From: Actinacidiphila epipremni
GTDB lineage: Bacteria; Actinomycetota; Actinomycetes; Streptomycetales; Streptomycetaceae
Direction of reading: 5' to 3'
Length of the DNA: 64,000 nucleotides
NCBI RefSeq assembly: GCF_012034175.1
Contig: NZ_JAATEJ010000030.1
Location: 1-64,000 of the forward strand
Below, piece after piece: positions 1 through 64,000 of this stretch. The position numbers were made by a program, and so were the translations under genes. How positions within the stretch are numbered: the first letter of the stretch is position 1; every line of letters begins with the position of its first letter. A model generated the notes under the pieces. The model had not been told where the DNA came from. It ran no database searches and was given only the letters and a program-made list of their open reading frames with translations.

Positions 1-1
1 G

Positions 2-52
2 AGCGGGGTGGAGACGGTCGCGTGCCGGCTGGTCGTCCGCGACTCGGCCTGA
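2..52 (+). CDS. C-terminal tail of a LacI-type regulator (partial, cut by window start)
   Basis: The frame opening at base 2 reads SGVETVACRLVVRDSA and stops at 50-52. It closely resembles the last residues of the LacI regulator that follows (SGVRLHGCSLVVRESTATD), so it is read as the end of a second LacI-family repressor upstream on the same strand. Only 16 codons are visible, so this rests on one short similarity and the shared strand. Confidence 0.55.
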   Translation, partial: SGVETVACRLVVRDSA

Positions 53-182
53 GCGCGGAGCGCCTGCGGCGGGCGGCTGCCGTACGGGGGTCTCGGCGGG
101 TGCCGCGGTCGCCGTCATGGCCGGAGTCACGGCCGCGGCCATTGCCGGACCTGTCGCCGAAGCCGCCTGCGACAATCACCGC

Positions 183-1190
183 ATGGGGTCGGAGCGCGCG
201 GTGACGCTGAGCGAGGTGGCACACCGCGCGGGGGTGTCGCTCACGACGGCTTCCAAGGCCGTCAACGGGCAGGGGCGGATCTCCGCGCAGACCCGGGCCC
301 GGGTGCTCAGGGCCGCGCGGGAGCTGTCGTACACCCCGAACCGCATCGCCCGCGGCCTGAGCAGCGGGCGCAGCGGGAGCGTCGGGCTCGTGGTGGTGGA
401 CAGCCTCGCCCACCGGTTCGTGCTGCCCATCCTGCTGGGGGCGGAGGAGGCGCTCGGCGAGATCGACCTGAGCATGATCGTCGGCGACGCCCGCGGGGAC
501 GAGGCCAGGCTGCGGGCGATCGTCGACCGCTTCCGCGAGCGCAAGGTCGACGGCGTCCTCGTCGTGGGGGACAACAACGCGGTCACCCCGCGGGTGGACC
601 TGCCGGGGCTGCCGGTCACATACGTCTACGGCGAGACGGGCGCGGGAGGCGTGGCGCATGTGCCGGACGACCGGGCCGGCGCCGAGGCGGTGGCCGGGCA
701 TGTCGTCGGGACCGGGCGCGATCGGCTCGCGGTGGTGACCGGTCCGCGTACCGGGCGGGCGGTACGGGAGCGCGACGGCGGGACGCGGGCGGTCCTGGAG
801 CGGCACGGCCTCGCCCTCGCCGCGCCGGTGGTCCACACGGCGTGGTCGCAGCGGGCCGGCCGGCTGGCCGCACGGCGGCTGCTGGCGGAGCACCCCGGGC
901 TCCAGGCGATCGTGTGCGGCTCGGACCAGCTCGCGGCGGGCGCGGTCGAGGCGGTACGCGAGCACGGCCGCCGGGTGCCGGACGACGTGGCGGTCACCGG
1001 CTACGACAACTGGGCGGTGTTCGCGCTGGAGACCGATCCCCCGCTGACCACCGTCGACATGAACCTCGAAGTCCTCGGCGCGGCGGCGGTGCGCGATCTC
1101 TTCGGGATGATCGACGGCCGGCCGGTCGGCAGCGGGGTACGGCTGCACGGCTGCTCGCTGGTGGTGCGGGAGTCCACGGCGACGGACTGA
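183..1190 (+). CDS. LacI-family transcriptional regulator
   Basis: A 335-residue sugar-responsive repressor of standard LacI length. The N-terminal helix-turn-helix is at residues 8-29 (TLSEVAHRAGVSLTTASKAV), followed by the hinge helix (YTPNRIARGL, about 50-60) and a periplasmic-binding-protein-like effector domain to the end. The ATG at 183 puts the HTH at the usual distance from the N-terminus; an in-frame upstream start at 117 would add 22 residues with no family match. It probably follows another LacI gene. Two GGAAGCGCTTCC-type palindromes lie between it and the glycosidase downstream, suggesting it represses that enzyme. The inducer is unknown, probably a plant-polysaccharide sugar. 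Confidence 0.9.
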   Translation: MGSERAVTLSEVAHRAGVSLTTASKAVNGQGRISAQTRARVLRAARELSYTPNRIARGLSSGRSGSVGLVVVDSLAHRFVLPILLGAEEALGEIDLSMIVGDARGDEARLRAIVDRFRERKVDGVLVVGDNNAVTPRVDLPGLPVTYVYGETGAGGVAHVPDDRAGAEAVAGHVVGTGRDRLAVVTGPRTGRAVRERDGGTRAVLERHGLALAAPVVHTAWSQRAGRLAARRLLAEHPGLQAIVCGSDQLAAGAVEAVREHGRRVPDDVAVTGYDNWAVFALETDPPLTTVDMNLEVLGAAAVRDLFGMIDGRPVGSGVRLHGCSLVVRESTATD

Positions 1191-1196
1191 GCAGGT

Positions 1197-1212
1197 GGGG
1201 AAGCGCTTCCCC
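1197..1212. promoter_or_regulatory. LacI-type operator, site 1
   Basis: Perfect 16-bp palindrome GGGGAAGCGCTTCCCC starting 7 bp after the LacI stop codon. The AAGCGCTT-type core with central CG is typical of LacI-family operators. It lies upstream of a TTGACA at 1291-1296, a possible -35 element for the glycosidase. Confidence 0.7.
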
Positions 1213-1438
1213 TGCTGATGCCCTCCCGGCGCCCCGTCTGCGCCCTGCCGGCGAGCGCATGCCCGGCAAGCGGTCCTCGTGTGCGGTGTATTGACAAGCC
1301 GTTCACCCTTCGGGAACATCGCGGCAACACGAACGGCCTGGCCCAGGCCAGGTGTTTCCTGCGCTCTGCATACCGCCTGAGGCGTCCCACCCTCGGCGCT
1401 TCCTCCGCCCGGTCGCACGGCAGATGCCGTGCCTGCCT

Positions 1439-1452
1439 GGGGAAGCGCTTCC
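1439..1452. promoter_or_regulatory. LacI-type operator, site 2
   Basis: GGGGAAGCGCTTCC repeats the 12-bp palindromic core of the site at 1197-1212. It ends 36 bp before the proposed glycosidase start, in the expected 5' leader. Two copies 242 bp apart could allow looping by a tetrameric or paired repressor (inference). Confidence 0.7.
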
Positions 1453-1488
1453 TCAGATTCGGCCAACTCCACAGTCAGGGAGCCAGAC

Positions 1489-3288
1489 TTGTCCGCATAC
1501 ATTCCTGCCTCGTCCTCCTGCGCCGGTCCGCCGGACCGGCCCGCCCGTCAGGCCGCGCCCGCCCACCGGCGGTTCGCGCGGCGGGTGCTGCCGCACACCG
1601 CGCTGACCGCCCTCTTGATAGCGCTCACATTCGGCGCCGCCTCCCCCGCCCACGCCGCCGGCAACACCCTGACCGTCAACGTGGGTACGACGGTCCGCCC
1701 GGTCACGCACGTGGCGGCGGGCGGCCTCTACGGCGTCGACACCGGCACGACCCCGCCCCTCGACCAGCTCTACCCGCTGCACGCCAACACGTTCACCCAG
1801 CCCCCGCCGGGCACGCAGCAGCTCGGGAACGGCGCGACCCACCCCTGCTGCGACGCGCTCGGGGTGGCCGGCAAGGTCACCAACGCCGGGGCCCAGCAGT
1901 ACGTGCGACTGCCGGACATCTTCAAGACCTTCCCGTACAACTGGGTCAGCTGGGCGGACTGGGAGTCGAAGGTCGCCACTATGGTGAAGGCGCGTGTGAG
2001 CGCTAACACCACGACCAACATCGCGGGCTACGAGATCTGGAACGAGCCCGACGCCAACTGGACGACCAGCACGGGCGGCAACGCGGGGACGTACGACGCG
2101 GCGTGGACGCGTACGTACAAGGACATCCGCGCCATCGACACCACGACGCCCATCGTCGGGCCGGGCGAGTCGGCGTACAACCACGCCTGGATGCTCGACT
2201 TCATGACCAACGCCAAGAACACCGGCACGCTGCCGGCGGTCGCGGTGTGGCACGAGTTGCAGGACCAGAGCTACCAGAACGTCCAGGCGCACGTGAACGA
2301 CTTCCGCGCGATCGAGACGTCGCTGGGCCTGGCGCACATCCCCGTCTCCATCAACGAGTACGCCTCGACGGGGCAGGTCGACCAGCCCAGCGTCGCCGTC
2401 CACTACATGGCCGCCTTCGAGCGGGCCGGCGTGCACGACGCGGAGCGCGCGTACTGGTACGAGGCCGGGACGCTGAACGGGCTGCTCTACAACAACCAGC
2501 CCACCGCGTCCTACTGGGCCTACAAGTGGTACGGCGACCAGTCCGGCAACATCGTCCAGACGGTGCCGCAGTCCTGGCTCGACGGCGTCGCCTCCTACGA
2601 CGCGAGCCGCAAGCAGGTCAACGTGGTCTTCGGCGGTGACAGCGGCAGCAACACGGTGCGGGTGACCGGTCTTGGCGTGCTCGGCTCGCAGGTCAAGGTG
2701 ACCTTGTCCCGTACCGAGAACACCGGCCGGCACACCAACGAAGCCGCTCCGGTGACCGTGTCGACGGCGACCTACACCGTGGCCTCGGACGGCAGCATCT
2801 CGGTGCCGGTCAGCGGCATGGACGCGGTCAAGGCGTACCAGCTGCTCATCACCCCGACGTCGGGCGTGCCGAGCTGGCAGCAGACGTACGAGGCGGAGAA
2901 CGCCACCGTCGTCAACGCCAACCGCTTCACCTCCACGTCGGCGTCGGGCGGCGGCTACGTCGGGCAGATCGACAACAACACCGACATGCGCACGGACAGC
3001 TTCGTGGACTTCCTCGTGAACGTCCCGACCGCGAAGACGTACACGATGGCCATCAAGTACGCCAATGCCACCGGCGCCACCGCCACGCAGGGGCTCGCCT
3101 ACAACGGCGGCGCGTGGTCGACGGTCACCTACCCCGCGACCTCCTCGGGCTGGGGCCACCCCACCGGCCAGGCGAGCGTCTCCGTGAACCTGAAGGCCGG
3201 CTACAACATGATCCGCCTGGCGAAGGGCTCCCCCGGCTTCTCCGGCGGCACCGGCTACGCGGAGCTGGACAGCATCACCCTCAGCTGA
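1489..3288 (+). CDS. Secreted glycoside hydrolase with C-terminal CBM35
   Basis: A 599-residue exported enzyme. The TTG start at 1489 has an AGGGAG ribosome site 7-9 bases upstream and gives a signal peptide (HRRFARRVLPH n-region, hydrophobic core, cleavage near AHA, about residue 56). The catalytic part resembles clan GH-A (TIM barrel) enzymes: the likely acid/base is Glu186 in EIWNEPD and the likely nucleophile Glu290 in SINEYAS. Residues about 462-599 form a CBM35/CBM6-like module beginning TYEAENA. Flanking LacI operators suggest induction by its sugar product. The exact GH family and substrate are not certain from sequence; GH39- or GH5-like activity on plant polysaccharide is plausible. 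Confidence 0.8.
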   Translation: MSAYIPASSSCAGPPDRPARQAAPAHRRFARRVLPHTALTALLIALTFGAASPAHAAGNTLTVNVGTTVRPVTHVAAGGLYGVDTGTTPPLDQLYPLHANTFTQPPPGTQQLGNGATHPCCDALGVAGKVTNAGAQQYVRLPDIFKTFPYNWVSWADWESKVATMVKARVSANTTTNIAGYEIWNEPDANWTTSTGGNAGTYDAAWTRTYKDIRAIDTTTPIVGPGESAYNHAWMLDFMTNAKNTGTLPAVAVWHELQDQSYQNVQAHVNDFRAIETSLGLAHIPVSINEYASTGQVDQPSVAVHYMAAFERAGVHDAERAYWYEAGTLNGLLYNNQPTASYWAYKWYGDQSGNIVQTVPQSWLDGVASYDASRKQVNVVFGGDSGSNTVRVTGLGVLGSQVKVTLSRTENTGRHTNEAAPVTVSTATYTVASDGSISVPVSGMDAVKAYQLLITPTSGVPSWQQTYEAENATVVNANRFTSTSASGGGYVGQIDNNTDMRTDSFVDFLVNVPTAKTYTMAIKYANATGATATQGLAYNGGAWSTVTYPATSSGWGHPTGQASVSVNLKAGYNMIRLAKGSPGFSGGTGYAELDSITLS

Positions 3289-3301
3289 TCCCCCCACAGA
3301 C

Positions 3302-3342
3302 CGCCCCGCGGCGGGGCCGCTCCCCCGCCCCGCCGCGGGGCG
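3302..3342. terminator. Bidirectional hairpin terminator
   Basis: A perfect 15-bp stem: CGCCCCGCGGCGGGG at 3302-3316 pairs with 3328-3342 around an 11-nt loop. It sits between the convergent glycosidase and DHFR-like genes. There is no T-tract, as is usual for actinomycete terminators. Confidence 0.75.
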
Positions 3343-3356
3343 CACGGGTGGGGGTC

Positions 3357-3962
3357 TCAGGCGGGGGCGCCGAGCGGCGGGTGGTCGAGGACGCGGGGCT
3401 TGTACTCGACCAGTTGGGTGCGGCCGTCGAAGGTGCGGTGCTCGGTCATCTCCAGGGCGACGTCCGGGTAGCCGTCGTAGATGCGCTCTTCGCCCGTGGC
3501 CCCGGTGATCACCGGGAACATCACCACCCGGAAGCGGTCGACGAGCCCGGCGCGCAGCAGGGAGCGGCACAGGCTGATGCTGCCGATCGTGCTGAGCAGC
3601 CCCGTGCCGGCCGCCTTCAGGGCGCGGACCGCCTCGACGGCGTCGTCGCGGACGAGCGTGCAGTTGGCCCACGTCAGCGGGTCCTCCAGGGAGGAGGAGA
3701 ACACCACCTTGGGCGCCTGCGTCAGCTCGTCGACGGACGCCTCCTCCTCGGGCCTGAACTCGTCCTGGCCGGCCGGGACCTCGCCGGCGGCGAAGCCCGA
3801 CATCAGGCGGTAGGTGTTCGCGCCCATCAGGTAGGTGGCCTCGGGCTGCTCGCCGAGCCATGCGAGGTACTCCGGGCCCTCAAGTCCCCAGAAGCCGGGC
3901 CAGCCCTCTCCCGACGCGTAGCCGTCGAGGGTGGTGATGAAGTCGACGAGAAGCTCCGACAT
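3357..3962 (-). CDS. Dihydrofolate reductase family protein (RibD C-terminal-like)
   Basis: 201 residues matching the RibD_C/DHFR-like fold: N-terminal strand LLVDFITTLDGYA, an MGANTYRLM nucleotide-binding segment, a central LLSTIGSISLCRSLL segment typical of NADPH binding, and C-terminal VEYKPRV. A GAAAGGA ribosome site lies before the ATG. Members reduce small pterin- or pyrimidine-like substrates, but most are uncharacterised and this one is not a housekeeping FolA. It converges on the glycosidase and is not obviously in an operon. Confidence 0.8.
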   Translation of the reverse strand: MSELLVDFITTLDGYASGEGWPGFWGLEGPEYLAWLGEQPEATYLMGANTYRLMSGFAAGEVPAGQDEFRPEEEASVDELTQAPKVVFSSSLEDPLTWANCTLVRDDAVEAVRALKAAGTGLLSTIGSISLCRSLLRAGLVDRFRVVMFPVITGATGEERIYDGYPDVALEMTEHRTFDGRTQLVEYKPRVLDHPPLGAPA

Positions 3963-4139
3963 GCCGGTGTCCTTTCTTCGGTGTCATGTCACGAGCGTGG
4001 ACCGGCCGGGAGCCGCAAACTCATCGGTCGTGCGCTGACGGCGTGGCGCGTCGTCGTCCCTCGGCCGCGCACACCGCGGCGGAGCCCGGCCGGCAGCACG
4101 TCGGGCCTGCGGGCTCATGCCTCGGCGGACGGAGCCGGC

Positions 4140-5018
4140 TCAGTAGTTCGGGTAGACGACGAAGCGCGGGCGGGCGAGTCGCCGGGGCCGGTCGGCGAGC
4201 TCGGCGAGGGCGGCGCGGATCTCGCGCAGGTGGTCGGTGGTCAGCTGCAGCGGGGGTTCGTGCGGCTGGTAGGTGGTGCGCACCGGGTAGTCCACGCCCG
4301 GTTCCGTGGTCATCTCGATGTGGCAGCCCAGGACGTGGGTGACCGGTCTGCGCCCGCAGAAGTCGATCAGCCGGTCGATGGTGCGGGTGAATTCGGGCCA
4401 GTCGTTGACGTAGAGCCGGCCGGGATAGACGGTGTCGCCGGTGAGCAGGAAGCCGGTCCACGGGTCGTAGTACGTGACCGCTGCCTCGTGGTGCCCGGGG
4501 GTGGCGAGGCACTCCAGCACCCGGCCGCCCAGATCGACCCGGGCCACGGCCGCGGGGTCCCGGTCGAAGCCGAAGTGCTTCCAGGCCGTGCCGAGGTCGG
4601 CGCCGACCACTGTCGTCCCGGGGCGGTCGGCGAACTGGCCGTCGCCCGCGATGTGGTCGCCGTGGGCGTGCGTGTGCAGCACCAGCAGGCGGTAGTCGGG
4701 GCGCGGGTGGCGGGCGAGCCATTTATCGACGAGTTCGTCCACGACCTGGCGCAGGGGGAAGAACTCGGCCGACGCGGTGGCTCCGGTGTCGATCAGCACT
4801 GCTTGCGTGTTGCCGAAGAGCAGGAAGAGGAACGGCGCCTCGAAGTGGACCGCCATGTTCTGCCGCAGGATGACGGTGTGCTCGTCGTAGGCGTGGACCT
4901 GGATGTCCGGGTCGGTGTTGTGCTTGGCCGACGGGGAGCCGTGGATCCACCGGACGTCCAGGTCGCGGGGCCGGGGAACCGGGCTGCCGAAATCGACGAG
5001 GTGCGTGCCTGCGGCCAT
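4140..5018 (-). CDS. MBL-fold metallo-hydrolase
   Basis: 292 residues with metallo-beta-lactamase-fold zinc ligands: HTHAHGDH at 115-122, GHHEAA with His176, TGDT with Asp195 and a late GCHIEM histidine. The start at 5018 is chosen over an ORF opening at 5228 because a GGGAG ribosome site precedes it and the upstream extension has no family character. Likely a cytoplasmic hydrolase of glyoxalase-II or lactonase type; the substrate cannot be predicted. An in-frame LIDTG strand (about 75-79) before the metal motif is typical of the fold. Confidence 0.82.
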   Translation of the reverse strand: MAAGTHLVDFGSPVPRPRDLDVRWIHGSPSAKHNTDPDIQVHAYDEHTVILRQNMAVHFEAPFLFLLFGNTQAVLIDTGATASAEFFPLRQVVDELVDKWLARHPRPDYRLLVLHTHAHGDHIAGDGQFADRPGTTVVGADLGTAWKHFGFDRDPAAVARVDLGGRVLECLATPGHHEAAVTYYDPWTGFLLTGDTVYPGRLYVNDWPEFTRTIDRLIDFCGRRPVTHVLGCHIEMTTEPGVDYPVRTTYQPHEPPLQLTTDHLREIRAALAELADRPRRLARPRFVVYPNY

Positions 5019-5149
5019 GACGTCTCCCGAGTGCGTCGTCTTGGCGGGCCGGGTACGGCGCACATCTCGTCCGGGGCCGGCGTTTTCAGCCTCCGCCGGG
5101 ACGCTACCACGCCGGTGCTCCACGGCTCCGCCCGCCGGCCGGGGGGCGC

Positions 5150-5926
5150 TCACGCGTCGGCGACGACGATGTAGAACGTCACCGTGGCGAGGAAGAACCC
5201 GCTCGCGAGGTGGTCCAGCCAGCGCCACGCGCCGTCCTCGGTGAGGTAGCCGGCGGCGACGGCGCGACGGGTGTTGCGCTCCAGCCCGAGGACCTTGTCG
5301 GCGGCCCCGGCGTCGCGGAAAACCGGGGTCACGGGGAGGACGGCGGGTACCGCGAACCCGGCGTCCGCCGCCAGCCGCGGCAGCCGGCTCCCGATACGCG
5401 CGTTGGCCACGGCCTTCTCCGTGACGTAGCGCGTATAGGCGTGCGACAGGTCGCCGTCCGGGTGGTCGACGGTCAACGTGCCCCAGTCCGGCTCCCCCAT
5501 GACGAGCCGCCCCCCGGCCCGCAGCACCCGTCGTACCTCGCCCAGCACCCGGGCGGGGTCGGCCACGTGCTGCAACACCCGGTCGGTGCGGGCGCGATCG
5601 GCGCTGCGGTCCGCCAGCGGAAGCTCGTGCACGTCGCAGCTCCTGACGTCGACGACGTCCTCCCCCACCGTCCGCTCGGCCGCGGCGTCCACCGCGACCT
5701 GGTCGTGGTCAAGCCCGATCACGGCCCCGGCTCCGCCGACCGCCTCGGCCAGCGCACCGAGATCCGTCCCGGGCCCGCACCCGAGATCCACCACCGTCTG
5801 CCCGGCCCGGACATCGAGCTCCTCAAGCATGCGCTTCTTGTACGCCCGGCCCAGATCGCTCGCGGCAAGCCAGTCGAGGTAGGCGATCGGGTCGGGCGTG
5901 TCGGTCTCGAACATCGCGGAGGTCAT
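5150..5926 (-). CDS. Class I SAM-dependent methyltransferase
   Basis: 258 residues. Motif I VVDLGCGPGTDLG is at about 45-57, an acidic loop LDHDQ follows, then the post-motif segment RTDRVLQHVADP and VLRAGGRLVMGEPDWG, as in UbiE/COQ5-like enzymes. The start at 5926 keeps the SAM domain at its usual position; the longer frame to 6226 is compositionally non-coding. The methyl acceptor is unknown. It is a lone gene between an MBL hydrolase on the same strand and a degraded gene on the other. Confidence 0.82.
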   Translation of the reverse strand: MTSAMFETDTPDPIAYLDWLAASDLGRAYKKRMLEELDVRAGQTVVDLGCGPGTDLGALAEAVGGAGAVIGLDHDQVAVDAAAERTVGEDVVDVRSCDVHELPLADRSADRARTDRVLQHVADPARVLGEVRRVLRAGGRLVMGEPDWGTLTVDHPDGDLSHAYTRYVTEKAVANARIGSRLPRLAADAGFAVPAVLPVTPVFRDAGAADKVLGLERNTRRAVAAGYLTEDGAWRWLDHLASGFFLATVTFYIVVADA

Positions 5927-6113
5927 GCCCACAGTCAACCAACTGCGTCGGCCCGCGGGGGGCTTACCAGCCGGCAGCCCGGCCGTCCTGGTCCGGGACA
6001 ACGTCCGCCTGCACCCGGCCAAGCCGTTTCGCGCGACCACGGCCCGAACATGCGCTCGATAACATCGCTCCGCCAGGAAGCAAGCTTCCCCGTCCGACGA
6101 AGCGAGAGAGCGC

Positions 6114-6339
6114 ATGAGCGACGACGTCCTGTCGGTGATTCCGACCGACCCGCAGTGGCAGCCCGACCAGGCGGCAGCCGACCGCACGGTGGCCATCGTC
6201 GCCGAACTGGCCCTGCGGCTTCGCACGCTTCGAGATCGCCATCTGGAACCCCGAGCGCAACTGGTTCAGCGACGAAGAACTCACCACCCTCGCCAACGCG
6301 CTCGGACACCCCGTCAAGCAGGTCAGGGCGCACATCTAG
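6114..6339 (+). pseudogene. Internally deleted, frameshifted remnant of a conserved hypothetical gene
   Basis: An ATG at 6114 opens a frame reading MSDDVLSVIPTDPQWQPD and on to about IVAELA. The sequence then makes protein sense only in another frame, CGFARFEIAIWNPERNW through to VKQVRAHI with a stop at 6337-6339. The two halves look like the N- and C-terminal ends of one family of short Streptomyces proteins that I recall only from memory, joined near 6205-6220 with the middle missing. An AGAGAG ribosome site remains before the ATG. Read as a decayed gene with an out-of-frame internal deletion. Confidence 0.55.
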
Positions 6340-6439
6340 CACCCCCGCCAACCCGGCATCCCACCGCTCAACGCCAACGGCACGCCGTCCAGCCAGAGCC
6401 CTAGCGTCGGCTCCCGCACCCTCGGAGGGAAGGGCCGGT

Positions 6440-7408
6440 TCAGCGCTCGCGTCCGCGGGGCTTGAGGGGGGTCGGGGGGAGGGGTGGGGCTTCGAGGCGG
6501 GGGGCTGCGTAGCCGTGGACCTCGCCGAAGCGGGGGCCGGTGGTCCAGTCGGCGCGGGCCTGGGCGATGTCGTCGTGGGAGCGGGCGACGAAGTTCCACC
6601 ACATGACGATGCGTTCGGCGAAGGGTTCGCCGCCCAGGAGCATGAGGGAGGCTGGGGTGGGGGCGCGGAGGGGGAGGTGGGGGCGGCCGGTGCCGAGGTA
6701 GAGGAGGGAGCCGGGGGTGAGGGGGACGCCGTCGACTTCGGCTTCGCCGGACATCGCGAGGGCGGCGTACTCGAAGTCGGGGTGGAGGGGGAGGCGGGTG
6801 TCGGTGCCCTCGGCGAGGGTGAGGTCGGCGCCGACGAGGGGGGTGTAGGTGGTGCCGGGTGAGCGGGTGCCGTCGAGTTCGCCGAGGATGACGGTGGCGT
6901 GCAGGCCGTTGCCGCCGGTGACGGTGGGGAGTTCCGCGTGGTGCTCGAAGGCCGGCGGGACGGTCAGGTGGGTGCCGGGGAGGGCGACCCACAGCTGGGC
7001 TCCGTGCAGGTAGCGGGCGTGGTCGCGGGGGGACTCCTCGGAGTGCGAGATGCCGTGGCCGGACGTCATGAGGCCGAGTTCGCGGGGGCGTACGGTCTGC
7101 TTGCTGCCGAGGCTGTCGCGGTGCAGCACCTCGCCGTCGTGGAGCCAGCTCACCGTTTGCAGGCCGGTGTGCGGGTGGGGCGGGACCTGCATGCCGGGTT
7201 CGCGGGCGATGTCGTCGGGGCCGTAGTGGTCGACGAAGCACCAGGCGCCGACCATGCGCCGGCCCAGGTTCGGCAGCAGCCGGCGCACTTGCGTGCTCTC
7301 GCCGAGCGGCACGGTGCGGCTGGTGAGCAGGTCGCGGACGGGGGCGGCGGACACGTTCTGACGGCCGCCGCAGACGGTGGCCGCGGGCTTCACGTCGAGG
7401 TTGCTCAT
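6440..7408 (-). CDS. Pirin family protein
   Basis: 322 residues, a two-cupin pirin. The metal-binding motif HPHTGLQTVSW is at about 78-88, followed by the conserved GLMTSGHGISHSEESP segment, and a second cupin after residue 200 (FAERIVMWWNFVARSHDDI). Bacterial pirins bind iron; some show quercetinase activity and others modulate central metabolism. The C-terminus PLKPRGRER is basic and proline-rich. It is monocistronic here, with no visible regulator. Confidence 0.92.
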   Translation of the reverse strand: MSNLDVKPAATVCGGRQNVSAAPVRDLLTSRTVPLGESTQVRRLLPNLGRRMVGAWCFVDHYGPDDIAREPGMQVPPHPHTGLQTVSWLHDGEVLHRDSLGSKQTVRPRELGLMTSGHGISHSEESPRDHARYLHGAQLWVALPGTHLTVPPAFEHHAELPTVTGGNGLHATVILGELDGTRSPGTTYTPLVGADLTLAEGTDTRLPLHPDFEYAALAMSGEAEVDGVPLTPGSLLYLGTGRPHLPLRAPTPASLMLLGGEPFAERIVMWWNFVARSHDDIAQARADWTTGPRFGEVHGYAAPRLEAPPLPPTPLKPRGRER

Positions 7409-7562
7409 GCCCCGATCATCCCCTGGGCCTACGTACGTACGCGGGAGGCAGGCGGAGTGGAGGCTGCGCCCGGCGGCCGGCTACCCGGGCCCCACTGCTC
7501 GTGGCACGCTTCGCTCGGGCCTGTCGGCCGGCTCGGGCCAGGAGGCGTACACGAGGGGCGGC

Positions 7563-9410
7563 TCAGTCCTCCGGGAGCGTTGCGTACGGGCTCTGCGGGA
7601 GGTCCACCAGGTGCTCGGGGATGTCGGCGAGGCAGCCGCGCAGGCGTTCGCCGAGGGCCTTGGCCTGGGGGTCCGCGCCGGTGGAGGCGGCGACGCCGTC
7701 GCCGAGGAGGCCGTGGACGACGAAGTTGACGGCCCGCAGGTTGGGCAGCTCGTGGCGGCTGACGGGCAGCCGGGCGGTCTCCGGGAGCAGGGCCCGCAGC
7801 CGGGGGACGTCGAGGTAGCCGCTCAGCCACTGGTAGCCGCGCTCGTCGCGGGCCCAGACCCCGACGTTGGCGTCGCCGCCCTTGTCGCCGGAGCGCGCCC
7901 CGAGCAGCGTGCCCAGCGGCAGCCGTACCGTCCGGCCCGAGCCCGGCTCGTACGGCTCGGGGCGCCCGGCCCGCCCGGCGTGGGGCAGCGCGGCCAGCGG
8001 CGGCTGGGGCTGCGGCGGTACGGCGTCGGCGGCGGGCGGTCCCGGCGGCACCTGGGGCGGTGCGGTCGGCGGTCGCGGTACCGCCAGCCGGGTCCCGTCG
8101 GCCAGTACGGCCACCGCCTCGACCTCCTGCGCCGCGATCAACGCCGGCCAGTGCACGCCGAATTCGGTGGCCCGCGCGCTCGCGTGCTCCAGGTACAGCC
8201 CCGGGTAGCCGGCGAGCGCCGACCCGGCGACGGCGGTGAAGAAGCCGCGCCCGGCGACCTCGGGGTCGGCGTCCTTGACGGTGAGGGTGAGCCGGTCGCA
8301 GCTCCCCCCGTGCTCGCGCCGCAGCTCGTACGCGGCGAAGCCGGCCGGGCCGCCGGTGGCGTCGCGCAGCGTGGCCTCGCAGAAGTCGGCCTTGGCGTCG
8401 AGGTCCAGCCCGGTGAGCACGAAGGTCGCCGCGTTGCGGTAGCCGCCGCGGTGGTTGAGGCACACCTTGAGGTGTTCCGGCGCGGGCTCCCCCGCGACGG
8501 GGCCGACCGCGACCCGGTCGGGGCCCTGCTGGCTGAGCCGTATCGTGTCGAAGCGGGCGACGACGTCGGCGTTGAGGTAGCGGGGGCGGTCGATCTCGTA
8601 GAGCAGTTGCGCGGTGACGGTGTCGACGGTGACCGCGCCGCCGGTGCCGGGGTGCTTGGTGATGACGCTGGAGCCGTCCGCGGCGACCTCGGCGATCGGG
8701 AAGCCGGGGTGGACGGGGTCGGGGATCTCGGTGAAGAAGGAGTAGTTGCCGCCGGTGGCCTGCGTGCCGCACTCGATGATGTGGCCGGCGGCGACCGCGC
8801 CGGCCAGCGCGTCCCAGTCGTCGAGGGCCCAGTCGTACGCCCAGGCGGCGGGGCCGACGACGAGGGAGGCGTCGGTGACCCGGCCGCAGATCACGACGTC
8901 CGCGCCCGCGCGCAGCGCCCGCGCGATGCCCCAGCCGCCGAGGTAGGCGTTGGCGGTGAGCGGCTGCACGCCGGAGCCGGCGAGCGGGACGCCGGTCGCG
9001 AGGTGGGCGAAGTCGTGGCCCGCCGCCTGGAGTCCGGGCAGCCGGGCCAGCAGGTCGTCGCCCTCGACGTGGGCGACCGCCGGGTGCAGCCCCGCCACGG
9101 CGGCCAGTTCGCGCAGCTTCGCGGCGAGCCCGGCCGGGTTGAGGCCGCCGGCGTTGACCACGACCTTGACGCCGCGCTCCAGGCAGCTGCCGAGCACATC
9201 GCGCATCTGGGCCAGGAAGGACAGCGCGTAGCCGGCCCCCGGGTCGCGGGCCCTGGCCTTCCAGAGCAGCATCATGGTCAGTTCGGCCAGGTAGTCGCCG
9301 GTGAGGACGTCGATCGGGCCGCCCTCGACCATTTCGCGCGCGGCCGACAGCCGGTCGCCGTAGTAGCCCGAGCAGTTCGCGATCCGCAGGGCCTGCCGCC
9401 GTACGCTCAC
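7563..9410 (-). CDS. AtuA-like acyclic terpene utilization protein (DUF1446)
   Basis: 615 residues. Residues 1 to about 450 match the DUF1446/AtuA domain (RIANCSGYYGDR start, GDYLAELTM, NAGGLNP, VICGRVTDAS, GGNYSFF). About 500-615 match the small AtuA-like ferredoxin-fold domain (LLGARSGDKGGDANVGVW). The two are joined by a proline-rich linker, a common fused form in actinomycetes. AtuA is linked to citronellol/geraniol degradation in Pseudomonas, but many actinobacterial homologues sit in acyl-CoA pathways, so the substrate is open. GTG start at 9410 with GGGAGAGA upstream. Confidence 0.85.
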   Translation of the reverse strand: MSVRRQALRIANCSGYYGDRLSAAREMVEGGPIDVLTGDYLAELTMMLLWKARARDPGAGYALSFLAQMRDVLGSCLERGVKVVVNAGGLNPAGLAAKLRELAAVAGLHPAVAHVEGDDLLARLPGLQAAGHDFAHLATGVPLAGSGVQPLTANAYLGGWGIARALRAGADVVICGRVTDASLVVGPAAWAYDWALDDWDALAGAVAAGHIIECGTQATGGNYSFFTEIPDPVHPGFPIAEVAADGSSVITKHPGTGGAVTVDTVTAQLLYEIDRPRYLNADVVARFDTIRLSQQGPDRVAVGPVAGEPAPEHLKVCLNHRGGYRNAATFVLTGLDLDAKADFCEATLRDATGGPAGFAAYELRREHGGSCDRLTLTVKDADPEVAGRGFFTAVAGSALAGYPGLYLEHASARATEFGVHWPALIAAQEVEAVAVLADGTRLAVPRPPTAPPQVPPGPPAADAVPPQPQPPLAALPHAGRAGRPEPYEPGSGRTVRLPLGTLLGARSGDKGGDANVGVWARDERGYQWLSGYLDVPRLRALLPETARLPVSRHELPNLRAVNFVVHGLLGDGVAASTGADPQAKALGERLRGCLADIPEHLVDLPQSPYATLPED

Positions 9411-9529
9411 CCGTCTCTCCCGTCACGTCGATCCCGGGCTTTGGACTGCGCCCGCATCATCCTTGCCGCCCTTCGCGGCGCGCAAGACCGCGCAAGGGGG
9501 GCACACGGGCGGGGTGGTTGAATCGCGGT

Positions 9530-10129
9530 ATGAGCGACGGTGCGGAAACGGCGGGGATCGCGGCGGACGGCGGGCGGACGGGGCAGGCGGCGGACGGGTC
9601 CGCCGGGCTCAGCGCGGACGAGGTCCTGGACATCGTCGACGAGCACGACGTCGTGGTCGGGCAGGCCCGGCGCGCGGAGGCGTACGCGCGCGGGCTGCGC
9701 CACCGTACGGCCTTCGTGCTCGTACGCGACGGTGCCGGACGGGTGTTCGTGCACCGGCGCACCGCCGGGAAGCTGGTCTTCCCCTCGCTGTACGACATGT
9801 TCGTCGGCGGCGTGCTGGGCACGGGCGAGTCGTACGACGAGGCCGCGCTCCGGGAGGCCGAGGAGGAGCTGGGCGTCAGCGGGCTGCCGCAGCCCGAGCC
9901 GCTGTTCCGCTTCCTGTACGAGGAGGACGGGCACAGCTGGTGGTCGGCGGTCTACCAGGTGCGGTGCGACCTGCCGGTGTCCCCGCAGGTGACGGAGGTC
10001 GCCTGGCACGGCTTCCTCACCGAGGAGGAGCTGGCCGGCCGGCTCACCGAGTGGGAGTGGGTGCCGGACGGCCTGGCCGCCTACCGCAGGCTGCGCGACT
10101 GGTGGGCGGAGCACCCGGAGCGGGCGTGA
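9530..10129 (+). CDS. Nudix hydrolase
   Basis: 199 residues with a complete Nudix box at 94-116: Gly94, Glu100, Arg108-Glu109, Glu112-Glu113, Gly115. The preceding segment (DIVDEHDVVVGQARRAEAY) and FVHRRTAGKLVFPSLYD resemble YfcD/IDI-like Nudix proteins. It probably hydrolyses a nucleoside-diphosphate-linked substrate using magnesium. The ATG at 9530 is preferred to TTG 9518 because the GGGGTGG stretch is directly abutting the latter. The first 30 residues are low complexity. Confidence 0.88.
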   Translation: MSDGAETAGIAADGGRTGQAADGSAGLSADEVLDIVDEHDVVVGQARRAEAYARGLRHRTAFVLVRDGAGRVFVHRRTAGKLVFPSLYDMFVGGVLGTGESYDEAALREAEEELGVSGLPQPEPLFRFLYEEDGHSWWSAVYQVRCDLPVSPQVTEVAWHGFLTEEELAGRLTEWEWVPDGLAAYRRLRDWWAEHPERA

Positions 10130-10153
10130 GGGCGGCTTCTTGACCGGGGCCGC

Positions 10154-10318
10154 GGCTTGGCCATGGGCGCGGGGCTCGGCATAGGGCGCAGGCTCGGCAA
10201 TAGGTGCAGTGCCCGGCCCAAGGGACAGGCTCGGCAATACGCGCACGGCCCGGCATAAGGCGCAGGCTCGGCCCAATGCGCAGGCTCGGCAATACGCAGC
10301 GGCGTGGCAATGTACGCA
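10154..10318. repeat. Nine-unit degenerate 18-19 bp tandem repeat
   Basis: Nine head-to-tail units starting at 10154, 10173, 10191, 10209, 10228, 10246, 10265, 10283 and 10301, consensus about GGCTCGGCAATAGGCGCA. Five units are the best conserved (10173, 10191, 10228, 10265, 10283). It fills the space between the Nudix stop and the convergent 109-residue membrane protein gene. No convincing coding frame crosses it. Confidence 0.85.
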
Positions 10319-10334
10319 GCCGCGCCGCGCGCCC

Positions 10335-10664
10335 TCACAGCAGCAGGAACCCCGCCAGGACGGACACCGCGTTCGCCGCCGCCGACGCGGCATAGGGCGC
10401 CGGGCCGCGCAGCCGCAGTGCGCGGGCGAGCAGCGCGCCCTCGACCAGCAGCACCGCGGCCTCCGCGGCGGCGAAGGCGGGCCAGTAGGCGCCGCCCGGC
10501 ACATGGCGGAGGAACCACCACAGCGGCGGGTGCGTCACAAGGTTGACCATCACGGCGACGCCTGCCGTACGCAGCGGCGGGGAGCCGGCCGCGGCGGCCA
10601 GCGCGGCCGTGTAGACGGGCACCTCGGTCGCGACGGTGAGGGCGAGGGCCACGGGGTACGACAC
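10335..10664 (-). CDS. Small integral membrane protein
   Basis: 109 residues, GTG start at 10664. Nearly all hydrophobic, with about three membrane spans: VALALTVATEVPVYTAALAAA, a central VNLVTHPPLWWFL, and AAEAAVLLVEGALLARAL into a C-terminal span. The THPPLWW motif is shared with small conserved actinobacterial membrane proteins of unknown role. Divergent from the larger membrane protein 29 bp away, so the two probably share a promoter region. Function not recognised. Confidence 0.72.
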   Translation of the reverse strand: MSYPVALALTVATEVPVYTAALAAAAGSPPLRTAGVAVMVNLVTHPPLWWFLRHVPGGAYWPAFAAAEAAVLLVEGALLARALRLRGPAPYAASAAANAVSVLAGFLLL

Positions 10665-10693
10665 GGCCGGATCGTGTCACGGGGAGGGAAGCG

Positions 10694-11755
10694 ATGGCCA
10701 GTGCGGGGGTGGCCGCCGGCGGGGTGCTCGGCCGGCGGCCATGGAGAGGCGCCAACGGCGCGGGCGCGGGCAGGGCAGGCGGGAACGGACCAGGCGGGGA
10801 CGAGGCCCGGGCGGTGGGCGCCGCGCCCGTCGCCGGCTTCGCGCTGCTGACCGTCGCCGTGCTGGCGCTGTCGCTGCGGATGCCGGCCGGCACCGCGGTG
10901 GTGGGCCTGGCGAGCCTCGGCATCCTGCACAATGTGCTGGAGCTGCGCTATATGGCGGGCCGTTTCGAGCAGGTGCTGAAGGGCCCGTTCCTGCGGCTGC
11001 TGGCCGTGCTGATCACCGGCGTCGTGGTGTGCCGGGTGCTGCCCGCGTCGGCCGGGACGCGCGACGCCGAGATCCTGCTGGCGTACGGGCTGCTCGCGGC
11101 GGCCTGCGCGTACGCGCTGCGGCACCGCCCGTGGGCGCTGGCCGCGGCGGGCGCGGGGATCGCCGCGGCGGCGACGGCGTCGCTGAGCTTCCCGGCGTAC
11201 CACTTCGTGGTGCTCACGCATCTGCACAACGTCGTGCCGCTGTTCTTCCTGTGGGAGTGGTCGCGCGGCATGCGGCGCGGGCGGCGGCTGTTCCGGGCCG
11301 TCCAGGTCGGGTGGGTCGTGGTGATCCCGGCGCTGATCCTGGCCGGCGCGCTGGACCCGCTGATGGGCGGCGGCTCGGACTGGACCAGGCGGCTCTCGGT
11401 GGCCTACACCCCGCCGGCCTGGCTGCACAGCGGCGCCGACCTGCGCTTCGTGACCGTCTTCGCGTTCATGGCGCTCATGCACTACCTGGTGTGGGTGTGG
11501 TTCATGCCGCGCTACGCGCCGGACACCACCGCCGCGTTCGAGCGGCGGGTACCGGTGCTGAACGCCCGCCGGGCATGGGCGCTGGGCCTGGGCGCGGGCG
11601 CGGCGCTCGCCGCGCTGTTCGTCAGCGACTACGACCAGGGCACGTCGCTCTACGCGGCGCTGGCCAGTTACCACGCCTATCTGGAATTCCCCGTCCTGCT
11701 GATGCTCGTCCTCGGGACGGGCCCGCGGACCGCCGCCACCGGAGGCGCCAAGTGA
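10694..11755 (+). CDS. Histidine-rich polytopic membrane protein, function unknown
   Basis: 353 residues with nine to ten predicted spans after a low-complexity 40-residue N-terminus. Histidines cluster in or next to spans: LGILHNVLELRY (about 75-86), YHFVVLTHLHNVVPLFFLWEW (about 173-193), ALMHYLVWVWF (about 258-268) and SYHAYLEFP near the C-terminus. This spacing suggests a membrane-embedded metal or haem site. It is faintly reminiscent of Brp/Blh carotenoid oxygenases, but that is speculation. GGAGGGAA ribosome site before the ATG. The 52-residue gene that follows overlaps its stop, so they are translationally coupled. Confidence 0.75.
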   Translation: MASAGVAAGGVLGRRPWRGANGAGAGRAGGNGPGGDEARAVGAAPVAGFALLTVAVLALSLRMPAGTAVVGLASLGILHNVLELRYMAGRFEQVLKGPFLRLLAVLITGVVVCRVLPASAGTRDAEILLAYGLLAAACAYALRHRPWALAAAGAGIAAAATASLSFPAYHFVVLTHLHNVVPLFFLWEWSRGMRRGRRLFRAVQVGWVVVIPALILAGALDPLMGGGSDWTRRLSVAYTPPAWLHSGADLRFVTVFAFMALMHYLVWVWFMPRYAPDTTAAFERRVPVLNARRAWALGLGAGAALAALFVSDYDQGTSLYAALASYHAYLEFPVLLMLVLGTGPRTAATGGAK

Positions 11756-11910
11756 TCGCGAACCGTTCCGCCGTGCTGCTCGCCGACATCGCGCCCGACC
11801 CGGACCGGGGGTCGGGCGGCGGGCACACCGCGCTGGTCGTGGTGTCCGTGATCCTCGTCGTGGCGGTGGTGGTGCTCGTGTACGCCGCGTTGCAGCGCCG
11901 CCGCCGATGA
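11752..11910 (+). CDS. 52-residue single-span membrane peptide
   Basis: GTG at 11752 overlaps the TGA of the preceding gene (GTGA), with GGAGG upstream inside that gene. It encodes a short soluble N-terminus (IANRSAVLLADIAPDPDRGS), one strongly hydrophobic span (TALVVVSVILVVAVVVLVYA) and a basic tail LQRRRR, so the C-terminus should face the cytoplasm. The coupling suggests it is an accessory subunit of the histidine-rich membrane protein. No family recognised. Confidence 0.62.
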   Translation: MIANRSAVLLADIAPDPDRGSGGGHTALVVVSVILVVAVVVLVYAALQRRRR

Positions 11911-12033
11911 GCCGGGCCCCCGGCACCGCGGGTGGGGCGCGGGGCCGGGGGTCCGCGGCGGGTCACGGGCAGGCGGAGGCGAAGGCGGGGGGCTCCGCGG
12001 GTGGGCCAGGACCTGACCGCTTAGTGTGGTCGG

Positions 12034-12447
12034 GTGAGCGTTTTCGACCAGCTGGACGCCGCTCGTGACGCCGTCCGGCTGTGGTTCGCGCCGGCCAGGG
12101 TCCAGGAGGAGGGCGAGACCCCGGACTACCGTTTCTCGCTCGCCAACGAGCGGACCTTCCTGGCCTGGATCCGCACCGCGCTCGCGCTGATCGGCGGCGG
12201 TTTCGCCGTCGACCAGTTCCTCACCGACCATCTGACGCACTGGGCGCGGGTCGCGCTCGCCCTCGCGCTGCTCGCGGGCGGGGTGGCGTGCACGCTGCGG
12301 GCGGTCAACCACTGGGTGCGGTGCGAGCGGGCGATGCGGCAGGGCGCGAACCTGCCGGTGTCCCGCTTCCCCGCGGTGCTGGCGCTGATCGTGGCGGTGA
12401 TCGCGCTGGCGATGGTGGGCGTGGTGGTCGCGGGCTGGGCGGGATGA
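12034..12447 (+). CDS. DUF202 (YidH-type) membrane protein
   Basis: 137 residues. It has the DUF202 signature DYRFSLANERTFLAWIRTALALIGGG before the first span, then two further spans (VALALALLAGGVACTL; LALIVAVIALAMVGVVVAG). GTG start at 12034. There is no clear ribosome site, but TAGTGT (12022-12027) lies 6 nt upstream, consistent with a leaderless transcript. It overlaps the next DUF202 gene by ATGA. Biochemical role unknown. Confidence 0.88.
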   Translation: MSVFDQLDAARDAVRLWFAPARVQEEGETPDYRFSLANERTFLAWIRTALALIGGGFAVDQFLTDHLTHWARVALALALLAGGVACTLRAVNHWVRCERAMRQGANLPVSRFPAVLALIVAVIALAMVGVVVAGWAG

Positions 12448-12770
12448 CCCGCCGGCAGCCGGTCGAGACCGACCGCGACCCGGGCCTGCAACCGGAGCGG
12501 ACCCGGCTGGCATGGCGCCGCACCACGCTGAGCTGCGCGGTGGTGGCGGTGCTCGCGGGCCGGCAGGCGCTGCCCGGCGGGAGCACGTACGTCACCCTCG
12601 CGGTGGGCCTGGCGGCGCTGGCCTTCCTGGTCTTCCTGCGGCTGGCGCACCGCCGGATACAGCAGCTGAACGCCGCGCAGCCAATCCTGCTGCCGGCCGG
12701 GTCGGCGCTGGCGGTGGCCGCCTGCATGCTGGGGCTCGCGCTCTTCGGCGCCGCGGTGGTGTGGTGGTGA
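12444..12770 (+). CDS. DUF202 membrane protein, second paralogue
   Basis: 108 residues, starting in the ATGA overlap with the previous gene. It has the short DUF202 signature GLQPERTRLAWRRTTLSC, then three spans (VVAVLAGRQALPG region, VTLAVGLAALAFLVFL, ALAVAACMLGLALFGAAVVWW). Paired long and short DUF202 genes are common in actinobacteria and may form a heteromeric complex (inference). It converges on the hypothetical gene at 12805. Confidence 0.86.
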   Translation: MTRRQPVETDRDPGLQPERTRLAWRRTTLSCAVVAVLAGRQALPGGSTYVTLAVGLAALAFLVFLRLAHRRIQQLNAAQPILLPAGSALAVAACMLGLALFGAAVVWW

Positions 12771-12804
12771 CCGGACGCCGGGCCCGGCGTCCGCGAGACC
12801 GCGC

Positions 12805-13707
12805 TCAGCGCCCCCGGCCGCGCAGGGCGCCGGCGAGCGCGCGTACGTCCCGGTCGGCGAAGGCCGGCTCCGCGGCGAGGGTACGGACCAGGCCGCCGCG
12901 TACGGCCCGGGTGCGGCCGGCCGCGACCAGGGCCAGCGACTCGCGCAGTGCCGAGGGCAGCTCGTCGTGGTGCCAGGGGGCGGTGGCGGCGTCGTCGAAC
13001 CAGCGCGTGGCGGGGAAGGCGCGGTGGAGCTTGGGCTGGTGGTCGCCGTAATAGGTCCAGACCCGGTACGGCAGCGAGACGTTGACGACGTGTCCGGCCG
13101 GCAGCGTACGCACCCAGGGCGCGGACTGCGGTGACTGCTGCCAGCGCCAGTGGTGCGGTGAGGTCCGGCCGCGGACGGTGACGCCGACGTAGCGCAGTTT
13201 GCGGCGGACGACCGGCCACGGCTCGCGGCTCTCGGCGATCCAGGCGGCCAGTTCGCGGTGCAGGGTGTCGAAGGTGCCGCCGCCGGCGACGACGTCTGCC
13301 AGCGCCACGGGCCGCCTGCGGCGGGCGAGGGCGTATGGTTCCAGGCCCGCGGCGGCCAAGTGCTCGCGCAGCCGGCGGCGCTCGCGCTGCCCGTAGCGGC
13401 CGTGCAGGCCGGACAGCGGCAGCCGGAGCAGCCGGACGGTGCCGTCGGCGTCCTCCAGGGCGCCGGTGAGCAGGTCGTACATGCTGTCGAGGGAGCGGCC
13501 GACGAAGCACAGATCGGCGGCGTGCGCGCGGGCCAGGACCTTGCCGGTGCAGACGGTCAGCTCCGGCAGGTGCCAGGGCTCGGCGGTGCCGGCCCCCGCG
13601 GCGAGCGTGCCGAGCCGCGCCTCGCGCGTGCCCCCGGAGCGGGACAGCGACCAGCGGTAGGGCTGCGGCGGGGCGGCGCGCTCGGGGGCCGGCGGGTGAG
13701 CGGTCAC
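12805..13707 (-). CDS. Conserved actinobacterial protein of unknown function
   Basis: 300 residues from a GTG at 13707; the frame runs on upstream but only through a tandem repeat. Notable segments are LTVCTGKVLARAHAADLCFV, GRSLDSMYDLLTGAL, RLLRLPLSGLHGRYG, a central SPHHWRWQQSPQSAPW, and NVSLPYRVWTYYGDHQPKLH. It is soluble, with no signal or spans. The central part somewhat resembles the phosphoribosyltransferase-like loop of stress proteins, but I cannot assign a family. It stands alone, convergent with the DUF202 pair. Confidence 0.7.
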   Translation of the reverse strand: MTAHPPAPERAAPPQPYRWSLSRSGGTREARLGTLAAGAGTAEPWHLPELTVCTGKVLARAHAADLCFVGRSLDSMYDLLTGALEDADGTVRLLRLPLSGLHGRYGQRERRRLREHLAAAGLEPYALARRRRPVALADVVAGGGTFDTLHRELAAWIAESREPWPVVRRKLRYVGVTVRGRTSPHHWRWQQSPQSAPWVRTLPAGHVVNVSLPYRVWTYYGDHQPKLHRAFPATRWFDDAATAPWHHDELPSALRESLALVAAGRTRAVRGGLVRTLAAEPAFADRDVRALAGALRGRGR

Positions 13708-13760
13708 GCGTCCCAGTGCAGCACCGCGGGAGGGTGCGGGCCAACGGGATTTCGGCGGGC

Positions 13761-13823
13761 GGCCGGTACGGGGGTACGGAGCCGGTACGCGGCCGGTACG
13801 GGGCCGGTACGGGGCCGGTACGG
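13761..13823. repeat. Short tandem repeat of about 10-11 bp (GGCCGGTACGG)
   Basis: Six imperfect copies of a GGCCGGTACG-type unit lie upstream of the hypothetical gene's start, within the 365-bp gene-free stretch 13708-14072. The rest of that stretch is GC-rich spacer up to about 13905, then the ohr promoter and dyad (13919-13974) and about 100 bp of leader. Confidence 0.75.
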
Positions 13824-13918
13824 GCTCGTGCGGGTCCTCGGGCCCGGTCCTGCGAGCCGGGGCGCGGGCGGACCGGGCGGGCGGACCGGGCCCACGCGTC
13901 TCACGATGCGTCACCTAC

Positions 13919-13974
13919 TTGACCGGTCGCGCCCCTCCCTGCCAGGATGGCGTCACCGGTTCAACCGGTGACGC
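13919..13974 (+). promoter_or_regulatory. ohr promoter with a perfect 12-bp dyad operator
   Basis: TTGACC (13919-13924) and CAGGAT (13943-13948) are separated by 18 bp, a good housekeeping-type promoter. Two bases on, GCGTCACCGGTT (13950-13961) is a perfect inverted repeat of 13963-13974 with a 1-nt centre, placed over the expected transcription start. A repressor bound there would block initiation. It does not resemble the AT-rich OhrR box I remember from Streptomyces, and no regulator gene is adjacent. Confidence 0.68.
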
Positions 13975-14072
13975 AGTCACCGAGGAGCCGGTCCCGGGCG
14001 GACACCCCGGCCGGGACGACCACGCGGCGGACGGCGACCGCGCGCCGCACACACATGAATGGGGCTCCTGCC

Positions 14073-14498
14073 ATGACCGTCAGCTACACCGCCACCGTGG
14101 ACGTCACCGGCGAGGGCCGCAACGGCGGCACCGCCCGCTCCGACGACGGCCTGCTGGAGCACGACCTGGCCATCCCCAAGGAGCTCGGCGGCGCCGGTAC
14201 GGCGACCAACCCCGAGCAGCTCTTCGCGGCCGGCTGGGCCGCCTGCTTCCTCGGCGCCCTCCGCCGGGCCGCGGCGCTGCGCAAGGTGCGGCTCACCAGC
14301 ACCGAGATCACCGCCGAGGTGACCCTCAGCCAGGACGAGGACGGCGAGTTCGGGCTGTCCGCCGCACTGCACCCGCGTATCGGCGGCGTCGACCAGCAGA
14401 CGGCGCAGGAACTCGCCGAAGCCGCGCACCAGATCTGCCCCTACTCCAAGGCGACCCGCGGCAACATCGCGGTGACCGTCACCGCGACCGCCGTGTGA
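14073..14498 (+). CDS. ohr: Organic hydroperoxide resistance protein (Ohr/OsmC family)
   Basis: 141 residues, exactly Ohr-sized from ATG 14073; an ATG at 14055 would add six residues. Thiol-dependent reduction of organic peroxides is expected from the two catalytic cysteines: FAAGWAACFLGAL (about residue 60) and the late ICPYSKATRGN (about 125), with the family RSDDGLLEHDL loop containing the conserved acidic residue near 30. Monocistronic, with a strong promoter and a dyad at the start site. Its 3' end overlaps the convergent DUF1275 gene by 20 bp. Confidence 0.93.
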   Translation: MTVSYTATVDVTGEGRNGGTARSDDGLLEHDLAIPKELGGAGTATNPEQLFAAGWAACFLGALRRAAALRKVRLTSTEITAEVTLSQDEDGEFGLSAALHPRIGGVDQQTAQELAEAAHQICPYSKATRGNIAVTVTATAV

Positions 14499-15231
14499 GC
14501 CGCGACCAGGACGCGGGTCCGCGTCCGGGTCCGGACCCGGGTCCGGACGCGGCGCGGGCGGCCAGCAGGGCGCATGCCACCAGCGCCACCGGGAGCACCC
14601 CGGCCCACGCCGGGGCCGTCCGCAGCACCGCCATGCAGATCCCCGCGCCCACGCTCATCGCACCGAGCCGGGCCGGCACCCAGCGGCTCGGCCGGCCGGC
14701 GCCCACGCCCTTGACGATGTACGTGGCCAGCGTGCCCGTCAGGTAGGTCGTGGGCGCGGCCGAGCGGCCGGCCGCGACCATGGCGGCGGCCTGGATGCCC
14801 ATCGCGGCGGCGGCCCCGAACTGCAGGGCGTTGCGGGCCGATTCACCCGGCGTGCCGCCGAGCGCCGCCCAGACCCCGGCGCCCGCGCCCAGCAGCGCCG
14901 CCTCCCCCGCCAGGCACGCCGTCACCCGCCCCGACCAGTGCGCGGGCGGGCTCGACGCGCGCCGGGTGAGCCCGGCGGTGACACCCGCGCCCAGCCCGAA
15001 GCCGCCGAGCGCCAGCACTGCCCCGGTCACGGCCGACCCCTGCGCGCGGCCGACCGCCATCCCGAGCAGCGCCAGATTGCTCGTCATGACCCCGGCGAAC
15101 ACCCGGTCCAGCGCGGTGAAGGAGATGGTCTCCACCGCCCCCGAGGCCGCCACGAGCAGCACCACGGCGAGACGCAGCGCGGTGCCGGGTGCGGCGGACT
15201 CCGCGGACCGCTCCGGAACGGGGTCACTCAC
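14479..15231 (-). CDS. DUF1275 (YoaK-type) membrane protein
   Basis: 250 residues with six to seven spans and the family start pattern AVVLLVAASGAVETISFTAL, then FAGVMTSNLALLGMAVG and GIQAAAMVAAGRSAAPTTYLTGTLA. GTG start. The C-terminal 30 residues are Gly/Pro/Ser-rich (repeats of the GTCCGG type in the DNA) and overlap ohr tail to tail. Family function unknown. Confidence 0.85.
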   Translation of the reverse strand: MSDPVPERSAESAAPGTALRLAVVLLVAASGAVETISFTALDRVFAGVMTSNLALLGMAVGRAQGSAVTGAVLALGGFGLGAGVTAGLTRRASSPPAHWSGRVTACLAGEAALLGAGAGVWAALGGTPGESARNALQFGAAAAMGIQAAAMVAAGRSAAPTTYLTGTLATYIVKGVGAGRPSRWVPARLGAMSVGAGICMAVLRTAPAWAGVLPVALVACALLAARAASGPGSGPGRGPASWSRLTRRSR

Positions 15232-15307
15232 GGTTCCGGAGTGTAACCCTTCGTGGCAGCCCTTTTACGGGGCAGGATCCGGCGCGGGCCCCGAACTCCC
15301 GTGCACC

Positions 15308-16000
15308 TCAAGGCGCGAGGATGTCCAGCTCGCGCAGGGCGCCGACGCAGATCTGCCGCATCAGGTCCTCCGCGGCCCGCGCGTCCCGGGCGCGTACCGC
15401 CTCGGCGACCCGGACGTGGAGCGTGACGGCGGCCGGATCGGGGGCAGTGAACATCACATGGTGTTCGGTACGGCCCGTCAGGACCTCGGCGACGACGTCG
15501 CCGAGCCGGGCGAACATCTCGTTGCCGGACGCGGTGAGCATCACGCGGTGGAAGGCGATGTCGTGGACGAGATACGCCGCCAGGTCCGCGGCGCGCCCGG
15601 CCGCGGCCATCTCCGCTGCCAGCACGGTCAGTTCGCGGCACTGCCCGGGGGTCGCGGCCTGCGCGGCCAGTCCGGCGGCGACCGGCTCGACGGCGGTGCG
15701 GAGCGTGGTCAGGGAGCGCAACTGGCGGGAGCGGTCGGTGCCCGCGAGCCGCCAGCGGATGACGGCCGGGTCGAAGACGTTCCACTCCTCGGTGCGGCGC
15801 ACGGTGATCCCGACCCGGCGGCGGGTCTCGACGAGGTGCATCGCCTCCAGCACCCGCACCGCCTCGCGGACGACCGTACGCGAGACGCCGTAGCGGGCCT
15901 CCAGCTCGTCGATGCGCAGCACCGTGCCCGGCGGGTGCTCACCGGAGGCGATGGCCTGGCCGAGTTCGGCCAGCACGCGGGAGTGGAGGTGCTCGGGCAT
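15308..16000 (-). CDS. gntR: GntR/FadR-type (FCD) regulator of gluconate genes
   Basis: 230 residues. An N-terminal winged helix (LHSRVLAELGQAIASGEHPPG into YGVSRTVVREAVRVLEAMHLV) is followed by an FCD effector domain with metal-ligand-type residues HDIAFHRVML and HVRVAEAVRARD. Divergent from gluconokinase and GntP, so it is very likely their repressor with gluconate or gluconate-6-phosphate as effector. A GTA-G-TACC site overlapping the gntK -10 region fits the known FCD-subfamily operator pattern. Confidence 0.88.
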   Translation of the reverse strand: MPEHLHSRVLAELGQAIASGEHPPGTVLRIDELEARYGVSRTVVREAVRVLEAMHLVETRRRVGITVRRTEEWNVFDPAVIRWRLAGTDRSRQLRSLTTLRTAVEPVAAGLAAQAATPGQCRELTVLAAEMAAAGRAADLAAYLVHDIAFHRVMLTASGNEMFARLGDVVAEVLTGRTEHHVMFTAPDPAAVTLHVRVAEAVRARDARAAEDLMRQICVGALRELDILAP

Positions 16001-16036
16001 GGCGACAGCCTACGGGCCACCACAGTCGTATGACGT

Positions 16037-16067
16037 TTGCATCACAGCGGCTTGAATAAGTAGTACC
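16037..16067 (+). promoter_or_regulatory. gntK promoter and candidate GntR site
   Basis: TTGCAT (16037-16042) and TAGTAC (16061-16066) are separated by 18 bp. AGTAGTACC (16059-16067), overlapping the -10, matches the FCD-type GntR half-site pattern GTA-N-TAC. The region 16030-16080 is clearly AT-enriched against the surroundings. Weak by itself; its position between divergent gntR and gntK adds support. Confidence 0.45.
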
Positions 16068-16163
16068 TATGGTGGTCAGATGTCGGGACGCCGCCGTAGG
16101 CCCGCGCCGGGCCGTACGCCGGCGCGTAGCCGTACCGGACGTACACAGCAGGAGGCAGGAGCG

Positions 16164-16778
16164 ATGACGGCTGAGGCGGCCGGGCCCGCGGGACCGGCCG
16201 GGACCGCGCCCGGATCCACGTCCGAGTCCGCGCCCGAACCCACGAAGGTGTCCGGCTCGGTGTCCGAGGGGGCGCTGCCGGTGGTCGTGGTCATGGGGGT
16301 GTCGGGGTCGGGGAAGTCCACGGTCGGCGGGCTGCTGGCCGAGCGGCTCGGGGTGGTCTACGCCGAGGCCGACGACTTCCACCCGGCCGCCAACATCGCC
16401 AAGATGTCCGCCGGGCACCCGCTCGACGACGCCGACCGGGCGCCCTGGCTGGACGCGATCGCCGCGTGGATCGCCGAGCGCGGCGGGCGGGGCGGCGTGG
16501 TCAGCTGCTCGGCGCTGCGCCGCCGCTACCGCGACCGGCTGCGGGCCGCGGCGCCCGACCTGTTCTTCCTGCACCTGGACGGCTCCGCGGAGCTCATCGG
16601 CTCCCGGCTGGCCGCCAGGATGCAGCACTTCATGCCGCCGGGGCTGCTGCGCTCGCAGTTCGAGGCGCTCGAACCGCTGGCCGCGGACGAGTCGGGGGCG
16701 GTCGTCTCCATCGAGGGCGGTCCCCAGCAGATCGCCGAGCGGGCGCTCGCCGCACTCCCCCGGGGCGCCGCCCGTTGA
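16164..16778 (+). CDS. gntK: Gluconokinase
   Basis: 204 residues. Phosphorylates gluconate to 6-phosphogluconate using ATP. Walker A GVSGSGKST is at 45-53, followed by the gluconokinase signatures EADDFHPAANIAKMSAGHPLDDADRAPWL and VVSCSALRRRYRDRLR and the C-terminal MPPGLLRSQFEALE. ATG 16164 is preferred over 16080 because of a GGAGGCAGGA ribosome site; even so there is a 38-residue low-complexity extension before the P-loop domain. First gene of the gntK-gntP transcript. Confidence 0.95.
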   Translation: MTAEAAGPAGPAGTAPGSTSESAPEPTKVSGSVSEGALPVVVVMGVSGSGKSTVGGLLAERLGVVYAEADDFHPAANIAKMSAGHPLDDADRAPWLDAIAAWIAERGGRGGVVSCSALRRRYRDRLRAAAPDLFFLHLDGSAELIGSRLAARMQHFMPPGLLRSQFEALEPLAADESGAVVSIEGGPQQIAERALAALPRGAAR

Positions 16779-16892
16779 CGTACGCACCCGGCTGACCGCA
16801 GCCGCACCGGATCCCCCGCGCCGCCCCCGGCAAGGCGCCCCAGCCGCGCGCCCACCCGGACGCGCACCCCCCGCCGTACCGCACCACCCCCC

Positions 16893-16915
16893 GCCCGCCG
16901 GAGCCGCCGGCGGGC
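16893..16915 (+). other. Intercistronic hairpin between gntK and gntP
   Basis: GCCCGCCGG (16893-16901) pairs perfectly with 16907-16915 across a 5-nt loop, 32 bp before the permease start. There is no T-tract. It could be a partial terminator or an mRNA-stabilising stem adjusting kinase versus permease levels. Confidence 0.5.
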
Positions 16916-16947
16916 CCCCGTACCACCGTCCCCGTTTGGAGCCCCCC

Positions 16948-18345
16948 GTGTCCGCACTCAACGTCGAGCTGCTGGCCGCCGCCACGCCACCGCCGATCGC
17001 CGACGCCGGCCATCTCCGGCTCGCGCTCGCCGCGCTGGCGGGCATCGCCGTCATCGTCCTGCTCATCACCCGCTGGAAGGTGCACGCCTTCCTCGCGCTG
17101 ACCATCGGCTCCGGCGTGCTCGGCACCGTCGCGGGCGCCCCGCTGGCCAAGACGATCGCCAGCTACTCCTCGGGCCTCGGCTCGACGGTCGCGGGCGTCG
17201 GCACGCTGATCGCGCTCGGCGCGATACTCGGCAAGCTGCTCGCCGACTCCGGCGGCGCGGACCAGATCGTCGACACGATCCTGGCTAGGACGGGCGAGAA
17301 GCGGCTGCCGTGGGCGATGGCGCTGATCGCGGGCCTGGTCGGGCTGCCGCTGTTCTTCGAGATCGGCATCGTCATCCTGATCCCGGTGGTGCTGCTGGTC
17401 GCCCGGCGCAGCGGCCAGTCGCTGGTGCGGCTGGGCATACCGGCGCTCGCGGGCCTGTCGGTGATGCACGGTCTGGTGCCGCCGCACCCGGGCCCGCTGG
17501 CGGCGATCGGCGCGATCCACGCCGACATGGGCATCACGCTCGCGCTCGGCGTGCTGGTCGCGCTGCCGACGCTGGCGATCGCGGGGCCGCTGTTCGGACG
17601 GATCGCGTCGGGCTGGGTGGACGTGGCGCCGCCGGAGCGGATGACGCCGGCCCGCGCCTCGGACGACCTGGACCGGCGGCCGAGCTTCGCCGCGACGGTG
17701 TGCACGATGCTGCTGCCGGTGGTCCTGATGCTGGCCAAGGCGCTCGCGGACGTCGTGATCGACGACCAGGGGAGCCTGGCCTACCGGACCCTGGACGTCA
17801 TCGGGACGCCGCTGGTGGCGCTGCTCGTCGCGGTGATGGTGGCGATGGTCACGCTCGGCCGCGCGGCCGGCTTCACCAAGGAGCGGATCTCCATGACGGT
17901 CGACACGTCGCTCGGGCCGATCGCCGGCATCCTGCTCATCGTGGGCGCGGGCGGCGGCTTCAAGCAGACGCTCATCGACTGCGGCGTGGGCCAGATGATC
18001 CTCGACTGGTCCGAGGACTGGCACATCAGCGCGCTGCTGCTGGCGTGGCTCATCGCGGTGCTGATCCGGGTCGCGACCGGCTCGGCGACGGTCGCGATCA
18101 TCTCGGCGGCGGGCCTGGTGGCGCCGCTCGCCGACGGCATGACCTCCACCCACACCGCGCTGCTGGTGCTGTCGGTCGGCGCCGGGTCGCTGTTCTTCTC
18201 GCACGTCAACGACGCCGGCTTCTGGCTGGTGAAGGAGTATTTCGGGATGGACGTGCCGCAGACCCTCAAGACGTGGTCGGCGATGGAGACGGTGATCTCG
18301 GTGGTCGCGCTGGGCTTCGTGATGCTGCTGTCGCTGGTGCTGTGA
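16948..18345 (+). CDS. gntP: Gluconate permease (GntP family)
   Basis: 465 residues with about 12-14 spans. Proton-coupled uptake of gluconate is expected from the family: conserved ALGAILGKLLADSGGADQIVDTI, LFFEIGIVILIPVVLLVARR, VPPHPGPLAA and the late GSLFFSHVNDAGFWLVKEYFG. GTG at 16948 has GGAG six bases upstream; an in-frame TTG at 16936 overlaps that ribosome site and is less likely. Follows gluconokinase at 169 bp and converges on the glucarate dehydratase gene. Confidence 0.95.
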   Translation: MSALNVELLAAATPPPIADAGHLRLALAALAGIAVIVLLITRWKVHAFLALTIGSGVLGTVAGAPLAKTIASYSSGLGSTVAGVGTLIALGAILGKLLADSGGADQIVDTILARTGEKRLPWAMALIAGLVGLPLFFEIGIVILIPVVLLVARRSGQSLVRLGIPALAGLSVMHGLVPPHPGPLAAIGAIHADMGITLALGVLVALPTLAIAGPLFGRIASGWVDVAPPERMTPARASDDLDRRPSFAATVCTMLLPVVLMLAKALADVVIDDQGSLAYRTLDVIGTPLVALLVAVMVAMVTLGRAAGFTKERISMTVDTSLGPIAGILLIVGAGGGFKQTLIDCGVGQMILDWSEDWHISALLLAWLIAVLIRVATGSATVAIISAAGLVAPLADGMTSTHTALLVLSVGAGSLFFSHVNDAGFWLVKEYFGMDVPQTLKTWSAMETVISVVALGFVMLLSLVL

Positions 18346-18347
18346 AA

Positions 18348-18422
18348 GCCGGTGCGGTGAGCGCCGGCGCCGTGGACGCGGGTGCCGTGACCGCCGGCGC
18401 TGTGCGCGCCGGTGCCGTGTGC
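18348..18422. repeat. Five-unit 15-bp tandem repeat in the gntP-gudD gap
   Basis: Five contiguous 15-bp units, GCCGGTGCGGTGAGC and variants differing at two to five positions, begin two bases after the gntP stop. Conceptually they encode AGAVS-type pentapeptides, but no gene frame uses them. They occupy most of the space between two convergent genes. Confidence 0.85.
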
Positions 18423-18441
18423 GCCCGCTTCCCGTGCGGGG

Positions 18442-19779
18442 TCACCAGCGCGGCACGGACGGGGTGCGCCAGTCGGGGTCGGCCTTGCGCATCGCGGCGG
18501 CGTCGTCGCGGTCGCGCATGGTGCCGTCGTCGTCCAGCCAGCGCTGGTGCAGCGTCTTGAGGGCGTCGCGGTCCAGCTCGACGCCGAGGCCGGGGCGGTC
18601 CGGGACGGTCAGGGCGCCGTCGGTGAAGACATGGCGCTCGGTGATGACGTCCTCGGTCTGCCACGGGTAGTGCGAGTCGCAGGCGTAGTCGAGGTTGGGC
18701 ACGGTCGCCGCGACATGCGTCATGGCGGCGAGGCTTATGCCGAGGTGGGTGTTGGAGTGCATCGACAGGCCCACCCCGAAGGTGCGGCATATCGCGGCGA
18801 GCTGCTGGGTGTTGCGCAGGCCGCCCCAGTAGTGGTGGTCGGAGAGCACCACCTGCACCGCGTCGCGCGCGAACGCCTCCTTGATCTCCTGGAAGGTCGT
18901 CACGCACATGTTGGTGGCCAGCGGCACGTCGGTGCCCTGCGACACCCGGGACATCCGCTCGGTGCTGCCGGCCGGGTCCTCCAGGTACTCCAGTACGTCG
19001 CCGAGCTCGCGGGCGACGTACAGCGATGTCTCGACGGACCAGGCGCCGTTGGGGTCCAGCCGCAGCGGCTTGCCGGGGAAGGCTTCGGCGAGCGCGCGGA
19101 CGGCGGCGATCTCCTGCTCGGGCGGGAAGACGCCGCCCTTGAGCTTGAAGGAGCCGAAGCCGTAGGTGTCGGCGAAGCGGCGGGCCTGCGCGACGACGCC
19201 GGCCGGGTCGAGGGCGGCGCCCCAGTCGTCCGGCTCGCCCTGGCCCTGCGGGTGCTCGGCGAGCTTGTAGAAGAGGTAGGCGCTGTAGTCGACGCGGTCG
19301 CGCACCTTGCCGCCGAGCAGGGCGTGCACCGGCAGGCCCAGGATCTTGCCGAGGGCGTCGAGGCAGGCGACCTCGAAGCCGGAGATCACCGACAGCCGGA
19401 GCTTGTCGGCGGTCTGGACGCCGCGCAGGCCGCCGGCGGCGACGGAGTCGGAGACGTCGGCGGGGTCGCCGCACACCCGCTCGGCGAGGGTGAACAGCCC
19501 GTTCAGATCGGTGACCTTGTGGCCGGGCAGGGCGGCGGCAAGCGGGCCCGCGAGGTCGAGGTAGCGGGTGTCGCCGTAGGTCTCGCCGATCCCGGACGTG
19601 CCGTCGGCGGTGACGATCTCGACGATGAGGCGGGGCGTGTGGGGCTGGTGGACGCCCTGGGTGTTGAGCAGCGGCGGGTCGGCGATGAGGATGGGTGTCA
19701 GGCGTACCTCGGCGATCGTGAACGCGTCCGAGGGACCGACCGAGCCCGCTGTCTGTATATATGAATCACGTTCACCCAT
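18442..19779 (-). CDS. gudD: Glucarate dehydratase (enolase superfamily)
   Basis: 445 residues. Dehydrates D-glucarate to 5-keto-4-deoxyglucarate. Hallmarks in order: ADPPLLNTQGVHQPHTPR, the KxK base motif FKLKGG, metal ligands DPNGAW and LEDPAG, NMCVT, and the His/Asp-containing SMHSNTHLGIS. No ribosome site precedes ATG 19779, but a -10 TAAGCT lies 8 nt upstream, so the mRNA is probably leaderless. Next to the gluconate genes, it widens the cluster to aldonic and aldaric acids. A dehydratase partner for the next catabolic step is not in the window. Confidence 0.94.
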   Translation of the reverse strand: MGERDSYIQTAGSVGPSDAFTIAEVRLTPILIADPPLLNTQGVHQPHTPRLIVEIVTADGTSGIGETYGDTRYLDLAGPLAAALPGHKVTDLNGLFTLAERVCGDPADVSDSVAAGGLRGVQTADKLRLSVISGFEVACLDALGKILGLPVHALLGGKVRDRVDYSAYLFYKLAEHPQGQGEPDDWGAALDPAGVVAQARRFADTYGFGSFKLKGGVFPPEQEIAAVRALAEAFPGKPLRLDPNGAWSVETSLYVARELGDVLEYLEDPAGSTERMSRVSQGTDVPLATNMCVTTFQEIKEAFARDAVQVVLSDHHYWGGLRNTQQLAAICRTFGVGLSMHSNTHLGISLAAMTHVAATVPNLDYACDSHYPWQTEDVITERHVFTDGALTVPDRPGLGVELDRDALKTLHQRWLDDDGTMRDRDDAAAMRKADPDWRTPSVPRW

Positions 19780-19787
19780 AAGACCGG

Positions 19788-19817
19788 AGCTTATGCGGGT
19801 GGCCGCGCGGTCGTCAA
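19788..19817 (-). promoter_or_regulatory. gudD promoter, leaderless type
   Basis: Reading the minus strand, TTGACG (19817-19812), an 18-bp spacer and TAAGCT (19793-19788) are followed by 8 nt and the ATG. Transcription should start at or within a base of the start codon. CATAAG and CTTATG half-sites (19777-19782, 19790-19795) straddle it and may bind a regulator. Confidence 0.65.
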
Positions 19818-19893
19818 CGCGGCAACCGGCCGGCGCTCACCTGGGGCCGCCGTACGGCAAGGGCATACCGCCGCCGCGGGGAACTGGACCGCA

Positions 19894-19909
19894 TACCGAC
19901 CAGTCGGTA
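19894..19909. promoter_or_regulatory. TetR-type operator before the APH/acyl-CoA dehydrogenase operon
   Basis: TACCGACCAGTCGGTA is a perfect palindrome of 7-bp arms around a 2-bp centre, ending 10 bp before the start codon. From memory it is close to the operator of PfmR, a TetR-family repressor of fatty-acid degradation in Thermus. A related element lies before the SDR gene at 26551. The best candidate binder is the TetR at 23276-23932. Confidence 0.7.
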
Positions 19910-19919
19910 CGATCGTCTC

Positions 19920-20975
19920 ATGAGTGATACCGACAGCCCCCGGGGCCTCGACCTGGACCGGCTGCGCCGCCACCTCGACGAGCGGCTCCCCGGCCTCGTG
20001 ACCGGCGAGCTGCGGGCCGAGCTGATCCAGGGGGGCCGCTCCAACCTCACCTACCGGGTCACCGACGGCACCGGCACCTGGGTCGTGCGCCGCCCGCCGC
20101 TCGGGCACGTCCTGGCCACCGCGCACGACATGGCCCGCGAGCACCGGGTGATCAGCGCGCTGGCCGGCACGGCGGTCCCGGTGCCCGGCACGCTGCTGAT
20201 GTGCGAGGACCCGGCGGTCGTCGGCGCGCCCTTCTACGTCATGGACTTCGTCGAGGGCACGCCCTACCGCACGCAGGAGCAGCTGGCGGCGCTCGGGCCG
20301 GAGCGCACCCGGGCGGTCGCCCTCACCCTGGTCGACACCCTGGTCGACCTGCACGCCGTGGACCCCGCGGCGGTGGGCCTGGGCGACTTCGGGCGGCCCG
20401 AGGGCTTCCTGGACCGGCAGCTGCGGCGCTGGAGCAAGCAGCTGGACGCCTCGCGCAGCCGCGAGCTGCCGGGCCTTGACGAGCTGCACGCCGCGCTCGG
20501 CCGCGCGCTGCCGGCCTCCCCCGCGCCCGCCGTCGTGCACGGCGACTACCGGCTCGACAACGTGCTCGTCGACGCCGGCGACCGGCTGACCGCCGTGCTG
20601 GACTGGGAGATGTCCACGCTCGGCGACCCGCTCACCGACGTCGGCCTGCTGGTGATGTACGGCGAGCAGCACGACATCCCCGGCTTCCCCGTCCCCACCG
20701 CCTCCGGCGCCCCCGGGCACCCGGGCTCCGCCGAGGTCGTCGAGCGGTACGCGCTCCGCTCGGGGCGCGACGTGTCGGCGGTCGACTGGTACACCGCGTT
20801 CGCGTACTTCAAGGTCGCCGTGATCCTGGAGGGGATCCACTACCGCTGGAGTCTCGGCCAGACCCTCGGCGCCGGTTTTGACCGCATCGGCACCGTCGTC
20901 CCGCTCTTCATCGACCGGGGCCTGCGCACCATCCGCCGCCGACCCCGGCCGGCACGCACCGTCCAGGAGGACTGA
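19920..20975 (+). CDS. Phosphotransferase (APH-like, ACAD10/11-type kinase)
   Basis: 351 residues of the aminoglycoside-phosphotransferase/choline-kinase fold: ATP-binding N-lobe (QGGRSNLTYRV, WVVRRPP), Brenner motif HGDYRLDNVL near residue 205, and DWEMSTLGDP metal-binding loop near 225. Proteins of this subgroup are encoded beside acyl-CoA dehydrogenases and in animals are fused to them, where they phosphorylate 4-hydroxyacyl-CoAs. The acyl-CoA dehydrogenase gene follows at 5 bp, so a role in hydroxy-acid catabolism is likely. Confidence 0.88.
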   Translation: MSDTDSPRGLDLDRLRRHLDERLPGLVTGELRAELIQGGRSNLTYRVTDGTGTWVVRRPPLGHVLATAHDMAREHRVISALAGTAVPVPGTLLMCEDPAVVGAPFYVMDFVEGTPYRTQEQLAALGPERTRAVALTLVDTLVDLHAVDPAAVGLGDFGRPEGFLDRQLRRWSKQLDASRSRELPGLDELHAALGRALPASPAPAVVHGDYRLDNVLVDAGDRLTAVLDWEMSTLGDPLTDVGLLVMYGEQHDIPGFPVPTASGAPGHPGSAEVVERYALRSGRDVSAVDWYTAFAYFKVAVILEGIHYRWSLGQTLGAGFDRIGTVVPLFIDRGLRTIRRRPRPARTVQED

Positions 20976-20980
20976 GCACG

Positions 20981-22198
20981 ATGGACTTCGCCTTCGACAC
21001 CCGTACCGAGGAGCTGCGGTCGCAGCTGACCGCGTTCCTCGACGAGCACGTCTATCCCGCCGAGAGCGTCTTCGCCGAGCAGCACGAGCAGGCCGGCCCG
21101 GACGCGCACTGGACCGTGCCGCCGGTCGTGGCCGAGCTCAAGGCAGAGGCGCGGCGGCAGGGGCTGTGGAATCTGTTCCTGCCCGGGGAGCTCGGGGCGG
21201 GGCTGACCAATCTGCAGTACGCGCCGCTGGCCGAACTCACCGGCCGAAGCCCCTACTTGGCGCCGACCGCGCTCAACTGCGCCGCGCCGGACACCGGGAA
21301 CATGGAAGTGCTGGCGGAGTTCGGCACCCCGGCGCAGAAGAAGGAGTGGCTGGAGCCGCTGCTGGCCGGCGAGATCCGCTCGGCCTTCGCCATGACCGAG
21401 CCGGACGTCGCCTCCTCCGACGCCACCAACATCGAGACCCGCATCGAGCGCGACGGGGATACGTACGTCGTCAACGGGCGCAAGTGGTTCATCTCCGGGG
21501 CGATGAACCCCGACTGCGCCGTCTTCATCGTCATGGGCAAGACCGACCCGGCCGCCGAACGGCACCGCCAGCAGAGCCAGATCCTGGTGCCGCGCGACAC
21601 CCCGGGGGTCGAAGTGCGGCGCGGGATGCGGGTGTTCGGGTTCGACGACGCCGACCACGGCGGGCACGCCGAGGTCGTCTTCCACGAGGTGCGGGTGCCG
21701 GTGGACAACCTCGTCGGGGAGGAGGGCGGCGGTTTCGCCATCGCGCAGGCGCGGCTCGGGCCGGGCCGGATCCACCACTGCATGCGGCTGATCGGCATGG
21801 CCGAGCGCGCCCTGGAGCTGATGTGCCGGCGGGTGGCCGCGCGGGTCGCCTTCGGCAAGCCGCTGGCGGCGCAGGGCGTGGTGCAGGAGTGGATCGCGCA
21901 GTCGCGGGTCGAGATCGAGCAGTTGCGGCTGCTGGTGCTCAAGACGGCGTGGCTGATGGACACCGTCGGCAACAAGGGCGCGCACACCGAGATCCAGGCC
22001 ATCAAGATCGCCACGCCGGGTACGGTGCAGCGGATCATCGACCGGGCGATCCAGGCGCACGGCGCCGGGGGCGTCTCGCAGGACTTCCCGCTGGGGCGGC
22101 TGTGGACGGGCGCGCGCAGCCTGCGGCTGGCCGACGGGCCCGACGAGGTGCACCGCCGGTCGCTGGCCCGGCGCGAGCTGGCCCGCTACACCGCCTGA
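20981..22198 (+). CDS. Acyl-CoA dehydrogenase
   Basis: 405 residues of the ACAD10/11-like branch: SAFAMTEPDVASSDATNIETRI (flavin-proximal strand), GRKWFISGAMNPDCAVFIVMGKT, then the helical C-terminal domain with RVAFGKPLAAQGVVQEWIAQSR and QAHGAGGVSQDFPLGRLWTGAR. FAD-dependent oxidation of an acyl-CoA or, in this branch, a phosphorylated acyl-CoA made by the preceding kinase. GGAGG precedes its ATG. The operon ends at a strong hairpin at 22208. Confidence 0.93.
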   Translation: MDFAFDTRTEELRSQLTAFLDEHVYPAESVFAEQHEQAGPDAHWTVPPVVAELKAEARRQGLWNLFLPGELGAGLTNLQYAPLAELTGRSPYLAPTALNCAAPDTGNMEVLAEFGTPAQKKEWLEPLLAGEIRSAFAMTEPDVASSDATNIETRIERDGDTYVVNGRKWFISGAMNPDCAVFIVMGKTDPAAERHRQQSQILVPRDTPGVEVRRGMRVFGFDDADHGGHAEVVFHEVRVPVDNLVGEEGGGFAIAQARLGPGRIHHCMRLIGMAERALELMCRRVAARVAFGKPLAAQGVVQEWIAQSRVEIEQLRLLVLKTAWLMDTVGNKGAHTEIQAIKIATPGTVQRIIDRAIQAHGAGGVSQDFPLGRLWTGARSLRLADGPDEVHRRSLARRELARYTA

Positions 22199-22207
22199 CG
22201 GCTTCTC

Positions 22208-22248
22208 CGGCGCCGGGTGCCCGCCCTGTGCGGGGGCACCCGGCGCCG
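22208..22248. terminator. Bidirectional hairpin terminator
   Basis: CGGCGCCGGGTGCCC (22208-22222) pairs perfectly with 22234-22248 around an 11-nt loop, between the convergent acyl-CoA dehydrogenase and quinone oxidoreductase genes. Confidence 0.78.
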
Positions 22249-22276
22249 CGCTGTTCTCGGCGTGCTCGGGCCGGTT

Positions 22277-23257
22277 TCAGGGGATCAGGGCGAGGCGGCC
22301 CACGGTGGTGCCGTCGGCGACGGACTGGACGGCGGAGGCCGCCTCGGCGAGCGGGCGGGCGGCCACCAGGGGGCGTACGGTGCCGGCCGCGGCGAGGGCG
22401 GTCAGCTCGGCGTGCGCGGTACGGACGGCCTGGGGGTCGCGGGCGGCGTACAGGCCCCAGTGCAGGCCCAGGATCGAGTAGTTCTTGACCAGGGCGTGGT
22501 TCAGGGCCGGGGCCTGGACGGTGCCGCCGGCGAAGCCGACGACGACGATGCGGCCCTCGAAGGCGACGCATTTGGCCGAGCGGGTGTAGGTGTCGCCGCC
22601 GACCGGGTCGTAGACGACGTCGGCGCCGCGGCCGGCGGTGGCGTCCTTGACGGCGGCGACGAAGTCCTCGGCGTGCCGGTCGACGACGAGGTCGGCGCCC
22701 AGTTCGCGGGCCGCCGCGGCCTTCTGCGGGCCGCCCACCACGCCGATGACGAACGCGCCTGCCGCCTTGCCGAGTTGCACGGCGGCGCTGCCGACGCCGC
22801 CGGCCGCGGCGTGCACGAGCAGCGTCTCGCCGGGGCGCAGGGCGGCCCTGCGGTGCAGGCCGAACCAGCCGGTCTGGTAGCCGATGTGCAGCACGGCGGC
22901 GGACGTGTCGTCCAGCGCCTCGGGCGCGGGCAGTACGCCGGCGGCGGGCACGACGGCGTGTTCGGCGAAGGCGCCGGCCGGCAGTGCGGCGGTGCTGATG
23001 ACGCGCTGCCCTTCCGCCAGGCCCTCGACGCCGGCGCCGAGGGCGGCGATCTCGCCGCACATCTCCACGCCGGGGGTGAAGGGCAGCGGTGGGCGGATCT
23101 GGTACTGCCCGCGGCACAGCAGCGCGTCGGGGAAGTTGACGCCCGCGGCGCGGACCCGCAGCAGCACCTCGCCGGGGCCCGGTTCGGGGGCGGGTATGTC
23201 GTCGAGGCGCATGACCTCGGACGGCTCGCCGTTGCGGTGGACGCGCCATGCCTTCAC
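22277..23257 (-). CDS. NADPH:quinone oxidoreductase-like (MDR superfamily)
   Basis: 326 residues of the zinc-independent medium-chain reductase family: N-terminal GroES-like domain (VRAAGVNFPDALLCRGQYQIRPPLPFTPGVE) and Rossmann domain with LLVHAAAGGVGSAAVQLGKAAGA at about 140-162. The usual zinc-binding cysteines are absent. It is only 18 bp downstream of the TetR gene and probably co-transcribed with it. It may reduce an enoyl or quinone intermediate of the acyl-CoA block. Confidence 0.88.
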   Translation of the reverse strand: MKAWRVHRNGEPSEVMRLDDIPAPEPGPGEVLLRVRAAGVNFPDALLCRGQYQIRPPLPFTPGVEMCGEIAALGAGVEGLAEGQRVISTAALPAGAFAEHAVVPAAGVLPAPEALDDTSAAVLHIGYQTGWFGLHRRAALRPGETLLVHAAAGGVGSAAVQLGKAAGAFVIGVVGGPQKAAAARELGADLVVDRHAEDFVAAVKDATAGRGADVVYDPVGGDTYTRSAKCVAFEGRIVVVGFAGGTVQAPALNHALVKNYSILGLHWGLYAARDPQAVRTAHAELTALAAAGTVRPLVAARPLAEAASAVQSVADGTTVGRLALIP

Positions 23258-23275
23258 GCTGGGACTCCCGATGGG

Positions 23276-23932
23276 TCAGGGCTGCCGCACCGAGTGCAGC
23301 AGCAGGTCGGAGAACTCCCCGGCGACCTCCTCGGCGGACAGCGGTCCGTCGGCGTGGTACCAGGTGCCGAGGTGGTGCACGGAGCCGAAGAAGAAGTCGA
23401 CGACCAGGTCGGGCCGCAGCCCGGTCCTGAAGTGGCCGTCGCGCTGGCCCTCTTCGACCAGGGAGCGGAACCGCTCGTGGTAGCGGCGGCGTTCGGCCCG
23501 TACCGCCTTCTGCTTCTCCGGGCTGAGCTGGTGCATCGACCGGAAGAAGATCTTGGTGTCGTCCAGGTTCTGGATGCTGGTCACCACGACGTCCGCCGCG
23601 GCCTCGGCGAGGCGTTCGGGCACGGGGGTGTCGCGGGCGGCGATGGCGTCCAGGCGCTCGGTCTGGAGCCGCAGCACACGGGCGTAGATCTCGTGCAGCA
23701 GGTCGTCCTTGGAGCCGAAGTAGTGGTAGAGCGCGCCCTTGGTGACGCCGGCGGCCTCGACGATCTCCTGGACGGAGGTGCGGTCGTAGCCGCGTTCGGC
23801 GAAGAGCCGGGTGGCCTCGGCGAGCAGCCGCTCGGGCACGGCCGCGGCCGGGCCGCCGCCCGCGGCCTGCCCCGTACCGCGCTCGGCGGTGCCGTCGCCC
23901 CGCCCGCCGCCTGATGTCGCCCCGCGTGCCAT
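23276..23932 (-). CDS. TetR/AcrR-family regulator of the acyl-CoA block
   Basis: 218 residues from ATG 23932, which has a GAGGAAGGGG ribosome site; the frame could open at 23995. After a 30-residue glycine-rich leader the HTH reads RLFAERGYDRTSVQEIVEAAGVTKGALYHYFGSKDDLL. The C-terminal effector domain contains FFFGSVHHLGTWYHADGPLS, typical of TetR_C proteins that sense acyl-CoAs (KstR/FadR type). Genes on both sides are acyl-CoA enzymes. Candidate operators are at 19894 and 26551. Confidence 0.88.
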   Translation of the reverse strand: MARGATSGGGRGDGTAERGTGQAAGGGPAAAVPERLLAEATRLFAERGYDRTSVQEIVEAAGVTKGALYHYFGSKDDLLHEIYARVLRLQTERLDAIAARDTPVPERLAEAAADVVVTSIQNLDDTKIFFRSMHQLSPEKQKAVRAERRRYHERFRSLVEEGQRDGHFRTGLRPDLVVDFFFGSVHHLGTWYHADGPLSAEEVAGEFSDLLLHSVRQP

Positions 23933-24053
23933 CCGCCTGCCCCTTCCTCGTCCGATCCGGCCGCTATGGACCTTATCCGGCCACCGCCGCGGCACCGGGC
24001 CGCCGCCGGCCGGTGCTCGGCCGGTCTCCTCGGCCGGCGCCGTCAGCCGGCCG

Positions 24054-25709
24054 TCAGCCGGCCGTCGCCTTGAGCTCGCGGCGCAGGATCTTGCCGGTCG
24101 CGGTCTTGGGCAGTTCGCCGAGTATGTCCACCTGGCGCGGGTATTTGTACGCGGCCAGCCGCTCGCGGCAATAGGCGACGAGTTCGGCGGGCTCGGCCGC
24201 CGCGCCGGGGCGCAGGCTCACATACGCCTTGACGCTCTCGCCGCGGTAGGCGTCCGGGACGCCGACGACTGCGGCCTCGCGGACGGCGGGGTGGGTGTAG
24301 AGGACGTCCTCGACCTCGCGCGGCCACACCTTGAAGCCGGACGCGTTGATCATGTCCTTCTTGCGGTCGACGACATAGAGCCAGCCGTCGGGGTCCATGA
24401 AGCCGATGTCACCGGTGCGCAGTTCGCCGTCGGGCAGCGCGGCCTCGGAGGCGTCTGGCTGGTTCCAGTAGCCGGGTACGACCATGGGGCCGCGGACGGC
24501 GATCTCGCCGCTGTGGCCGAAGGGGACCTCGGCGCCGGTGTCGTCGAGGATGCGCACCATGGTGCCGGGCCCGGGGACACCGACCGCCAGGGTGCCGGAG
24601 GCGGGGTCCACGGGGGCCTCGTGACCGGGCGGGACGCTGGCGCAAGGGGCGCTGCATTCGGTGAGGCAGTAGCCGTTTGCGAGGTAGAGGCCGCCGGCGC
24701 GGGCGCGGAAGGACTCGACGACGGCGGGTGGCAGCGGGGCGCCGCCGGACGAGATGAGCCGGAAGGACGCGAAGTCCTCGGCGGTGGCGTCGGGGCGGGC
24801 CAGCAGCGCCATGAAGGCGGTGGCGGGGCCGACGGTGTAGGTGGGGCGGTGCTCGCGGAAGGCGTCGAGGACGACGCCGGGCTCGAAGCGGTAGGCCAGC
24901 GCCAGGGTGTGGCCGCCGGCGAGCGCCGCGGACAGCTGGCAGACCATGCCCGTGATGTGGAAGAGCGGGGCCAGGGCGAAGACCACGGCGTCCTCGGGCA
25001 GCGCCTGGACGCGGACCTGGCGGTGGGCGTTGAAGGACAGGTTGCCGTGGGTGTTGAGCGCGCCCTTGGGCCGGCCGCTGGTGCCGGAGGTGTAGCTGAT
25101 CAGCGCGGTGTCGCAGGCCGCGGGCAGCGGGACCGCCGGGCGCTCGCCGGCGGACGCGCGGGCGGCGGCCAGCACGTCGGCGGCGTCAGCGGCGGGCGCG
25201 CGGCCGGCGGTCAGGACCCGCGGGTCGTCGCGGGTCTGGAGGTCCCGCTCGCAGGCGGTGTACGTGATGCGTACGGGCGAGGCGGCGGCGGTGCCGCGGA
25301 CGTAGGACTGCCAGGCGCTCTCGGAGCAGACCAGGGCGGCGGCGCCTGCGTCGGCGAGGATGTGGGCCAGTTCGTGCTGCTTGTACATCGGGTTGACGGG
25401 GATGACGGCGCCGCCGGCCTTCCATGCCGCGAGCAGCGCGATGACGAACTGCGGCACATTCTGCAGCATGACGGCGAGGCGGTCGCCGGGGGCGAAGCCG
25501 CGGCCGGCGAAGTCGCGGGCCAGGCCGTCGGAGAGGGAGTCGAGTTCGCCGTACGTCAGGGCGCCGTCGAAGTAGGCCAGGGCGCGGCTGCCGGGGTTGC
25601 GGGCGGCGTGCGCGAGGAAGGCCTCCAGGACGGAGGGCGGGTAGTCGGTGTCGGCGCGCTGCTCCTCGGTGAAGAAGCGCAGCCAGGGCTGGTCGGCGTA
25701 TCCGGTCAT
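24054..25709 (-). CDS. Acyl-CoA synthetase (AMP-forming ligase)
   Basis: 551 residues of the ANL superfamily: P-loop-like ISYTSGTSGRPKGAL, A5 motif NGYCLTECSAPC, A7 LRTGDIGFMDPDGWLYVVDRKKDMI and the C-terminal catalytic lysine motif LPKTATGKILRREL. Activates a carboxylic acid to acyl-CoA via an acyl-AMP. Starts at 25709 in an ATGA overlap with the upstream SDR gene, so the two are co-translated. An aromatic or medium-chain substrate is possible; no specificity is read here. Confidence 0.94.
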   Translation of the reverse strand: MTGYADQPWLRFFTEEQRADTDYPPSVLEAFLAHAARNPGSRALAYFDGALTYGELDSLSDGLARDFAGRGFAPGDRLAVMLQNVPQFVIALLAAWKAGGAVIPVNPMYKQHELAHILADAGAAALVCSESAWQSYVRGTAAASPVRITYTACERDLQTRDDPRVLTAGRAPAADAADVLAAARASAGERPAVPLPAACDTALISYTSGTSGRPKGALNTHGNLSFNAHRQVRVQALPEDAVVFALAPLFHITGMVCQLSAALAGGHTLALAYRFEPGVVLDAFREHRPTYTVGPATAFMALLARPDATAEDFASFRLISSGGAPLPPAVVESFRARAGGLYLANGYCLTECSAPCASVPPGHEAPVDPASGTLAVGVPGPGTMVRILDDTGAEVPFGHSGEIAVRGPMVVPGYWNQPDASEAALPDGELRTGDIGFMDPDGWLYVVDRKKDMINASGFKVWPREVEDVLYTHPAVREAAVVGVPDAYRGESVKAYVSLRPGAAAEPAELVAYCRERLAAYKYPRQVDILGELPKTATGKILRRELKATAG

Positions 25710-26497
25710 GCGTGCTCGCCCGCCTTCGCCCGGAGGTCCTCGTACTGGCGCTGGAGTTTGTTCATGCCGCGCAACCACCGCTCGGGTTCGGCGGCGCGGG
25801 CGGCGTAATAGCCGGCGACCTCGGGGTGCGGCAGGATCAGGAAGCGCTCGGCGGCGATGCCTTCGAGCACCGCCTGCGCGACCGCCTCGGGTTCGATGGC
25901 GGTGGGCGCGAGCACCAGGTCGCCGGCCGGGCCGGTGGCGTCGAGCATCGCGGTGCGCACGCCCTGGGGGCAGACGGCGTGGACCTTGACGCCGCGGTGG
26001 CGGTAGGTGAGCGCGAGCCATTCGGCGAAGGCGAGGGCGCCGTGCTTGGTGACGGTGTACGGGGCGGCGCCGATCATCGTGAGCAGGCCGGCGGCGGAGA
26101 CGGTGGACACGAAGCGGCCCCGGCCGCGCTCCAGCCATTCGGGGAGCAGGGCGCGGGCGGCCCGGACGTGGCTCATGACGTTGACCTCCCACGCGGCCTC
26201 CCACACCGCGTCGTCGGCCTCGGGGCCGCCGCCGGTGCCGACCCCGGCGTTGGCGCAGAAGACGTCGATGCCGCCGCCGAGGGCGGTGCGGGCGGCGGGC
26301 ACGGCCTGCGCGGCGTCGCCGACGACGACGGCCGCGCCGGTCTCGTCGGCGACCTTGCGTGCCGCGTCGCCGTCGAGGTCGTTGACGACGACGCGGGCGC
26401 CCTGCTCCGCGAAGGCGCGGGCGAGCGCGGCCCCGATGCCGCCGCCCGCGCCCGTGACCACCACGCGGGCCCCGCGCAGGGCTTCCACCTCGACCAT
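25706..26497 (-). CDS. Short-chain dehydrogenase/reductase
   Basis: 263 residues of the classical SDR type: cofactor loop TGAGGGIG near the N-terminus, NDLD acidic tip at strand 2 (suggesting NAD), NAGVG, catalytic Ser in VSTVSAAG and YxxxK as YTVTKHG. GAGGGAGA precedes ATG 26497. First gene of an SDR-ligase operon; probably oxidises a hydroxyacyl-CoA or alcohol in the same route. Confidence 0.92.
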   Translation of the reverse strand: MVEVEALRGARVVVTGAGGGIGAALARAFAEQGARVVVNDLDGDAARKVADETGAAVVVGDAAQAVPAARTALGGGIDVFCANAGVGTGGGPEADDAVWEAAWEVNVMSHVRAARALLPEWLERGRGRFVSTVSAAGLLTMIGAAPYTVTKHGALAFAEWLALTYRHRGVKVHAVCPQGVRTAMLDATGPAGDLVLAPTAIEPEAVAQAVLEGIAAERFLILPHPEVAGYYAARAAEPERWLRGMNKLQRQYEDLRAKAGEHA

Positions 26498-26550
26498 CGG
26501 GTCTCCCTCGACTCGGCTGGACCACTGACGTTTTCCTTCTCGCCTTCGCA

Positions 26551-26566
26551 TACTAAGCAGTCGGTC
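26551..26566. promoter_or_regulatory. TetR-like half-conserved operator and SDR promoter
   Basis: TACTAAGCAGTCGGTC matches 12 of 16 positions of the palindrome at 19894-19909, with the right arm (CAGTCGGT) exact. A -10 TAGTAT on the minus strand (26555-26550) overlaps it, so binding would block the SDR-ligase promoter. Confidence 0.5.
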
Positions 26567-26594
26567 ACCCGATCCGGAAGGGCCGGACGGGGGC

Positions 26595-26603
26595 TGTGGA
26601 CAA
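26595..26603 (-). other. Isolated DnaA box (TTGTCCACA)
   Basis: TGTGGACAA is the exact complement of the Streptomyces-type DnaA box. It lies in the 286-bp space between the divergent SDR and hydrolase genes. It is single, so it is not an origin; it may be chance or a DnaA-titration/regulatory site. Confidence 0.4.
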
Positions 26604-26783
26604 CCGGCGGACTGCCGGGGAGGCGGCTGGGGAACGGCAGGGGGGGCGACCGGAGGACCGCCGGGGGCAGTCCGCGGGGTTTTCACCCGCCGGGGGGATG
26701 GACGGCTCGATGGGAGGTCGGGATGATGGGGGCAGATCGGACAAACGCGAGCTTTGGGGTGCTCGCGAAGGCGAGGGGGAGCC

Positions 26784-28064
26784 ATGGCCGTCACGAGTGT
26801 GCAGCCGTACTGGGACCTGACGTTCGACGCGGACGGGGATCCGGATCCGCGGCAGCGCGACGCACTGCTGGCCCGCGCCCGCGAGCACTCCGACCTGGTC
26901 GTCTTCTCCCACGGCTGGAACAACGACCTGTCGACGGCGAGCGCGCTCTACGACCGCTTCTACGCGCCCTTCCCCGGCCTGCTGGCCGCCGCGGGGCCGG
27001 GGGCGGGGGTGCTGATCGGGTACGTCGGGGTGCACTGGCCGTCCATGCGCTTCTGCGACGAGCCCATCCCCGACTTCCCGCACACCGCCGCCCTGACCGC
27101 GCGCGGCGGCGGCGGCACCGACCTCGACCCGGACGCCGCCACCCTCAAGCGGGTGCTGCCCGGGCACGACGCGGCGGTGGACCGGATCGCGGAGCTGCTG
27201 GCCCGGCAGCCGGACGACCCGGCGGCGCTGGAGGAGTTCGGCCGCCTGGTGCGCACCCTCACCGGCGCCGGCCCCGGGGCGGCGGCACTGGCGTCGGACG
27301 TCGCAGGCGAGGACGCGCTGCCCCGGCTGCTCACGGCCAAGCCGGCCGACGTGTGCGACGAACTGGCCGACGCGCTGGGCCGGACGGTGTCCGAGGCCGG
27401 GGAGGGCGAGGCGCTGCTCGGCGGGCTCGGCAAGAAGGTCTGGGCCGGCGCGCGCGAACTGCTGCGGCAGGGCACGTATTTCGCGATGAAGGGCCGGGCC
27501 GGGACGGTCGGCAGGAAGGGGCTCGGGCCTTTCGTGGGGCAGCTGGCCGAGCGGGCGCCGGACACGAAAGTGCATCTGGTCGGCCACAGCTTCGGGGCCC
27601 GGCTGGTCTCCTTCGCTCTGGCCGGGCTGCCGCAGGGCGCGCACAACGTCCGGTCGGTGACGCTGCTCCAGGGCGCGTTCTCGCACTCCGCCTACTCCCC
27701 CGGCGGCGCGCTCGACGGTATGCAGCGCCGGGTCGGCGGGCCGGTGCTGGCCTGCCACTCCAGCCATGACACGGCGCTGGGGATCCTGTATCCGCTGGCC
27801 TCCCGGCTCTCCGGCGACGACCGCTCGCTGCTGGGCGACGACCGGTGGGGCGCCCTCGGCCACGACGGGTTCCACGGGCTGCCGCACGCGCCCGCGACGG
27901 CGCTCACAGCGGCCCTGGGCGCGCGGTTCTCCCCCGGCGAGTGCCTGAGCGTGGACGCGTCGGCGGTCGTCCGCAGGGGCGGCCCGCCGGCCGGGGCGCA
28001 CAGCGACATCTGCCACCCGGAGCTGGCCCGGCTCATACTGCGGGCGGCGGCGCTGCTGCGGTGA
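26784..28064 (+). CDS. Alpha/beta-hydrolase-like protein of unknown function
   Basis: 426 residues, no signal or spans. FSHGWNNDLSTASALYDRFY near residue 45 provides an oxyanion-type HG motif, the nucleophile elbow is GHSFGAR with Ser269, and HSDICHPELARL near the C-terminus can supply the catalytic His. A long helical insertion (about 120-245, with a LARQPDDPAALEEFGRLV segment) separates the first strand from the elbow. GAGGGGGA ribosome site. Resembles conserved actinobacterial serine hydrolases of unknown substrate. Confidence 0.75.
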   Translation: MAVTSVQPYWDLTFDADGDPDPRQRDALLARAREHSDLVVFSHGWNNDLSTASALYDRFYAPFPGLLAAAGPGAGVLIGYVGVHWPSMRFCDEPIPDFPHTAALTARGGGGTDLDPDAATLKRVLPGHDAAVDRIAELLARQPDDPAALEEFGRLVRTLTGAGPGAAALASDVAGEDALPRLLTAKPADVCDELADALGRTVSEAGEGEALLGGLGKKVWAGARELLRQGTYFAMKGRAGTVGRKGLGPFVGQLAERAPDTKVHLVGHSFGARLVSFALAGLPQGAHNVRSVTLLQGAFSHSAYSPGGALDGMQRRVGGPVLACHSSHDTALGILYPLASRLSGDDRSLLGDDRWGALGHDGFHGLPHAPATALTAALGARFSPGECLSVDASAVVRRGGPPAGAHSDICHPELARLILRAAALLR

Positions 28065-28140
28065 CCGCGGCTGCCGCAGGTCCGGGGCGGCCCGGGGGCT
28101 GCGGGCGGCCGGGGGCCTGGGGTTCCTGAGGGCCTGGGGG

Positions 28141-28174
28141 CCTGGGGGCCGGCCCGGAACGACCGGCCCCCAGG
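28141..28174. terminator. Hairpin terminator
   Basis: CCTGGGGGCCGG (28141-28152) is perfectly complementary to 28163-28174 with a 10-nt loop. It separates the convergent hydrolase and penicillin-acylase-like genes and is preceded by GGGCCTGG repeats at about 28119-28148. Confidence 0.75.
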
Positions 28175-28180
28175 GGTGGT

Positions 28181-31018
28181 TCAGCGGTGGGAGGGGAATT
28201 CGACGACCTGCTGGTAGGTCGGGCGGTTCTGCCAGCTGATCCGGTCGTCGGTGACACCGCCCAGCGGGCGCTGGACGATGGAGTCGGCGCACCACTGGTC
28301 GCCGGCCGAGCAGCCGTCGTCGCCCGGGTAGACGGTGGTGGCCGGTACGGCTGCGGCCTGCTTGAGGGTGCTCAGCAGCACGTCACGGCAGGCGGCGAGC
28401 TGCCCGCCGCCGCAGTAGGGGCGGGCGAGCGGCCCGGCGACCGGGTCGCCGAGCACCGCGCGCAGGTCTTTGTCGACATAGCTCCACCAGCCGTACTGGA
28501 AGGAGCTGCCGGCGTGCGAGCCGGTCGGGCCGTGCCCGGCCGAGGGCGACTCGTCGACGGTCAGGTCGGCGGTGAGCGCGGTGTAGAGGCTGCTGCCGAG
28601 CCCCGGCTGGAACTCGCCCTGCACCAGCAGCGGCCACCACGCGTCCATGACGCGTATCGCGTCGGCGTCGGCGTAGGTATGCGAGCCGGCGGAGGTCTCG
28701 TGCCGCTTGGTGCCGGCCGCCCGCCAGGCCGTCAACTGCTGGACGGCGGTGGCCTCCTGGGGGTCGGCGACGGGTGCGCTGGAGATGACGCGGAGCAGGT
28801 CGGGCAGCACGTCCTCACCGCGCAGGTCGGTCAGCGCGGCGTCGTCCATCGCCTTGACCAGCTTCGACCGGGTGACCCCGCCGGCCTGGACGAGCGCCTT
28901 GACGCGGTCGTCGAGCAGGTCGGCGCGGTGGACGGAGCCGTTGCCGAAGCCCGCGGAGGTGTAGCCGGGCGCCTGCTTGTTGTTCCAGGAGACGTAGTAG
29001 TCCTGGTCGACGGACTGCGGGTGCTGCGAAGGCGGCGTGTAGGTCGCGGTGTTGGCCGTGGGGTCCCAGCCGCGCCAGTCGTAGGCGGCCTGCGCCCACA
29101 CCGGGAAGGACGCGTCGACGCCGGCGGCCCGTACCGGGTTGGTGCCGCTGTTGTAGTAGGCGGTGTGCTGGGAGTCGGCGTAGAACCAGTTGAAGGTGTA
29201 GTTGATGTCCTGCGTGGCGGCCTGGAAGGACGCCGGGTCGTGGACGAACCCGGGGTCGTTGAGCTCCTGGAAGCCGATGATGGAGTCGGCCTCGTGCCGG
29301 TAGGAGCTGCGCAGCTGGGTGTAGGCGACGCCCTTGCCGCCGACCGTGGCGCGGTATTCGACCGGGCCGTAGGCGGTGCGCCAGACCTGCATGCGGTAGG
29401 AGCCGGCCGGGGTGGAGTCGGCGACCGTGGGCTTCCAGGAGTTGGTGCGCTCCAGCTTCTCCATCGGCACGCAGCTGCCGTGGAAGAGGTAGTGCGTGTC
29501 GTCCTGGCACAGCTCGACGGCGTAGGTGTCGGTGACGTCCTGGGAGGCGGAGGTCGCGCTCCAGGCGTAGTCCTGGCCGCGGCCGAGCTCCACGTACATG
29601 CCCAGCCCGGCGAAGGAGGCGCCGCGGGCGCTGATGCCGGGGCCCTGGAGTTCCTGGAGCATGAGCAACTGTGGCGCGAAGTAGCCGGTCTGCGGGCCGA
29701 AGACGGCGACCGGGTGGCCGCTCGCGGTGTGGGCGCCGCTGACGACCAGGGCGTTGGACATGCCCTTCTTGGTGGAGAAGAGGTTGCCGGGCAGCACACC
29801 GGGGCTCGCGGTGGTGGACTGCGTGGCGCCGCCGGTCGCGTCGTAGACCAGGGGTTCGGCGACGACCGAGCCAGGGTCGGGCAGTGCCTCGCCCTGGGCG
29901 GTGGCGGGCTTGCCCGCGTACGGGAAGCTCGTGCCGTCGTGGACGGTGGGCGTGGCCTCCGGGTCGTCCCGCTCGCGGAAGGACTCCCACACCTTGGTGC
30001 CCTCGGTGACGCCGTACTGCTGCTGCGCGGCCAGCAGCGACAGCGCCGACTGCACCTCGCCGCCGCCACCGGTGCCGAAGAGCGCGCCGACGACGGAGGC
30101 GAGCGCGATGAGGTCGGTGAGCTGGAACGGGTCGATCGTGCCGGCGTTGGTGATGGCGTCGACGTGGCCGGTCAGGACGTATTCGCCGGGGAAGTAGCGG
30201 CCGTTCTTCGCGGCGGTGATGTAGGCGTTGATGCCGTCGACGTACGCCTGTGCGTCGGCGAGGGCCTGCTGGCCGCGCGGCCCGCTGTTGTTGGCGAGCC
30301 AGTCCACCTGCGCCTGGAGGTCGGCCTCGGTGTAGGGGGCCTGCTTCCAGAACTCCTGCTCCAAACCGCGGTTGGCGGCGGCGCCGCCGGCGAACGACGA
30401 CAGTTCGCCGCGCCCGACGTGCCGGAAGAGGTCCATGAGCCACAGCCGGTCCTGCGCCGCCGCGTATCCGGCGCCGAACTCGGTGCCCTGCCGGGTGGTG
30501 CCCTTGATGTGCGGGACGCCGGTCTTCTTGTCGCGGGTGATGGTCACGTCGGAGCGCGGGCTGACCACCGAGGCGACCTGGTTGGCGGGCACGCCGAAGG
30601 AGGCGTCGTTGAAGAAACCGGTGATCGTGGCGTCGGTGAGGGTGGGGTAGCCGTTCGCGAGGTCGGCGTAGGGGCCGAGCTGGTCGGCGGTGTGCGACGG
30701 GCGGGTGCCGAGCACCTTGTTGGCGAGGATGTCGGCAAGGGTGGCGTTGCCGTTCTCGCCGGGCGGCAGGATGTCGGCGCACTGCCCGGCGCAGTAGTCG
30801 CCGGTGTCCGCGGCGTGCGCCGCCGGCGGCACCGGGGCCACCAGGGTCGCCGCGAGGGCGAGCAGCGCGCCCGCGGTGGCCGTGCCGAGCACGCCCTTGC
30901 CGAGCACGCCCTTGCCGAGGCCGCCCCTGCCGAGGCCCTTGCCTGGCCCGCTTTTGCCTGGCTGGCCCTTGCCGAGCGCGCGTTTTCTGCCGATCCGTCG
31001 TGGGGTCCGTAGCGGCAT
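28181..31018 (-). CDS. Secreted penicillin acylase family protein (Ntn hydrolase)
   Basis: 945 residues. A precursor with signal peptide (hydrophobic GALLALAATLVAPV, cleavage near AHA, about residue 69), alpha-chain region (GVPHIKGTTRQGTEFGAGYAAAQDRLWLMDLFRHV) and a beta chain expected to begin at Ser421 in KKGMSNALVVSG after autocleavage. Members hydrolyse amides such as beta-lactam side chains, acyl-homoserine lactones or lipopeptide acyl groups; this one is of the AHL/aculeacin acylase-like type, substrate open. AAGGAG lies 8 nt before the ATG. The n-region of the signal is unusually long because of a Lys-Gly-rich repeat. Confidence 0.92.
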   Translation of the reverse strand: MPLRTPRRIGRKRALGKGQPGKSGPGKGLGRGGLGKGVLGKGVLGTATAGALLALAATLVAPVPPAAHAADTGDYCAGQCADILPPGENGNATLADILANKVLGTRPSHTADQLGPYADLANGYPTLTDATITGFFNDASFGVPANQVASVVSPRSDVTITRDKKTGVPHIKGTTRQGTEFGAGYAAAQDRLWLMDLFRHVGRGELSSFAGGAAANRGLEQEFWKQAPYTEADLQAQVDWLANNSGPRGQQALADAQAYVDGINAYITAAKNGRYFPGEYVLTGHVDAITNAGTIDPFQLTDLIALASVVGALFGTGGGGEVQSALSLLAAQQQYGVTEGTKVWESFRERDDPEATPTVHDGTSFPYAGKPATAQGEALPDPGSVVAEPLVYDATGGATQSTTASPGVLPGNLFSTKKGMSNALVVSGAHTASGHPVAVFGPQTGYFAPQLLMLQELQGPGISARGASFAGLGMYVELGRGQDYAWSATSASQDVTDTYAVELCQDDTHYLFHGSCVPMEKLERTNSWKPTVADSTPAGSYRMQVWRTAYGPVEYRATVGGKGVAYTQLRSSYRHEADSIIGFQELNDPGFVHDPASFQAATQDINYTFNWFYADSQHTAYYNSGTNPVRAAGVDASFPVWAQAAYDWRGWDPTANTATYTPPSQHPQSVDQDYYVSWNNKQAPGYTSAGFGNGSVHRADLLDDRVKALVQAGGVTRSKLVKAMDDAALTDLRGEDVLPDLLRVISSAPVADPQEATAVQQLTAWRAAGTKRHETSAGSHTYADADAIRVMDAWWPLLVQGEFQPGLGSSLYTALTADLTVDESPSAGHGPTGSHAGSSFQYGWWSYVDKDLRAVLGDPVAGPLARPYCGGGQLAACRDVLLSTLKQAAAVPATTVYPGDDGCSAGDQWCADSIVQRPLGGVTDDRISWQNRPTYQQVVEFPSHR
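30884..30970. repeat. In-frame 15-bp repeat in the acylase signal-peptide region
   Basis: Six units of GCCGAGCACGCCCTT type (two identical, one 12-bp) encode KGVLG, KGVLG, RGGLG, KGLG, KSGPG and KGQPG on the minus strand. They add about 30 residues of positive, glycine-rich sequence before the hydrophobic core of the export signal. Confidence 0.85.
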
Positions 31019-31152
31019 GTCTGCTCCTTCCGGAAGCCGGTGCGCGGAGGTTACCGCCGGTTAACCGACCCCGGAAGATGAACATGCGTCAGGTTTTTCG
31101 GATTTTCACCACCCGGCCGCGGGCGGTCGGGCTTTCGTCCGGCCGGCCCGGC

Positions 31153-31899
31153 TCAGGACCGCGGGCGCAGGACGAAGACCCCCCAGCCGAGGTAGCGGCG
31201 GTTCCACTCCAGGTGGGTGCGGCGGGCGTGGTCGAGGAAGTCGCGCATGTCGGCCGCGTCCGGGTGGTCGGCGGGGTGGTCGCGCAGCCAGTCGGCGACG
31301 GCGAACCACTGCTCGGCGGCGTAGCGGTCCCAGCTGTCGCCGTCGGCGAGCACCATCTCCAGCAGCTCCATGCCCGCCGCCTCGAACCGGTCGAGGGTGC
31401 CGACGAGCGAGGTGTAGTCGTCCGGCTCCATGCCGTTGGCCTCCAGGGCGGCCTCGGGCGCGGGCTCGGTCCAGTACGGCTCGCCGATCAGCATCAGGCC
31501 GCCGGGCCGCAGGGCGGGCCGCAGCAGCTCGATCGTGCCGGCCAGGCCCCCGCCGATCCAGGTGGCGCCGAGGCAGGACACCAGGTCGTAGCCGCCGGCG
31601 TCCGCCTGGTACGTACCCGCGTCGGCGCGGACGAAGCTCACCCTTTCGCAGACGCCGAGTTCGGCGGCGCGCTCGCGGGCCGCGGTCAGGAAGACCTCGC
31701 TGATGTCGACGCCGACGCCGCCCGTGCCGTACGCCTGCGCCCAGCGGGTCAGCATCTCGCCCTTGCCGCAGGCCAGGTCGAGGTGCCGCTGCCCGGCCTG
31801 CGGATTGCAGATCGCACCGAGCAGCATCAGCTTGTCCTCGGTGATCGGGTTGAGGATGCGGTGCCGGGACTCGGAGATCTCGTGGTGGCGCAGGCTCAT
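31153..31899 (-). CDS. SAM-dependent methyltransferase
   Basis: 248 residues from ATG 31899, with GAGGAA upstream; a longer frame to 32019 has no family match. Motif I HLDLACGKGEMLTRWA is near 40-55, motif II GVDISEVFL, and LRPGGLMLIGEPYW near 150. It looks like a class I enzyme acting on a small molecule. Same strand as the XRE regulator upstream (85 bp) and the acylase downstream. Confidence 0.85.
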   Translation of the reverse strand: MSLRHHEISESRHRILNPITEDKLMLLGAICNPQAGQRHLDLACGKGEMLTRWAQAYGTGGVGVDISEVFLTAARERAAELGVCERVSFVRADAGTYQADAGGYDLVSCLGATWIGGGLAGTIELLRPALRPGGLMLIGEPYWTEPAPEAALEANGMEPDDYTSLVGTLDRFEAAGMELLEMVLADGDSWDRYAAEQWFAVADWLRDHPADHPDAADMRDFLDHARRTHLEWNRRYLGWGVFVLRPRS

Positions 31900-31984
31900 G
31901 CGGTTCCTCGCGGTTGCTTCACGTGGTGCGGCGGGCGGCGCGCTGCGCAGCCCCGGTCGCCGCCCGGCCGGATGCCCGGGCGCG

Positions 31985-32938
31985 TCAGGCATCCTGCCGC
32001 AGCGCGTCGGCCGTCGCACGGTCGGCCGGCAGGAACGCCTCCAGCTTCAGCTCGGCGATCGTCACGTCCGCGGCGGTGGCGAAGACCGCGACCGTCGTCA
32101 TCAGCCGCAGCCGCCCGTACGAGACGGAGTCCAGCTCCATCGGCACGGTGAAGCCCAGCAGGCTCTCCGGGCCGCCGCCCCCGGCCGGCTCCGGCACGTA
32201 AGCGGCGAGTTCGTCGTGCAGCGCGGCCAGCCGGTCGTCGGGGTTGCGCCGCTGCTCCTCGCGCAGCGCCTCGATGACATGCCGCGCCCACTGCGGGAAA
32301 TTGCGGATCCGCGGCGCCATGCCCGCCGGGTGCAGCGCCAGCCGCAGGATGTTCGCGCGCGGCCCGAGCAGCGCCGGGTCCGAGCCCTCGGTCATGACGG
32401 CGAAGGCGTCGTTCGCCGCGACCAGGTCGCCGTGCCGGTCCACGACGATCGCCGGGTAGGGCATGTGGCCGGTCAGGATGTGGTCCAGCGCCTCCAGGGC
32501 GGGGGCGAGCGCCGGGTCGGCGAGGTCGCGCTGCGGGTGCACCGGCGCGTAACCGGCGGCAAGCAGCAGTCCGTTGCGCTCCCGCAGCGGCAGGGCGAGG
32601 GAGTCGGCGAGCCGGGCGACCAGGGCGCGGCCGGGGGTGGAGCGGCCGTTCTCGATGAAGCTGATGTGCCGCTGCGTGGTGCCGGCGCGCACCGCCAGCT
32701 CCAGCTGGCTCAGATGCCGGCGGCTGCGGCTGGCGCGCAGCGCCTCGGGGAAGCTCTGCGGGGCGGGCGGCGCGGCGGCGGCCCGGCCGGACGCCGCGGA
32801 CCGGGTGCGGGCGGGGGTGCGGCGGGGGGCTGCGCTCCCAGCGGGGGCGGCGGTGCGGCCCGCGGCGGTACGACCGGCGGGGGTGCGGCCCGCGGCGGTA
32901 CGGCTCGCGGCGGCGGCGAGAGGGCGAGGGGCGTCCAC
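31985..32938 (-). CDS. XRE-family regulator with MmyB-like ligand domain
   Basis: 317 residues. After a 60-residue Ala/Arg/Thr-rich N-terminus, the XRE HTH reads LRASRSRRHLSQLELAVRAGTTQRHISFIENG, followed by the PAS-like MmyB ligand domain (MPYPAIVVDRHGDLVAANDAFAVM). GTG start at 32938; no ribosome site is visible. Divergent from the luciferase-like oxidoreductase gene across 85 bp that carry an inverted repeat, so it probably regulates that gene. Such regulators often bind fatty-acyl ligands and pair with oxidoreductases. Confidence 0.87.
   Translation of the reverse strand: MDAPRPLAAAASRTAAGRTPAGRTAAGRTAAPAGSAAPRRTPARTRSAASGRAAAAPPAPQSFPEALRASRSRRHLSQLELAVRAGTTQRHISFIENGRSTPGRALVARLADSLALPLRERNGLLLAAGYAPVHPQRDLADPALAPALEALDHILTGHMPYPAIVVDRHGDLVAANDAFAVMTEGSDPALLGPRANILRLALHPAGMAPRIRNFPQWARHVIEALREEQRRNPDDRLAALHDELAAYVPEPAGGGGPESLLGFTVPMELDSVSYGRLRLMTTVAVFATAADVTIAELKLEAFLPADRATADALRQDA
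32850..32909. repeat. In-frame 15-bp repeat in the XRE regulator N-terminus
   Basis: Four 15-bp units (32850, 32865, 32880, 32895), GCGGTGCGGCCCGCG and close variants, encode the GRTAA-type pentapeptides ahead of the HTH domain. Confidence 0.82.
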
Positions 32939-32972
32939 GGCTCATTTGTAACGCCGCGCACCGACCCGGGCC

Positions 32973-33016
32973 ATTCCCTGCCGGGAATTGAGGCCATGCC
33001 CGCCGCGGCCCACGCT
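32973..33016 (+). promoter_or_regulatory. Dyad and promoter of the luciferase-like oxidoreductase gene
   Basis: ATTCCC-tgcc-GGGAAT (32973-32988) abuts and overlaps TTGAGG (32988-32993); a 17-bp spacer leads to CACGCT (33011-33016), 7 nt before ATG 33024. This suggests a leaderless transcript controlled by a repressor at the -35 side, most likely the divergent XRE protein. Confidence 0.5.
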
Positions 33017-33023
33017 CGCCCCT

Positions 33024-34094
33024 ATGACACGCACGTTCCTCGACGAGATCACCCCCGGCTCCTCCGCACTCGACTCCCCCGCGGCCCCTGCGGCCCTCGC
33101 CTCCCCCGCCGGGAGCGGCGACGCCGGCACCGTACGGCTCGGCGTCTTCGCGCCCAGCTCCATGGCCCAGTGGGCCGGCACCGACCCGCGCGAGGTCCTG
33201 GCCTTCGGGGCCCGCGCCGAGCGCACCGGCTTCGACTCGCTGTGGGTCACCGACTCGCTGCTGACCCCGCGGCTCGAAGCGCTCACCGTGCTGGGCGCGC
33301 TCGCCGCCGTGACCGAGCGCATCACGCTGGGCACCGGCGCGCTGCTGCCGGCCCTGCGCACCCCCGTCCAGGCGGCGCAGACCATCGCCTCGGTCGACCT
33401 GCTCTCCGGCGGCCGGCTGGTTGTCGGCGTCGGGGCCGGCTTCCCCGGCCGCTTCGGGCGGCCGGTCTACGCGATGGCGGGCACCCCGTGGCCCGACCGC
33501 TTCCGGCGGCTGGACGAGACGGTGGAGCTGTGGCGGCGGCTGTGGACCGGCGAGGGCCCGGTCAGCTTCCACGGCAAGGTGCTGCACTTCGACGACATCG
33601 CCCCCGGCGTCCCCGCCTCCCGCCCCGGCGGCCCGCCGGTCTGGCTCGGCGGCGCGACCCCCGCCGCCCTGGCCCGTACCGGGCGGCTCTACGACGGCTG
33701 GATGCCCTATCCGCCGGACCCGGCCGACTACGGTACGGGGCTCGCCGCGATCCGCGCCGCCGCGGCGGAGTCGGGCCGCGAGGCCGCGCCGTTCACGCCC
33801 GCGCTCTTCGTCAACACCCTGCTCACCGACGCGGCCGACGGCGGGCGCGCGGCGCTGGACGCGTACACCAGGGCGAACTACGGGCTGCCACTGGAGGAGG
33901 CCGGAAAGATCCAGGCGATGGCGGCCGGCACGCCCGAGGCGGTGGTGGAGCAGCTGGGCCGGTTCGTGGCGCAGGGCGCGCGGCATCTGATCCTGCGCGT
34001 CGCGCTGGCCGACATCCCCGCGCAGCTCGCCCAGCTGGACCGGCTGGTGGCGCTGCGGCCCGCGCTGGACGCCCTGGGGGCGCGCACGGCCTGA
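33024..34094 (+). CDS. LLM-class flavin-dependent oxidoreductase
   Basis: 356 residues with the bacterial-luciferase-like TIM barrel: FGARAERTGFDSLWVTDSLL, ERITLGTGALLPALRTPVQAAQTIASVDLLSGGRLVVGVGAG and PPVWLGGATPAALARTGRLYDGWMPYP. Uses FMN or F420. ATG 33024 lacks a ribosome site but fits a leaderless promoter; an in-frame TTG at 32988 lies in the -35 element. The first 35 residues are Ala/Ser/Pro-rich. It is divergent from an XRE/MmyB regulator, the commonest partner of such enzymes. Confidence 0.9.
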   Translation: MTRTFLDEITPGSSALDSPAAPAALASPAGSGDAGTVRLGVFAPSSMAQWAGTDPREVLAFGARAERTGFDSLWVTDSLLTPRLEALTVLGALAAVTERITLGTGALLPALRTPVQAAQTIASVDLLSGGRLVVGVGAGFPGRFGRPVYAMAGTPWPDRFRRLDETVELWRRLWTGEGPVSFHGKVLHFDDIAPGVPASRPGGPPVWLGGATPAALARTGRLYDGWMPYPPDPADYGTGLAAIRAAAAESGREAAPFTPALFVNTLLTDAADGGRAALDAYTRANYGLPLEEAGKIQAMAAGTPEAVVEQLGRFVAQGARHLILRVALADIPAQLAQLDRLVALRPALDALGARTA

Positions 34095-34158
34095 CCGGGC
34101 GGTGCGGGACATGGGGCGGCCGGGGGAAGCGTACGGCGGCGGGAAGCGGGTGGCGGCG

Positions 34159-34200
34159 TTGACACACGGGAGCGGCGGAACCATGCTGAGCAAGCGCTTG
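34159..34200 (+). promoter_or_regulatory. maoC promoter with TetR (KstR2-like) operator
   Basis: TTGACA (34159-34164), 17 bp, CATGCT (34182-34187), then the perfect 10-bp palindrome CAAGCGCTTG (34191-34200) over the start site. AGCAAGCGCTTGGA agrees with the mycobacterial KstR2 pattern AnCAAGnnCTTGnT except for the last base. TGAGCAAGCGCTT recurs before the adjacent TetR gene. Confidence 0.72.
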
Positions 34201-34228
34201 GAAACCTGTCGTCCCGGAGGCCCTGACC

Positions 34229-34693
34229 ATGTCCCAGCAGCCCCGCGTCTTCGCATCGCCCGACGAGCTGCGGGCCGCCGTCGGTGAGCAGCTCGGCTGG
34301 ACGGACTGGCTGGAGGTCGACCAGCAGCGGATCAACGCCTTCGCCGAGGCCACCGGTGACCACCAGTGGATCCATGTCGACCCCGAGCGGGCCGCGCAGG
34401 GGCCGTTCGGCAGCACGATCGCGCACGGCTTCCTCACCCTGTCGCTCATCCCCTCGCTGACCCCGCAGATCTTCCGGGTCGAGGGCGTGCGGATGGGCGT
34501 CAACTACGGCGTCAACAAGGTGCGCTTCCCCGCCCCCGTGCCGGTCGGCTCACGGCTGCGCGCGGGCGCGGAGGTCGCCGAGGTGACGGAGGCGGGCGGC
34601 GGCTTCCAGGTCGTCACCCGGGTGACGATCGAGCGCGAGGGCGGCGACAAGCCGGTGTGCGTGGCCGAGACGGTCGCCCGCTTCTACCTCTGA
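34229..34693 (+). CDS. MaoC-like enoyl-CoA hydratase
   Basis: 154 residues of the single hot-dog MaoC type: FAEATGDHQWIHVDPERAAQGPFGSTIAHGFLTLSLIP carries the catalytic Asp and His of the hydratase-2 motif, and GVNYGVNKVRFPAPVPVGSRLRA follows. Hydrates trans-2-enoyl-CoA to the R-hydroxyacyl-CoA. Faces a convergent TetR gene 10 bp away, and a TetR-type palindrome overlaps its start site. Confidence 0.93.
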   Translation: MSQQPRVFASPDELRAAVGEQLGWTDWLEVDQQRINAFAEATGDHQWIHVDPERAAQGPFGSTIAHGFLTLSLIPSLTPQIFRVEGVRMGVNYGVNKVRFPAPVPVGSRLRAGAEVAEVTEAGGGFQVVTRVTIEREGGDKPVCVAETVARFYL

Positions 34694-34703
34694 GCGGCCC
34701 CGC

Positions 34704-35327
34704 TCACGGCTCGCGCGGGGCGCCCACCATGCGCAGCACGAGGTCGGCGTAGAGCGCGCCGACCTCGTCGGGCGTACGGCGGCCGGCCGGGTTGAACCAG
34801 CGGGCCACGTCGATGCACAGCGACAGCACGGCCAGCGTGGTGCCGTTCACCTCGGGCACGTCGAACTCCCCGGCGGCGACACCGTCGGCGATGATCGTAC
34901 GGATCGCGTCCTCGGTCTGCCGCCGCAGTCCCACGATCTCGGTGTAGTGGTCCGGGGCGAGCGCGCCCAGCTCGTACTGCACGACCCGGCCGGTGGTGTG
35001 GTGCTCGGCGTGCCAGCGCACGAACGCCCGTACCGCCGCCGCGAGCCGGTCGGCGGCGCTGCCCGCGGTGTCCCGCGCCTCGCCGAGCATCGCCAGCGAG
35101 CGCTGATGGCCCACCCGGCTGATCTGGTAGAGCAGCTCTTCCTTGGTCTTGTAGTGGATGTACAGCGCCGCCGGGCTCATCCCGGCCCGCCCGGCGATGT
35201 CCCGGGTGGTGGTGGCGTGGTAGCCGCGCTCGGCGAACGCCTGCACCGCGGCGATCACCAGCCGCCTGGCGGCGTCGGGGGTGACGTCCTCCCACGCCTC
35301 GCCGGTCGTCGCCGCCTCCGCACTCAT
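34704..35327 (-). CDS. TetR/AcrR-family regulator
   Basis: 207 residues from ATG 35327 (GAGGAG upstream); the open frame reaches 35384. HTH: AFAERGYHATTTRDIAGRAGMSPAALYIHYKTKEELL. The C-terminal part (LSLCIDVARWFNPAGRRTPDEVGALYADLVLRMV) is like KstR2 and other acyl-CoA-sensing TetRs. It likely represses itself (element at 35401-35413) and maoC (34187-34200). Confidence 0.9.
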   Translation of the reverse strand: MSAEAATTGEAWEDVTPDAARRLVIAAVQAFAERGYHATTTRDIAGRAGMSPAALYIHYKTKEELLYQISRVGHQRSLAMLGEARDTAGSAADRLAAAVRAFVRWHAEHHTTGRVVQYELGALAPDHYTEIVGLRRQTEDAIRTIIADGVAAGEFDVPEVNGTTLAVLSLCIDVARWFNPAGRRTPDEVGALYADLVLRMVGAPREP

Positions 35328-35384
35328 CGCTCGCACGCTCCTCGGGCCCGTGAGCCGGCCGGATCGACCGGTTGACAGGGTCAC

Positions 35385-35413
35385 ACCCTACCTGGGCGGG
35401 TGAGCAAGCGCTT
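35385..35413 (-). promoter_or_regulatory. Promoter and operator of the TetR gene at 34704-35327
   Basis: TGAGCAAGCGCTT (35401-35413) is identical over 13 bases to the element in the maoC promoter. On the minus strand a -10 TAGGGT (35390-35385) lies 10 bp downstream, placing the operator over the -35 region and implying autoregulation. Confidence 0.6.
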
Positions 35414-35509
35414 AGCGACCCGGGCGGACGGGGTACGGGGCCGCGGCCGGCGCCGGACGTAGCGGATGTACGGGCGCGCCGAACGTACCGGACGGGGCCA
35501 CGCGACGGC

Positions 35510-36670
35510 TCAGAAGGCGGACACCCCGGTGAGGGAGCGGCCGATGAGCAGCTTCTGGATCTGGCTCGTGCCCTCGTAGAGGGTCATCACCCGGGCGTCG
35601 CGCAGCAGCTTGCCGACGGGGTATTCATCGATATATCCATAACCGCCGAAGACCTGGAGCGCGTTGTTGGCGCAGCGCACCGCCGCCTCGCTGGCGTGCA
35701 GCTTGGCCACGGACGACTCGGTCGCGAAGGGCTGCCCGCGGTCGACGAGGTCGGCGACCTGCCAGGTGAGCAGGCGGGCCGCGGCGACGTCCACGGCGAT
35801 GTCGGCGAGCAGTTCCTGGACGAGCTGCCGCCCGGCGATCGGGGCGCCGAACTGCTCGCGCTGCCCGGCGTAGCCGACCGCCGCGTCCAGGCACGCCTGC
35901 GCGATGCCGACGCAGCCGGCCGCGACCGACATCCGGCCCTTGGCCAGCGCCGACATCGCGACCGCGAAGCCCTTGCCGGCCGGCCCGAGCAGCGCGCCGG
36001 CCGGGACGCGCACGCCGTCGAGGACGAGTTCGGCGGTCGCCTGGCCGCGCAGGCCGAGCTTGCCGTGGATGGGGCGCCGGGTCAGGCCGGGCGTGTCGGC
36101 GGGGACGAGGAAGGCGCTGACGCCGCGGTGGCCGTCGGCCGGCGTGCCGGTGCGGGCGAAGAGCAGGACGACGTCGGCCCAGGTGCCGTTGGTGATGGAC
36201 GTCTTGCCGCCGCTGATGACGTACGTGTCGCCGTCGCGGACCGCGCGGGTGGTGAGGTTCGCGGCGTCGGAGCCGGTGCCGGGCTCGGTGAGGCCGAAGC
36301 AGCCGAGCGCCTCGCCCGAGGTGAGCCGGGGCAGCCAGTGCCGCTTCTGCTCCTCGCTGCCCCAGTGGGCGATCGACTTGGCGACAAGGCCGAGCGAGAC
36401 CGACACGATGCCGCGTACGGAGGAGTCCGCGCGGCCCAGTTCCTCGGTGACGAGGCAATAGGCGAGGTGGTCGCCGCCGGAGCCGCCGTACTCCTCGTCG
36501 ACGGTCAGGCCGAGGAAGCCGACCGCGCCGAGCTTCTTGACGATCGCGCGGTCCACGGCCTCGGCGCGGTCCCAGGCCGCCGCGTACGGGACGATCTCGC
36601 GCTCGGCGAAGTCCCGCGCCAGCGCGCGGGCGTCGGCCTGCTCGGCGGACAGCCCGAAGGTCAGCGCCAT
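35510..36670 (-). CDS. Acyl-CoA dehydrogenase
   Basis: 386 residues, canonical ACAD length. LGCFGLTEPGTGSDAANLTTRAVRDGDTYVISGGKTSITNG holds the FAD/substrate contacts; the C-terminal domain has AVGYAGQREQFGAPIAGRQLVQELLADIA and the short-chain-type QVFGGYGYIDEYPVGKLLRDARVMTLYEGTSQIQ containing the catalytic Glu. GAGGAGG precedes the ATG. It is divergent from a TetR gene, with an AAACTA-N7-TAGTTT dyad between. Confidence 0.95.
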   Translation of the reverse strand: MALTFGLSAEQADARALARDFAEREIVPYAAAWDRAEAVDRAIVKKLGAVGFLGLTVDEEYGGSGGDHLAYCLVTEELGRADSSVRGIVSVSLGLVAKSIAHWGSEEQKRHWLPRLTSGEALGCFGLTEPGTGSDAANLTTRAVRDGDTYVISGGKTSITNGTWADVVLLFARTGTPADGHRGVSAFLVPADTPGLTRRPIHGKLGLRGQATAELVLDGVRVPAGALLGPAGKGFAVAMSALAKGRMSVAAGCVGIAQACLDAAVGYAGQREQFGAPIAGRQLVQELLADIAVDVAAARLLTWQVADLVDRGQPFATESSVAKLHASEAAVRCANNALQVFGGYGYIDEYPVGKLLRDARVMTLYEGTSQIQKLLIGRSLTGVSAF

Positions 36671-36730
36671 ATCCGCCTCCTCGTGTACGTCCGGTGGTCG
36701 CGGCCGGTGATCGCGGTCGGCGGCGACATT

Positions 36731-36770
36731 AAACTACCGCCGCTAGTTTTCGATGGGCAGCCCCTACTAT
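36731..36770. promoter_or_regulatory. Shared dyad of the acyl-CoA dehydrogenase and TetR promoters
   Basis: AAACTA (36731-36736), 7 bp and TAGTTT (36744-36749) form a perfect 6-bp dyad; the inner CG pairs also match. TACTAT (36765-36770) is an ideal -10 for the rightward TetR gene, 7 nt before its ATG. The same dyad is found at 40960-40978. Confidence 0.75.
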
Positions 36771-36777
36771 GTGCCGC

Positions 36778-37572
36778 ATGGCCCGCCCCCGCAAGCCCCT
36801 GCTGAGCCGCGACCGCATCGTCACGACCGCGCTCGCGCTCGTCGACGCCGAGGGGCTGGCCGCGCTGTCCACCCGGCGGCTGGCGGCGGAGCTGGGGGTG
36901 AGCGGGCCCTCGCTCTACAACCACTTCGCCACGAAGGAGGCGATACTCGACGCGGTCGCCGACACGGTGGTCGGGCAGGTCGACGTGTCGATGTTCGAGG
37001 CCGGGTACGAGGACGGGGCCGGTGACGGTGCCGGGGGTGACGGCGGGGCCGGCGACGGGGCCGGCGAGGGCCGTGAGGCGCCCGGCTGCGACTGGCGGGC
37101 GGCGCTGCTGGCGTGGGGCCGCTCGTACCGCGCGGCGCTCAGCGAGCACCCGCACATCGTGCCCTTCCTCGCCACCGGGCCCGGGCTGCGGCCGGCCGGC
37201 CTGCGGATGGCGGACGCCGTCTTCGGCGGCATGGTGCGGGCGGGCTGGCCGCCCGCACAGGCCACCCGGATCGGCGCGGCCATGCGCTACTTCGTCACCG
37301 GCTCCGCCCTCGGCTCCTTCGCCGCCGGTTTCGTCGGCGACGCGGAGGCGTACGACCCAGCCGACTATCCGCACCTGGGCCAGGCGCACCTGCTGGCCAG
37401 GAACCGGGAGCGGGTCGACGAGAGCGCCTTCGAGACCGGGCTGCGGGCGCTGATCGACGGATTGGCTCTGCAATATGCCGCGGGGCCGGAGGCGGGAGCC
37501 GCCGCAGCGGGCACCGGCGCGGCAATATCCGCAGCTTCGGAAAGCGGTGGACGGCCGGCGGGCGGCGGCTGA
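36778..37572 (+). CDS. TetR/AcrR-family regulator with AAACTA-N7-TAGTTT sites
   Basis: 264 residues. MARPRKPLLSRDRIVTTALALVDAEGLAALSTRRLAAELGVSGPSLYNHFATKEAIL gives a clear HTH. A glycine-rich linker (about 80-105) precedes the effector domain, RIGAAMRYFVTGSALGSFAAGF. ATG 36778 rather than 36769 is chosen because -10 TACTAT sits 7 nt upstream with no ribosome site, suggesting leaderless translation. Divergent from the acyl-CoA dehydrogenase. Likely also controls the aldehyde/alcohol dehydrogenase operon. Confidence 0.88.
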   Translation: MARPRKPLLSRDRIVTTALALVDAEGLAALSTRRLAAELGVSGPSLYNHFATKEAILDAVADTVVGQVDVSMFEAGYEDGAGDGAGGDGGAGDGAGEGREAPGCDWRAALLAWGRSYRAALSEHPHIVPFLATGPGLRPAGLRMADAVFGGMVRAGWPPAQATRIGAAMRYFVTGSALGSFAAGFVGDAEAYDPADYPHLGQAHLLARNRERVDESAFETGLRALIDGLALQYAAGPEAGAAAAGTGAAISAASESGGRPAGGG

Positions 37573-37584
37573 CAGGATGACGCC

Positions 37585-38127
37585 ATGTCGACATCGGATT
37601 CAGCGGCGGCGGGCAGCGACGGGCTCGTCCAGGTCAACTACCACAAATACGACGGCTCTTTGCACTGGAACCTGCGGATGCACCGGCTCGGCGAGGACGA
37701 GCACGGCATATGGCTGGGCCTGCCGCCGAACAGCGTGATGCGCAAGGGGCACGACCGCGAGGTGCCCATAGCCGAGGCGCATGTGCTGCTCTTCCCGCCC
37801 GACGCGTGGTGGACCGCGCTCTTCAACGCGGCGCCACGTAGCACCGAGATCTACTGCGACATCACCACGCCCCCGCAGTGGCCGTCCCGGGAGGAGGTGA
37901 CGATGGTCGACCTCGACCTGGACGTGCTGCGCAAGCGCGGCGCCCCGGGGCCGATCCTGGTCGACGAGGACGAGTTCGCCGAGCACCGGGTGCGCTACGG
38001 CTACCCGGACGAGGTCGCGGAGGCGGCGGAAGCCTCGGCGCGGTGGCTGATGGACGCGGTGGCGCGCGGCACCGGGCCCTTCGGCGGGGCGCACCGCAAG
38101 TGGCTGGCGATGGTGGACCCGGCGTAG
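37585..38127 (+). CDS. DUF402 (FomD/Ntdp-like) protein
   Basis: 180 residues of the DUF402 fold: GSLHWNLRMHRLGEDEHGIWLGLP, then a conserved acidic centre STEIYCDITTPPQW and VDLDLDVLRKRGAPGPILVDEDEFAEH, and the helix RYGYPDEVAEAA. The aspartates bind divalent metal in nucleoside di- or triphosphate hydrolases of this fold. It starts 12 bp after the TetR stop and may be co-transcribed with it. The biological substrate is unknown. Confidence 0.85.
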   Translation: MSTSDSAAAGSDGLVQVNYHKYDGSLHWNLRMHRLGEDEHGIWLGLPPNSVMRKGHDREVPIAEAHVLLFPPDAWWTALFNAAPRSTEIYCDITTPPQWPSREEVTMVDLDLDVLRKRGAPGPILVDEDEFAEHRVRYGYPDEVAEAAEASARWLMDAVARGTGPFGGAHRKWLAMVDPA

Positions 38128-38169
38128 TCCGCCCGGGCCTTCCCGGGGGCCGTACGGCGGGCGCGGGCC

Positions 38170-38223
38170 GGTCGGGTCCGGTCCAGTCCAGTCCGGTCCC
38201 GTCCGGTCCGGTCCGGTCCGGTC
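38170..38223. repeat. Simple repeat of GTCCG
   Basis: About eleven near-perfect GTCCG/GTCCA pentamers fill the gap between the convergent DUF402 and alcohol dehydrogenase genes and reach the stop codon of the latter. Confidence 0.85.
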
Positions 38224-39304
38224 AGAAGACGACCAGCGCCCGGCCGCCGCGCCCCGCGGTCATCGCCTCGAACGCGGCGGGGATGCCGTCCAGGCCGATC
38301 CGGTCGGTGACCATGCCGGACAGGTCGAAACGGCCCTCCCGTACGTGTGCGGCCAGCACGGGCAGGTCCTGGGCCGGGTCGCAGTTGCCGTACACGCATC
38401 CCGACAGGGTGCGGCCGAAGTAGAACAGCTCCAGCGCGCTGAAGGTGACCTTCTGGTCCTGGCCGCCGATGCCGACGACCGTCGTACGGCCGCCGCGGCG
38501 GGTGCCGGACCAGGCGGTGCGGATGGTGTCGGCGCGGCCCACGCACTCGATGGCGACGTCGGCGCCGTGCCCGCCGGTGAGGGCGCGGACGCGCTTGGCG
38601 GTGTCGTCGCCGGCGACGACGAAGTCGGTGGCGCCCGCGGCCCGTGCCAGCTCCTCCTTGCCCGGCGCCACGTCCACCGCGACGATCGGCCCGGCCCCGG
38701 CGATACGCGCCGCCTGCAGCACCGCCAGGCCCACGCCGCCGACGCCGTACACGGCCACGGACTCGCCCTCCCGGACGGCCGCGGCGTGGTGGACGGCGCC
38801 GTAGCCGGTGAGGACGGCGCAGCCGAGCAGGGCGGCGTCGGTGAGCGGCACGCCCGCGGGCAGCGGGAGGACGGCGCGGGCGGCCACCACGGTCTCCTCG
38901 GCGAAGACGGCCGTGCCCAGGCCCGGGTAGAGCGGGCTGCCGTCGGCGGTGAGCGTGGCGTAGGGCGCGGAGGCGGCGGTGTTGGCGTCGGAGCACAGCC
39001 AGGGTTCGCCGAGGCCGCAGAAGTGGCAGGTGCCGCAGGCAGGCGCCCAGTTGAGGACGACCGGGTCGCCGGCGGCCACATGGTCGACGCCCTCGCCGAC
39101 CGCGACGACCGTGCCGGCGCCCTCGTGGCCGAGCACCGCGGGGGCGGGCTGGCGCAGGGTGCCGTTGGACAGCGACAGGTCGGAGTGGCACACGCCCGCG
39201 GCGGCGAGCCGTACCCGCACCTGGCCGGGGCCGGGGTCGGGCAGGTCGATGTCGGTGACGACCAGGGGTGCGTTGACGGCGGGCAGGACGGCGGCGCGGA
39301 CCAC
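38222..39304 (-). CDS. Zinc-dependent alcohol dehydrogenase
   Basis: 360 residues from a GTG at 39304 with AGGAG eight bases upstream. Class III-like zinc ADH: catalytic Cys39 in GVCHSD, His60-Glu61 in GHEGAG, structural-zinc cysteines in ACGTCHFCGLGEPWLC (90, 93, 96, 104), Rossmann motif GVGGVGL and the late GCVYGNCDPAQDLP. Oxidises an alcohol to aldehyde with NAD or mycothiol-type cofactor. Second gene of an operon with the aldehyde dehydrogenase, 103 bp downstream of it. Confidence 0.93.
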   Translation of the reverse strand: MVRAAVLPAVNAPLVVTDIDLPDPGPGQVRVRLAAAGVCHSDLSLSNGTLRQPAPAVLGHEGAGTVVAVGEGVDHVAAGDPVVLNWAPACGTCHFCGLGEPWLCSDANTAASAPYATLTADGSPLYPGLGTAVFAEETVVAARAVLPLPAGVPLTDAALLGCAVLTGYGAVHHAAAVREGESVAVYGVGGVGLAVLQAARIAGAGPIVAVDVAPGKEELARAAGATDFVVAGDDTAKRVRALTGGHGADVAIECVGRADTIRTAWSGTRRGGRTTVVGIGGQDQKVTFSALELFYFGRTLSGCVYGNCDPAQDLPVLAAHVREGRFDLSGMVTDRIGLDGIPAAFEAMTAGRGGRALVVF

Positions 39305-39407
39305 GGCAGGCTCCTGTGTCGGCTTCTCGGCGGTGTCGGCGGGCGGGGCGTGCGGCTTTGCGGGGGCGGCGGCTTGACGGGGCGGTGGGTGCGGCGGGCG
39401 CGGCGCT

Positions 39408-40904
39408 TTAGAACTGGAGGGACTTGGTCTGGAGGTATTCCGCCAGGCCGTGGGCGCCCAGTTCGCGGCCGACACCGGACTGCTTGTAGCCGCCGAAGGG
39501 CGCCCGCGGGTTGAACCGCCCGCCGTTGATGTCGACCTGGCCGGTGTCCATGCGGCGCGCGAAGGCCACGGCGGTCTCCTCGTCGGGGCCCCAGACGGCG
39601 CCGGCGAGGCCGTAGACCGTGCCGTTGGCGATACGCAGCGCGTCGTCCTCGTCCTGGTAGCGGATGAGGACGACGACGGGGCCGAAGATCTCCTCCTGGG
39701 CGATCGCCATGTCCGGTGCGACGTCGGCGAACACGGTGGGCCGCACGTAGTAGCCGCGCTCCATGCCGTCGGGCGCCTCGGGGCCGCCGGCGACGATCCT
39801 GGCGCCCGCCTCGACGCCGGCCCGGATGTAGCCGCGGACGCGCTCGCGCTGCTTGGCGTTGACGACCGGGCCGATACGGTCGCCGGGGACGTACTTGGCG
39901 GTCGCGGCGGCGGCGATCCGCACGGCCTCGTCGTAGCGCTCGGCGTCGACGAGCATGCGGGTCCACGCGCTGCACGTCTGGCCGGAGTTGGCGAAGACGT
40001 TGGCGAGGCCGACGTTGACGGCCTTGGCGAGGTCGGCGCCCGGCAGGATGACGTTGGCGGACTTGCCGCCCAGTTCGAGGGCGACGCGCTTGACGGCGCC
40101 TCCTGCCGCGGCGCCGATCTGCCGCCCCACGGCGGTGGAGCCGGTGAAGGAGACCAGGTCCACGTCCGGGTGGCCGGCGAGCGCCTGGCCGGCGACCGGG
40201 CCGAGCCCGGTGACCAGGTTGAAGACCCCGGCCGGCAGCCCGGCGGCGTCCAGGATCTCGGCGAAGAGCTGCGCCACCAGCGGGGTGTCCTCGGCGGGCT
40301 TGAGCACCACGGTGCAGCCCGCGGTGAGCGCGGGGGCGACCTTGGCGACGATCTGGTGCAGCGGGTAGTTCCAGGGCGTGATCGCGCCGACCACGCCGAC
40401 CGGTTCGTGCAGCACCCGGGAGTTGCCCACGCGCTCCTCGAAGGCGTACGTGCCGGCCAGCTCCGCGTACCCGGCCAGCACCGCGGTGGGCAGGTCGGCG
40501 TGCACGGCGGCGGCGAAGGCGGGCGGGGCGCCCAGCTCGGCCGACACGGTCGCGGCGACCTCCTCCCTGCGGGCGGCGAGCAAATCGCGGGCGGCGGCGA
40601 GCACGGCGGCCCGCTCGGCGGGCGCGGTCGCCGCCCAGCCCGGCAGCGCGGCGCGGGCGGCGCGTACCGCGGCGTCCACGTCCTCGGGGCCGCCGGCCGG
40701 CACCCGTCCGAGGACCTGCTCGGTGGCGGGGTCGACGACCTCGATCGCGCCCTGTGCCAGGGCGGGCCGCCACCGCCCGCCGACGAACACCGCGTCACGC
40801 CCGCGGTGCACCCCCGGGCGCGTCCCGGTGGACACCGCCGCACCGGCCGCGTTCCCGCTGCCCGCCGTCACGTCGCCGGCCCTGTCGTCCGCCGCGTCAG
40901 CCAT
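39408..40904 (-). CDS. NAD(P)-dependent aldehyde dehydrogenase
   Basis: 498 residues from ATG 40904; upstream in-frame codons to 40961 overlap the operator and promoter. Catalytic Cys311 in NSGQTCSAW, general base Glu277 in LELGGKS, cofactor loop FTGSTAVG and Asn179 in PWNYPLH. The final NPRAPFGGYKQSGVGRELG is typical. Pairs with the alcohol dehydrogenase for a two-step oxidation of alcohol to acid. The promoter holds the same AAACTA-N7-TAGTTT dyad as the TetR at 36778. Confidence 0.95.
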   Translation of the reverse strand: MADAADDRAGDVTAGSGNAAGAAVSTGTRPGVHRGRDAVFVGGRWRPALAQGAIEVVDPATEQVLGRVPAGGPEDVDAAVRAARAALPGWAATAPAERAAVLAAARDLLAARREEVAATVSAELGAPPAFAAAVHADLPTAVLAGYAELAGTYAFEERVGNSRVLHEPVGVVGAITPWNYPLHQIVAKVAPALTAGCTVVLKPAEDTPLVAQLFAEILDAAGLPAGVFNLVTGLGPVAGQALAGHPDVDLVSFTGSTAVGRQIGAAAGGAVKRVALELGGKSANVILPGADLAKAVNVGLANVFANSGQTCSAWTRMLVDAERYDEAVRIAAAATAKYVPGDRIGPVVNAKQRERVRGYIRAGVEAGARIVAGGPEAPDGMERGYYVRPTVFADVAPDMAIAQEEIFGPVVVLIRYQDEDDALRIANGTVYGLAGAVWGPDEETAVAFARRMDTGQVDINGGRFNPRAPFGGYKQSGVGRELGAHGLAEYLQTKSLQF

Positions 40905-40959
40905 GCCGTCCACCCGCCGCTCTCCGCGCCGCTCTTCCGCCGCGCTGGGTCCGGCGCCC

Positions 40960-40978
40960 AAACTAGCGCCGATAGTTT
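40960..40978. promoter_or_regulatory. Second AAACTA-N7-TAGTTT dyad, before the ALDH-ADH operon
   Basis: AAACTA (40960-40965), 7 bp, TAGTTT (40973-40978). On the minus strand CTGGCA, 18 bp and TAGTTT (40965-40960) form a plausible promoter, so the operator covers the -10. Same arms and spacing as 36731-36749. Confidence 0.75.
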
Positions 40979-41033
40979 TTCGTTGCCAGGGCCCGCCGGG
41001 TGCGCTCGGTCACCCCGGGGGCGTGCTCACCGG

Positions 41034-43271
41034 TCAGCCGGCCGCCTCCACCTGTATGGGGAAGCCGTTGAGCACGGCGGTGCCGGAGAGCGGGTCGAGC
41101 AGCGTACCGTCCAGCAACTGGTTGACGTTCGCGCCGGGTTCGCGGGCGGCGGCGGTCAGCCGGGTGCCGGGGCGGTCGTGGCCCCAGCCGTGCGGCAGGC
41201 TCACCACACCGGGGCGCAGGGTGTCGGTGATCTCGACGGGCGCGGTGATCTCGCCGCCGTCGCCCTTGATCCGGGCCAGGGCGCCGTCGGCGAGGCCGAG
41301 GCGGGCGGCGTCGTCGGGGTGCAGTTGCGCGGTGCAGCGGTTGGTGCCGCCGGTGAGCGCCGGCACATTGTGCATCCAGCTGTTGTTGGAGCGCAGATGG
41401 CGGCGCCCGATCAGCACCAGTGCCGGCCCGCCGGCGCCGCGGTCCACCGCGGCCCGCAGCCGGGGGACGTCCGCGGCAATGGGCAGCGCCACGAGGTCGA
41501 CGCGGCCGGAGGCGGTGCGCAGCGCCTGCGGCAGGCGCGGGCGCAGCGGGCCGAGGTCGATGCCGTGCGGGTGCTCCAGGACCTTGGCGAGGGTGAGCCC
41601 TTCGGGGTCGGCGCCGAAGCCGTCGCCGTAGGGGCCGAGCCGCAGCATCATGTCGAGCCGCCGCTCGTAGCCGGTGCGTCCGCCGAGCAGCGCGGCCAGT
41701 TGTGCCGGGTCCTTGCCGTGGACCGGGGAGTGCGGGTCGGCGGTCTCGGAGCCGAGGCGGCGCTGGATCGCCTGGGCGTCGACGGCGGCGGGGTCGGCGG
41801 CGGGGCCGCCCTGCCCGAGGACGGCGAGGACGAGCCTGGCGTGGATCTCCGGTTCGTCCAGGGCCCCTGGGGCGAGCGGCACGGCGGGCGGGCTGTAGCG
41901 GACGGTGTTGCGGACGGCGAGGGTGCTGAAGGCGAAGTCGTAGTGGGCGCTCCGGGCGGGCGGGGGCGGCGGCAGGACGACGTCGGCGTGCCGGGAGGTC
42001 TCGTTGAGATACGGGTCGACGCTGACCATGAAGTCCAGCCCGGCCAGGGCGCGGTCGAGGCGGTGGCCGTCGGGTGCGGAGAGCACCGGGTTGGCGGCCA
42101 CGACGATCAGGGCGCGCAGCCGCCCCTCCCCCGGCGTGTCGATCTCCTCCGCCAGCGCGGCGGCGGGCAGTTCGCCCTTGACCTCGGGGTGGCCGGAGAC
42201 ACGGCTGCGCCAGCGGCCGGTGGTGAAGCCCTTTCCGGGGCGGGGCGGCCGGGGTGCGCGTGCGGTGGCCGAGAGCGGGAACATGGCGCCGCCGGGGCGG
42301 TCCAGATTGCCCGTCAGCACATTGAGGACGTCCACCAGCCAGCTGGCCAGGGTGCCGAATTCCACGGCCGTGCTGCCGAGCCGCCCGTAGACGGCGGCCC
42401 GTTCGGCGGCGGCCAGCTCGCGTGCGAGGCCGCGGATGTCCTCGGCGGGCACGTCGCAGTGGGCGGCGACGGCTTCCGGGGGGAAATCGGCGGCGAGCGT
42501 GCGCAGTTCGTCCAGGCCGGACAGATGGGGCGTCAGGTCGCCGGGGTCGGCGAGGTCTTCGGCGAAGAGCACGTGGACCATGGCGAAGAGCAGTGCGGCG
42601 TCGGTGCCGGGGCGGGGTGCGAGGTGGCGGTCGGCGGCGCGGGCGGTCCTGGTGCGGTTGGGGTCGATCACGGTGAGCCGGCCGCCGCGCGCCCGCAGCG
42701 CCTTGAGCTTGCCGGGGAAGTCGGCGGCGGTGGCCAGGCTGCCGTTGGAGACCAGTGGGTTGGCGCCGATGAGCAGCAGGTGGTCGGTGCGGTCCAGGTC
42801 GGGCACGGGGATGGCGTTGGGGTCGCCGAACAGGTAGCCGGAGCTGACGTGCTTGGGCATCTGGTCGAGGGTGCTGGCGGTGAACACGCTGCGGGTGCCC
42901 AGCGCGCCCACCAGCTGCGCCGGGTAGAGGGCACCGGCCATCGTGTGGACGTTGGGATTGCCCAGGACGACGCCGACGGCCTGCCCGCCGTACGGGCCGG
43001 TGACCGCGCCGAGGCCGGTGGCGGCGGCCTGGAAGGCCTCGGCCCAGGTGGCGGGGGACAGTTCGCCGTCCTTGCGGAGGAGCGGGCCGGTGAGCCGGTC
43101 GGGGTCGGCATCGAGCGCGCCGAAGGAGGCGCCCTTGGGGCAGAGGAAACCGGCGCTGAAGACGTCGTCCCGGTCGCCGCGGGCGTGCGTGACCCGCTGC
43201 CCGTCGACCGTCAGCACGAGGCCGCAGGTGGCCTCGCACAGCGGGCAGATACGCAGGGCGGTTCGGTTCAT
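41034..43271 (-). CDS. Molybdopterin-dependent oxidoreductase (formate-dehydrogenase-like)
   Basis: 745 residues of the DMSO-reductase superfamily. A [4Fe-4S] site is formed by Cys9, Cys12, Cys16 (RICPLCEATCG) and Cys44 (GFLCPKG); molybdopterin contacts follow (VVLGNPNVHTMAG, LLLIGANPLVSNGS, ANPVLSAPDG) and the C-terminal dinucleotide-binding domain SNNSWMHNVPALTGG to LPHGWGHDRPG. ATG 43271 has GAGGGAG upstream. No electron-transfer partner or membrane anchor is encoded nearby, so the acceptor is unclear. Confidence 0.92.
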   Translation of the reverse strand: MNRTALRICPLCEATCGLVLTVDGQRVTHARGDRDDVFSAGFLCPKGASFGALDADPDRLTGPLLRKDGELSPATWAEAFQAAATGLGAVTGPYGGQAVGVVLGNPNVHTMAGALYPAQLVGALGTRSVFTASTLDQMPKHVSSGYLFGDPNAIPVPDLDRTDHLLLIGANPLVSNGSLATAADFPGKLKALRARGGRLTVIDPNRTRTARAADRHLAPRPGTDAALLFAMVHVLFAEDLADPGDLTPHLSGLDELRTLAADFPPEAVAAHCDVPAEDIRGLARELAAAERAAVYGRLGSTAVEFGTLASWLVDVLNVLTGNLDRPGGAMFPLSATARAPRPPRPGKGFTTGRWRSRVSGHPEVKGELPAAALAEEIDTPGEGRLRALIVVAANPVLSAPDGHRLDRALAGLDFMVSVDPYLNETSRHADVVLPPPPPARSAHYDFAFSTLAVRNTVRYSPPAVPLAPGALDEPEIHARLVLAVLGQGGPAADPAAVDAQAIQRRLGSETADPHSPVHGKDPAQLAALLGGRTGYERRLDMMLRLGPYGDGFGADPEGLTLAKVLEHPHGIDLGPLRPRLPQALRTASGRVDLVALPIAADVPRLRAAVDRGAGGPALVLIGRRHLRSNNSWMHNVPALTGGTNRCTAQLHPDDAARLGLADGALARIKGDGGEITAPVEITDTLRPGVVSLPHGWGHDRPGTRLTAAAREPGANVNQLLDGTLLDPLSGTAVLNGFPIQVEAAG

Positions 43272-43392
43272 CGTCGGGCTCCCTCGACGGCGACGGCACT
43301 GGCGCGCGTTCGTCCTCGACACTACCCACCGGTACTGACAACGGCACCGCCCCTGCGGGTGGGCCCGCGGCCGATGCGGGGGGGGGCGGGGC

Positions 43393-44010
43393 TCAGTCCA
43401 GCACCGTCGCGAGGTAGGCGAGCAGCAGCTGCTTGGTCTCGGCGACGAGTTGCGGGTCGCCCGCCGGGTCGGTGCGGAAGGCCAGTTGCAGGGCGGCGTC
43501 CGCGGCCTCGACGGCGACGGTCAGGGCCAGCCGGACCCGCGGCTGCTGGGGGTCGGCGGGGAGCCGGTCGCCGAGCAGGGCGGGCAGCCGTTCGGCGAGG
43601 TCGTGGTTGGACTCGCCCGGCACGCCGAAGTCGAGCAGCGCGAAGCCGGGCGCGGTGCGTTTCATGGCGGTGTACTCGTCGACCAGGATCTCCACGGCGG
43701 CCCGCCAGCCGGTTCCGGCCTCCGGTGCGGCGAGCCGGGCGGCGGTCCGGCCGAGGAAGTCGTCGAGGTTGCGGTGGGCGAGGGCGTCGGCCATGGCGCG
43801 CTTGTCGGCGAAGAAGCGGTAGACCGAGCCGATGGGCACGCCGGCGCGGGCGGCGACGGCACGGGTGCTGAGCCGTTCGTAGCCGGCCTCGTCGAGCAGT
43901 TGGGCGCAGGCGTCCAGGATGCGCTCCAGCCGTTCGGTGCTGCGCTGCTGGACGGGCGCGCGGCGCAGCAGTCCGCTGTCGGGGGCGAACTCGCTGCCGG
44001 CGCCCGCCAT
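43393..44010 (-). CDS. TetR/AcrR-family regulator
   Basis: 205 residues: RLERILDACAQLLDEAGYERLSTRAVAARAGVPIGSVYRFFADKRAM is the HTH; the C-terminal domain ends QLVAETKQLLLAYLATVLD. Only 6 bp separate it from the TetR upstream, so they form a two-regulator operon. Its operator is not evident. Confidence 0.88.
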   Translation of the reverse strand: MAGAGSEFAPDSGLLRRAPVQQRSTERLERILDACAQLLDEAGYERLSTRAVAARAGVPIGSVYRFFADKRAMADALAHRNLDDFLGRTAARLAAPEAGTGWRAAVEILVDEYTAMKRTAPGFALLDFGVPGESNHDLAERLPALLGDRLPADPQQPRVRLALTVAVEAADAALQLAFRTDPAGDPQLVAETKQLLLAYLATVLD

Positions 44011-44016
44011 CGGCGG

Positions 44017-44655
44017 TCAGTTCCCGGCGGCGAGGGCGTCGAAGAGCCGGCGCAGGTCGGTCAGTGCCTCGTCCAGCGCCGCCTGCGGGTCGTCGGCCCG
44101 GACGATGGCCATCGCGTTCTCGCTCAGGCCGCCGTAGAGCATCGAGGTGAGCGGGTCGGCGGGGCGCGCGGGGATGGCGCCCTTGCGGATGGCCCGGGCG
44201 ACCCCTTTACGGGTCAGCTCGCGGCAGTTGACGCCGACGTCCCGCATCGCCTCCCAGCCGAGCGCGCCGGGCGCGTCGAGCAGGGTGATGCGCTGGACGG
44301 CTGGGTCGAGCGAGGCCTCCAGGTAGGCGCGGCAGCCTTCGAAGACCGCTTCCCAGGGGTCGGTGACGGTCGCGTAGGCGGCGGTGATGCGCTCGTTGAG
44401 GTGCTGCTGCTCGCGCTGGTAGACGGCGCCGAAGAGCTGCTTCTTGCCGGCGAAGTGGTGGTAGAGGGCACCTTTGGTGACGCCGGCGCGCTCGCACACG
44501 GCGTCCAGGGAGGTGGCGGCGTATCCGGTGGTCGCGAAGAGCGCCCGCGCGGCGCTGAGCAGGTCCTCGACGGTGGCGTCGGAGCGTTCCTGCTGGGTGG
44601 GGCGGACCCGGGCGTGCCGCGTGCCGCCCTGTGTCGCCGTCCGTGCTGTGGTCAC
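44017..44655 (-). CDS. TetR/AcrR-family regulator of the MFS exporter
   Basis: 212 residues from GTG 44655, which has a near-ideal AGGAGG five bases upstream; ATG 44706 is possible but has none. HTH: ALFATTGYAATSLDAVCERAGVTKGALYHHFAGKKQL. The C-terminal domain (MRDVGVNCRELTRKGVARAI) is like many exporter-linked TetRs. Divergent from the MFS gene; a TetR-type palindrome is at 44767-44785. Confidence 0.9.
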   Translation of the reverse strand: MTTARTATQGGTRHARVRPTQQERSDATVEDLLSAARALFATTGYAATSLDAVCERAGVTKGALYHHFAGKKQLFGAVYQREQQHLNERITAAYATVTDPWEAVFEGCRAYLEASLDPAVQRITLLDAPGALGWEAMRDVGVNCRELTRKGVARAIRKGAIPARPADPLTSMLYGGLSENAMAIVRADDPQAALDEALTDLRRLFDALAAGN

Positions 44656-44758
44656 CGCCGCCTCCTGTCCTGCCTGTGGTGCCGCGTCGGTCCATGGCTC
44701 GGCCATTTGCCATGGCTTGGCGCGGGATCCGCTCCCCCACCTTACGGCCGGGCATGGC

Positions 44759-44789
44759 TTGACAGCTACATACCTACGGTATGTATGTT
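44759..44789 (+). promoter_or_regulatory. MFS promoter with TetR operator in the spacer
   Basis: TTGACA (44759-44764) is followed by the perfect dyad TACATACC-tac-GGTATGTA (44767-44785) and TATGTT (44784-44789). The operator fills the 19-bp spacer, as in many drug-exporter promoters controlled by TetR proteins. A further GTATGTT lies at 44801-44807. Confidence 0.75.
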
Positions 44790-44832
44790 CCGTACCCTCA
44801 GTATGTTACTTCGCCGAAGGCTAAGGACGGCC

Positions 44833-46263
44833 ATGTCCTCACTGTCCTCACCCACGTCCTCCTCACCCACGTCCTCCCCGCCCCGCGACGGCGCCGGCGG
44901 CGACACCAGGCCCGGAGTGGTCCTGCTGCTCAGCGCCGGGGCAACCTTCATCGCCTTCCTCGACACCACCGTCGTCAACGTCGCCTTTCCCGACCTCGCC
45001 GCGAGCTTCCCCACCGACCGGGTCCCGGACCTGTCCTGGGTGGTGAGCAGTTACGCGGTGCTCTTCGCGGCGCTGCTCACCCCCGCCGGGCGGATCGCCG
45101 ACGCGCTCGGCCGCAAGAAGCTCTTCCTGTCCTCGCTCGCCGGCTTCACCCTCGCCTCCGCCCTGTGCGCGGCGGCGCAGAACCTGCCGCTGCTGATCAC
45201 CGCGCGGGCCCTGCAGGGCGCGACGGCGGCCGGCATGATCCCGGCCGCGCTCGGCCTGCTGCTGGCCACCACCCCGCCGCGGCGGCTGCCGGCGGCGATC
45301 GGCGCGTGGGGGGCGGCCGGCTCCATGGCCACCGCGGCGGGGCCCGCGCTCGGCGGCGTGCTGGTGGACGCCTTCGGCTGGCGGGCGGTCTTCCTGATCA
45401 ACGTGCCCGTGGGCGTCGTCCTGGTCCTCGCGGGGCTGCGCGCCCTGCCGGAGCGCACCGGCGCGCACCGACGACTCCCCGACCCGCTCGGCACGCTCGC
45501 GGTGACCGCGGGCATCGCCCTGCTGGTGCTCGGGCTCACCAAGGGCAGCGACTGGGGCTGGGGCGAGGCGTCCACGACGGCGAGCGTCGTCGGCGGAGCG
45601 GCGCTGATCGCGCTGGCCCTCGTCCGGTCGGCGCGCCACGGGGCGCCCGCCGTGGAGACCGCGCTCTTCCACAACGCCACCTTCGCCGTCTCCTCCACGG
45701 CGGCGGCCTTCACCGGCGCCGCGCTGTTCGCGTGGCTGCTGAGCAGTCCGCTGTTCCTGACCACCGTGTGGCACTACTCGGTGCTGAAGGCCGGTTTCGC
45801 CGTCACGCCCGGCGCGCTCACCTCGGCGGTCGCGGCGATTGCCGTCGGCAATCGGGCCAAGCCGCACCAACTCCCCGCGGTGGTCGCGGTGAGCATGGCC
45901 GCGTTCGCCGCGGCGAGCGTGTGGGCGTATCTCGCGCTGGGCACCGACCACCGCTTCCTGGCCCTGTGGCTGCCCGTCGGCCTGGTCGGCGGCGCCGCCT
46001 TCGGCGGCACGCTCACCGCGCTGTCCACCGCGGCGGCCCGGTCGCTGCCCCCGCAGCAGTTCGCCTCCGGGGTGGGCATGACCACCACCGCCCGGCAGTT
46101 GGGCGGCGCGCTCGGCGTCGCCGCGACCGCGTCGGTGATCGCCGCGCGCGGGGTCGGCGGCCCGCAGGCGTACCGCGACCTCTACCTGACCTGCGGCGCG
46201 CTGGCCGCCGTCGCCGCCGTCGTGGGCCTGGCCATGGCCCGCACCCTGTCGAAGGAGTCCTGA
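44833..46263 (+). CDS. MFS exporter, DHA2 (EmrB/QacA) type
   Basis: 476 residues. About 12-14 spans, with motif A LTPAGRIADALGRKKLFLSS and motif C GSMATAAGPALGGVLVDAFGWRAVFLINVP, typical of drug/proton antiporters. AAGGA precedes ATG 44833. The N-terminal 25 residues are Ser/Pro/Gly-rich. Controlled by a divergent TetR. The SGNH hydrolase gene starts 2 bp after its stop. Confidence 0.93.
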   Translation: MSSLSSPTSSSPTSSPPRDGAGGDTRPGVVLLLSAGATFIAFLDTTVVNVAFPDLAASFPTDRVPDLSWVVSSYAVLFAALLTPAGRIADALGRKKLFLSSLAGFTLASALCAAAQNLPLLITARALQGATAAGMIPAALGLLLATTPPRRLPAAIGAWGAAGSMATAAGPALGGVLVDAFGWRAVFLINVPVGVVLVLAGLRALPERTGAHRRLPDPLGTLAVTAGIALLVLGLTKGSDWGWGEASTTASVVGGAALIALALVRSARHGAPAVETALFHNATFAVSSTAAAFTGAALFAWLLSSPLFLTTVWHYSVLKAGFAVTPGALTSAVAAIAVGNRAKPHQLPAVVAVSMAAFAAASVWAYLALGTDHRFLALWLPVGLVGGAAFGGTLTALSTAAARSLPPQQFASGVGMTTTARQLGGALGVAATASVIAARGVGGPQAYRDLYLTCGALAAVAAVVGLAMARTLSKES

Positions 46264-46265
46264 CG

Positions 46266-46997
46266 ATGACGCACGCAGCAGGCACCGGCCCGCTCGCCCC
46301 CGGTTTCGCCGACCCGCTCGCCGCCGGTCCCGCGGAGGCCACCGACCCCTACTGCCTGGCGCCCGGCGAGAGCGAGGCGCTGCTGCGCGGGGCGCCCTGG
46401 CGGCGGTTCGCGGTGCTGGGCGACAGCCTGGCCGAGGGCCTGGGGGATCCGCTGCCCGGCTACCGCACCGCCTCCTGGGCGGACCGCACCGCCGAGGCGC
46501 TGCGCTCGGCGGCTCCCTCCTTGTCCTTCCTCAACCTGGGCCTGCGCGGCCTGACGACCGCCCAGGTGCGGGCCGGGCAGGTCGAGCGGGCCGCCGCCTT
46601 CGCCCCCGACCTGGTCGCGGTGGTGTGCGGCGGCAACGACCTGCTGCTGCCGGGCTTCTCCCCCGAGGTGGTCGGCAGGGAGATGGACCTGCTCTTCGCC
46701 GCCCTCGCCGCCCCGGGCACCACCGTGGTCACCTTCGCGCTGTCGAACGTCGCCGCCGCGGTGCCGGAACTGCGCGGCGGGCCGCTGGAGAAGGGCGTGG
46801 CGCTGCTGAACGGGATCGTGCGGGAGACCGCGCGGCGGCACGGGGCGCTGGTGGTCGAGATGTACGACCACCCGGCGGGCGGTGAGCGCGACCTCTACAG
46901 CGCCGACCTCGTCCACGCCTCCGCGCGCGGGCATGCGGTGATCGCGGCCGAGACGGTGCGGACGCTGGGGGCGGCGGTGGCCGCGGACCGCGGCTGA
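46266..46997 (+). CDS. SGNH/GDSL hydrolase
   Basis: 243 residues: block [13 protein letters not shown] carries the nucleophile Ser, block [15 protein letters not shown] the oxyanion Asn, block [14 protein letters not shown] the Asp-His pair. No signal peptide, so cytoplasmic. AAGGAG lies inside the MFS end, so translation is coupled to the exporter. Possibly it deacylates or otherwise modifies the exported compound. Confidence 0.9.
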
Positions 46998-47129
46998 GCC
47001 GGGCCCGCATTCCGTCCGGCCCAGCTCAGCCGGCCCCCCGGTCACCCGGCCCTGTCATCCGGCCCGGCGCCGCCCGGCCGGGTCGCCCCGCCTGGCCGTT
47101 TTGCCTGGTCATCCGGCCTGGTCAACGAG

Positions 47130-47138
47130 TTATCCACA
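47130..47138 (+). other. Isolated DnaA box (TTATCCACA)
   Basis: An exact E. coli-type DnaA box in the 221-bp gap upstream of hmgA. Apart from this and the operator, the gap contains CCGG-rich imperfect repeats at about 47000-47120. Single copy, significance uncertain. Confidence 0.4.
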
Positions 47139-47156
47139 GGCGCAGGGCGGGGGTTG

Positions 47157-47196
47157 CCGTCGTGATTCCTATGGTCCAGCATAGGAATCACGACGG
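47157..47196. promoter_or_regulatory. hmgA operator: 16-bp perfect inverted repeat
   Basis: CCGTCGTGATTCCTAT (47157-47172) is exactly complementary to 47181-47196, separated by 8 nt. It lies 22 bp before the start codon, across the likely transcription start (TTGCCG at 47154-47159 and CAGCAT at 47177-47182, 17-bp spacing). Read as a repressor site, possibly two half-operators TGATTCCTAT. Confidence 0.78.
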
Positions 47197-47218
47197 GAAC
47201 GCGAGCGGGGAGCGCATC

Positions 47219-48526
47219 ATGGACGTCAGCCAGGACGGCAAGGATCTCGACTACTCACCGGGCTTTGGCAACGAGCACAGCAGCGAGGCGGTGCCCGGAG
47301 CGCTGCCCCTGGGGCGGAACGCACCGCAGCGCGCCCCCTTCGGGCTGTACGCCGAGCAGTTGAGCGGCACCGCGTTCACCGAGCCGCGGGCGCACAACCG
47401 GCGCAGCTGGCTGTACCGCATCCGCCCGTCCGCGGCGCATCCGCCCTTCCGCCGGGTGCCGAACGGCTCGCTGCGCAGCGCCCCGTTCCTGGACGTGGAG
47501 CCCGATCCCAACCGGCTGCGCTGGGGCCCGCTGCCGCTGCCGCAGGAGCCGACCGACTTCGTGCAGGGCCTGGTGACGGTGGGGGGTAATGGCGATGTGC
47601 TGCGCCGCGAGGGCATCGGCATCCACTGGTACGCGGCCAACCGGCCGATGGCGGGCCGGGTGTTCTCCAGCGCGGACGGCGAGTTCCTGATCGTGCCGCA
47701 GCAGGGCTCGCTGCTGCTGCGGACGGAGTTCGGGCGGCTGCGCGCGGAGCCCGGGCATGTCGCGCTGATCCCGCGCGGGGTGCGCTTCGCGGTGGACCTG
47801 CCGGACGGCACCGCCCGCGGCTATGTGTGCGAGAACTACGGCCGCCCCTTCCAGCTGCCGGAGCTGGGCCCGATCGGCGCCAACGGGCTGGCGAACGCAC
47901 GGGACTTCCTCGCCCCGGTCGCCGCGTACGAGGAGGCGGACGAGGAGACCGAGGTCGTCAACAAGTTCGGCGGGAATCTGTGGGCGGCGCGCTACGGCCA
48001 CTCGCCGCTGGACGTGGTGGCCTGGCACGGCAGCCATGTGCCGTATCTGTACGACCTGCGCCGCTTCAACGTGCTGGGGTCGATCAGCTACGACCACCCG
48101 GACCCGTCGATCTTCACGGTGCTCACCTCGCCGTCCGACACCCCGGGCCTGGCCGGCGCCGACTTCGTGGTGTTCGCGCCGCGCTGGCTGGTCGGCGAGG
48201 ACACCTTCCGGCCGCCGTACTTCCACCGCAATGTGATGTCGGAGTTCATGGGCCTGGTCGAGGGCGCCTACGACGCCAAGGCGGAGGGTTTCGTGCCCGG
48301 CGGTGCCTCGCTGCACAACATGATGTCGGCGCACGGCCCCGACCGGGCGACCTTCGACCGGGCCAGCACCGCGGAGCTGGTGCCGCAACGGGTCGACGAC
48401 GGGTTGGCGTTCATGTTCGAGACGCGCTGGCCGGTCGTGCCGACGCCGTTGGCGCTGTCGGCCGGGCACCGCCAGCAGGACTACGACGCCGTGTGGGAGG
48501 GGCTTGAGAGAAACTTCGGGCTGTGA
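47219..48526 (+). CDS. hmgA: Homogentisate 1,2-dioxygenase
   Basis: 435 residues, full family length. Non-haem iron ring-cleaving enzyme converting homogentisate to maleylacetoacetate in tyrosine/phenylalanine degradation. Signatures: [18 protein letters not shown] at the N-terminus, [26 protein letters not shown], and iron ligands in [14 protein letters not shown] (His, Glu) and [12 protein letters not shown] (His). GGGGAG before ATG 47219. Its stop overlaps the GntR start (GTGA). The following pathway enzymes are not in the window. Confidence 0.96.
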
Positions 48527-49269
48527 GCTCCTTCGCCCCCGACTCCCTGGTCCTCAACCGCAAGCTGCCGCTGTGGTATCAGGTCTCGCAGTCGCTGCGC
48601 GCGTCGATACTGGGCCGCCGCCCCGACGACCCGCTGCGGCTGCCGACCGAGGAGGCGCTGGCCGGGCATTACGGCGTGAGCGTGCTGACCATGCGCCAGG
48701 CGCTCAAGGAACTGGAGGACGAGGGGCTGATATCGCGGCACCGCAAGCGGGGCACGTTCATCGAGCCGGCGGCGCTGCGCGGCGCGCCGGTGCGGCTGCT
48801 CGGCTCGGTCGACGCGATCGTTGCCCAGCAGTCCGGCGGGCGCACCGCGGTCTTCCAGCACGGCCCGACGCCGCTGCCGCCGGAGATACGGGAGCACTAC
48901 CCGGACCTGGCGCAGGCGACGGTCTTCCGCCGGCTGCGGTGCGACGAGCAGGGCGAGCCGACCAACTGGGCGGAGAACTTCCTGCGCCCGGAAACGGCCG
49001 CCGCGATCGACCTGGCCGACCTGGAGCGCTGGCCGATGACCAAGGTGCTGCGCGATGTGCTGGGCGTGCGGATCAGCCGGATCACCGACACCGTGGAGGC
49101 GCGGCTGGCCGACCCGGAGACCGCCCGGCTGCTGCGGGTGCCGCTGCTCAGCCCGATCCTGCACTACACCGGGGTCACGTACGACGCTTCGGGAGAGGTG
49201 GTGGACGTGGTGCGGATCCACTACCGGGGCGACCGCTTCTCCTTCACCGTGACGATGGAGGCACCCTGA
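48523..49269 (+). CDS. GntR-family regulator, HutC (UTRA) type
   Basis: 248 residues: [64 protein letters not shown] is the winged helix, followed by a UTRA effector domain. Coupled to hmgA by a GTGA overlap, so probably the repressor acting at the large dyad before hmgA and sensing a homogentisate-pathway intermediate. Confidence 0.9.
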
Positions 49270-49283
49270 CGGCCCTCGCTACC

Positions 49284-50531
49284 ATGCGTGCAGTGAGCGA
49301 CGACGCGCCCTTGCTGGACGATGTGATGCCGTGGTCCGTGCGCCCGCTGCGGATCGGCCGCGGCTGGCCCATGGCGCCGGACGCCGGCACGCTGCGCGAG
49401 CGCTGGGCGCTGGTGACGGCGGCGGGTGAGGAGCGCGAGCGGGCCGCGCTGCTGCACCCCACCCGGGCGCGGGACCTGCACAGCCGGGTCGGGCAGCTGC
49501 CGGGGCACCGCACGGCGACGACGGCGCTGGCGCGGGAGCACGGCCCGTGCCCGGAGCCGGTGCTGATCGCCCATGGGGCCTACGACCGGCTGTGGCTGAT
49601 ACCGGACCACCGGCTGATCGACGCGGCCCGCCCCGAGCTGTGGCGGGTGCTGGACGGCGAGCAGGTCTTCGTGCTGGAGCAGGCGGATCCGGGCGAGGGC
49701 GGCGAGCCGCCGGTGGCGTTCTCCGCGCTGCTGCCCGACGGCCGCTCCCCCGCGGGCCGGCCCGGACGGATCCGGCCGCTGTTCCGGCAGCCCGGCGGCC
49801 GGGACCCGAACCTCGCGCCGGGGCTGCGGGAGGCGCTGTCGGCGGCGCTGGGCACCGAGGTGGCCGCCCTGGAGGTGGCGGCGTGGATCGCGGCGGCGGC
49901 GCGGGGCGGGCCCGAGGGCTGCCGGGTGCCCCTGCCCACCGACGCGGCGGACTGGCGGGCCGGGGTGGCGCTGGGCGAGCGGCTGCTGTGGCTGCACACC
50001 CGCGGCGCCCGGTGCGCCGACCCGGCCGCGGGCCGCGACCCGGGCGGGCCGCGGCTGCCCGGCGGCAGCCGCCCCTACGTGCGGGCGCCGCTGCCCGCCT
50101 CGCCCGGGCCGGACGAGCTGGAGTACGACCGGGAGGCCCGCGAGCTGCGGATCGGCGCCGGCCGGGTCGCACCGGTCGCCCCCGCGGCGTGGGACCGTAC
50201 GACCGGCGGGGTGCGGGTGCTGGCGGCCTGGTGGGAGCGGCGCACGGCACCGGGCGCGGCCGGCTCGCTGGAGGCGCTGCGCCCGCCGCCGTGGAGCCGG
50301 GCCAGCACCTCCGAACTGCTGGAGCTGATCAGCGTGCTGACGCTGCTGGCCGACCTGGACGCCGAACGGCAGGAGCTGGCCGGGCGGTTGGCGCGGCGGC
50401 CGGACCGTACGCTCACCGTGGCGGCGCTGCGGGCGGCGGGAGTGCTGCCGGTGCCGGCGGCGCGACGCGCCCCCGCGTCCGTACTGGACCACCGGGAAGA
50501 GGGGCCTGACGGGCAGTTCGCGCTGGTGTGA
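49284..50531 (+). CDS. Type ISP restriction/modification-like specificity protein (orphan)
   Basis: 415 residues. Its segments match the C-terminal target-recognition part of type ISP restriction-modification enzymes: YDRLWLIPDHRLIDAARPELWRVL, GLREALSAALG, LGERLLWLHTRGAR, LEYDREARELRIGAGRVAPV, TTGGVRVLAAWWERR and STSELLELISVL. The helicase, nuclease and methyltransferase domains are absent and not encoded nearby. It follows the GntR gene by 14 bp. Databases often label such short Streptomyces proteins type ISP enzymes (from memory), but a stand-alone DNA-binding or other role is equally possible. Confidence 0.78.
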   Translation: MRAVSDDAPLLDDVMPWSVRPLRIGRGWPMAPDAGTLRERWALVTAAGEERERAALLHPTRARDLHSRVGQLPGHRTATTALAREHGPCPEPVLIAHGAYDRLWLIPDHRLIDAARPELWRVLDGEQVFVLEQADPGEGGEPPVAFSALLPDGRSPAGRPGRIRPLFRQPGGRDPNLAPGLREALSAALGTEVAALEVAAWIAAAARGGPEGCRVPLPTDAADWRAGVALGERLLWLHTRGARCADPAAGRDPGGPRLPGGSRPYVRAPLPASPGPDELEYDREARELRIGAGRVAPVAPAAWDRTTGGVRVLAAWWERRTAPGAAGSLEALRPPPWSRASTSELLELISVLTLLADLDAERQELAGRLARRPDRTLTVAALRAAGVLPVPAARRAPASVLDHREEGPDGQFALV

Positions 50532-50589
50532 CGGCTCCCTCTGCTCAGCAAGGCGGGGCGGGGTGACGCGGGCGGGGCCGAGGGAGCCG
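50532..50589. terminator. Long-loop hairpin, possible terminator
   Basis: CGGCTCCCTC (50532-50541) pairs perfectly with GAGGGAGCCG (50580-50589), starting at the base after the upstream stop. The loop is 38 nt and GC-rich. The remaining 140 bp to the next gene show nothing else. Confidence 0.45.
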
Positions 50590-50731
50590 GGTCCGCGCGG
50601 GCCGCCGGCCGGGAGAGGCGGGCGCGCGGAAGCGGCGGGTGGGGACGTACGGCAGCGCCGCGGCGCGGACCGGCGGCGTACCGGAACGGAGCAGAGCGGC
50701 CGTCAGGCGGGAAGCGCCCGGTGACGAGCGC

Positions 50732-50995
50732 TCAGTGGCGGTTGCCGAACAGCGACCTGCGCAGCCGGCGCAGCGGGGCGAACAGCGAGACCCGCGCTCC
50801 GCGGTTGGCCGTGGTGTGGCCGACCGGGCGTGAGGTGAGCTCGCGCATCAGCACGGTCGCCTCCTCGGTCTCGCGCTGCGGTACGGCGGGGCCGGCCAGT
50901 ATCGCCAGATGCCGGTCGAGCCGCGCACTGGACGCACCCGTTCCCGCACTGATGGCAGGCACTCTCGGCCTGCCGTGCATCGCTATCTGTTCCAT
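50732..50995 (-). CDS. Small conserved hypothetical protein
   Basis: 87 residues from ATG 50995 with GGGGAGAG upstream. MEQIAMHGRPRVPAISAGTG start, ETEEATVLMRELTSRPVGH centre and an arginine-rich amphipathic C-terminus (RVSLFAPLRRLRRSLFGNRH). It appears, from memory, to be conserved in streptomycetes next to the divergent DUF5925 AAA ATPase gene. Function unknown; the tail could bind membrane or nucleic acid. The 265-bp divergent space to the ATPase shows no dyad that I can identify. Confidence 0.75.
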   Translation of the reverse strand: MEQIAMHGRPRVPAISAGTGASSARLDRHLAILAGPAVPQRETEEATVLMRELTSRPVGHTTANRGARVSLFAPLRRLRRSLFGNRH

Positions 50996-51260
50996 GACTC
51001 TCCCCACCCTGACGAGGGCACCCGGCCCGGGCAGGCTAAACCCTATCGCCCCGGCGCGTCACCCGTGCATCCCCTGTCCGGCCAGGATGCCCGATTCACC
51101 TTCATTTCAAGGGTGTTGACACGTCGAACGATTGCCTCACACGGTGGCTGATCACGGTACCCGTGACCTGGGCGGGGTGCCGCGGCGGGGTACGGAACGC
51201 ATCCGACGCGACACGTACATACCGAAAAGCGCTGGGCCAAACGAGTGGAAGTGACGGATC

Positions 51261-52445
51261 ATGGGCCCCATGTCCGTGACACCCCGTGAGCCCGGCAGTC
51301 CTACGCCGCCCGTGACCGGAGCAGGCACCCGCGCGGCGCGAGCACGGCGGGACGCCGGACCGACGCCGCCGCAGCGCGCCCTGCCCCTCCAGGTCCACCT
51401 CGACGACAGCGACTCGCCGTCCGATGTCGTCGACGCCCTCTTCCTCGGCCGTTTCACCTCCGGTGAGCAGCCGTACGCGCGCGGCGCCGCGCTGGACACC
51501 GTCAAGCAGGGGCTGACGCTGCTGCCGCCGGATGCCACCGTGCTGCGGCAGGCCCGCGCCAAGGACCGCAGCGCCACGCTCGCCGAGGGCGACGGCTGGA
51601 CGATCCTGGTCTCGCGCTGGAGCCGCGGCGCCGACGTCACCGTCACCGCCGTGCGCGACGACCTGGCCGAACAGGTCCTCGCCTCCGCGGTGGCCGACGC
51701 CGAGGACACGCCGGAGCCAGAACCGGAGAGCGTCACCATGGGCTTCTGGTACGTCTCGCCGCGCCGCGGGCCGCACCGCACCACCCGGCAGATCTCCGCC
51801 GCGTCGTGGGAGGACCTGCGCGGCAACTACACCGCCAAGGTCGCCGAGGCGATGGACGGCCTGATGAAGCTGGGCGTCGACGACATCACCGGCCGCCTGC
51901 TGCTGCTCCACGGCCCGCCCGGCACCGGCAAGACCTCCGCGCTGCGCACGCTGGCACGCTCGTGGCGCGACTGGTGCCAGGTCGACTGCGTCCTGGACCC
52001 CGAGCGGCTGTTCAACGATGTCGGCTACCTGATGGACATCGCGATCGGCGAGGACGACGGGGCGGCGGGCGGCCGTTGGCGGCTGCTGCTCCTGGAGGAC
52101 TGCGACGAGCTGATCCGCGGTCAGGCCAAGCACCAGACCGGCCAGGCGCTGTCCCGGCTGCTCAACCTCACCGACGGCCTGCTCGGCCAGGGCCGCAACG
52201 TGCTGGTCGGCATCACCACCAACGAGGACCTGGAGCGCCTGCACCCCGCGGTGGTCCGCCCCGGCCGCTGCCTGGCCAGGATCGAGGTCGGCGCGCTCAA
52301 CCGCGACGAGGCCGTGGCCTGGCTCGGCACTCCCGAGGGCGTCGGCCGCGACGGCGCGACCCTCGCCGAGCTCTACGCCCTGCGCCGCGGCACCAACACC
52401 GCGCTCACGCCCGCCCCGCAGTCGGCGGACGGCCTGTACCTGTAG
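51261..52445 (+). CDS. AAA-family ATPase with DUF5925 N-terminal domain
   Basis: 394 residues. The N-terminal DUF5925 region (about 40-190, with QVHLDDSDSPSDVVDALFLGRF and FWYVSPRRGPHR) is followed by a classical AAA domain: Walker A HGPPGTGKTS (217-226), Walker B LLLLEDCDE (276-284), sensor ITTNED and arginine-finger-like HPAVVRPGR. Adaptor and substrate unknown. Tail-to-tail overlap of 41 bp with the TetR gene. Confidence 0.9.
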   Translation: MGPMSVTPREPGSPTPPVTGAGTRAARARRDAGPTPPQRALPLQVHLDDSDSPSDVVDALFLGRFTSGEQPYARGAALDTVKQGLTLLPPDATVLRQARAKDRSATLAEGDGWTILVSRWSRGADVTVTAVRDDLAEQVLASAVADAEDTPEPEPESVTMGFWYVSPRRGPHRTTRQISAASWEDLRGNYTAKVAEAMDGLMKLGVDDITGRLLLLHGPPGTGKTSALRTLARSWRDWCQVDCVLDPERLFNDVGYLMDIAIGEDDGAAGGRWRLLLLEDCDELIRGQAKHQTGQALSRLLNLTDGLLGQGRNVLVGITTNEDLERLHPAVVRPGRCLARIEVGALNRDEAVAWLGTPEGVGRDGATLAELYALRRGTNTALTPAPQSADGLYL

Positions 52446-53073
52446 CCGGCCCGGGCCCGGCCGGCCCCGCAGCCCCTGCCGTCGCCGCCGGCCCCGCCGC
52501 CGCCTCCGCCGCCTCCAGCGCGCCGACGTACACGGCGAGCGTGCGCCCGGCGGCCAGGAACGGCTCGGCCGAGCGCATCCCGCGGGCGAGGACGAAGGCC
52601 CCTTCGAGCGCGGCGAGCAGGGCGTGGATGACGGTGTGCGCCTCCTGCTCGGACAGCCCGCGGCCGGCGAGGTAGCGGCTGCCCTCCTCGACCCACACCT
52701 GCATCACCTCCGCGGCGATCTCCCGCAGCTCCGGCTCGACGTCGGCGATCTCGGCGGTCACGACGCCGACGGGGCACATGTTCGCCCAGCCGGTGCTCTC
52801 CATGTCCCGGGCCGCCGCGGCGAACGCCGCCTCGACGCCGGTCGCGAGGTCGGGGTGCGGGTCGAGCAGCAGCGGCAGCAGCTGGATGTACGCGGCCCCG
52901 GTCTGCCGCAGCGCCGCCGCGGCGACCTCGCGCTTTCCGCCCTTGAAGTGGTGGTAGATCGAGCCGGTGGGGGCGCCGGCGGCGCGCGCGAGCTGGTTGA
53001 TGCCCGTCGCGGCATAGCCCTGCCGGCGCAGCAGTTCGGCCATCGCCAGCGCGATGCGCTCGTCGGTCCTCAT
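52405..53073 (-). CDS. TetR/AcrR-family regulator (LmrA/YxaF-like)
   Basis: 222 residues: RIALAMAELLRRQGYAATGINQLARAAGAPTGSIYHHFKGGKREV is the HTH, and GWANMCPVGVVTAEIADVEPELREIA is typical of the LmrA/YxaF C-terminal group. A Gly/Ala/Pro-rich tail of 35 residues lies in the overlap with the AAA gene. No ribosome site, but -10 TAGCAT (53085-53080) is 6 nt before ATG, suggesting a leaderless mRNA. Divergent from an alpha/beta hydrolase, with two interlocked operators between. Confidence 0.9.
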   Translation of the reverse strand: MRTDERIALAMAELLRRQGYAATGINQLARAAGAPTGSIYHHFKGGKREVAAAALRQTGAAYIQLLPLLLDPHPDLATGVEAAFAAAARDMESTGWANMCPVGVVTAEIADVEPELREIAAEVMQVWVEEGSRYLAGRGLSEQEAHTVIHALLAALEGAFVLARGMRSAEPFLAAGRTLAVYVGALEAAEAAAGPAATAGAAGPAGPGPATGTGRPPTAGRA

Positions 53074-53094
53074 GCGCCCATGCTAGTTCTGATG

Positions 53095-53126
53095 CTAGAA
53101 AGGTCTTTCTAGAGAGACCTTTCTAG
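53095..53126. promoter_or_regulatory. Double TetR operator (overlapping CTAGAAAG palindromes)
   Basis: CTAGAAAG-gt-CTTTCTAG (53095-53112) is perfect; CTAGAGAG-ac-CTTTCTAG (53109-53126) has one mismatch. They share CTAG at 53109-53112. Overall CTAGAAAGGTCT and AGACCTTTCTAG form a 12-bp perfect dyad. Such overlapping sites suit cooperative binding of two dimers. Confidence 0.82.
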
Positions 53127-53154
53127 TCGTGCTCGTCTCAACGAGGGGGCAGCC

Positions 53155-53988
53155 ATGGGCCAGATCGAGGTACCGGCCGGGGTCGTCGAGTACGACATGA
53201 CCGGTTCGGGGCCGCCGGTGGTCCTGCTGCACGGGGTGCTGATGGACCACACGGTGTGGGACGAGGTCCTGCCGCTGCTGCCGGACGGGTTCACGTACGT
53301 ACGGCCGGTGCTGCCGCTCGGCGCGCACCGGCGGCCGATGCGGGCGGACGCCGACCTCACGCTGCACGGGCTGACCGGCGTCGTCGCCGACGTCCTGGAC
53401 GCGCTCGGCCTGGAGGACGTGACGCTGGTGCACTCCGACTGGGGCGGCGGGCTGTTCCTGACCGCGCGCGGCCGGGACCGGCGGGTGGCCCGGCAGGTGA
53501 TCCTGCCGTGCGAGGCGTTCGACAACTTCCCGCCCGGGCTGCCCGGCCGGATGCTCACGCTGGCCGCCCGGATGCCCGGCGGCCTGGCGCTCGCCGCCCG
53601 GCAGCTGCGGGTCGGGCCGCTGCGCCGGCTGCCGGTGCTCTTCGGGCGGATGGCCCGCCGCCCGGTGCCGGACGCGCTGGTGCGCCGCTGGACCGAGCCG
53701 CTGCTGGCCGACCGGCTGGTGCGCCGCGACCTGCGGGCGTACTGCACGGGACCGCTGGACAAGGCCGGACTGGTCCGCGACACCGAGGCGTTGAGCTGGT
53801 TCCCCGGGGAGGCGCTGGTGCTGTGGTCGCCGGACAACCGGGTGATGCCGCCCGAGCACGGCCGCCGGCTGGCCCGGCTGCTGCCGGCCGGGCGGTACGC
53901 CGAGGTGCCGGGCGCGTATGTGCTGTCGATGCTGGACGAGCCGCAGGCGGTGGCCCGGGAGATCGGGCGGTTCCTCACCTCGGCGTAG
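53155..53988 (+). CDS. Alpha/beta-fold hydrolase with Asp nucleophile, catalytic His missing
   Basis: 277 residues. HGVLMDHTVWDEVLPLL gives the oxyanion loop and LVHSDWGGG the nucleophile elbow with Asp95, as in haloalkane dehalogenases and epoxide hydrolases. The C-terminal segment PGAYVLSMLDEP aligns with the usual GAGHF..-E.P motif, but the catalytic His position is Val256. It may be an impaired or non-hydrolytic member. GAGGGGG ribosome site. Controlled by the divergent TetR through a double operator. Confidence 0.82.
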   Translation: MGQIEVPAGVVEYDMTGSGPPVVLLHGVLMDHTVWDEVLPLLPDGFTYVRPVLPLGAHRRPMRADADLTLHGLTGVVADVLDALGLEDVTLVHSDWGGGLFLTARGRDRRVARQVILPCEAFDNFPPGLPGRMLTLAARMPGGLALAARQLRVGPLRRLPVLFGRMARRPVPDALVRRWTEPLLADRLVRRDLRAYCTGPLDKAGLVRDTEALSWFPGEALVLWSPDNRVMPPEHGRRLARLLPAGRYAEVPGAYVLSMLDEPQAVAREIGRFLTSA

Positions 53989-54013
53989 AGCGCGGGGGAC
54001 GGTGGGCGCCGGG

Positions 54014-54058
54014 CGCCCGCCCGTGGGACCGCGGAGGGGGCGGCCTCACGGGCGGGCG
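54014..54058. terminator. Hairpin between convergent genes
   Basis: CGCCCGCCCGT (54014-54024) pairs perfectly with 54048-54058, extendable inward by G-C and G-U pairs. It lies between the alpha/beta hydrolase and alpha-galactosidase stops. Confidence 0.55.
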
Positions 54059-54082
54059 ACCGGCGGTTCGGGTGACGGAGCG

Positions 54083-55738
54083 TCAGCCCAGGCGCCACTG
54101 CTGGTTGGCGCCGCCGTTGCACGACCACAGCTCCAGCTTGGTGCCGTTGACGTTGCCCGCGGCGGTGTTGCCGCCGGTGACGTCCAGGCACAGGCCGGAC
54201 TGCGCACCGGTGATGGTGCCGTCGGGGTTGGCGCGCCACTGCTGGTTGGCACCGCCGTTGCAGGTCCACAGCTCGACCGGGGTGCCGGCGCTGGTGGCGC
54301 CGCCGGTGGCGTCCAGGCACTGTGTGCCGCCGTACAGCCGCAGTTCGCCCGCCGCGGTGAGCGTGACCTGCTGGTTGGCGCCGCCGTTGCAGTCCCAGAT
54401 CTCGATCGCGGTGCCGGGCGCGGTCTGGTTGTCGTACGCGTCCAGGCAGCGGTTGGAGGAGGCTCCGACGAGGGGGTGGGTGGTGCCGGTGCTGGTGGTG
54501 GAGCCGGCTGACACGCGGTACATCACGCTGCCGTGGCCGGGGACGGTCGCCGAGATGGCCCCGCCGGTCGTGGTCTTCACGTGCGACCACAGGTTGTCGA
54601 GGGTGTAGGAGGAGGCCGCGGGGAGCCCGGCCGCGGCGGCGGTGGTGGAGATGGTGGCGGGGCCGGAGTTCTCGTTGAACAGCACGACGGCCGCGGCGCC
54701 GCCGGTCAGCGGCTTGGTGAGGACGTCCAGTCCGCCGGAGGCGGAGACCTGCGTCCCCTGCTTGCCGAGCGGGTCCTGGTCGACGGCGATCACGTCCCGG
54801 TTGCCGAGCAGGGACAGCGTCGCCGGGGAGGAGTTGGGCAGGTCGTTGCCGGCGATCAGCGGAGCGGCCATCTCGGCCCACAGGCCGAACTCGCTGCGGT
54901 CCTCGGTGAAGGACATCCCGCCGTTGCCGACTTCGAGCATGTCGGGGTCGTTCCAGCCGCCGGGGCCGGCGTATTTCGCGAGCTGGACGTTGGTGTGGAA
55001 GTTGGACAGCAGCGAGCCGAAGCTGTCGTTGATGTCGCCGGTGGTGCGCCACATGTTCCCGACGCCGGCGCCCCAGGTCCACACGCTGTCCTGGCCCCAC
55101 TCGCACAGGCTGAACAGGATGGAGCGGCCGGTCCTGGCCAGGGCGTCGCGCATGGTGGTGTCGCGGGACTGCGGGGAGGAGCCGTCGCCGTTGCAGTTGT
55201 CGTACTTGAGCAGGTCGACGCCCCAGGAGGCGAAGCTGTCGGCGTCGGTCTGCTCATGGCCGAGGCTGCCGGGGTAGCCGGCACAGGTCTTGGTGCCGGC
55301 GCTCTCGTAGATGCCCAGCTTCAGGCCCTTGCCGTGCACGTACGCGGCGGTGCCGCTGATGCCGTCGGGGAATTTGGCCGGGTCCGGGACGAGGTGGCCG
55401 CCGGAGTCGCGGCTGCCGGCCATCCAGCAGTCGTCGATGTCGACATACGCGTAGCCGGCCGCGGCCAGGCCCGAGGAGACGATGTAGTCCGCGACGGACT
55501 TGACCTTCTGCTCAGTGACGTTGCAGCCGAAGGAGTTCCAGTCGTTCCAGCCCATCGGGGGCGTGGTCGCCAGCCCGTTGGGCAGCGCCTCGGCCTGCTG
55601 GGCCGGCGCCAGCAGCACGAGCGCCGGCGCGGTGACGGCGGCGAGCCCGAGGGCCGTCGCGGCGGCGAGCAGCCGGGACCGCGCACGGGTGCGGGGCGGC
55701 CGGGACGTGCGGACTAAGCGGCGGACACTGATCGGCAT
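54083..55738 (-). CDS. Secreted GH27 alpha-galactosidase with C-terminal ricin-type lectin domain
   Basis: 551 residues. Signal peptide (LLAAATALGLAAVTAPALVLLAP, cleavage near AEA, about residue 51). GH27 catalytic domain: TTPPMGWNDWNSFGCNV, nucleophile Asp180 in LLKYDNC and acid/base Asp235 in WRTTGDI, with the family GPGGWNDPDMLEVGN. Residues about 417-551 form a ricin B/CBM13-like trefoil with CNGGANQQ repeats. Releases alpha-linked galactose from galactomannan or oligosaccharides. AAAGGAG ribosome site; own promoter. Confidence 0.95.
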   Translation of the reverse strand: MPISVRRLVRTSRPPRTRARSRLLAAATALGLAAVTAPALVLLAPAQQAEALPNGLATTPPMGWNDWNSFGCNVTEQKVKSVADYIVSSGLAAAGYAYVDIDDCWMAGSRDSGGHLVPDPAKFPDGISGTAAYVHGKGLKLGIYESAGTKTCAGYPGSLGHEQTDADSFASWGVDLLKYDNCNGDGSSPQSRDTTMRDALARTGRSILFSLCEWGQDSVWTWGAGVGNMWRTTGDINDSFGSLLSNFHTNVQLAKYAGPGGWNDPDMLEVGNGGMSFTEDRSEFGLWAEMAAPLIAGNDLPNSSPATLSLLGNRDVIAVDQDPLGKQGTQVSASGGLDVLTKPLTGGAAAVVLFNENSGPATISTTAAAAGLPAASSYTLDNLWSHVKTTTGGAISATVPGHGSVMYRVSAGSTTSTGTTHPLVGASSNRCLDAYDNQTAPGTAIEIWDCNGGANQQVTLTAAGELRLYGGTQCLDATGGATSAGTPVELWTCNGGANQQWRANPDGTITGAQSGLCLDVTGGNTAAGNVNGTKLELWSCNGGANQQWRLG

Positions 55739-55829
55739 GGGTGTGTGCTCCTTTTTCGGGGCCCGGTGATCGGCTTCGTCTCGTCCGGTACGAGCGCCGA
55801 CCGGAATACCTCCGGCAGGACTGCGCGAC

Positions 55830-55859
55830 AGTGTGGGGTCGTGTTCGAATGAGCGTCAA
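55830..55859 (-). promoter_or_regulatory. Candidate promoter of the alpha-galactosidase gene
   Basis: On the minus strand TTGACG (55859-55854), 18 bp, CACACT (55835-55830), about 95 bp before the start codon. The rest of the 238-bp gap 55739-55976 shows no clear operator. Confidence 0.4.
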
Positions 55860-55976
55860 GACTCGCGGCAGAGAAACAAGTTCCAACGCCGATGGACATC
55901 CTTCGGGTGATCTCCACCGCACGAAGGAACCGATCCGATCAACTTCGCCCGTGGAGCTCTTACCTGCCGGGCGGCC

Positions 55977-56348
55977 TCATTCGCCGTACGCGGCGCGCAG
56001 CGCCTCCTCGACGGCGGCCCGGGAGGCGTCGCGGTCCAGGCCCAGGCGGCGGGCGCGGTCGACGTACGCCGTCGCCGCGGCGGCGACCTCGCGGGCGCGG
56101 GCGTCCGCGGCGGCGACGTAGGTGCCGTGCCGGCCGCGGGTCTCGATCACCCCGTCGGCCTCCAGGGCGCGGTAGGCCTTGGCGACCGTGTTGGCCGCGA
56201 GCCCGGACCGCTCGGCCAGGCCCCGCACGGTGGGCAGCTTGTAGCCGACCGGCAGCCGGCCCGAGCGCGCCTCGTCGGCGATCTGTGCGCGCAACTGCTC
56301 GTACGGGGGGACGGCCGAGCGCGCGTCGATGGTGATCTCCAGCGTCAT
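55977..56348 (-). CDS. GntR-family regulator, YtrA type
   Basis: 123 residues: VPPYEQLRAQIADEARSGRLPVGYKLPTVRGLAERSGLAANTVAKAYRALEADGVIETRGRHGTYV is a winged helix; the remaining 45 residues form only a short helical dimerisation tail, the YtrA subfamily plan. Such regulators usually control ABC transporters, none of which lie next to it. Confidence 0.9.
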   Translation of the reverse strand: MTLEITIDARSAVPPYEQLRAQIADEARSGRLPVGYKLPTVRGLAERSGLAANTVAKAYRALEADGVIETRGRHGTYVAAADARAREVAAAATAYVDRARRLGLDRDASRAAVEEALRAAYGE

Positions 56349-56373
56349 ACCGGGGATCCTGGCACAGCGGGCG

Positions 56374-56820
56374 TCACCAGCTGGGGCGGATGGGGCCGGC
56401 GGGGGCGAGCCGGAGGAGTTCGTCGCGCAGCGCGAGCAGCCGCTCCTCGCCGATCAGCTCCACCCAGGGCCTGACCGCCTCCATCGCGGCCTGCTCGGCC
56501 GCCCGGGTGCAGCGCCGGCCGAGGTCGGTGAGCTCGACCAGCCGGGCGCGGGCGTCGTCGGGGTGCGGGCCGCGCCGGACGTACCCCTTCTTCTCCAGCT
56601 CGTCGACGATCTGGCTGGCCGCCTGGCGGGTGAAGCCGAGGTGCGCGGCGATCTCGGTGACCGTCGCGCCGTCCGGGGCGAGCAGCGAGAAGACGAAGCC
56701 GTGGGTGGGCCGTACGTCGGAGTAGCCGTGGGCGACGACGCCGGTGTGGATGTCCTGGACGAGCGAGCCGGTGGCGGCGAGCAGGCCGGCGGTCAGGCTC
56801 ATGACGTCGGAATTGTTCAC
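56374..56820 (-). CDS. MarR-family regulator
   Basis: 148 residues from GTG 56820; an in-frame ATG is at 56802 and no good ribosome site is seen for either. Winged helix: VTEIAAHLGFTRQAASQIVDELEKKGYVRRGPHPDDARARLVELTDLG. Divergent from the cupin gene across a run of CTTG/CAAG motifs likely to be its operators. Confidence 0.88.
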   Translation of the reverse strand: MNNSDVMSLTAGLLAATGSLVQDIHTGVVAHGYSDVRPTHGFVFSLLAPDGATVTEIAAHLGFTRQAASQIVDELEKKGYVRRGPHPDDARARLVELTDLGRRCTRAAEQAAMEAVRPWVELIGEERLLALRDELLRLAPAGPIRPSW

Positions 56821-56829
56821 CGGATCAGC

Positions 56830-56900
56830 TTGACACAGAGGGCAAGCTGCTTGAATATATAGGAAAGGAACTTGCGCAAGCTTCTTGAGCAAGTCACTTG
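56830..56900 (+). promoter_or_regulatory. MarR/cupin intergenic operator array
   Basis: TTGACA (56830-56835) precedes an AT-rich -10 region (GAATATATA, 56853-56861). Around it are CAAG-ctg-CTTG (56843-56853) and, at a 13-bp period, CTTGCGCAAG (56871-56880, perfect palindrome), CTTGAGCAAG (56884-56893) and a third CTTG (56897-56900). Confidence 0.7.
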
Positions 56901-56971
56901 CCCATCGGGGTGGACTGCCGTGCGCGACGCGCGTCCGCCGTGCGCCCCGATCCGTCTTCCAGGGGGTCGCC

Positions 56972-57346
56972 ATGCCTTTCATCACCGCGGACGAGGCCGT
57001 CGTCCATGAGCTGCACGGGGTCCGCTTCGTGTCGTACGCCGCCTCCGCGCGGGGCAGCGAGGAGCTGTGCGCGTGGCGCGGCGAGCTGCCGCCGGGCAGT
57101 GGCGGGCCGGCCCACACGATCAGCCGTGAGGAGGTCTTCCTCGTCCTGTCCGGCGAGCTGGACCTGACGATCGACGGCACGACACGCCGGCTCTCCCCCG
57201 GGGATGCCGCCGTCGCCCCGGCGGGCGCCACCCTCGCGGTGGCCAACTCGTCGCAGGAGCCCGCCGCGATGTGGGTGACGACGAGCGTGGGCTTGTCCGC
57301 GACGCTGCCCGACGGCTCGCGGATATCCCCGCCGTGGGCGAGCTGA
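56972..57346 (+). CDS. Cupin-domain protein
   Basis: 124 residues, single cupin: GGPAHTISREEVFLVLSGELDLTIDG carries cupin motif 1 with a His and Glu, and SPGDAAVAPAGATLAVAN motif 2, where the usual His is replaced. AGGGGGT ribosome site before ATG 56972. Enzymatic or binding role unknown. Paired with a divergent MarR regulator. Confidence 0.87.
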   Translation: MPFITADEAVVHELHGVRFVSYAASARGSEELCAWRGELPPGSGGPAHTISREEVFLVLSGELDLTIDGTTRRLSPGDAAVAPAGATLAVANSSQEPAAMWVTTSVGLSATLPDGSRISPPWAS

Positions 57347-57365
57347 CCGGCGGGAGCGTAATGCC

Positions 57366-58376
57366 CTAGGAGCCGGCGGGCGGTGCCGCGGGGGCGAGGG
57401 CGGACGCCAGCGTGGCCGGGAGGACGGCCGTGGGGCCGAAGCGGCGGCGGGCGCGGTCGGCTGCCGCCTCCACCGCACGGGCGCGGTCGTCGCCGGGGTC
57501 CAGGCTGAGCTGGTGGGAGGCGCCCGTGCGCGGTGCCAGGTGGTCGGCGCGCAGGACGAAGGCCCGTACGCGGGCGCGTTGCAGCCCCAGGGAGGCCAGG
57601 ACGCCCAGGGCCGCGGCGGTGAGGTCCGGCGAGTGGTCGGTGGGCTCGGGCAGGGTGCGGGTCCGGGTGGTGGAGCTGCGGTCGGCATAGCGGACGGTGA
57701 GGGTGAGGCGGCCGGTGACCTGGCCCTCGGTCCGCAGCCGCCGGCCCAGCTGCTCGGCCAGCCCGAGGACGGCCCGATGGTGGTGCCCGGGGTCCAGGCA
57801 GTCCCGTTCATGGCGCAGGTCGGCGGTCATATGGGCGGCGGGCGCCCGCGGGGTGACCGGCCGGGGGTCGCGGCCATGGGCGCGCTCGGCCAGCAGGCGG
57901 GCGGGTCCCGCGCCGAGGATGCGCTGCAGGGTCGCCGGGGGGAGGTCGGCCACCTGGCCGATGGTGTGCAGGCCGTAGCGGCCGAGGGCGGTGGCGGTGG
58001 CCTGGCCGATGCCGGGCAGCGCGGTCACCGGGCGGGGGCGCAGCCAGCTGTCGGTGGCGGCCTGGTCGCGGGGGATCTGCGTGGTGCGGCGCGGCTCCGA
58101 CGCGGCTGCCGCCATCGCGGCGAGCATGCGGTTGCCGGCCAGGCCGGCGCTGCTGGCGATGCCGTACAGGCCCATGAGGCGCATCCGGGCCATCTGGAGC
58201 AGGTCGTAGGGGTCGGTGCCGAAATAGCGCAGGGCGGAGGTGAGGTCGAGCTGGACGGCGTCAGGAGGGAAGGGCTGGACGTGCGGGGTGATGTCGGCGA
58301 GCAGGGCGAGCACACCGTCGTAGCGCTCGTCGTCGAGCGTGCCGTGCAGCCGCAGATGGGCGATGTGCCGGGTCAT
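57366..58376 (-). CDS. imuB: Y-family polymerase-like protein (ImuB type)
   Basis: 336 residues. The thumb/HhH part is clear (WLRPRPVTALPGIGQATATALGRYGLHTIGQVADLPPATLQRILG), with the little-finger domain after residue 190. The palm is abbreviated: the usual DMDAFFA motif is absent (the protein begins MTRHIAHLRLHG) and the second acidic motif reads AVQLDLTSALRYFG. This fits ImuB, an inactive Y-family scaffold that recruits DnaE2 to the sliding clamp. Its ATG overlaps the dnaE2 stop (ATGA). Confidence 0.85.
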   Translation of the reverse strand: MTRHIAHLRLHGTLDDERYDGVLALLADITPHVQPFPPDAVQLDLTSALRYFGTDPYDLLQMARMRLMGLYGIASSAGLAGNRMLAAMAAAASEPRRTTQIPRDQAATDSWLRPRPVTALPGIGQATATALGRYGLHTIGQVADLPPATLQRILGAGPARLLAERAHGRDPRPVTPRAPAAHMTADLRHERDCLDPGHHHRAVLGLAEQLGRRLRTEGQVTGRLTLTVRYADRSSTTRTRTLPEPTDHSPDLTAAALGVLASLGLQRARVRAFVLRADHLAPRTGASHQLSLDPGDDRARAVEAAADRARRRFGPTAVLPATLASALAPAAPPAGS

Positions 58377-61300
58377 CCCGCGCTCCCGGGGCTGCGGTGG
58401 CCGAGGCGGTGCAGGTCGGCGGAGCGGGTGCCGGCGGGCTGGAGGTCGGCGTAGGGGTGCAGGCGGGCGCCGGCGGTGCCGTGCGGGAGGGTGCGGTGCG
58501 GCGGGCCGTCGGGGTGCGCGGTGTCGGGGGTGCCGGGCTGGGCCGGGGTGGGGTGCGGGGCGTCCGCGCCGAGCAGGGCCAGGGCTGCCTCGGGGCCGTC
58601 GTTGCGGCGGGCGGTGGCGATCTGCTCCAGGTCCCAGGCCATGGTGCCGACGATCGTCCGGCGGGTGCCGCGGACCTGGACGGTGCCGCGGACCAGCAGC
58701 AGCCCGGAGTGGAAGACGGTGTGGGCGCAGGCTTCGTGGGAGTCCTCGAAGAAGGCGAGGTCGACCAGGCCCGAGCCGTCCTCCAGGGTGACGAAGATGA
58801 TGCGCTTGCCGCTGGCGATCGGCGGGGTCTGGGTCGCGGAACGTATCCCGGCGACCAGGACCTGCCGGCCGGCCGGGAGGGCGGCGAGGTGGGCGGCGTC
58901 GGTGGCGCCGATCTCCCGCAGCAGCCGGTGGTGGTGCTCCATCAGATGGCGGGAGACGTCGATGCCGAGGGTGGTCAGCTCGGCGCCGAGGGCTTCACGG
59001 CCGGTCATCTCCGGGACGCCGCTGGGCTCGGAGCCGCCGATCGCGCCCGCGTCGAGGGGCAGTTGGCCCTTGCCTGCGGTGCGGGTGCGGGACTGGCGGT
59101 GGAGTTCGGCGATCTGCAGCAGCAGGTCGCGCCGGGTGAGGCGGCCGTCGTGCAGCGGGGCCAGCGCGCCGATCTCGGCGAGGCGTTCGGCGACCGGGCG
59201 GCTGGGGCGGGCGCGCTGCCAGAAGTCGGAGAGCGAGGTGTAGGGCCGGCCGGCGGCGATCCGGGCGCACTCCTCCTCGCCGATGCCGCGCACTCCGGAC
59301 AGGGCGAGCCGTACGCCCCAGCGGTCGTCGTGGGTGCGCTCCACGGTGTGCTCGGCCCCGGAGCGGTTGACGTCGACGGGCAGGACGGGCACGCCGCTGC
59401 GGCGGGCGTCGGCGACGATGACGCGCTTGGGCCACATGCCGGGGTCGTGCTCCAGCAGGCCGGCCAGCAGGAAGGCGGGGTAGTGCGCCTTGAGCCAGGC
59501 GGACTGCAGGGCGGGTACGGCGAAGGCGACGGCGTGCGCGCGGCAGAAGCCGTAGGCGCCGAAGGACTCGACGGTGGCCCAGACAGCGTCGCGGACCTCG
59601 GCGCTGTAGCCGCGGGCGGCGGCCAGGTGGTGGAACCAGCCCTTGACCCGGGGCAGCCGCTCCTTGTCGCCCAGGGCGCGCCGGGCGACATCGGCCTTGG
59701 CGCGGTCGCAGCCGGTCATGACGTGCAGGGTGTCGATGATCTGCTCGTGCCAGATGGTGACGCCGTAGGTGTCGGCGAGCACCGGCTCCAGGTCCTTGTG
59801 GGCGTAGTGCGGGGCGCCGCCGTGCCGGGCGGCGATGTAGCGCTCGGGCATGCCGCCCTGGACGGGGCCGGGGCGGAAGAGGCTGATGTCGGCGATGACG
59901 TCCTGGACGTCGCGGGGTTGCAGCCGGGAGAGCAGGTCCTGCTGGCCGGGGGACTCCAGCTGGAACATCCCGATGGTCTGGCTCTGCTGGATGAGCGTGA
60001 AGGCGAAGACGTCGTCCAGCGGGACCTGGCGCGGGTCGTCCAGGTCGATACGGTCGCCGGTGGCGCGCTCGATCTCGGTGACGGCATGGGCCATCGCGGA
60101 CTGCATCCGCACCGCGAGGACGTCGAGTTTGATGTTGCCCAGCGCCTCGACCTCCTCCTTGGCCGCCATCGCCATCGGGTAGTCGCCCTGCGGGGTGGGC
60201 TGGACCGGCAGCCGGTCCAGCAGCGTGGCGTCGCTGATGATCACCCCGCACGGGTGCATGGCCATGCCGTGGACGAGGGAGTCCAGGCCCTCGGCCAGTT
60301 CCCACAGCGGGCCGTAGGCCGGGGCCTCGGCGGCCAGGGAGCGCAGTTCGGGCAGTTCGGCGAGCGCGCCGGTGATGTCGCAGGCCCGCAGGTGCGGGAA
60401 GCTCTTGGCGATGCGGTCCACGTCGTGCGGCGGGATGCCGAGCGCGAGCCCGGTGTCGCGCAGCGCCCGGCGGGCCCGGTAGGTCTCGGGCATCGCGGTG
60501 ACGGCGACCCGTTCGTGGCCGAAGCGGCGGAAGATCGCGTCGTACGCCTCCAGCCGCCGCGCCGACTCCACGTCGATGTCGATGTCGGGCAGGTTCCTGC
60601 GGCGTTCGCTGAGGAAGCGCTCGAACAGCAGCCGGTGGTCGAGCGGGTTGGCGGTGGCGATGCCGAGGGCGTGGCAGACCATCGAGCCGGCGCCCGAGCC
60701 GCGGGCGGCGACCCGGATGCCCAGCTCGCGGATGTCGGCCACGGCCTGCCCGACGGCGAGGAAGTACGAGTCGTAGCCCAGGTCGCCGATGATCCTCAGC
60801 TCGTCGTCCAGCCGGTCGCGGGCCGCGCGGTCCCGGTCCAGGCCGCGCCGTTCCAGCCCGGCCGCGCAGCGCCGGCGCAGCAGTTCCCCGGCCCCGCCGG
60901 GGGTGGCGCCGACGACCTCGGCCTCGGGGAAGTGCAGGGTGCCGAGCCCCAGGTCGGCCTTGGGGTCCAGCCGGCAGCCGGCCGCGGTCGCGGCGGTGTC
61001 GGCGAGCAGCCGGCCGGCCCGGCGCGGGCCGCTGCCGGCGCATTCGGCGATCTGCTGCGCGGTCCTGGCCATGTCCGGCTCGTCCTTGAGCCAGCGCTCC
61101 CCGCCGTCCAGCCGGCGCCGGTCGATGGGCCGCAGCAGCCGTGCGGCGTCCAGGACGTCGGCGAGCCGGTGCTGGCCGGGGTCGGCGTAGCGGACGGCGT
61201 TGGTGAGCACCGCGGGTGTACGGGTGCGGTCGGCGAGCGCGAGGGTGCGGGCGGCCAGCCGCAGTGAGCCGGGCCCGGTGCCGGGCCGGCCGTGGACGAC

Positions 61301-61861
61301 CGCCTCCAGGCGCAGGCCGTCGCCGAAGATCTCCCACCAGGGCCGCAGCAGCCTCACGGCGACGTCCTCCCGTCCGGCGGCGAGCGCCCGTACCGGCTCC
61401 GACAGCGGCCCGAGCAGTACGGTCAGGCCGGCGCCGCCGTGGGCGTGCAGGGCTTCCCACGGCACGGTCACCGGCGCCGCCCCGCCCGCCGTCCCGAGGT
61501 GTGCCGCCGAGGTGATCCGGCACAGCCGGGCCCAGCCCTCCCGGTCCTGGGCGAGCAGGGTGAACCGCAGCGGCGGCTCCACCACGTGCGCGCCGCCGCG
61601 TACCGGAGTGCGCGGGCGGCGGGCGGCCGGCGGCGGCGGGGCGAGGGCCGCCACGGCGAGGTCGATGCCGAAGACCGGCCGGACGCCGTGCGCGTCACAC
61701 GCCTGCGCGAAGCGCACCGCGCCGGTGACGGTGTCCCGGTCGGTGAGCGCGAGTGCCGTCATACCGCGCTCGGCGGCCCGCTGGACGAGCTGCTCGGGGT
61801 GCGCGGCGCCGTACCGCTCGGAGTAACCGGATGCGACATGCAGATGGGCGAAGCCCGCCAT
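58373..61861 (-). CDS. dnaE2: Error-prone DNA polymerase III alpha subunit DnaE2
   Basis: 1162 residues, DnaE2-sized. N-terminal PHP domain (FAHLHVASGYSERYGAAHPEQLV, ALTDRDTVTGAVRF), polymerase palm with catalytic aspartates in NLPDIDIDVESARR, the ARGSGAGSMVCHALG segment, FGAYGFCRAHAVAFA, tandem HhH and a C-terminal OB fold (VLVAGIRSATQTPPIASGKRIIFVTLEDGSGLVDLAFF). Translesion mutagenic polymerase with ImuB. A LexA box lies 62 bp upstream, so it is an SOS operon. Confidence 0.96.
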   Translation of the reverse strand: MAGFAHLHVASGYSERYGAAHPEQLVQRAAERGMTALALTDRDTVTGAVRFAQACDAHGVRPVFGIDLAVAALAPPPPAARRPRTPVRGGAHVVEPPLRFTLLAQDREGWARLCRITSAAHLGTAGGAAPVTVPWEALHAHGGAGLTVLLGPLSEPVRALAAGREDVAVRLLRPWWEIFGDGLRLEAVVHGRPGTGPGSLRLAARTLALADRTRTPAVLTNAVRYADPGQHRLADVLDAARLLRPIDRRRLDGGERWLKDEPDMARTAQQIAECAGSGPRRAGRLLADTAATAAGCRLDPKADLGLGTLHFPEAEVVGATPGGAGELLRRRCAAGLERRGLDRDRAARDRLDDELRIIGDLGYDSYFLAVGQAVADIRELGIRVAARGSGAGSMVCHALGIATANPLDHRLLFERFLSERRRNLPDIDIDVESARRLEAYDAIFRRFGHERVAVTAMPETYRARRALRDTGLALGIPPHDVDRIAKSFPHLRACDITGALAELPELRSLAAEAPAYGPLWELAEGLDSLVHGMAMHPCGVIISDATLLDRLPVQPTPQGDYPMAMAAKEEVEALGNIKLDVLAVRMQSAMAHAVTEIERATGDRIDLDDPRQVPLDDVFAFTLIQQSQTIGMFQLESPGQQDLLSRLQPRDVQDVIADISLFRPGPVQGGMPERYIAARHGGAPHYAHKDLEPVLADTYGVTIWHEQIIDTLHVMTGCDRAKADVARRALGDKERLPRVKGWFHHLAAARGYSAEVRDAVWATVESFGAYGFCRAHAVAFAVPALQSAWLKAHYPAFLLAGLLEHDPGMWPKRVIVADARRSGVPVLPVDVNRSGAEHTVERTHDDRWGVRLALSGVRGIGEEECARIAAGRPYTSLSDFWQRARPSRPVAERLAEIGALAPLHDGRLTRRDLLLQIAELHRQSRTRTAGKGQLPLDAGAIGGSEPSGVPEMTGREALGAELTTLGIDVSRHLMEHHHRLLREIGATDAAHLAALPAGRQVLVAGIRSATQTPPIASGKRIIFVTLEDGSGLVDLAFFEDSHEACAHTVFHSGLLLVRGTVQVRGTRRTIVGTMAWDLEQIATARRNDGPEAALALLGADAPHPTPAQPGTPDTAHPDGPPHRTLPHGTAGARLHPYADLQPAGTRSADLHRLGHRSPGSAG

Positions 61862-61922
61862 GTCGCACCTCCACTACCCCACCCCTTTTCGGCCAGCTGT
61901 CCGATACGCCTCGCGTGCGTAG

Positions 61923-61938
61923 TCGTACGTTCGTTCGA
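61923..61938 (-). promoter_or_regulatory. LexA (SOS) box of dnaE2-imuB
   Basis: On the minus strand TCGAACGAACGTACGA matches the actinobacterial SOS box TCGAAC-N4-GTTCGA at all positions but one. It is set in a locally AT-rich patch with a TAAGCT element just upstream (61949-61944). Confidence 0.8.
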
Positions 61939-62045
61939 TTAGCTTAGCGCGGTCGTCCCAGGTCAGCGAGTCGTACGCGCGCGAGGGGCCCGGAAGACGG
62001 CCGACCCGACCACCGGGGGCGGTGGCCGGATCGCATGCGCGGGCG

Positions 62046-63305
62046 TCATCTCCGCGGCGGGGCGGCGGACTTGGTGTCCGCGGGTCCGCCGCGCGGTCCG
62101 GGGAGACGTTCGTCACGCCCGGTGGGCCGTCGCGGGCGGCGCAGCAGCAGGAGCCAGGCCGCCGCCGCGCCGGCCACCCCGACCCCGGCGAGCTGCACCC
62201 GGTAGTCGAGCAGCGCCACCAGCCCCGCGCCCAGCCCCGCCGCGAGCGCGGTGGGGCCGAAGACCACCGTGCCGGCCGCCGCGGCCACCCGGCCGACCAG
62301 TGCGGGCTCGACGCGCTGCTGCACGGCGGTGAAGACCGCGACGATCACCCACGGCAGCCCCACGCCGATCGCCAGCATCCCGGCGACCACGACCGGCAGC
62401 GCCGGCACCGCGCGCACGGCGGCGCCCGCGGTGAACAGCAGCAGCCCGGCGGCGGCGAAGGCGCGCTCGGGCAGCCGGCGCATGACGGCGCCGGCGACGA
62501 TCCCCGACACCACCGAGCCCGCGCCCTGCACCGCGTAGAGCACGCCGACGAAGGCCGGCGGGCGGTGCAGCCCGGCGTCGGCCAGCTCGTAGGTCGCGGC
62601 GCTGCTGACCCCGGACAGCAGCATGGCCGCCGCGCCCGCGCCCACCAGCCGGACCAGCAGCGGATCGCCGCGCAGCGCCCGTACGCCCGCGGCGGTCTGC
62701 GCGCGCCAGGACTCCCCGGCCGGTACGGGCGGCTGCTCGCGCACCCGCAGCGCGGCGAAGGCCAGCGCGGCCAGCGCGAAGGTGACGGCGTCCAGGACGG
62801 CGACCGCGCCGCCGCCCCAGCGGACGAACAGGCCCGCGCCGGCCAGCGGGGCGAGCAGCTTCATGCCCTCGTTGACGGTCATCCGCAAGCCGTTGAAATC
62901 CCCGCGCAGCTCGACGGGGATCGCGCTGACCACCAGGCCCGCCTGGGCGGCGTCGCACAGCACGGCCCCGGCGCCGACCGCGGTGAGCACCGCGAGCAGC
63001 AGCCACACGTCCCGCCCGGCGCGGACCGCGAGCAGCGCCGGCAGCAGGAGCGCGAGCGCGGCGTTCACCGCGACCAGCAGCCGCTGCCGGCGGAAGCGGT
63101 CGGCGGCGGTGCCCAGCAGCGGCCCGGCCAGCGTCGGCGCCCACAGGCACGCGCTCACCGCGGCGGCCAGGCTGCTGGACCCGGTGAGCGTCTTCACCCA
63201 CACCCCGGCGACCAGCATCATCGCCGAATCGCCGAACCCGGAGACCAGGACCCCGCCCAGATATGTCGCCGCCCGCCGGTCGCGCAGCACCTTCCCCACC
63301 GTCAT
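62046..63305 (-). CDS. MFS transporter
   Basis: 419 residues, 12 spans: TYLGGVLVSGFGDSAMMLVAGVWVKTLTGSSSLAAAV start, motif A-like LLGTAADRFRRQRLLVAVN, and SIPVELRGDFNGLR-type loop (here SAIPVELRGDFNG). Resembles Bacillus-type macrolide/tetracycline-like exporters of unassigned substrate. ATG 63305 has TTAGGT 8 nt upstream and no ribosome site. Divergent from the ArsR regulator across a 9-bp perfect dyad. Confidence 0.9.
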   Translation of the reverse strand: MTVGKVLRDRRAATYLGGVLVSGFGDSAMMLVAGVWVKTLTGSSSLAAAVSACLWAPTLAGPLLGTAADRFRRQRLLVAVNAALALLLPALLAVRAGRDVWLLLAVLTAVGAGAVLCDAAQAGLVVSAIPVELRGDFNGLRMTVNEGMKLLAPLAGAGLFVRWGGGAVAVLDAVTFALAALAFAALRVREQPPVPAGESWRAQTAAGVRALRGDPLLVRLVGAGAAAMLLSGVSSAATYELADAGLHRPPAFVGVLYAVQGAGSVVSGIVAGAVMRRLPERAFAAAGLLLFTAGAAVRAVPALPVVVAGMLAIGVGLPWVIVAVFTAVQQRVEPALVGRVAAAAGTVVFGPTALAAGLGAGLVALLDYRVQLAGVGVAGAAAAWLLLLRRPRRPTGRDERLPGPRGGPADTKSAAPPRR

Positions 63306-63331
63306 GACCCCCAACCTAATGCTTGGGGGTC
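63306..63331. promoter_or_regulatory. ArsR/MFS operator dyad
   Basis: GACCCCCAA (63306-63314) and its exact complement TTGGGGGTC (63323-63331) flank CCTAATGC. It begins at the base before the MFS start codon and covers its -10, so the ArsR protein probably represses the transporter here. Confidence 0.72.
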
Positions 63332-63378
63332 GGCGAACCGCACCCTCCCCCACGGCCGGGGAGCGGTGTAATGGGCGT

Positions 63379-64000
63379 ATGACCGCCACCGATCCCCTGC
63401 TGCGCGCCCTCGCCCATCCGGTGCGGCTGCGCATCGTGTCCCTGGTCTGGAACGTCCCGCTGTCGGCCGCGGAGCTCTCCCGGGAGCTGGGCATCTCGCA
63501 CGCGCTGGCCAGCCAGCATCTGCGCCGGCTGGACGCGGCCGGCCTGGTGGAGCTGGTCGAGGTGCGCGAGAAGCGCGGCGGGCGGGAGCGGCGCTACCGG
63601 GCGGTGCACGGCTCGCCGCTGTCGGACCAGCGGCACGAGGGCGCCCGGCTGATCGCCGAGGCGATGGCGCACAACCTGCGCGACCGGGCGGGCCGGCGTG
63701 CCCCGGGCGCCCCCGGGGTCACCACGGACGCGGAGCTGTGGGTGGCGCCGGAGGTCTGGACGGACTTCCGGCACCGACTGGCCGCGCTCTTCGCGGAGTT
63801 GCACGACGCCGCGCAGGCGCCGCACGCGCCGGGCACGGTCGGAATCGGTGCGACGGCGATGGTGTTCCCCCTCGCGGAGCCGTCCGGCACCGACACCGGT
63901 ACGGGCACGCGTGCCGCCCCCGGCACAGCAACCGGCTCCGCACGAAGCACCGGCGCCACCCGCCCCACCGACCAGGACACCGCCCCCGAGGAGCGACCAT
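63379..64000 (+). CDS. ArsR-family regulator (3' end at or beyond window edge)
   Basis: At least 207 codons without a stop. HTH: PLLRALAHPVRLRIVSLVWNVPLSAAELSRELGISHALASQHLRRLDAAGLVELVEVREKRGGRERRYRAV. The second half is Thr/Ala/Gly-rich. The window ends in GAGGAGCGACCAT: if the next bases are GA, the gene stops in an ATGA overlap with a further gene whose ribosome site is this GAGGAG (inference). No cysteine metal site is visible in the HTH helix, so it is not a typical metal sensor. Confidence 0.88.
   Translation, partial: MTATDPLLRALAHPVRLRIVSLVWNVPLSAAELSRELGISHALASQHLRRLDAAGLVELVEVREKRGGRERRYRAVHGSPLSDQRHEGARLIAEAMAHNLRDRAGRRAPGAPGVTTDAELWVAPEVWTDFRHRLAALFAELHDAAQAPHAPGTVGIGATAMVFPLAEPSGTDTGTGTRAAPGTATGSARSTGATRPTDQDTAPEERP

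Follow-up and report, generated by a model that had tools for sequence, protein, structure and literature searches.

A conserved candidate operator with lineage-specific, covarying arms upstream of a probably autoregulated hmgA-gntR operon in Streptomycetaceae

The window, i.e., the whole 64-kb stretch of DNA analyzed here, carries a homogentisate 1,2-dioxygenase gene of tyrosine degradation (hmgA) followed by a gene for a GntR-type regulator (gntR), and upstream of both, at 47157-47196, lies a perfect inverted repeat whose 17-nt arms enclose a 6-nt loop (Table 1). These coordinates agree with the original prediction, whose count of 16 pairs per arm around an 8-nt spacer is replaced by 17 perfect pairs around 6 nt. 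With one mismatch, the repeat extends to 21-nt arms (47153-47173 and 47180-47200), and the long arm ends 19 nt before the hmgA ATG. When all 64 kb were scanned with loops of up to 12 nt, this was the longest perfect inverted repeat; when the window was simulated 20 times with a first-order Markov model, the longest arms reached 10–13 nt versus the 17 nt observed. By comparison across genomes, the repeat is made of two parts, a conserved inner 24 bp and lineage-specific outer arms, the left and right outer arms being complementary at 11 of 12 positions.

Table 1 Features of the hmgA-gntR locus (window coordinates).
Feature	Position	Strand	Details
Terminator-like stem-loop	47075..47098	+	2 overlapping matches; shuffles mean 0.0
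Left outer arm	47153..47164	+	GTTGCCGTCGTG; holds predicted -35 TTGCCG
Predicted -35 hexamer TTGCCG	47154..47159	+	TT at core -11/-10 in 25/25 main-clade loci
Core operator dyad (candidate)	47165..47188	+	ATTCCTATGGTCCAGCATAGGAAT; half-sites ATTCCTA / TAGGAAT, 10-nt spacer
Predicted -10 hexamer CAGCAT	47177..47182	+	17-nt spacer; A14 in 33/33 Actinacidiphila, 15/73 others
Right outer arm	47189..47200	+	CACGACGGGAAC; compensated changes with left arm in pairs 1–5
hmgA, homogentisate 1,2-dioxygenase	47219..48526	+	TIGR01015 equivalog, 694 bits (cutoff 511); HgmA_N, HgmA_C
gntR, HutC-type, candidate repressor of its own operon	48523..49269	+	PF00392 + PF07702

Two further perfect inverted repeats in the window, both GC-rich, exceed the simulated maximum of 13 nt (3302-3342, 16-nt arms and 9-nt loop; 22208-22248, 15-nt arms and 11-nt loop). 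Another one, with 12-nt arms at 53095-53126, separates a TetR gene (52405-53073, minus strand; LmrA/YxaF-like C-terminus) from a start in the opposite direction near 53156, and is probably the operator of this neighboring TetR-type regulator.

We evaluated the association between the two genes by searching 200 Streptomycetaceae genomes for gntR. A strong match (E below 1e-100) was found in 107 of them, the next matches being near 1e-22, and in each of these 107 genomes gntR adjoins hmgA. In the window, the overlap between hmgA and a HutC-type GntR gene was confirmed as predicted: the two coding sequences share 4 nt, and the protein combines GntR and UTRA domains (PF00392, 50.9 bits; PF07702, 83.7 bits) in the HutC-subfamily layout. 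When 50 of the 93 genomes lacking gntR were searched for hmgA, 49 had no match at E 1e-50 either. In the sole exception, G021 (L196), hmgA is retained next to a TetR gene of opposite orientation and no close gntR is present.

The inner part of the repeat is strictly associated with this gene pair. The motif A[AT]TCCTA-N10-TAGGA[AT]T was found upstream of hmgA in all 107 hmgA-gntR loci, i.e., wherever the regulator gene occurs in the family sample, with 91 exact matches, 15 with one mismatch (including A. oryziradicis) and 1 with two, while shuffled upstream DNA gave 4–8 mismatches. Together with the joint absence of hmgA and gntR described above, this supports the original proposal, in which the expected start site of hmgA carries a GntR-type operator. 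The core is a single site in the 8.2-Mb genome from which the window derives, even when up to 3 mismatches are allowed. For clade comparisons, 35 Actinacidiphila genomes provided 33 loci after exclusion of A. oryziradicis (L035) and of G021, which lacks gntR. Across the 73 loci from outside Actinacidiphila, core pairs 1, 3–7 and 9 are complementary in 61–73 loci and pair 2 in 33, while flanking pairs 1–24 are complementary in 11–40 loci, for a background of about 22. Within 80 named loci, which overlap partly with the same genomes and include two left unjudged, L139 (no upstream sequence) and L123 (anchor displaced by an hmgA deletion), all six key pairs are kept in 68, and pair 7 alone fails in ten. 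The expectation that the arms be conserved upstream of orthologous hmgA-gntR pairs thus held for the core and failed for the long arms, which are found mainly in one Actinacidiphila clade of 25 genomes (hereafter “main clade”).

In A. oryziradicis (G138; L195), hmgA has lost about residues 38–336 and both gntR and the core dyad are still present, a case of a regulator outliving its target. A distant gntR (about 50% identity) adjoins hmgA in G207, G208, and G210. The upstream DNA was examined for G208 and G210, which belong to another family of the order, the G207 contig ending inside hmgA, and their best core matches had 4 and 7 mismatches, i.e., were shuffle-like. By eye, a different short dyad, ATGATTCGATGAATC, is seen near the hmgA start codon of both genomes (L194 and L193, respectively).

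Promoter-like elements overlap the core and its flanks. Outside Actinacidiphila, a TT at core -18/-17 (66 of 73 loci; TG in the other 7) lies 17 nt before a TAYGGT at core 6–11, the last T of which is kept in 73/73 loci, and this arrangement fits the S. coelicolor promoter elements NTGACC and TANNNT (PMC4895711). In the main clade, the TT at -18/-17 is found in 0/25 loci and the last T of the old -10 element (T11) is lost in 8/25. From these patterns, the -35 and the -10 element (NANNAT at core 13–18) both appear shifted downstream by 7 bp with their 17-nt spacing preserved (Table 1). The 8 other Actinacidiphila loci are mixed, with TT at -11/-10 in 6, A14 in 8, and T11 in 6. Since the promoter elements appear shifted by 7 bp while the core stayed in place, the promoter alone does not account for conservation of the core. 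Transcription of hmgA is predicted to start within the right arm, near 47189-47190 (about core position 25). Because CAGCAT is a weak match to TANNNT (without its first T) and a sigma-70 scan listed no promoter, this start site is one that we infer.

Further upstream, TTATCCACAGG at 47130-47140, which ends 12 nt before the left arm, resembles a DnaA box. In 21/33 Actinacidiphila, TTNTCCACAG lies at -35 to -37 relative to the core, and the genome from which the window derives contains 42 TTRTCCACAGG versus 1 occurrence of the reversed control pattern.

The GntR protein falls in no named equivalog (HutC, PhnR, PhnF, TreR, and others), its best score being 85.3 bits where the cutoff is 220, and all 19 NCBIfam families that it matches score below their curated cutoffs. 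By sequence, the top match among solved structures is an unnamed putative regulator (2ra5), and the closest named ones are NagR/YvoA of Bacillus and DasR of Streptomyces (E 4.8e-15 to 2.2e-14), i.e., GntR/HutC repressors with the same helix-turn-helix and effector-domain layout. NagR uses Arg38 and Arg48 to read two guanines in each half-site, and its half-sites are six nucleotides apart (PMC4333415). Here, these arginines align with E44 and V54 (numbering by hand), the latter conserved at >95% in each Streptomycetaceae group, and the ATTCCTA half-sites are 10 nt apart. Most HutC sites share a GT-N4-AC center (PMC4494728). This center is absent from the core across the 33 Actinacidiphila and 73 other loci, where the innermost pairs 10, 11, and 12 are complementary in 10, 23, and 5 and in 34, 15, and 11 loci, respectively. 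The replacement of the two arginines by E44 and V54 fits a non-canonical operator, and combined with the missing GT-N4-AC center it identifies the core, from sequence, as a divergent HutC-type site. The same source describes one HutC-subfamily exception, SdhR, which likewise has a long palindrome (26 nt, with additional symmetry) outside GT-N4-AC (PMC4494728). The SdhR palindrome differs in sequence from the core described here. A search for GntR residues correlated with bases at core positions 2, 8, 9, and 23 was discarded: the best pair, residue 45 and base 8, reached 0.65 bits and follows genera.

The sequence itself shows the dyad, its conservation and uniqueness, the pairing of the two genes and the conserved promoter-like elements that overlap the dyad. 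From these, the inner 24 bp are most likely the conserved operator of an autoregulated hmgA-gntR operon. Specifically, a dimer of the HutC-type GntR would bind the inner 24 bp and cover the hmgA promoter, blocking hmgA-gntR transcription (negative autoregulation), and uptake of a pathway metabolite by the UTRA domain, probably homogentisate or a neighboring compound, would lead to its release.

The outer arms follow a different logic, in which pairing is kept and base identity is not. In the main clade, at least 5 further perfect pairs are present in 21/25 loci and at least 7 in 19/25, the four members below 5 (L013, L017, L018, L028) having 4, 2, 1, and 1 outer pairs, and the majority consensus of the clade consists of 21-bp perfect arms. 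Outer pairs 3 and 4 are complementary in 29/33 and 28/33 Actinacidiphila, with a base preference across these 33 loci of ~0.3 bit on the left side and 0.5–0.6 on the right. For pairs 1–7, we counted 8 same-branch changes, 8/8 of them compensated versus 0.85 expected at random, while controls with the partner slid by 1–4 gave 0–4 same-branch and 0–2 compensated changes; these counts use an hmgA + gntR tree with 11/35 inner branches under 80 and Fitch tie-breaking, and some inner-branch events may be artefacts. The covariation score of 0.260 (shuffles, 0.087) was reached by 0/500 shuffles, as was the tally of outer pairs in which each side had changed (5 of 7, namely pairs 1–5), with the caveat that related sequences can beat such shuffles without structure. 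Further pair types were not above shuffles (the observed value was reached in 77/500), and 3 pairs changed on both sides also arose in the +3 slide control. The compensated changes were of the kinds C-G to G-C, T-A to C-G, and G-C to T-A, and a G-T wobble accounted for 1 of the 15 mismatched cells in pairs 1–7.

This arm covariation points to template-switch homogenization or hairpin selection rather than to abutting dimer sites. Homogenized arms and an inverted spacer mark template switching between inverted repeats, as reported in PMC8604942, and the L034 loop, CTGAAC, reads exactly as GTTCAG, the loop seen most often (12/25), on the opposite strand, matching the spacer inversion that template switching yields. 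Such an exact loop inversion was seen in 1 of the 25 main-clade loci. By eye, the sister loci L014 and L017 share the same left arm, and one extra base in the right arm of L014 restores pairing. A role of template switching in the origin and upkeep of RNA hairpins has likewise been proposed (PMC8794818). Compensated changes between arms and exactly inverted loops are also described for yeast genes and RNA genes (PMC8604942; PMC8794818), while here the setting is a bacterial promoter and operator, one arm of which carries the predicted -35 element. At the 73 loci outside Actinacidiphila, there was no general arm growth at perfect 9-bp cores (p 0.72): the mean extension was 0.75 at the 8 perfect 9-bp cores (one with 5 bp) and 0.62 at the 65 imperfect ones, for 0.43 by chance, with 5 extra pairs each in L051 and L072. 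The little growth seen at other perfect cores speaks against a purely mutational cause.

Overall, we consider a joint reading to be the probable one, albeit with clear room for doubt, in which a GntR operator core has been joined by Actinacidiphila-specific arm growth, likely via template switching. The outer 7–12 bp per arm would represent this lineage-specific growth, their bases would not be read by the repressor, and pairing would most likely arise and be renewed through replication template switching, in which one arm overwrites the other; selection for a hairpin may have contributed. A more specific version, i.e., that compensated covariation, a pattern commonly accepted as proof of an RNA structure, here arises in largely untranscribed promoter DNA, with template switching renewing the arms on either side of an unchanged repressor core along which the promoter moved by 7 bp, is put forward tentatively, as a possibility with somewhat less than even chances.

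Alternatively, the long arms could form an RNA stem in the hmgA 5′ leader, transcribed from an upstream promoter that escaped recognition, its structure being selected for a role in mRNA stability or in the control of translation, a reading that we judge unlikely. The repeat has a very stable fold (-35 kcal/mol, z -9.8), outer pairs 1–5 each changed on both sides, and RNA structure is known to give compensated change with little base preference. However, the conserved -35-like element within the left arm puts the start in the right arm, and RNA from about this predicted start folds unremarkably (z 0.34). Wobble intermediates are as scarce as noted above, and the 73 other loci lack long arms beyond short, chance-like extensions. 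No Rfam match up to E 1 was found in 46900-47400, and a known RNA element was rejected on this basis. The structured 5′ leader raised in the original prediction is therefore weakened by the position of the predicted start and retains in its favor that the outer pairs covary as in RNA stems.

The symmetry of the DNA itself could also be selected, either as a cruciform or because a higher GntR oligomer contacts the flanks without base specificity, and we see this as likewise improbable. It would account for bases that change while pairing is kept and for arms symmetric over the predicted -35 and start, and the single-strand DNA fold is strong (-22.3 kcal/mol, z -10), yet the 73 loci with the same core show no such need, 4/25 clade members have mostly lost their arms, and the consensus lines of the DNA-binding domain, compared by eye, do not differ markedly between long-armed and other groups.

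That the core is the site of another regulator, with gntR a bystander, we hold to be quite improbable. In G021, which has no gntR, the dyad has drifted to GTTCCCATGGTCGACCATTGGAAC (4 mismatches to the core), a point in favor of the GntR operator, with its palindrome retained, a point for the bystander reading, and it is from sequence that we infer GntR binding to the core. Against the bystander reading stand the strict association of core, hmgA, and gntR in Streptomycetaceae, the single core site in the genome from which the window derives, and upstream neighbors that vary between an SGNH, a TetR, and an oxidoreductase gene. The suggestion of two abutting operators with one GntR dimer per arm, which the repeat length and a 10-nt half-site spacer versus the six nucleotides of dre-sites (PMC4333415) might recommend, has very little probability, as neither 21-nt arm contains an internal dyad of at least 4 bp (loop up to 7), flanking pairs are near background in the 73 non-Actinacidiphila loci, and the outer half, confined to one clade, keeps pairing where long arms exist with little conservation of base identity. 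Finally, we rejected a role of the repeat in ending transcription of the gene before it, be it as an intrinsic terminator (a GC-rich stem with a T run) or as a block to read-through: a separate terminator-like stem (47075-47098) already separates the repeat from the SGNH-type gene upstream, the repeat is absent from the terminator scan list, and long arms occur alike with co-directional SGNH genes (L111–L114, L120) and opposed TetR or oxidoreductase genes (L115, L184).

In S. coelicolor, HpdA and HpdR control hppD. Homogentisate breakdown bears on pyomelanin formation. In a survey of Proteobacteria, the regulators named for homogentisate genes are of the IclR (HmgR, which responds to homogentisate), LysR (HmgQ), MarR (HmgS), and TyrR (TyrR/PhhR) kinds (PMC5343134), i.e., of other families and in another phylum than the GntR/HutC candidate of Streptomycetaceae described here. 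Among the literature matches listed (titles and abstract starts), there was no GntR operator at hmgA in Streptomyces and no link between the GntR/HutC family and the homogentisate pathway. The terms hmgA and homogentis- are absent from the main text of PMC4494728, a survey of GntR-family sites, as are SCO1714, SCO1715, and homogentis- from PMC2276206.

Taken together, the repeat is best described as a conserved candidate operator in a probably autoregulated hmgA-gntR operon, with arms whose covarying extension is specific to one lineage. This would provide a candidate regulator and operator for homogentisate breakdown, and hence for pyomelanin, in Streptomyces and relatives. If a hairpin is selected instead, the repeat would be a DNA-level (cruciform) regulatory element. 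The 25 related operators of the main clade form a natural series of matched arm changes with a likely non-RNA cause, and as such call for caution in taking covariation as RNA structure.
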